From: Candidatus Omnitrophota bacterium
GTDB lineage: Bacteria > Omnitrophota > Koll11 > Zapsychrales > Zapsychraceae
Length of the DNA stretch: 14,514 nt
Reading direction: 5' to 3'
NCBI GenBank assembly: GCA_023140095.1
Contig: JAGLMJ010000018.1
Coordinates: forward strand, 1-14,514
The notes beneath the pieces were generated by a model that was not told the origin of the DNA, ran no database searches, and was given only the letters and a program-made list of their open reading frames with translations. The translations under genes and the position numbers were made by a program. Shown piece after piece: positions 1 through 14,514 of the stretch (positions are counted from its first letter, which is position 1; each line of letters opens with the position of its first letter).

Positions 1-112
1 ATTTTGATTAAGAACCAGTATAAATAGAATCCCACATTCCTATAAGATTTGATATTCGCGACCACGCACACATGATTGTTTATCATTCAAAGCAGATATA
101 AGATTCCCCCCC

Positions 113-2683
113 ATGGCTAAGCATAAGTTGTTTCTAATTGATGGACATGCCCTATGCTATCGGTGCTTTTTCGCTATTAAGGAACTGGCGACGAGCAAGG
201 GGCAGCCGACCAACGCGATTTTCGGATTTATCCGCGTGCTCCGCAGTATCCTGGAGAAATATCAGCCTGGTTATATGGCGGTCTGCTTTGATTCGAAGGA
301 GAAAACGCGCCGGCAGGAGAAGTTCGCGGAATATAAGATCCACCGCCCTTCGATGCCGGATGACCTCAGGAGCCAGATCCCTGTTATCAAGGACGTCATA
401 CAGGCGTTCAATGTCCCTATTTTTGAACTTGGAGGGTTCGAGGCCGACGATATTATTGCGACCATCACCACAAAATTGGCGAATAAAGACCTGGATGTTG
501 TGATCGTCAGCGATGATAAGGACATGTATCAGCTTGCCGGTAAGAATGTGAAGTTTTTCGGCAGCAAGAATCAGGCGATCCTTAATTCAGAAGAGATCAA
601 GGATAAATTGGGTTTTGACCCGGAACGTATGGTCGATTTTATCGGCCTGGCGGGCGACGCGTCGGATAATATTCCCGGTGTTAAGGGCATCGGCAAGGTG
701 AATGCCTCGCAGTTGATCAATGAGTTCGGGGCTCTCGAGAAGATCTTAAAGCATTTTGAGAAGCTCGAAAAGCCGACTGCCAAGGAAAAACTGATTATTG
801 AACAACAGGAAGAGGCACGCTTCAGCAAAGAGCTCGCCGTTTTAGATGCGGCCGTTCCGGTTGAATATGACCTAGAGCAGCTTAAGGTCCAATCTCCGGA
901 TAATGACCGTCTCTTTGAAATGTTCCGGGACCTTGAATTCCGGAAACTCGCCGAGGAATTTGATTCAAGAGAGGCGAGCAGTGATGTTGATGTTTGTTCT
1001 GTCCAAAGCGCTAAAGAGGCAAAACGCTTAGTAAAGCAGATCCAAGACGCCGGGGAGTTTGCCTTTACGATCGATGATAATGACGACGGCGGATTGTTCA
1101 GCGGCCAGGTGATCTTTATCGCGGTCGATGAAAAGGATATTTACGCGGTCAACAATGACGCGATCGAGGCGCTTAAGCCGGTCTTTGAAAATGTGAAAAT
1201 TCTGAAGGTGACCTACGATATCAAGGAAGGCCTCAAGTCGCTGTCGAAGAAAAATATTGGCATCGACGGAGAGGCCTTTGACGTAATGCTGGCCGGTTAT
1301 CTGCTAGGGGCCTCCCAGGCCTTTTTTGACCTGAATAATCTGGCCTGGAACTATCTGAAATGCGCGATTTCCGAGGAATCGAAAACCGCTCACGAAGCGC
1401 AAGTCTTAAAGCGCTTATATCCATTGCTGGCAAGCGAGCTCGAGGAGAAGTTGCTCGGGCAGTTGTTTGAGGATATCGAGATGCCTTTGGCCCAGGTTCT
1501 TTACAAGATCGAGGCGCACGGCGTCAATCTGGACCGCGCGCTGCTTAAAAAATTATCCAAGGACTGCGCGGAAAAGATTGACGAATTGACCGCGACGCTC
1601 TACACGATGGCCGGGGAGGAGTTCAATCTGAATTCCCCGAAGCAATTGAGCCATATCTTATTTGACAAATTGAAGCTGCCGGTGATCAAGAAGACAAAGA
1701 CGGGATTCTCGACGAACGAGTCGGTCTTAACGCTCCTCGCGGACGATCACGCGTTCCCGTCGGTGGTCTTGGAGTACCGGCAACTGGCAAAATTGAAATC
1801 GACGTACATCGACGCCTTGCCGAAGCTGATCAATGCGCGGACAGGGCGGCTGCACGCGCAGTTCAATCAAACCGGGACCGAGACCGGGCGCCTGAGCTCA
1901 AGCCAGCCGAACCTGCAGAATATTCCGATCCGCACGGAGCTGGGACGTCAGATACGCAAGGCGATCATCCCGTCGAGCAAAGACCTGATCATGATCGCCG
2001 CGGATTATTCGCAGATCGAGCTGCGCATTCTCGCGCATCTCTCGGGCGATGAGAATTTGATCAAGGCCTTTAGGCAGGGCGAGGATATCCATGATTTTAC
2101 GGCTTCTTTGATCTTTGAGGTCGATGAAAAGGATGTGACGCCGCAGATGCGCAATTCCGCGAAGCGCGTGAATTTCGGGATCATTTATGGCATGAGCGCG
2201 TTTGGCTTAGCGAATGACCTCAAAGTGCCGCAGTCCGAGGCGCAGGAATTTATCGACCGGTATTTTATGCGCTATCCGGAAGTTAAAAAATTTATGGATG
2301 GTGAAATAAAGAAATGTGAAAAGAAGGGATATGTGCTGACACTATTGAACCGCCGCCGGTATATTCCGGAGATCAACAGTAAGAACGGGGCCATGAAACA
2401 GTTCGCGCAGCGCCAGGCGATCAATACGCCCGTCCAGGGATCGGCTGCTGACATGATGAAGGTGGCGATGATCAATATACAGCGGGAGATCGAAAAAAAG
2501 AAACTTGTCACAAAGATGATCAGTACGGTCCATGATGAATTGGTTTTTGAAACGACCAAAGCGGATGAAGCCGCGACGGTCGATCTTGTCCGTTATCAGA
2601 TGGAGCATGCTGTTGATCTGATCGTGCCGGTTATCGTCAGTGTTAAGGCCGGAAAAAATTGGTTAGATATGAAGTTGTACTAA
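113..2683 (+). CDS. polA: DNA polymerase I (family A) with degenerate proofreading domain
   Basis: An 856-residue family A DNA polymerase for Okazaki-fragment processing and repair synthesis. Residues 1 to about 290 are a complete 5' nuclease domain: the start LFLIDGHALCYR, then GGFEADD, VSDDKDMYQL and the helix-hairpin-helix segment GDASDNIPGVKGIGK. The polymerase domain has TETGRLSSSQPNLQNIP, motif A DYSQIELR (Asp631), the O-helix R680-x3-K684-x3-F688-x2-YG, and motif C VHDE (Asp808). The intervening 3'-5' exonuclease domain lacks its acidic residues. The usual DTE is TID near residues 319-321, the Exo II Asp aligns with Gly373, and Exo III near 424-430 has no YxxxD. It is therefore probably proofreading-deficient, like the Thermus and Bacillus enzymes. 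The start fits the family N terminus, yet seven C residues, not a Shine-Dalgarno, precede the ATG. The gene stands alone, with a 73-nt gap before glgA. Confidence 0.97.
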   Translation: MAKHKLFLIDGHALCYRCFFAIKELATSKGQPTNAIFGFIRVLRSILEKYQPGYMAVCFDSKEKTRRQEKFAEYKIHRPSMPDDLRSQIPVIKDVIQAFNVPIFELGGFEADDIIATITTKLANKDLDVVIVSDDKDMYQLAGKNVKFFGSKNQAILNSEEIKDKLGFDPERMVDFIGLAGDASDNIPGVKGIGKVNASQLINEFGALEKILKHFEKLEKPTAKEKLIIEQQEEARFSKELAVLDAAVPVEYDLEQLKVQSPDNDRLFEMFRDLEFRKLAEEFDSREASSDVDVCSVQSAKEAKRLVKQIQDAGEFAFTIDDNDDGGLFSGQVIFIAVDEKDIYAVNNDAIEALKPVFENVKILKVTYDIKEGLKSLSKKNIGIDGEAFDVMLAGYLLGASQAFFDLNNLAWNYLKCAISEESKTAHEAQVLKRLYPLLASELEEKLLGQLFEDIEMPLAQVLYKIEAHGVNLDRALLKKLSKDCAEKIDELTATLYTMAGEEFNLNSPKQLSHILFDKLKLPVIKKTKTGFSTNESVLTLLADDHAFPSVVLEYRQLAKLKSTYIDALPKLINARTGRLHAQFNQTGTETGRLSSSQPNLQNIPIRTELGRQIRKAIIPSSKDLIMIAADYSQIELRILAHLSGDENLIKAFRQGEDIHDFTASLIFEVDEKDVTPQMRNSAKRVNFGIIYGMSAFGLANDLKVPQSEAQEFIDRYFMRYPEVKKFMDGEIKKCEKKGYVLTLLNRRRYIPEINSKNGAMKQFAQRQAINTPVQGSAADMMKVAMINIQREIEKKKLVTKMISTVHDELVFETTKADEAATVDLVRYQMEHAVDLIVPVIVSVKAGKNWLDMKLY

Positions 2684-2685
2684 AA

Positions 2686-2738
2686 CTTTCGCGAAATCCG
2701 ACGAAGCCAAACGCGAAAGCAATTTGGCGAAGGCGGAT
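2686..2738. repeat. Nested inverted repeats in the polA-glgA gap
   Basis: Two overlapping inverted repeats fill most of this gap. CTTTCGCG (2686-2693) is perfectly complementary to CGCGAAAG (2712-2719). ATCCG plus GCCAAA within 2696-2711 pairs with TTTGGC plus CGGAT within 2723-2738, around a 5/5 internal loop. The two folds are mutually exclusive. No T tract follows, so this is not a classical intrinsic terminator. It may be a remnant of a dispersed intergenic repeat or an mRNA processing hairpin. The arms are seen in the sequence; the role is unknown. Confidence 0.5.
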
Positions 2739-2756
2739 GGAGGAGTATAAACAGTA

Positions 2757-4166
2757 ATGAAAGTTGTTTTTTGTTCATCAGAGGTTTTTCCGTTTGCCAA
2801 GTCAGGCGGATTAGGAGATGTGTGCGGCTCGCTGCCGCTTGCGCTCTCGAAGATCGGCATTGAGGTGGCCATCGTCATGCCCGGGTACGGTTGTGTCGGC
2901 AAGAGCGGGTATCCGATGGAGCAGGTTACCGAAACCGTATCGAGGACAAAACTCGGCGACAATATTCAGGTCCATTTTATCGAGCATGAGGATTATTTTG
3001 GCCGTGACGGGCTTTATGGTTACGCTTCCGGAGATTATCCGGATAATATCGATAGGTTTGGTTTTTACTGTGATCAGGTTCTCCGGCTGTTGAAGCAAAT
3101 AGATTTTCAACCGGACGTTATTCATTGTCATGACTGGCAGACGGCCTTAATTCCCGTTTACATCAAGGAAAAATATGGCGAGGACGCGTTTTATGCCCGG
3201 ACAAAGACAATAATGACGATCCACAACCTGGCTTTTCAAGGCGTGTTTCCAAGAGTGCAATATCCAAAGCTTGATGTCGAAGGCTCATTTGCCGCGCAAA
3301 GCTTTGAGTTTTATGATCAGATCAATTTGCTTAAAGCGGGCATTATTTATAGTGATAAAGTTACGACGGTCAGCCCGCAATATGCCAAAGAGATCCAAAC
3401 AAAACAATTTGGTTGCGGGCTTGAGGGCATTCTTGGCGCGCGTTACGACGGAGTGACCGGGATCCTTAATGGGCTGGACCACGATATCTGGAACCCGCGA
3501 ACAGATGATATTATTGCGGCGCAATATTCTGCCGATGATTTTGATGATGCGAAGCTGACCAATAAAATGCAGCTGCAGAAAGAGCTTTATCTTGACGTGC
3601 GTGACGACGTCCCGCTCCTTGGTTTTGTCGGGCGCTTGTCCCATCAAAAGGGGCTCGATCTGATCATTGCGACGCTGGAAGACCTGGTTAAAATGGATGT
3701 TCAGATGGTTTTTTTAGGATTGGGCAATGGACATTATCAGGAAAAATTGAAACAAATGGCTGCTCTTTATTCGGACAATATCGCGGTATGTTTTGATTTT
3801 AACGAACCTTTGAGCCATCAGATCTATGCCGGAAGCGATCTATTCCTGATGCCGTCACAATTTGAGCCGTGCGGGTTAAGCCAGATGATCAGTTTGTATT
3901 ACGGCACGATACCGGTCGTTTTTAAAACAGGCGGCCTGGCCGATACGGTTAAACCGTTTGGCCCTTTAAACAAAGACGGCAATGGCTTTGTTTTTACGGA
4001 TCATTCAAATGCGGCATACTTGAAGGTCATACAGAAGGCGATCAAGGTTTTCCGGAATGAAAAGGAATTCCATCGTTTACGGAGCAATGCGTTCCGTTGC
4101 GACTTTTCCTGGGAGAAGTCAGCGTGCGTTTATCAGGAAATCTATCATAATGTCGAGAAACAATAA
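2757..4166 (+). CDS. glgA: Glycogen/starch synthase (ADP-glucose type, GT5)
   Basis: A 469-residue glycosyltransferase family 5 enzyme that transfers glucose from ADP-glucose to the non-reducing end of an alpha-1,4-glucan, in cytoplasmic glycogen synthesis. The N-terminal Rossmann fold opens with the KSGGLGDV motif; Lys15 corresponds to the ADP-glucose-contacting lysine. HDWQTALIPVY follows near residue 125. The C-terminal domain has GRLSHQKGLD and EPCGLSQMISLYYG, with Glu370 as the expected catalytic glutamate, then the glycine-rich KTGGLADTV. The length is normal for bacterial GlgA (about 470-490). GGAGGAG at 2739-2745 lies 11 nt before the ATG. The last 17 nt overlap coaE, so the two are probably translationally coupled. 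No other glycogen gene is in the window. Confidence 0.96.
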   Translation: MKVVFCSSEVFPFAKSGGLGDVCGSLPLALSKIGIEVAIVMPGYGCVGKSGYPMEQVTETVSRTKLGDNIQVHFIEHEDYFGRDGLYGYASGDYPDNIDRFGFYCDQVLRLLKQIDFQPDVIHCHDWQTALIPVYIKEKYGEDAFYARTKTIMTIHNLAFQGVFPRVQYPKLDVEGSFAAQSFEFYDQINLLKAGIIYSDKVTTVSPQYAKEIQTKQFGCGLEGILGARYDGVTGILNGLDHDIWNPRTDDIIAAQYSADDFDDAKLTNKMQLQKELYLDVRDDVPLLGFVGRLSHQKGLDLIIATLEDLVKMDVQMVFLGLGNGHYQEKLKQMAALYSDNIAVCFDFNEPLSHQIYAGSDLFLMPSQFEPCGLSQMISLYYGTIPVVFKTGGLADTVKPFGPLNKDGNGFVFTDHSNAAYLKVIQKAIKVFRNEKEFHRLRSNAFRCDFSWEKSACVYQEIYHNVEKQ

Positions 4167-4755
4167 GTTGATCGTGATCGGATTGACGGGAAGTTTGGGG
4201 ACCGGCAAATCAACGGTCGCCAAGATGTTCGCTGAACTTGGCGCGAAGGTCGTCGACGCTGACGTGATCGCCCGTCGCTTGATGCGCCCCGGCGCGATTT
4301 GCTTTCGGCGGATCGTTAAGACGTTCGGCAAGGATATTTTAACGGCAGGGAAGATCGACCGGAAAAAAATGGCGGAGCAGGTATTCCGGAATCCAAGGCA
4401 GTTGCGTAAACTTGAGCGAATAGTTCATCCGGAAGTCCGCCGCGCTCTTTTAGCGAAGGTTAAACAATACAAGAAACGTAAACAAAGAACGGTCGTTGTT
4501 TTAGATGTGCCGCTCTTGTTTGAAGCGAAACTCGACCAGGATGTGGATAGGACGGTTGTTGTCAAAGCAAGTAAGGCCAACCAAATAACGCGGGCAAAAA
4601 AATTAATGAACATAACGAATGCAGCGGCGCAGCGGCGCATCAAAGCACAAATGCCTCTGCGGCAAAAAATCCGTTTAGCGGATTTGATCATAGATAACGA
4701 TGGAACATTAAAACAAACTAAACTTAAGGTGAAACAGATATGGGAAAAACTATGA
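4150..4755 (+). CDS. coaE: Dephospho-CoA kinase
   Basis: A 201-residue P-loop kinase for the last step of coenzyme A synthesis, ATP-dependent 3'-phosphorylation of dephospho-CoA. The N terminus has a Walker A loop, GSLGTGKST, followed by [13 protein letters not shown], the dephospho-CoA-binding region typical of CoaE. HPEVRR and [10 protein letters not shown] are further family signatures. The length matches the usual 195-210 residues. The ATG at 4150 is chosen because it puts the P-loop at the normal distance from the N terminus. An in-frame ATG at 4057 would add 31 residues buried in glgA with no family counterpart. The start overlaps the glgA stop by 17 nt, with a modest AGGA 11 nt upstream. 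The protein is notably lysine- and arginine-rich in its second half. Confidence 0.94.
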
Positions 4756-4775
4756 TAAAAGAAAGTAAAATAACC

Positions 4776-4783
4776 GGAGGGGG
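4776..4783 (+). promoter_or_regulatory. Strong Shine-Dalgarno that sets the rho start
   Basis: The string GGAGGGGG ends 7 nt before the ATG at 4791 and is the best ribosome-binding site in the window. Competing in-frame ATGs at 4740 and 4752 have only weak purine stretches ahead of them and would translate through this site. It therefore favours 4791 as the rho start. Confidence 0.75.
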
Positions 4784-4790
4784 CAAGGCA

Positions 4791-6113
4791 ATGGAAAAGA
4801 CAGCGCAAATCAAAGAGAAGGCCGCTGTGAAAAAGGATGTGAAACCCAGCAAAGAAGATTATATGGATATCACTAAGCTCAAGGACAGCAAGATGTCCGA
4901 GCTGTCGAAATTTGCCAAAGGAATGGGGGTTAATGGCATTAGCGGTATCCGAAAGCAGGATCTGATCTTCAAGATCCTTGAGGCTCAGGCCGAAAAGCAG
5001 GGCTTAATGTTCGGTGAGGGGACCCTGGAGATCCTGTCAGAAGGATTTGGCTTTTTGCGAAGCGTGAATTATAATTATTTACCGTGCCCGGATGATATTT
5101 ATGTCTCGCCATCGCAGATCCGCCGTTTTGATCTTAAGACCGGCGACAGTGTTGGCGGGCATATCCGTCCCCCGAAAGAAGGCGAGAAGTATTTTGCCTT
5201 ACTGAAAGTAGAGGCGGTGAATTTTGAGAATCCGGAAAACTGCAAAGAAAAGATCTTCTTTGATAATTTAACGCCGCTTTATCCTAAAGACCGGATCGTT
5301 TTAGAGAGCGGGCCGAAAGAGATTTCCATGAGGATCATGGATCTGCTTACCCCCTTAGGAAAAGGGCAAAGGGCGTTGATCGTCGCGCCGCCGTATAGCG
5401 GCAAAACGGTGCTTCTGCAAAAGATCGCGAATTCGATCATGCAGAACCAACCGGATGTTATCCTGATGGTCCTTTTGATCGACGAACGGCCCGAAGAAGT
5501 CACGGACATGCAGCGAAGCGTCAAGGGAGAGGTCATCTCCTCGACCTTTGATGAGCCGGCCGAGCGCCACGTCCAGATCGCGGAAATGGTTCTTGAGAAG
5601 GCCAAGCGGCTCGTCGAACATAAGCGCGACGTAGTGATCCTTTTGGACAGCATTACGCGCCTGGCACGGGCGTATAACACGGTTGTTCCGCACAGCGGGA
5701 AGATCCTTTCCGGCGGTGTGGACTCAAACGCATTGCATAAACCGAAGCGTTTCTTCGGCGCGGCGCGTGCTGTCGAAGAGGGCGGAAGTTTGACCGTTAT
5801 TGCGACCTCGCTGATCGATACGGGAAGCCGTATGGATGAGGTTATTTTTGAGGAATTCAAGGGAACGGGCAATATGGAATTGCAGCTGGACCGCAACCTG
5901 TTCCAGAGAAGGGTCTATCCGGCGATCGATATCAAGCGCTCGAACACGCGCCATGAAGAGAAATTGATCCCGGAAAACGACCTGCAGCGCATTTGGCTCT
6001 TGAGAAAAGCGGTGCATGATCTGAATTCCGCCGAAGCGATGGAATTGCTGATCGATAAAGTCGGTAAATATAAATCAAATGCTGAGTTTTTAGATAATCT
6101 CAGCCAAATGTAA
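4791..6113 (+). CDS. rho: Transcription termination factor Rho
   Basis: A 440-residue hexameric RNA-dependent ATPase/helicase that terminates transcription. A basic N-terminal leader is followed by the Rho N domain ([14 protein letters not shown], near residues 35-50). The RNA-binding cold-shock-like domain has [15 protein letters not shown] and [19 protein letters not shown]. In the ATPase core the Walker A loop is APPYSGKT (199-206, Lys205), where many Rho proteins have APPKAGKT, so Tyr replaces the first lysine. [27 protein letters not shown] (Walker B), the Q-loop region [20 protein letters not shown] and the R-loop segment [10 protein letters not shown] are all present. The length is typical for a Rho without an N-terminal insertion. 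It starts 35 nt after the coaE stop. The alternative starts at 4740 and 4752 would overlap coaE. Confidence 0.97.
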
Positions 6114-6120
6114 AATGTAA

Positions 6121-6155
6121 GAGGCCGCCAAAAATAGTAATCTTTGGCGAGCCTC
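6121..6155 (+). other. Stable hairpin after rho
   Basis: GAGGC-CGCCAAA (6121-6132) pairs with TTTGGCG-A-GCCTC (6143-6155): 12 base pairs with one bulged A and a 10-nt loop. It starts 8 nt after the rho stop codon. No U-run follows, so an intrinsic terminator is unlikely. It may protect the rho 3' end or form the first arm of an L31 leader. The fold is seen in the sequence; the function is inferred. Confidence 0.5.
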
Positions 6156-6195
6156 GTCATTTCCTTCTAGTGGAAATGCAGAAAAATGACGGGAG
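6155..6195 (+). promoter_or_regulatory. Candidate rpmE (L31) leader with alternative hairpins near the ribosome-binding site
   Basis: CATTTCC (6158-6164) pairs perfectly with GGAAATG (6172-6178). Alternatively CGTCAT (6155-6160) pairs with ATGACG (6186-6191), a stem ending at the Shine-Dalgarno GGAG (6192-6195), which lies 9 nt before the rpmE ATG. The two pairings share bases and exclude each other, as expected of a translational control element. Autoregulatory L31 leaders are known in several phyla with differing structures; a match to any of them is not established. Confidence 0.35.
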
Positions 6196-6204
6196 TTAAC
6201 GGCG

Positions 6205-6408
6205 ATGAAACCGAAGATTCACCCAGAGTATGAAGAAACGACGATCACTTGCGCCTGCGGGGAAGTGATCCATACACGCTCGACGCAAAAGAATATCCGC
6301 GTCGAGATCTGCTCCAAATGTCATCCATTCTTCACGGGCGACAAAAAATTCGTCGATATGGCAGGACGTATCGAACGCTTCAAGAAACGTTACAAAAAGA
6401 ATAAGTAA
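6205..6408 (+). CDS. rpmE: 50S ribosomal protein L31 (zinc-ribbon, C+ type)
   Basis: A 67-residue ribosomal protein of the large subunit and intersubunit bridge. It starts [19 protein letters not shown] and has four cysteines as two CxC/CxxC-type pairs (Cys16, Cys18, Cys36, Cys39), the zinc-binding pattern of the C+ paralogue. The segment [24 protein letters not shown] is diagnostic. The tail is lysine-rich. Length is normal (65-75). GGAG lies 9 nt before the ATG. It stands between rho and prfA, a conserved arrangement in many bacteria, with only 2 nt before prfA. A zinc-free C- paralogue, if the genome has one, is not in this window. Confidence 0.96.
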
Positions 6409-6410
6409 CT

Positions 6411-7475
6411 ATGACATTGGAGAAGTACGAAAAAATAGAACAGCGGTATGCTGAATTAGAACAGCTTCTTGCTGATCCGGAGGTGATCACCGACCAAGGC
6501 CAGTGCCAGAAACTGGCCAAAGAATATTCCGGGATCACGCCGGTCGTGACGACGTTCCGGTCCTACAAGGCAATTGTCGGGCAGATCGAGGAGACCGAAG
6601 AACTTCTTTCCGAGAAGCACGATGAGGAATTTGAGGCGCTCGCAAAAGTCGAGCTCGAAGACCTGACGGAAAAGAAACAGGAGCTTTTAGACCGTCTCAA
6701 TGATCTGACCAATCCGAAGAAGCATGAAAAAGACCGCGACCTGATCATTGAGGTCCGGGCCGGCACCGGCGGGCAGGAGGCGAGTTTGTTCGCGGCCGAC
6801 CTGTACCGGATGTACACAAAATTCGCCGACCAAAAGGGATGGACGGTCGAGGCGATCAGCAGTACGCAATCGGAGACCGGAGGGTTTAAGGAGGTTATTT
6901 TCAGCATCAGCGGCAAAGGCGCGGAGAAGCATCTGAAATGGGAGAGCGGCGCGCATCGTGTCCAGCGCGTTCCCGAAACAGAGGCGTCCGGACGCATCCA
7001 TACTTCTGCCGCGACCGTCGCTGTCTTATTTGAACCCGAAGAGGTCGATATCAATATTGATCCCAAGGACCTGAAAATTGATATCTTCCGTTCCTCCGGC
7101 CCGGGAGGGCAAAGTGTTAACACGACGGATTCGGCCGTTCGCATTACCCACTTACCGACGGGCCTTGTCGTCATCTGCCAGGATGAGCGCTCCCAATTGA
7201 AGAACAAGCACAAAGCGATGCGCGTGCTAAGGGCGCGTTTGATGGATAAGATCCAGAGCGATCGTTCCGATAAGGAGTCTCAGGACCGAAAACTCAAAGT
7301 GGGATCGGGCGATCGCAGTGAGAAGATCCGCACCTACAATTACCCGGACCGGCGCGTGACGGACCATCGTATCGGGTTTACGACGCACCGGTTGCCGTCC
7401 ATTATGGATGGAAATTTGGATGAAATCGCTGAAGCCCTGAATAAAGCGGATGCTGAGGAGCGAATGAATGACTGA
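6411..7475 (+). CDS. prfA: Peptide chain release factor 1
   Basis: A 354-residue class I release factor that recognises UAA and UAG and triggers peptidyl-tRNA hydrolysis on the ribosome. The stop-codon-reading tripeptide in the RF1 position is PET (188-190), a PxT form, which separates it from RF2 (SPF). The catalytic GGQ is at 232-234 within SSGPGGQSVNTTDSAVRITH; its glutamine is the substrate of PrmC, encoded next. The N-terminal third is a charged helical domain, and the length is normal (about 355-360). No clear Shine-Dalgarno precedes the ATG, which lies 2 nt after the rpmE stop, so translation may depend on reinitiation. There is no frameshift or in-frame stop. The gene overlaps prmC by 8 nt. 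Confidence 0.97.
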   Translation: MTLEKYEKIEQRYAELEQLLADPEVITDQGQCQKLAKEYSGITPVVTTFRSYKAIVGQIEETEELLSEKHDEEFEALAKVELEDLTEKKQELLDRLNDLTNPKKHEKDRDLIIEVRAGTGGQEASLFAADLYRMYTKFADQKGWTVEAISSTQSETGGFKEVIFSISGKGAEKHLKWESGAHRVQRVPETEASGRIHTSAATVAVLFEPEEVDINIDPKDLKIDIFRSSGPGGQSVNTTDSAVRITHLPTGLVVICQDERSQLKNKHKAMRVLRARLMDKIQSDRSDKESQDRKLKVGSGDRSEKIRTYNYPDRRVTDHRIGFTTHRLPSIMDGNLDEIAEALNKADAEERMND

Positions 7476-8280
7476 AAATGAATGGATGCTTACTTCTGTT
7501 CTGGATTGCCGGCGCGTGGATCTTACCGTCAACAAAGACGAATTAACTCCGGCGCAGAGATCCCGGTATGATTGGATGCAGGCCCGACGGATAGAAGGAG
7601 AGCCCTTGCAATATGTCCTGGGCCAATGCGATTTTATGGGCATTGCGCTTTCCGTCGACCGGCGGGCGCTTATTCCGCGTCCCGAAACGGAGATCTTAGT
7701 TGATCTGACTATTGAGAAGATCCGGTCCGGGCCTAAGAAGATGCGTAACGTGTTGGACATTGGCACCGGGTCCGGCAATATTACGGTCGCGCTTTTAAGA
7801 TATTTTTCAAACATGAACGTAACAGCTTTGGATATCAGCGACGATGCCTTAGCTTTGGCGATAAAGAATGCGCGAGCAAATAATGTTGAGGAGAGAATAC
7901 GGTTTCTCAACAATGACATGGTGTTTTACATGAGGGAGGCGGCGCGTCTGGGGGAGAGGTTCGATGTGATCATTTCCAACCCGCCCTATATTCTGACGGG
8001 GCAAATGGCGCAATTACCTGTCGATGTTCAGCGCGAGCCGCGCGTGGCCTTAGATGGCGGCAATGACGGCCTGCGGTTTTACCGGTCGATCATTGAACAC
8101 GGCTGGCAGCTTCTTTCGGCGGACGGCTTTCTGGTCATGGAGATCGGCGACGGCCAGCGAGGGGGTATCGAAGAGATCTTTGCCCAATATCCGCAATACG
8201 GGGAGATCAAATTTTATAAAGATTATGTGGGAACGGACCGGATCGTTCTTGCCCGGCCGGGGAGATCATGGAAAAATTAA
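7468..8280 (+). CDS. prmC: Release factor glutamine methyltransferase (N5-glutamine)
   Basis: A 270-residue SAM-dependent methyltransferase that methylates the glutamine of the GGQ motif in release factors, increasing termination efficiency. An N-terminal helical domain (with QYVLGQCDFMG and LIPRPETEILVD) precedes the class I fold. The SAM loop is VLDIGTGSGNITVAL, the acidic strand is TALDISDDAL, and the catalytic NPPY signature is in IISNPPYI. The family's ITG(R) segment before NPPYI is shortened. GAGGAG at 7455-7460 is 7 nt before the start, inside prfA. The 8-nt overlap with prfA and 13-nt overlap with murA indicate translational coupling. The pairing with its own substrate gene is common and supports the assignment. 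Confidence 0.95.
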   Translation: MTENEWMLTSVLDCRRVDLTVNKDELTPAQRSRYDWMQARRIEGEPLQYVLGQCDFMGIALSVDRRALIPRPETEILVDLTIEKIRSGPKKMRNVLDIGTGSGNITVALLRYFSNMNVTALDISDDALALAIKNARANNVEERIRFLNNDMVFYMREAARLGERFDVIISNPPYILTGQMAQLPVDVQREPRVALDGGNDGLRFYRSIIEHGWQLLSADGFLVMEIGDGQRGGIEEIFAQYPQYGEIKFYKDYVGTDRIVLARPGRSWKN

Positions 8281-9530
8281 TTATTGAAGGCGAGAGGCCC
8301 TTAAAGGGCGAAGTTAAGGTCAGCGGATCAAAGAATGCTGCTTTGCCGATCATGGCCGCGACCCTGTTGACCGACGAGCCTTGTGTGTTGCGCAATGTTC
8401 CCCAATTACGGGACACAAAAACGATGATAGCGCTTCTAGAGTCGTTGGGGAAAACCATTGAGGTTGCCGGAGACAAAGTAACGATTTCCTTAAAGGGCAA
8501 ACTGGATCATGTTGCCGATTATAAACTGGTTTCGACGATGCGCGGGTCGTTCTGCGTCTTAGGTCCGCTTCTTGCGAAATTGAAAAAAGCAAAAGTATCG
8601 TTACCCGGCGGGTGTGTTATTGGCATCCGTCCTGTTGATCTGCATCTTAAAGGACTCAAGGCGCTGGGGGCGAAGATCGATATCGCGAACGGTTATGTGA
8701 CGGCGCATGCCCGGCATCTTCGCGGGAGCCATGTGTATTTAGGCGGGATGTTCGGATCGTCGGTCCTGGCGACGGCGAATATTTTAATGGCCGCGACGCT
8801 TGCGAAGGGCCAGACGGTTATTGAAGCTGCGGCCTGTGAACCGGAGATCGAGAATCTCACGCAATTTTTGATCGCGATGGGCGCGAAAATTAAAGGCAAG
8901 GGCAGCCACTGTTTGACGGTCACCGGCGTTAAGAAACTCCGAGGGACGTCGTTTAAAATTATACCCGACCGCATTGAGGCCGGCACCTATATTTTAATGG
9001 CCGCCGCCACGAAGAGTTCGATCTCTTTAAAGAATGGGTGCTATTCGCATTTGATGGTGCTTATTGATAAGCTCAACCAGGCGGGCGTCAAAGTGACCAA
9101 TGAGGAAGGCCTTATAAAAGTCAAGCCGAGGAAATCCATTAAACCCATTGGGATCACCACGCATCCCTATCCGGGATTTCCGACGGACCTGCAGGCGCAG
9201 TTCATGGCGTTTATGTCCGTTACGCAGGGCGTCAGCGTTATTACCGATAAAGTTTATCCGGACCGGTTCATGCATATTGCGGAGTTAAACCGGATGGGAG
9301 CGAATATCCGGCGCGACGGGCCTAACGCGATCGTGCAAGGCATTAAGAAACTCTACGGCGCTCCGGTCATGGCGTCTGACCTTCGGGCTTCGGCGGCCCT
9401 GATCGTCGCCGGCTTGGCGGCCAAGGGAAGAACCGAGATCCACCGCATGTATCACTTAGAGCGCGGTTATGAGGCCCTCGATGAGAAACTTGCGGCTCTC
9501 GGCGCGAAGGTTTACAGGGAAGAGGAATAA
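8268..9530 (+). CDS. murA: UDP-N-acetylglucosamine 1-carboxyvinyltransferase
   Basis: A 420-residue enzyme for the first committed step of peptidoglycan synthesis, transfer of enolpyruvate from PEP to UDP-GlcNAc in the cytoplasm. The substrate-binding KN (22-23) is in [15 protein letters not shown]. The catalytic loop reads [15 protein letters not shown] with Cys116, the residue alkylated by fosfomycin, so the enzyme is predicted to be of the sensitive cysteine type. [27 protein letters not shown] and the C-terminal [14 protein letters not shown] are further EPSP/MurA signatures. The length is normal (about 417-420). The ATG overlaps the prmC stop by 13 nt. A close trpG start 3 nt after its stop suggests read-through into tryptophan genes. 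Confidence 0.97.
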
Positions 9531-9532
9531 TC

Positions 9533-10099
9533 ATGATCCTTATGATCGATAATTACGACTCGTTTACGTACAATCTTGTTCAATATTTCGGGGAACTCGG
9601 CGGCGATCTAAAGGTCTACCGCAATGATGCATTGACGCTGCCGCAGATCAAACGCATGCCGATTAGCAAAATTGTTATTTCTCCCGGGCCCGGCCGCCCT
9701 GAAGGGGCGGGGATCTCTGTTGATCTCATTCGCGAATTTGCCGGGACCATTCCGATCCTCGGTGTTTGTTTAGGGCATCAATGTATCGGGTATGCCTATG
9801 GCGGGAAGATCATACGGGCGAAAAAATTAATGCACGGAAAAACATCGATGATCCGCCATAACAACAAGGATATCTTTAGGGCGATCGAAAACCCGTTTGA
9901 AGCCACGCGCTATCATTCTTTAGTGATCGACAAGAAGACCATGCCTAAGTGCCTTGAAGTAACGGCAAGGACAAGCGACGGCGAGATCATGGCCCTTAAG
10001 CACAAAGTTTTTCCGTTATGGGGCGTTCAATTTCATCCCGAATCGATACTGACGACGGAGGGCAAAAGGATCTTGAAGAATTTTCTCAATTTACATTAA
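9533..10099 (+). CDS. trpG: Anthranilate/aminodeoxychorismate synthase glutamine amidotransferase subunit
   Basis: A 188-residue class I glutamine amidotransferase that supplies ammonia to the synthase subunit making anthranilate (TrpE) or aminodeoxychorismate (PabB). It begins [19 protein letters not shown], typical of TrpG/PabA. The oxyanion motif SPGPGRP is at 50-56. The nucleophile is Cys79 in GVCLGHQ. His168 and Glu170 in VQFHPES complete the triad. Length is normal. The gene starts 3 nt after murA, with a purine-rich GAAGAGG upstream. No TrpE or PabB is in the window. The adjacent trpD, trpC and trpF favour tryptophan synthesis, but one subunit often serves both pathways. Confidence 0.93.
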
Positions 10100-10100
10100 C

Positions 10101-10128
10101 GTAAGGGCGTATTGCAATACGCCCCTAC
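10101..10128. repeat. Near-perfect 28-nt palindrome between trpG and trpD
   Basis: A core of GGGCGTATTGCAATACGCCC (10105-10124) is a perfect 20-nt palindrome. With the flanking GTA and TAC it extends to 28 nt with one mismatched pair. It lies just after the trpG stop, 18 nt before the trpD ATG. Very similar GTAGGGGCGTATTGCAATAC-type palindromes are familiar to me as dispersed intergenic elements in unrelated bacterial genomes; this is recollection, not a search. As RNA it would form a strong hairpin with almost no loop. It has no T tract, so is not a standard terminator. Confidence 0.7.
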
Positions 10129-10146
10129 AACAAGGGATTTGCCAAT

Positions 10147-11169
10147 ATGAAATCTTACATCGAGAAACTACAGAACAAAAAAAATTTAACCCAAGATGAG
10201 ATCGAAGAGATCATGCATGAGATCATGTCGGGGGCGTCGGATGAAAATAATATCGCTGATTTCCTGCTCGCGCTTCGGGAGAAAGGGCCGACGGTTGACG
10301 AAATTACCGGAGCCGCTAAGATCATGCGCAAGTTTGTCGTTGGCATCGACACCAAGCACAAGGATATCTTAGATACGTGCGGGACCGGCGGCGATAAGAA
10401 GAACACGTTTAATATCTCGACGATCGCCGCGCTTGTCGTCGCGGGAGCCGGTGTTGCCGTCGCAAAGCACGGCAATCGGTCGGTTTCCAGTAAATGCGGA
10501 AGCGCGGATGTCCTTGAGGCGCTCGGCGTCAATTTGAATGTTGAACAAGAGCATTTAAGCGCTTGCCTTGATGAGGTTGGGATCGCTTTTTTATTCGCCC
10601 AAAAGCTTCACCCTGCGATGAAAAATGTGGCGTCGGTCCGGAAAAAACTTGGGGTTGAGACGATCTTTAACATTTTAGGGCCGCTGACAAATCCGGCCCG
10701 CGCGACGCATCAGATCATGGGTGTTTATAGCCGGGATCTCGTTGAGCCGATGGTCCAGGTACTCAAAAATTTAGGACTAAAACGCGCGCTGGTCGTCCAC
10801 GGCAGTGATGGCCTGGATGAGATCACGACGACCGACAAGACATTTATCAGCGAATATGACGGCAATGAGGTCATTTCCTATGATATTTCGCCGGATGAAC
10901 TCGGGATAAGCATCGCGCAACCGCGGGATCTCGAAGGCGGGGATCTCGAAACCAATGTCCGTATCTGTGAAGATATCTTGGGCGGCAAAGCCGGGCCGAA
11001 GAGGGATATCGTTCTCATTAATGCCGCCTATGCGCTTTATGTCGCGGGAAAGGTCTCGGATATATCTTCCGGAATGGACCTGGCCAAAGAGACGATCGAT
11101 TCAGGCAAGGCACTGGATAAACTTAACGAATTAAGAAACTTTACACAAAGATTTAAATATACTCTATGA
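10147..11169 (+). CDS. trpD: Anthranilate phosphoribosyltransferase
   Basis: A 340-residue enzyme for the second tryptophan-specific step, joining anthranilate to PRPP to give phosphoribosylanthranilate. The N-terminal helical domain precedes the PRPP-binding glycine motif GTGGD (79-83) in DTCGTGGDKKNTFNIST. KHGNRSVSSKCGSADVLEALGV is the second diagnostic segment, for anthranilate and PRPP contacts. FNILGPLTNPA and VHGSDGLDE are also conserved; the latter carries the metal-binding acidic pair region. Length is typical (about 335-345). An AAGGGA 9 nt upstream is the ribosome-binding site. The last codons and the stop lie inside the left arm of a long hairpin shared with the trpC leader. Confidence 0.96.
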   Translation: MKSYIEKLQNKKNLTQDEIEEIMHEIMSGASDENNIADFLLALREKGPTVDEITGAAKIMRKFVVGIDTKHKDILDTCGTGGDKKNTFNISTIAALVVAGAGVAVAKHGNRSVSSKCGSADVLEALGVNLNVEQEHLSACLDEVGIAFLFAQKLHPAMKNVASVRKKLGVETIFNILGPLTNPARATHQIMGVYSRDLVEPMVQVLKNLGLKRALVVHGSDGLDEITTTDKTFISEYDGNEVISYDISPDELGISIAQPRDLEGGDLETNVRICEDILGGKAGPKRDIVLINAAYALYVAGKVSDISSGMDLAKETIDSGKALDKLNELRNFTQRFKYTL

Positions 11170-11230
11170 GGTTATAATTTGGGATATTATTGAATTCGGA
11201 AAATCTCAATTTGTAACCTCATAGAGTATA
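11158..11230. repeat. 73-nt hairpin element between trpD and trpC
   Basis: The left arm (11158-11185) and right arm (11203-11230) pair along 28 positions, with two G-U wobbles and one T-T mismatch, around a 17-nt loop. The outer 17 bp, TATACTCTATGAGGTTA at 11158-11174 against 11214-11230, are perfect. The left arm includes the trpD stop codon. The right arm ends 8 nt before the trpC ATG, which has no recognisable Shine-Dalgarno. No U tract follows. Both a small inverted-repeat insertion and an mRNA control or processing hairpin would fit. Confidence 0.8.
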
Positions 11231-11238
11231 ACGGTCAA

Positions 11239-12024
11239 ATGTCAGAAGCCTTTTTAGCGAACATCCTGGATTACAAACGGGCTCTTATTAAAGAAAAGCG
11301 CGACTTTTATTTTTCACTAAAATGGAAGGTTAAAAAGTGCGCGCGTCCGCATTTATTCCGGGATATGCTCGCCGGGCCGGGGCAGATCAAGCTGATCGCT
11401 GAGGTCAAAAAGGCCTCGCCTTCAAGGGGGCTTATCCGCGAGGACTTTGATCCGGTGTCGATCGCTAAGATCTACGCGGAAAATAACGCGACGGCTATTT
11501 CTGTTGTGACCGAGGATAAATATTTTCTCGGGAAGCCGGAATTCGTAAAGCAAATAAGCAAGGCCGTCAACATTCCGATCCTGGCCAAAGATTTTATTAT
11601 TGATGAGGGGCAGATCCACGAGGCATTGGCCAATGGGGCGAACGCGGTTCTTTTGATCGTGGCCATATTGGATGATGTCCAGCTTAAGGGGCTGATCGAT
11701 AGGGCGCGTTCTCTGGGCCTTGATTGCCTGGTTGAGATCCATAATACAAATGAACTTAAGCGCGCTTGCGCTGCCGGGGCAGAGATCATCGGCGTGAATA
11801 ATCGCGACTTGCATGCTTTTGTTGTCGATATGCAAACCTGCAAGCGCCTTATCCCGAAGGTCCCGGAAGGAAAAATCATTGTCGGCGAAAGCGGATTTAA
11901 GAAATATTCGGAAGTCAAGGCTTTGAAAAATATCGGAGCTCATGGCGTGCTCATCGGAGAGACGTTCATGAGGGAACAGGACATTGGAAAAAAGATAAGG
12001 AAAGTGCTTTATGGTCAGAGTTAA
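11239..12024 (+). CDS. trpC: Indole-3-glycerol-phosphate synthase
   Basis: A 261-residue TIM-barrel enzyme that converts carboxyphenylamino-deoxyribulose phosphate to indole-3-glycerol phosphate. Family markers in order are AEVKKASPSRGLIREDFDP (the catalytic-lysine strand), ISVVTEDKYFLG, ILAKDFIIDEGQIHEALANGA, CLVEIHNTNEL, IIGVNNRDLHAF and IVGESGFKKYSEV for phosphate binding. The length equals the usual monofunctional enzyme, so it is not the TrpC-TrpF fusion of enteric bacteria. The start is preceded by a strong hairpin and no clear ribosome-binding site, which may lower or condition its translation. The last 14 nt overlap trpF. Confidence 0.96.
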   Translation: MSEAFLANILDYKRALIKEKRDFYFSLKWKVKKCARPHLFRDMLAGPGQIKLIAEVKKASPSRGLIREDFDPVSIAKIYAENNATAISVVTEDKYFLGKPEFVKQISKAVNIPILAKDFIIDEGQIHEALANGANAVLLIVAILDDVQLKGLIDRARSLGLDCLVEIHNTNELKRACAAGAEIIGVNNRDLHAFVVDMQTCKRLIPKVPEGKIIVGESGFKKYSEVKALKNIGAHGVLIGETFMREQDIGKKIRKVLYGQS

Positions 12025-12631
12025 AGTGTGTGGAATAACAAATAGCGAGGATGCCTTAAAAGCCGTTTATTATGGGGCTTGGGCGATAGGTTTTGTTTTT
12101 ACCAAAAAAAGCCCGCGATATATTTCGCCAAGCCGGGCCAGGAAGATCATTGAACAGCTACCGCCTTTTGTGACGCCGGTTGGCGTGTTTGTCGACCAAT
12201 CGGAACGGGCTGTCCGGGACATCTGCAAGTTTACCCGCATAAGCACGGTTCAGTTTCACGGAGAAGAAAAAGCTGTTTATTGCAAGCGATTTACGGATTT
12301 TAAGGTCATCAAGGCGTTCCGTATCGGGAATTATTTTCCTATTGATGTTATTAAAAAGTACAAGGTCGACGCATATTTGTTTGACACTTACGAGAAGGGA
12401 GTTGCCGGCGGAACAGGCAAGGTATTTAATTGGGATATCCTCAAAGAGCATAAAATCGAAAAGCCCGTGATCTTATCGGGCGGCCTCAATGCCGAAAATG
12501 CCCGGGAGGCTCTGGAGGCAACAAAACCCTTTGCGATCGATGTTTCAAGCGGGGTGGAGAAGGCTCCTGGGATCAAAAATCCGCGCCTGATCCGTGGGTT
12601 TTTTGAGGCTGTAAACTTCGTAAGTCGTTGA
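12011..12631 (+). CDS. trpF: Phosphoribosylanthranilate isomerase
   Basis: A 206-residue TIM-barrel isomerase that performs the Amadori rearrangement of phosphoribosylanthranilate, the step between TrpD and TrpC. The start MVRVKVCGIT carries the catalytic cysteine (Cys7). WAIGFVFTKKSPRYISP and VQFHGEE follow. The later LSGGLNAENAREAL and IDVSSGVEKAPGIKNP carry the second catalytic residue (Asp177) and the phosphate loop. The length is typical (about 200-210). The start overlaps trpC by 14 nt, so the pair are probably coupled. It is the last tryptophan gene here; trpB and trpA, which often come next, do not follow. Confidence 0.95.
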   Translation: MVRVKVCGITNSEDALKAVYYGAWAIGFVFTKKSPRYISPSRARKIIEQLPPFVTPVGVFVDQSERAVRDICKFTRISTVQFHGEEKAVYCKRFTDFKVIKAFRIGNYFPIDVIKKYKVDAYLFDTYEKGVAGGTGKVFNWDILKEHKIEKPVILSGGLNAENAREALEATKPFAIDVSSGVEKAPGIKNPRLIRGFFEAVNFVSR

Positions 12632-12652
12632 AAATAAGTCGACTTTAGTCCC

Positions 12653-12681
12653 TTGAAAATTGTTGAGAAATATGGTATTCT
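12653..12681 (+). promoter_or_regulatory. Sigma70-like promoter ahead of the riboswitch
   Basis: TTGAAA (12653-12658) matches five of six bases of the -35 consensus. TATTCT (12676-12681) matches four of six of the -10, with an optimal 17-nt spacer. Transcription would start near 12688, almost at the first base of the 14-bp stem that encloses the RNA element (12687). This agreement supports a separate transcription unit after trpF. No promoter activity is proven. Confidence 0.55.
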
Positions 12682-12686
12682 TACAG

Positions 12687-12866
12687 TAAGCCGATAAAGG
12701 TAAACCCAGGGAAACTTGGGGGCACAAAACTACAGACCTAAATTGTCTGATACCTAAAAGGCCCTAAGAATTGCATTGGGCATCTAAGACATACGAACGG
12801 TTGATGGCGAGATGGTGGCTGAGTTGCCGAAGTGCGGTGAGGGAGACATCCTCCTTTATCGGCTTA
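12687..12866 (+). ncRNA. Candidate cyclic-di-GMP-I (GEMM) riboswitch
   Basis: The region matches the GEMM-I plan. AAGGTAAACC (12697-12706) opens the core. CCCAGG-GAAA-CTTGGG (12705-12720) gives a stem capped by the GNRA tetraloop. GGCACAAAACTACAGACCTAA (from 12721) resembles the CGCAAAGC-tACGGGtCTAA core. GATGGTGGCTGAG (12811-12823) with GTTGCCGAAG (12823-12832) resembles the 3' receptor and closing strand. By alignment to the Vibrio Vc2 RNA, the ligand-contact positions G20, A47 and C92 would be G12700, A12727 and C12827; the G favours c-di-GMP over cGAMP. Two core Gs are A here. The P2 arm is enlarged by inner helices. A perfect 14-bp stem (12687-12700 with 12853-12866) encloses everything. 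A terminator follows directly. Confidence 0.68.
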
Positions 12867-12871
12867 TTTTT

Positions 12872-12911
12872 CTCTTCTTTAAGGGAATGTTCCTTAAGAA
12901 GAGTTTTTTTT
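12872..12911 (+). terminator. Intrinsic terminator, likely the riboswitch expression platform
   Basis: CTCTTCTTTAAGG (12872-12884) pairs with CCTTAAGAAGAG (12892-12903), 12 bp with one bulged T, followed by eight Ts (12904-12911). This is a textbook intrinsic terminator. It lies 5 nt after the stem enclosing the riboswitch and 65 nt before the next start codon. It therefore probably controls read-through into the downstream genes. A clear antiterminator was not identified, so the direction of control cannot be read from the sequence. Confidence 0.85.
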
Positions 12912-12976
12912 GTTCAAAATCGGTCTTTTTATGCCAAATAATTCATAACCCACTGGAAACACTAAAGATAGAGATA

Positions 12977-13462
12977 ATGGAGCAAAAAATCAAAAAAGAA
13001 CATTTAAAAGCCTTTTCAGGGGAACATTTGTACTATGAATTGAATATGTTTTTCGGCCTTAGTAAGCTTTTACGCAAGGGGGTCAATGACCAGTATGTGT
13101 ATAGCGCGATCCTGGAATCGTTCGTTATCCACACCTGCCTTATTCTCGATTTCTTCTATAAACCGCCCCGAAAAGAGGATGATGCCTCGGTTCTCCATTT
13201 TATCGATGATGTCAGGAAATGGAAGAGATTGCGGCCTTCCTATGATAAATATTTCAGGAAATTTCACCGTAGGCGCAGCCGGGAAGTGGTCCATTTAAGC
13301 TACAAGCGCCTGGAAGTTGAGAAGAGCGAGAAATTGTGGAATACAGGAAAGATTGTCCCATCTGTCCGTCAGCTTCTTTCGGTATTTTTCGAGGTGGCCA
13401 ACCCCGAGTTCCTGCATCCCAATATGCACAAGCTAAAGCATCTGATAAAGGAGACCCTATGA
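12977..13462 (+). CDS. Uncharacterised 161-aa protein, possibly HEPN-like
   Basis: The function is not known to me. It is predicted soluble and helical, without a signal peptide or clear membrane segment. The segment SAILESFVIHTCLILDFFYKPP (43-64) and HLSYKRL (106-112) resemble a widespread family of conserved hypothetical proteins with patterns like ESFxIHxRNLxDFxY and HLTYxR. R100-x5-H106 fits the Rx4-6H motif of HEPN ribonuclease domains, but the fold is unproven and the region is simply arginine-rich. The start at 12977 is chosen because an earlier in-frame ATG (12887) lies in the terminator loop; the ribosome-binding site is weak. The stop overlaps the DAHP synthase start by 4 nt, so the two are coupled. 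It lies behind the candidate riboswitch and terminator. Confidence 0.75.
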   Translation: MEQKIKKEHLKAFSGEHLYYELNMFFGLSKLLRKGVNDQYVYSAILESFVIHTCLILDFFYKPPRKEDDASVLHFIDDVRKWKRLRPSYDKYFRKFHRRRSREVVHLSYKRLEVEKSEKLWNTGKIVPSVRQLLSVFFEVANPEFLHPNMHKLKHLIKETL

Positions 13463-14490
13463 GCTTTGAATATGTACAAAAAATCCCTAATGTCGACGAA
13501 ATCCTGGCCGAAATGCCGTTGAGCGAGGATATCAAGCGCATCAAGGCAGAGCGTGACCAAACGATCAAGAATATTTTCAAAGGGGACGACCATAAACTCC
13601 TTTTGATCATAGGCCCATGTTCCGCGGATAGTGAAGATTCCGTCTGCGAGTATGTCGGTAAGCTTGCAGCACTGCAGGAGAAAATTGCCGAGAAAATCGT
13701 CCTTGTGCCGAGGATCTATACCAATAAGCCCCGGACGACGGGCGAAGGCTATAAGGGGATGGCGCATCAGCCCGTCCCGACGGAAGATCCGGACATCGTC
13801 GCGGGCCTCAAGGCGATCCGCAAAATGCACTTGCGCGTGCTGCGCGAATCGCATTTGACGGCGGCCGACGAAATGCTTTATCCGGGCAACTATCCTTATT
13901 TAGCGGATGTCTTAAGTTATGTCGCGATCGGCGCGCGGTCCGTCGAAAATCAACAGCACCGGCTGACGGTCAGCGGCCTGGATATTCCTGCCGGGATGAA
14001 AAATCCGACGAGCGGCGACCTGACCGTTATGCTCAATTCCATTCAAGCGGCGCAAAGGCCGCATGTCTTTATCTATCATGACTGGGAGGTCAAAACGCCG
14101 GGCAATCCGCTGGCGCATTGTATCCTAAGAGGCGCGATGGACAAGGAAGGCAAAAGCATTCCCAATTATCATTATGAAGACATGGTCAAACTGTCGGATA
14201 TGTATCGTAAACGCGGTTTTGAGAACCCCACGATCATCGTCGATACCAATCACGCCAATTCGGATAAGAAATTCGCCGAGCAGCCGCGCATTGCCATGGA
14301 AGTGATCGATAGTCTCAAGAAGTCGGATGAGCTCCGGGGGATCGTCAAGGGGCTTATGATCGAAAGCTATTTGGTCGAAGGCGCGCAAAGCGCCAGCGAG
14401 CGGACATACGGCAAATCGATCACCGATCCCTGCCTCGGCTGGGAAGATTCCCAGCGGCTTGTATTGGATCTGGCCGATTCCCTAACCTGA
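13459..14490 (+). CDS. 3-deoxy-D-arabino-heptulosonate 7-phosphate synthase, class I alpha (AroFGH type)
   Basis: A 343-residue DAHP synthase that condenses PEP with erythrose 4-phosphate, the entry step of the shikimate pathway. It has IIGPCSADSED with metal-ligand Cys54, and VPRIYTNKPRTTGEGYKG, where Lys90-Pro-Arg92-Thr-Thr bind PEP. RESHLTAADEMLYP, GARSVENQQHR, PAGMKNPTSGD and IVDTNHANSDKK follow. Together these mark the E. coli AroF/AroG/AroH group (about 350 residues). The N-terminal extension that carries feedback inhibition is present, so inhibition by an aromatic amino acid is plausible; which one cannot be told. AAAGGAG at 13447-13453 is 5 nt upstream. The ATGA overlap couples it to the 161-aa gene. 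A longer frame from 13336 is rejected. Confidence 0.95.
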   Translation: MSFEYVQKIPNVDEILAEMPLSEDIKRIKAERDQTIKNIFKGDDHKLLLIIGPCSADSEDSVCEYVGKLAALQEKIAEKIVLVPRIYTNKPRTTGEGYKGMAHQPVPTEDPDIVAGLKAIRKMHLRVLRESHLTAADEMLYPGNYPYLADVLSYVAIGARSVENQQHRLTVSGLDIPAGMKNPTSGDLTVMLNSIQAAQRPHVFIYHDWEVKTPGNPLAHCILRGAMDKEGKSIPNYHYEDMVKLSDMYRKRGFENPTIIVDTNHANSDKKFAEQPRIAMEVIDSLKKSDELRGIVKGLMIESYLVEGAQSASERTYGKSITDPCLGWEDSQRLVLDLADSLT

Positions 14491-14503
14491 ACCCGGCTGT
14501 CCT

Positions 14504-14509
14504 AGGAGG
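14504..14509 (+). promoter_or_regulatory. Shine-Dalgarno for a gene beyond the window
   Basis: AGGAGG occurs 13 nt after the DAHP synthase stop and 5 nt before the window ends. It is a perfect ribosome-binding site, so another gene on the same strand, possibly in the same operon, probably starts just outside. Confidence 0.45.
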
Positions 14510-14514
14510 CTGTC

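Follow-up and report, generated by a model that had tools for sequence, protein, structure and literature searches.

A probable stand-alone c-di-GMP-binding small RNA with its own start and stop signals in Omnitrophota

A riboswitch aptamer is nearly always taken to be a switch for the gene that follows it. In Bdellovibrio bacteriovorus, merRNA contains a c-di-GMP riboswitch domain without a conserved downstream ORF and has been proposed to be a non-coding c-di-GMP store (PMC3627812). According to the excerpts of that paper used here, merRNA is 445 nt long, is massively expressed by RNA-seq and, in its authors' view, shows no conservation outside Bdellovibrio; it is also treated in PMC11323537, likewise drawn upon in excerpt. 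Among stand-alone, orphan, sponge or reservoir c-di-GMP RNAs, merRNA was the sole like case within the excerpted open-licence literature, and a search of that literature for riboswitches of Omnitrophota (or Omnitrophica) returned no report.

merRNA is the closest known counterpart of the RNA described here, which lies between trpF and a DAHP synthase gene in a 14,514-nt stretch of a Candidatus Omnitrophota bacterium genome (contig JAGLMJ010000018.1; hereafter the window). The two are likened by description, not by sequence: as far as the excerpted account of merRNA goes, both combine a c-di-GMP riboswitch domain with the lack of a conserved downstream ORF. Unlike merRNA, the Omnitrophota RNA spans 125 to 283 nt between the ends of its closing helix (P1, or clamp), is found phylum-wide and is clamped before a U-run. 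With the RF01051 riboswitches Vc2, Vc1 and Bc1 it shares the aptamer fold, the ligand-contact residues and, for the window RNA and part of its relatives, competition from a hairpin for the clamp's 3' strand; it differs from RF01051 riboswitches in having no single conserved downstream gene, a closing helix directly before a U-run, and large variable inserts. Rather than a riboswitch of aroF, the window RNA is in our view probably an autonomous small RNA that binds c-di-GMP and carries its own start and stop signals. Comparison of related loci brings out a predicted aptamer, a conserved putative promoter, a conserved and covarying closing helix and a U-run; most genomes of the window's clade have a single strong copy of the predicted RNA, and no single downstream gene is kept. 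The features of the window are the following.

12011..12631, + strand: trpF (phosphoribosylanthranilate isomerase), upstream of the RNA; PF00697 at 5.9e-43, NCBIfam NF002298 above cut-off
12653..12681, + strand: promoter, with -35 TTGAAA at 12653-12658, 17 nt, -10 TATTCT at 12676-12681 and TG before the -10
12686..12700, + strand: P1 5' strand, its upper part (GATAAAGG) overlapping the conserved entry strand of the aptamer; G20 equivalent at 12699
12689..12831, + strand: c-di-GMP-I aptamer (RF01051), 63.7 bits against a threshold of 35
12705..12720, + strand: P2 hairpin with a 6-bp stem (12705-12710/12715-12720) and GAAA tetraloop (12711-12714), from the RF01051 match
12741..12813, + strand: long P3 insert, with helix 12743-12747/12806-12810 and hairpin 12761-12764/12778-12781, from the RF01051 alignment
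12830..12865, + strand: alternative terminator-like local hairpin, which takes the P1 3' strand when P1 is open
12839..12853, + strand: small hairpin P4, between the aptamer and the P1 3' strand, from a constrained fold; weakly supported
12852..12866, + strand: P1 3' strand, CCUUUAUCGGCUUAU, from folding; P1 pairs 2-11 formed in 88-91 of 91 loci
12864..12871, + strand: U-run UUAUUUUU, directly 3' of P1; proposed RNA end
12872..12911, + strand: second intrinsic terminator, an imperfect hairpin (12872-12903) and 8 T
12977..13462, + strand: hypothetical gene of 161 aa, next downstream; no Pfam match above cut-off and no NCBIfam match
13456..14490, + strand: DAHP synthase (aroFGH type); PF00793 at 1.4e-48, TIGR00034 above cut-off

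The sequence-only reading had named the element a c-di-GMP-I (GEMM-I) riboswitch from a series of landmarks, all of which lie in order where it had placed them, namely the AAACCC entry, GCACAAAAC, CAGACCTAA and GATGGTGGCTGAGTTGCCGAAG, the last ending at 12832. A cmscan of the whole window with 4227 Rfam families gave RF01051 as the sole match at gathering thresholds, the full-length model covering 12689-12831 of the + strand (E 8.6e-11), while the control family c-di-GMP-II (RF01786) stayed below its gathering threshold anywhere in the window. By this covariance-model search, which that reading had itself proposed, the predicted element is confirmed as a c-di-GMP-I aptamer. The alignment places a long insert inside the distal stem; elsewhere in the Omnitrophota family this P3 insert varies widely in length and sequence. 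The 229-nt stretch 12686-12914 folds better than all 200 of its shuffles (z -4.06).

In GEMM-I RNAs, G at position 20 goes with c-di-GMP and A with cGAMP (GEMM-Ib). The window has G at 12699, as had been claimed from the sequence, where a GEMM-Ib RNA would have A, and on this rule the RNA is predicted to bind c-di-GMP and not cGAMP; the G20 equivalent is G in all 91 loci compared. Excerpts of PMC4744006 name G20, A47 and C92 (Vc2 numbering) as ligand-contact residues, and residue roles were also taken from those of PMC11218506. The RF01051 alignment puts the equivalents at 12699, 12726 and 12827, the last being presumably the right one of two C residues, and the 27-nt spacing from G20 to A47 agrees with what both excerpted sources give. 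A GNRA tetraloop and a tetraloop receptor in P3 are both found, the receptor of the window being the non-canonical CCUAAA/GAUGG. The form that we take to be canonical, CCUAAG/UAUGG, occurs in 17 of 93 loci and looser forms in 86.

The RNA recurs at the same place in L001, a close relative, from another Candidatus Omnitrophota with an 87% identical DAHP synthase. That locus also carries a Group II intron match (RF02001, 54.6 bits) at 7578-7689, downstream of its DAHP synthase gene, which ends at 7026. RF01051 matches were found in all 18 Omnitrophota genomes reached via the loci (1 to 10 each, 17 genomes over the cut-off) and in each of 55 relatives, of which 54 exceeded the cut-off. Most of the matches inspected were ordinary, that is, a shorter aptamer with a separate terminator or none, followed by a gene. 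A search for the exact 5' motif AGCCGATAAAGGNNAAC yielded 46 matches in 44 of 285 genomes of the phylum, its reversed control giving 0 among the matches listed. The motif query did not require the complementary 3' strand, which was present in 41 of the 43 usable matches and absent from two (L202, L213); L211 and L216, which lack an aptamer, and L232, at a contig end, were left out, and duplicates (L202 = L240, L207 = L239, L155 = L225) were counted once.

Alignment of 22 members left 93.3% of cells paired, against 34-48% for slid structures, with both-side changes at 15 pairs, where shuffling gives 9.2 on average and reaches 15 in one of 500 shuffles. This covariation comes mostly from P2 and P3, P1 hardly varying among these members: both-side changes affect five of the six P2 pairs, and helices 5 and 7, in the P3 insert, pair in 98.2% and 96.6% of cells. 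Support is weak for the short helix 64-66/111-113 (59.1%), and P4 is paired in 60.7% of cells of the MAFFT alignment. A covariance model, R1, gave 81 hits of at least 70 bits in 79 of the 285 genomes searched, four of these genomes being ordinary or unclear (G196 = L213, G244 = L303, G181 = L310, G241 = L318). Among 46 further loci, mainly missed by the motif, 42 have at least 10 of 12 clamp pairs, the remainder being L303, L306, L323 and L325. These 42 and the 51 loci found by Rfam or motif make up the 93 loci considered here, within which L310 and L318 resemble ordinary riboswitches and L324 is doubtful.

The length between clamp ends varies so much across the family that a message shared in the inserts is hardly likely. 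Nine loci (L206, L207, L208, L209, L214, L226, L229, L233 and L235) have a large extra insert on the P2 side of the aptamer, and L214 scores 35.2 bits with RF01051, just at the threshold. L024 (5792-5886) and L035 (5610-5703) have about 95 extra nt, mutually similar, between the aptamer and the 3' clamp strand; the longer 3' domain of L024 matched no Rfam family besides RF01051 at E up to 1.

Folding of the window gives a gapless closing helix of 15 pairs, 12686-12700 with 12852-12866, immediately followed by UUAUUUUU. Over 91 loci (the 93 without L310 and L318), pair 1 forms in 65 and pair 12 in 76, beside the nearly invariant pairs 2-11, although part of this evidence comes from 42 loci partly chosen for pairing, since R1 contains P1. 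Both-side changes occur at pair 10 in 11 loci (A-U 69, G-U 10, G-C 11; n=91), at pair 1 in 10 loci and at pairs 3, 4, 5, 6 and 7 in one or two each, and none was seen at pairs 8, 9, 11 and 12 in the 91 loci; changes at pair 2 and part of those at pair 3 are confined to the doubtful L324. Pair 10 belongs to the aptamer entry strand and adjoins the G20 equivalent (pair 11), and a pairing able to cover the binding pocket therefore seems to be conserved. The upper clamp, which pairs the G20 equivalent and the bases beside it, covaries there from AAAGG/CCUUU to AAGGG/CCCUU.

The 3' strand of the clamp has a second potential partner in the window. The local hairpin 12830-12865 reaches -17.7 kcal/mol when folded alone, the terminator scan lists 12835-12861 as terminator-like with 11 pairs, and both this hairpin and the closing helix precede UUAUUUUU. 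In L312 and L322, where the 3' strand is changed, the clamp keeps five of five pairs and the local GCCGA partner three of five. Across the 91 loci, local pairing takes up on average 7.0 of 11 bases of the 3' strand, where shuffled linkers give 6.1 (at least 8 of 11 in 40 loci, fewer than 5 in 14); the 44-nt segment that ends at the clamp is more stable than its shuffled-linker versions, at a mean z of -1.5 (below -2 in 29). Since the compensated L312 and L322 keep the clamp and local pairing is barely above chance, the 3' strand is better supported as part of the predicted long-range clamp; the local hairpin, though real in the window, is not uniform across the family. In a helix scan of 71 c-di-GMP-I hits, 11 scored at least 9, a cut-off that carries no meaning because 87 of 1056 mismatched controls also reach it; the window, L001 and L145 score 13.5-15.5, above all controls (maximum 12.5), while L148 ties the control maximum and L146, L024 and L035 (11-11.5) fall below it.

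The promoter that the sequence-only reading had seen is present but weak when taken alone, there being two TTGAAA-17-TATTCT-like sites in 1 kb against 1.5 expected by chance. It becomes convincing through its conservation: of 92 related loci, 87 reach a promoter score of at least 8/12, as do only 16% of 1840 background positions; in 83 of the 92 the -10 stops 5-8 nt short of the clamp, and in 63 the spacer is 17. The predicted transcription start falls at about the first base of the closing helix. The terminator which the same reading had placed just after the aptamer is likewise there, resolved into several elements, namely the closing helix, the local hairpin, and a further hairpin with eight T. 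At least 6 T lie within 10 nt 3' of P1 in 70 of 91 loci against a background of 7.7%, the other 21 having no 6 T in that interval. The second terminator is kept in L001, with a stem that differs in sequence and still pairs, and a perfect-stem second terminator lies within 120 nt in 52 of 93 loci (background 2.6% of 267), a test that misses the window's own bulged terminator and so counts the window among the other 41.

These paired stop signals could also be read as a c-di-GMP-gated attenuator of a longer small RNA, in which bound and unbound forms would end at different terminators and give a short or a long RNA. The upper clamp and the ligand pocket share bases, the local hairpin competes with the clamp, and the opening cost with the aptamer formed (about 10.5 kcal/mol) is of the order of a nanomolar binding energy. 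We hold this to be very improbable, for in either state a stem forms ahead of one and the same U-run, the family does not have the local hairpin uniformly, 41 loci have no perfect-stem second terminator and the energies, from ViennaRNA, are blind to ligand and tertiary contacts.

The window holds, at 8268-14490, the order murA - trpG - trpD - trpC - trpF - RNA - ORF161 - aroF, and upstream of it ORFs identified by eye as polA, glgA, coaE, rho, rpmE, prfA and prmC; trpE was not seen among the window ORFs. The RNA could also be a 3' element of the trp operon, into which trpCF transcripts would read and which would terminate or stabilise them, possibly with tuning by c-di-GMP. Of the 93 loci, 28 have TrpF on the same strand ahead of the RNA, at no more than 250 nt in 17 cases, and in the window the terminator scan lists nothing on the + strand from the end of trpF to the RNA. 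The promoter, however, sits in this gap with nearly fixed spacing, 64 of the 93 loci show no TrpF in the stretch examined (often only about 1.5 kb a side) and trpF is convergent downstream in one (L220), so that we rate such a role as quite unlikely.

Downstream of the RNA no one gene is constant. The sequence-only reading had assigned the riboswitch to the gap between trpF and the DAHP synthase gene; the c-di-GMP-I aptamer stands, while the RNA recurs in many genomes without those downstream genes, AroF following it in 7 of 93 loci and the hypothetical gene in 2. A cis-acting riboswitch, in which c-di-GMP would decide terminator read-through into the hypothetical gene and aroF and tie aromatic amino-acid synthesis to c-di-GMP, has several points in its favour: both genes follow on the same strand, at 113 nt and about 590 nt; the more distant relatives L024 and L035 likewise have the RNA between trpF and aroF; some clades retain a downstream ORF; and the clamp has a terminator-like local competitor, the arrangement of ordinary riboswitch platforms. 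In Bacillus, a dual terminator of Bc1 is used in cis, according to excerpts of PMC11218506. Against this, the clamp itself ends at the U-run and the alternative fold therefore does not obviously spare transcription, the 3' strand of the clamp in L337 and L338 is inside a separate terminator hairpin, and the AroF match of L035 starts 287 nt 3' of the RNA, no gene being visible in the interval. Neither aroF nor the hypothetical gene stays with the RNA, which makes c-di-GMP control of either unlikely, and we regard the cis-acting explanation as a whole as unlikely too.

Gene orientation points the same way as the counts of AroF. The nearest downstream ORF lies on the other strand in 22 of 89 loci, but in only 4 of 62 cases for the remaining c-di-GMP-I hits in the same genomes, the convergent cases coming largely from a few clades; nine convergent ORFs of at least 369 aa either stop no more than 10 nt from P1 or run 19 nt into its 3' end. 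Same-strand downstream ORFs are no farther off than after the other hits, a point against the stand-alone reading: they begin at a median of 104 nt (32 of 67 within 100 nt), against 99 nt (31 of 58). ORF calling was crude, taking the longest non-overlapping ORFs of at least 80 aa for strand counts and of at least 70 aa for recurrence, the latter over 53 loci. Within clades some downstream ORFs do recur among these 53: a 100-aa ORF in 9, a second neighbour in 8, a small cysteine-rich protein in 7, and a glycosidase-like gene starting FPxGFLWGA.. as 9 ORFs of 8 loci. The last start is presumably that of a family-1 glycosidase, and ahead of this gene lies a stretch resembling a terminator and a promoter. 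Such recurrence could also come from gene order inherited in common.

The 161-aa hypothetical protein had no match in PDB or NCBIfam and none in Pfam above cut-off. Counting the window's member, its family numbers 65 proteins at E up to 0.001; three of these carry an organism name, in each case one from Omnitrophota. Elsewhere the family occurs in other gene contexts, and eight other loci with homologues (L112-L119) showed no c-di-GMP-I element at the gathering threshold in the stretch examined.

Judged from its sequence, the RNA has its own promoter and terminator and no conserved downstream ORF, as would be expected of a merRNA-like RNA; the last point is weakened because downstream ORFs recur within clades. 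As a stand-alone RNA it would be transcribed from its own promoter, bind c-di-GMP and act as a free RNA of about 180 nt, or about 220 nt if the second terminator were used. A clamp of 12-15 bp directly before the U-run would end the RNA where the aptamer closes, and in the window the local hairpin could replace the clamp on the 3' strand, with both forms predicted to end at the same U-run. We take signal binding to be the probable function because promoter, aptamer and clamp are kept while the inserts vary: the RNA may be a c-di-GMP reservoir or sponge, as proposed for merRNA, or a trans-acting RNA switched by c-di-GMP. The free RNA could be clamped shut over the G20 equivalent, and ligand binding would open a few upper-clamp pairs while the lower clamp would stay. 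ViennaRNA energies, which ignore ligand and tertiary contacts, are -59.2 kcal/mol for the fully clamped form, -53.7 for the aptamer with the full clamp and -48.7 for an open pocket with the lower clamp. A ligand bound at nanomolar affinity, as quoted in the excerpted PMC3627812, could roughly pay the opening cost from -59.2 to -48.7.

It is possible, though we advance it only tentatively, that this is a vertically kept, phylum-wide c-di-GMP reservoir or buffer RNA whose sole conserved role would be to bind the signal and whose closing helix would serve both as terminator and as a lid on the empty pocket. If so, merRNA-type second-messenger storage RNAs would not be a Bdellovibrio oddity. A conserved one-copy aptamer RNA without a fixed gene would make the proposal of second-messenger RNA reservoirs testable across a phylum, and RNA abundance relative to free c-di-GMP would offer a handle on signalling in Omnitrophota, which are mostly uncultured.

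Copy number was examined under laxer filters in 37 close relatives, 32 of which have exactly one hit of at least 100 bits, the next best hit being 86.3 bits among the matches listed; 18 of the 32 genomes supplied sequences to the model and 14 did not. GGDEF domains, which make c-di-GMP, were found in all eight Omnitrophota genomes searched for them. Among the hits inspected from other phyla, searched with R1, none was recognised as belonging to the family, although the strict filters of the larger genome searches can lose members. Thirty genomes taken from DAHP-synthase hits reached at most 61.7 bits with R1, except L021 (= G024), which is in the Omnitrophota set. In 118 genomes from the phylum of a Nitrospirae-labelled record, one hit had an E of 1e-14 or better, at 62.5 bits, and proved to be an ordinary riboswitch. 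Virus-borne copies were also considered and rejected: on inspection, none of 10 exact-motif matches in viral contigs continues as the aptamer, and the viral-contig locus L334 has CTTTATCGGC by chance.

In 118 genomes from the phylum of a Deltaproteobacteria-labelled record, R1 gave five hits at E 1e-14 or better (86.6, 70.5, 66.1, 65.1 and 60 bits), of which those of 86.6 and 70.5 bits were rejected as family members, being A20-type elements with the clamp inside a terminator. The elements L337 and L338 (reverse strand, about 1500-1660), which we take to be GEMM-Ib (cGAMP)-like and A20-type, have a clamp of nearly the same sequence (ACCGATAAGAG / CTCTTATCGG) as the Omnitrophota RNA; they differ from it in having A at position 20 and the clamp 3' strand inside a terminator hairpin, whereas the Omnitrophota RNA has G20 and a U-run directly after the clamp. 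L337 and L338 are possibly related to the Omnitrophota RNA by descent.
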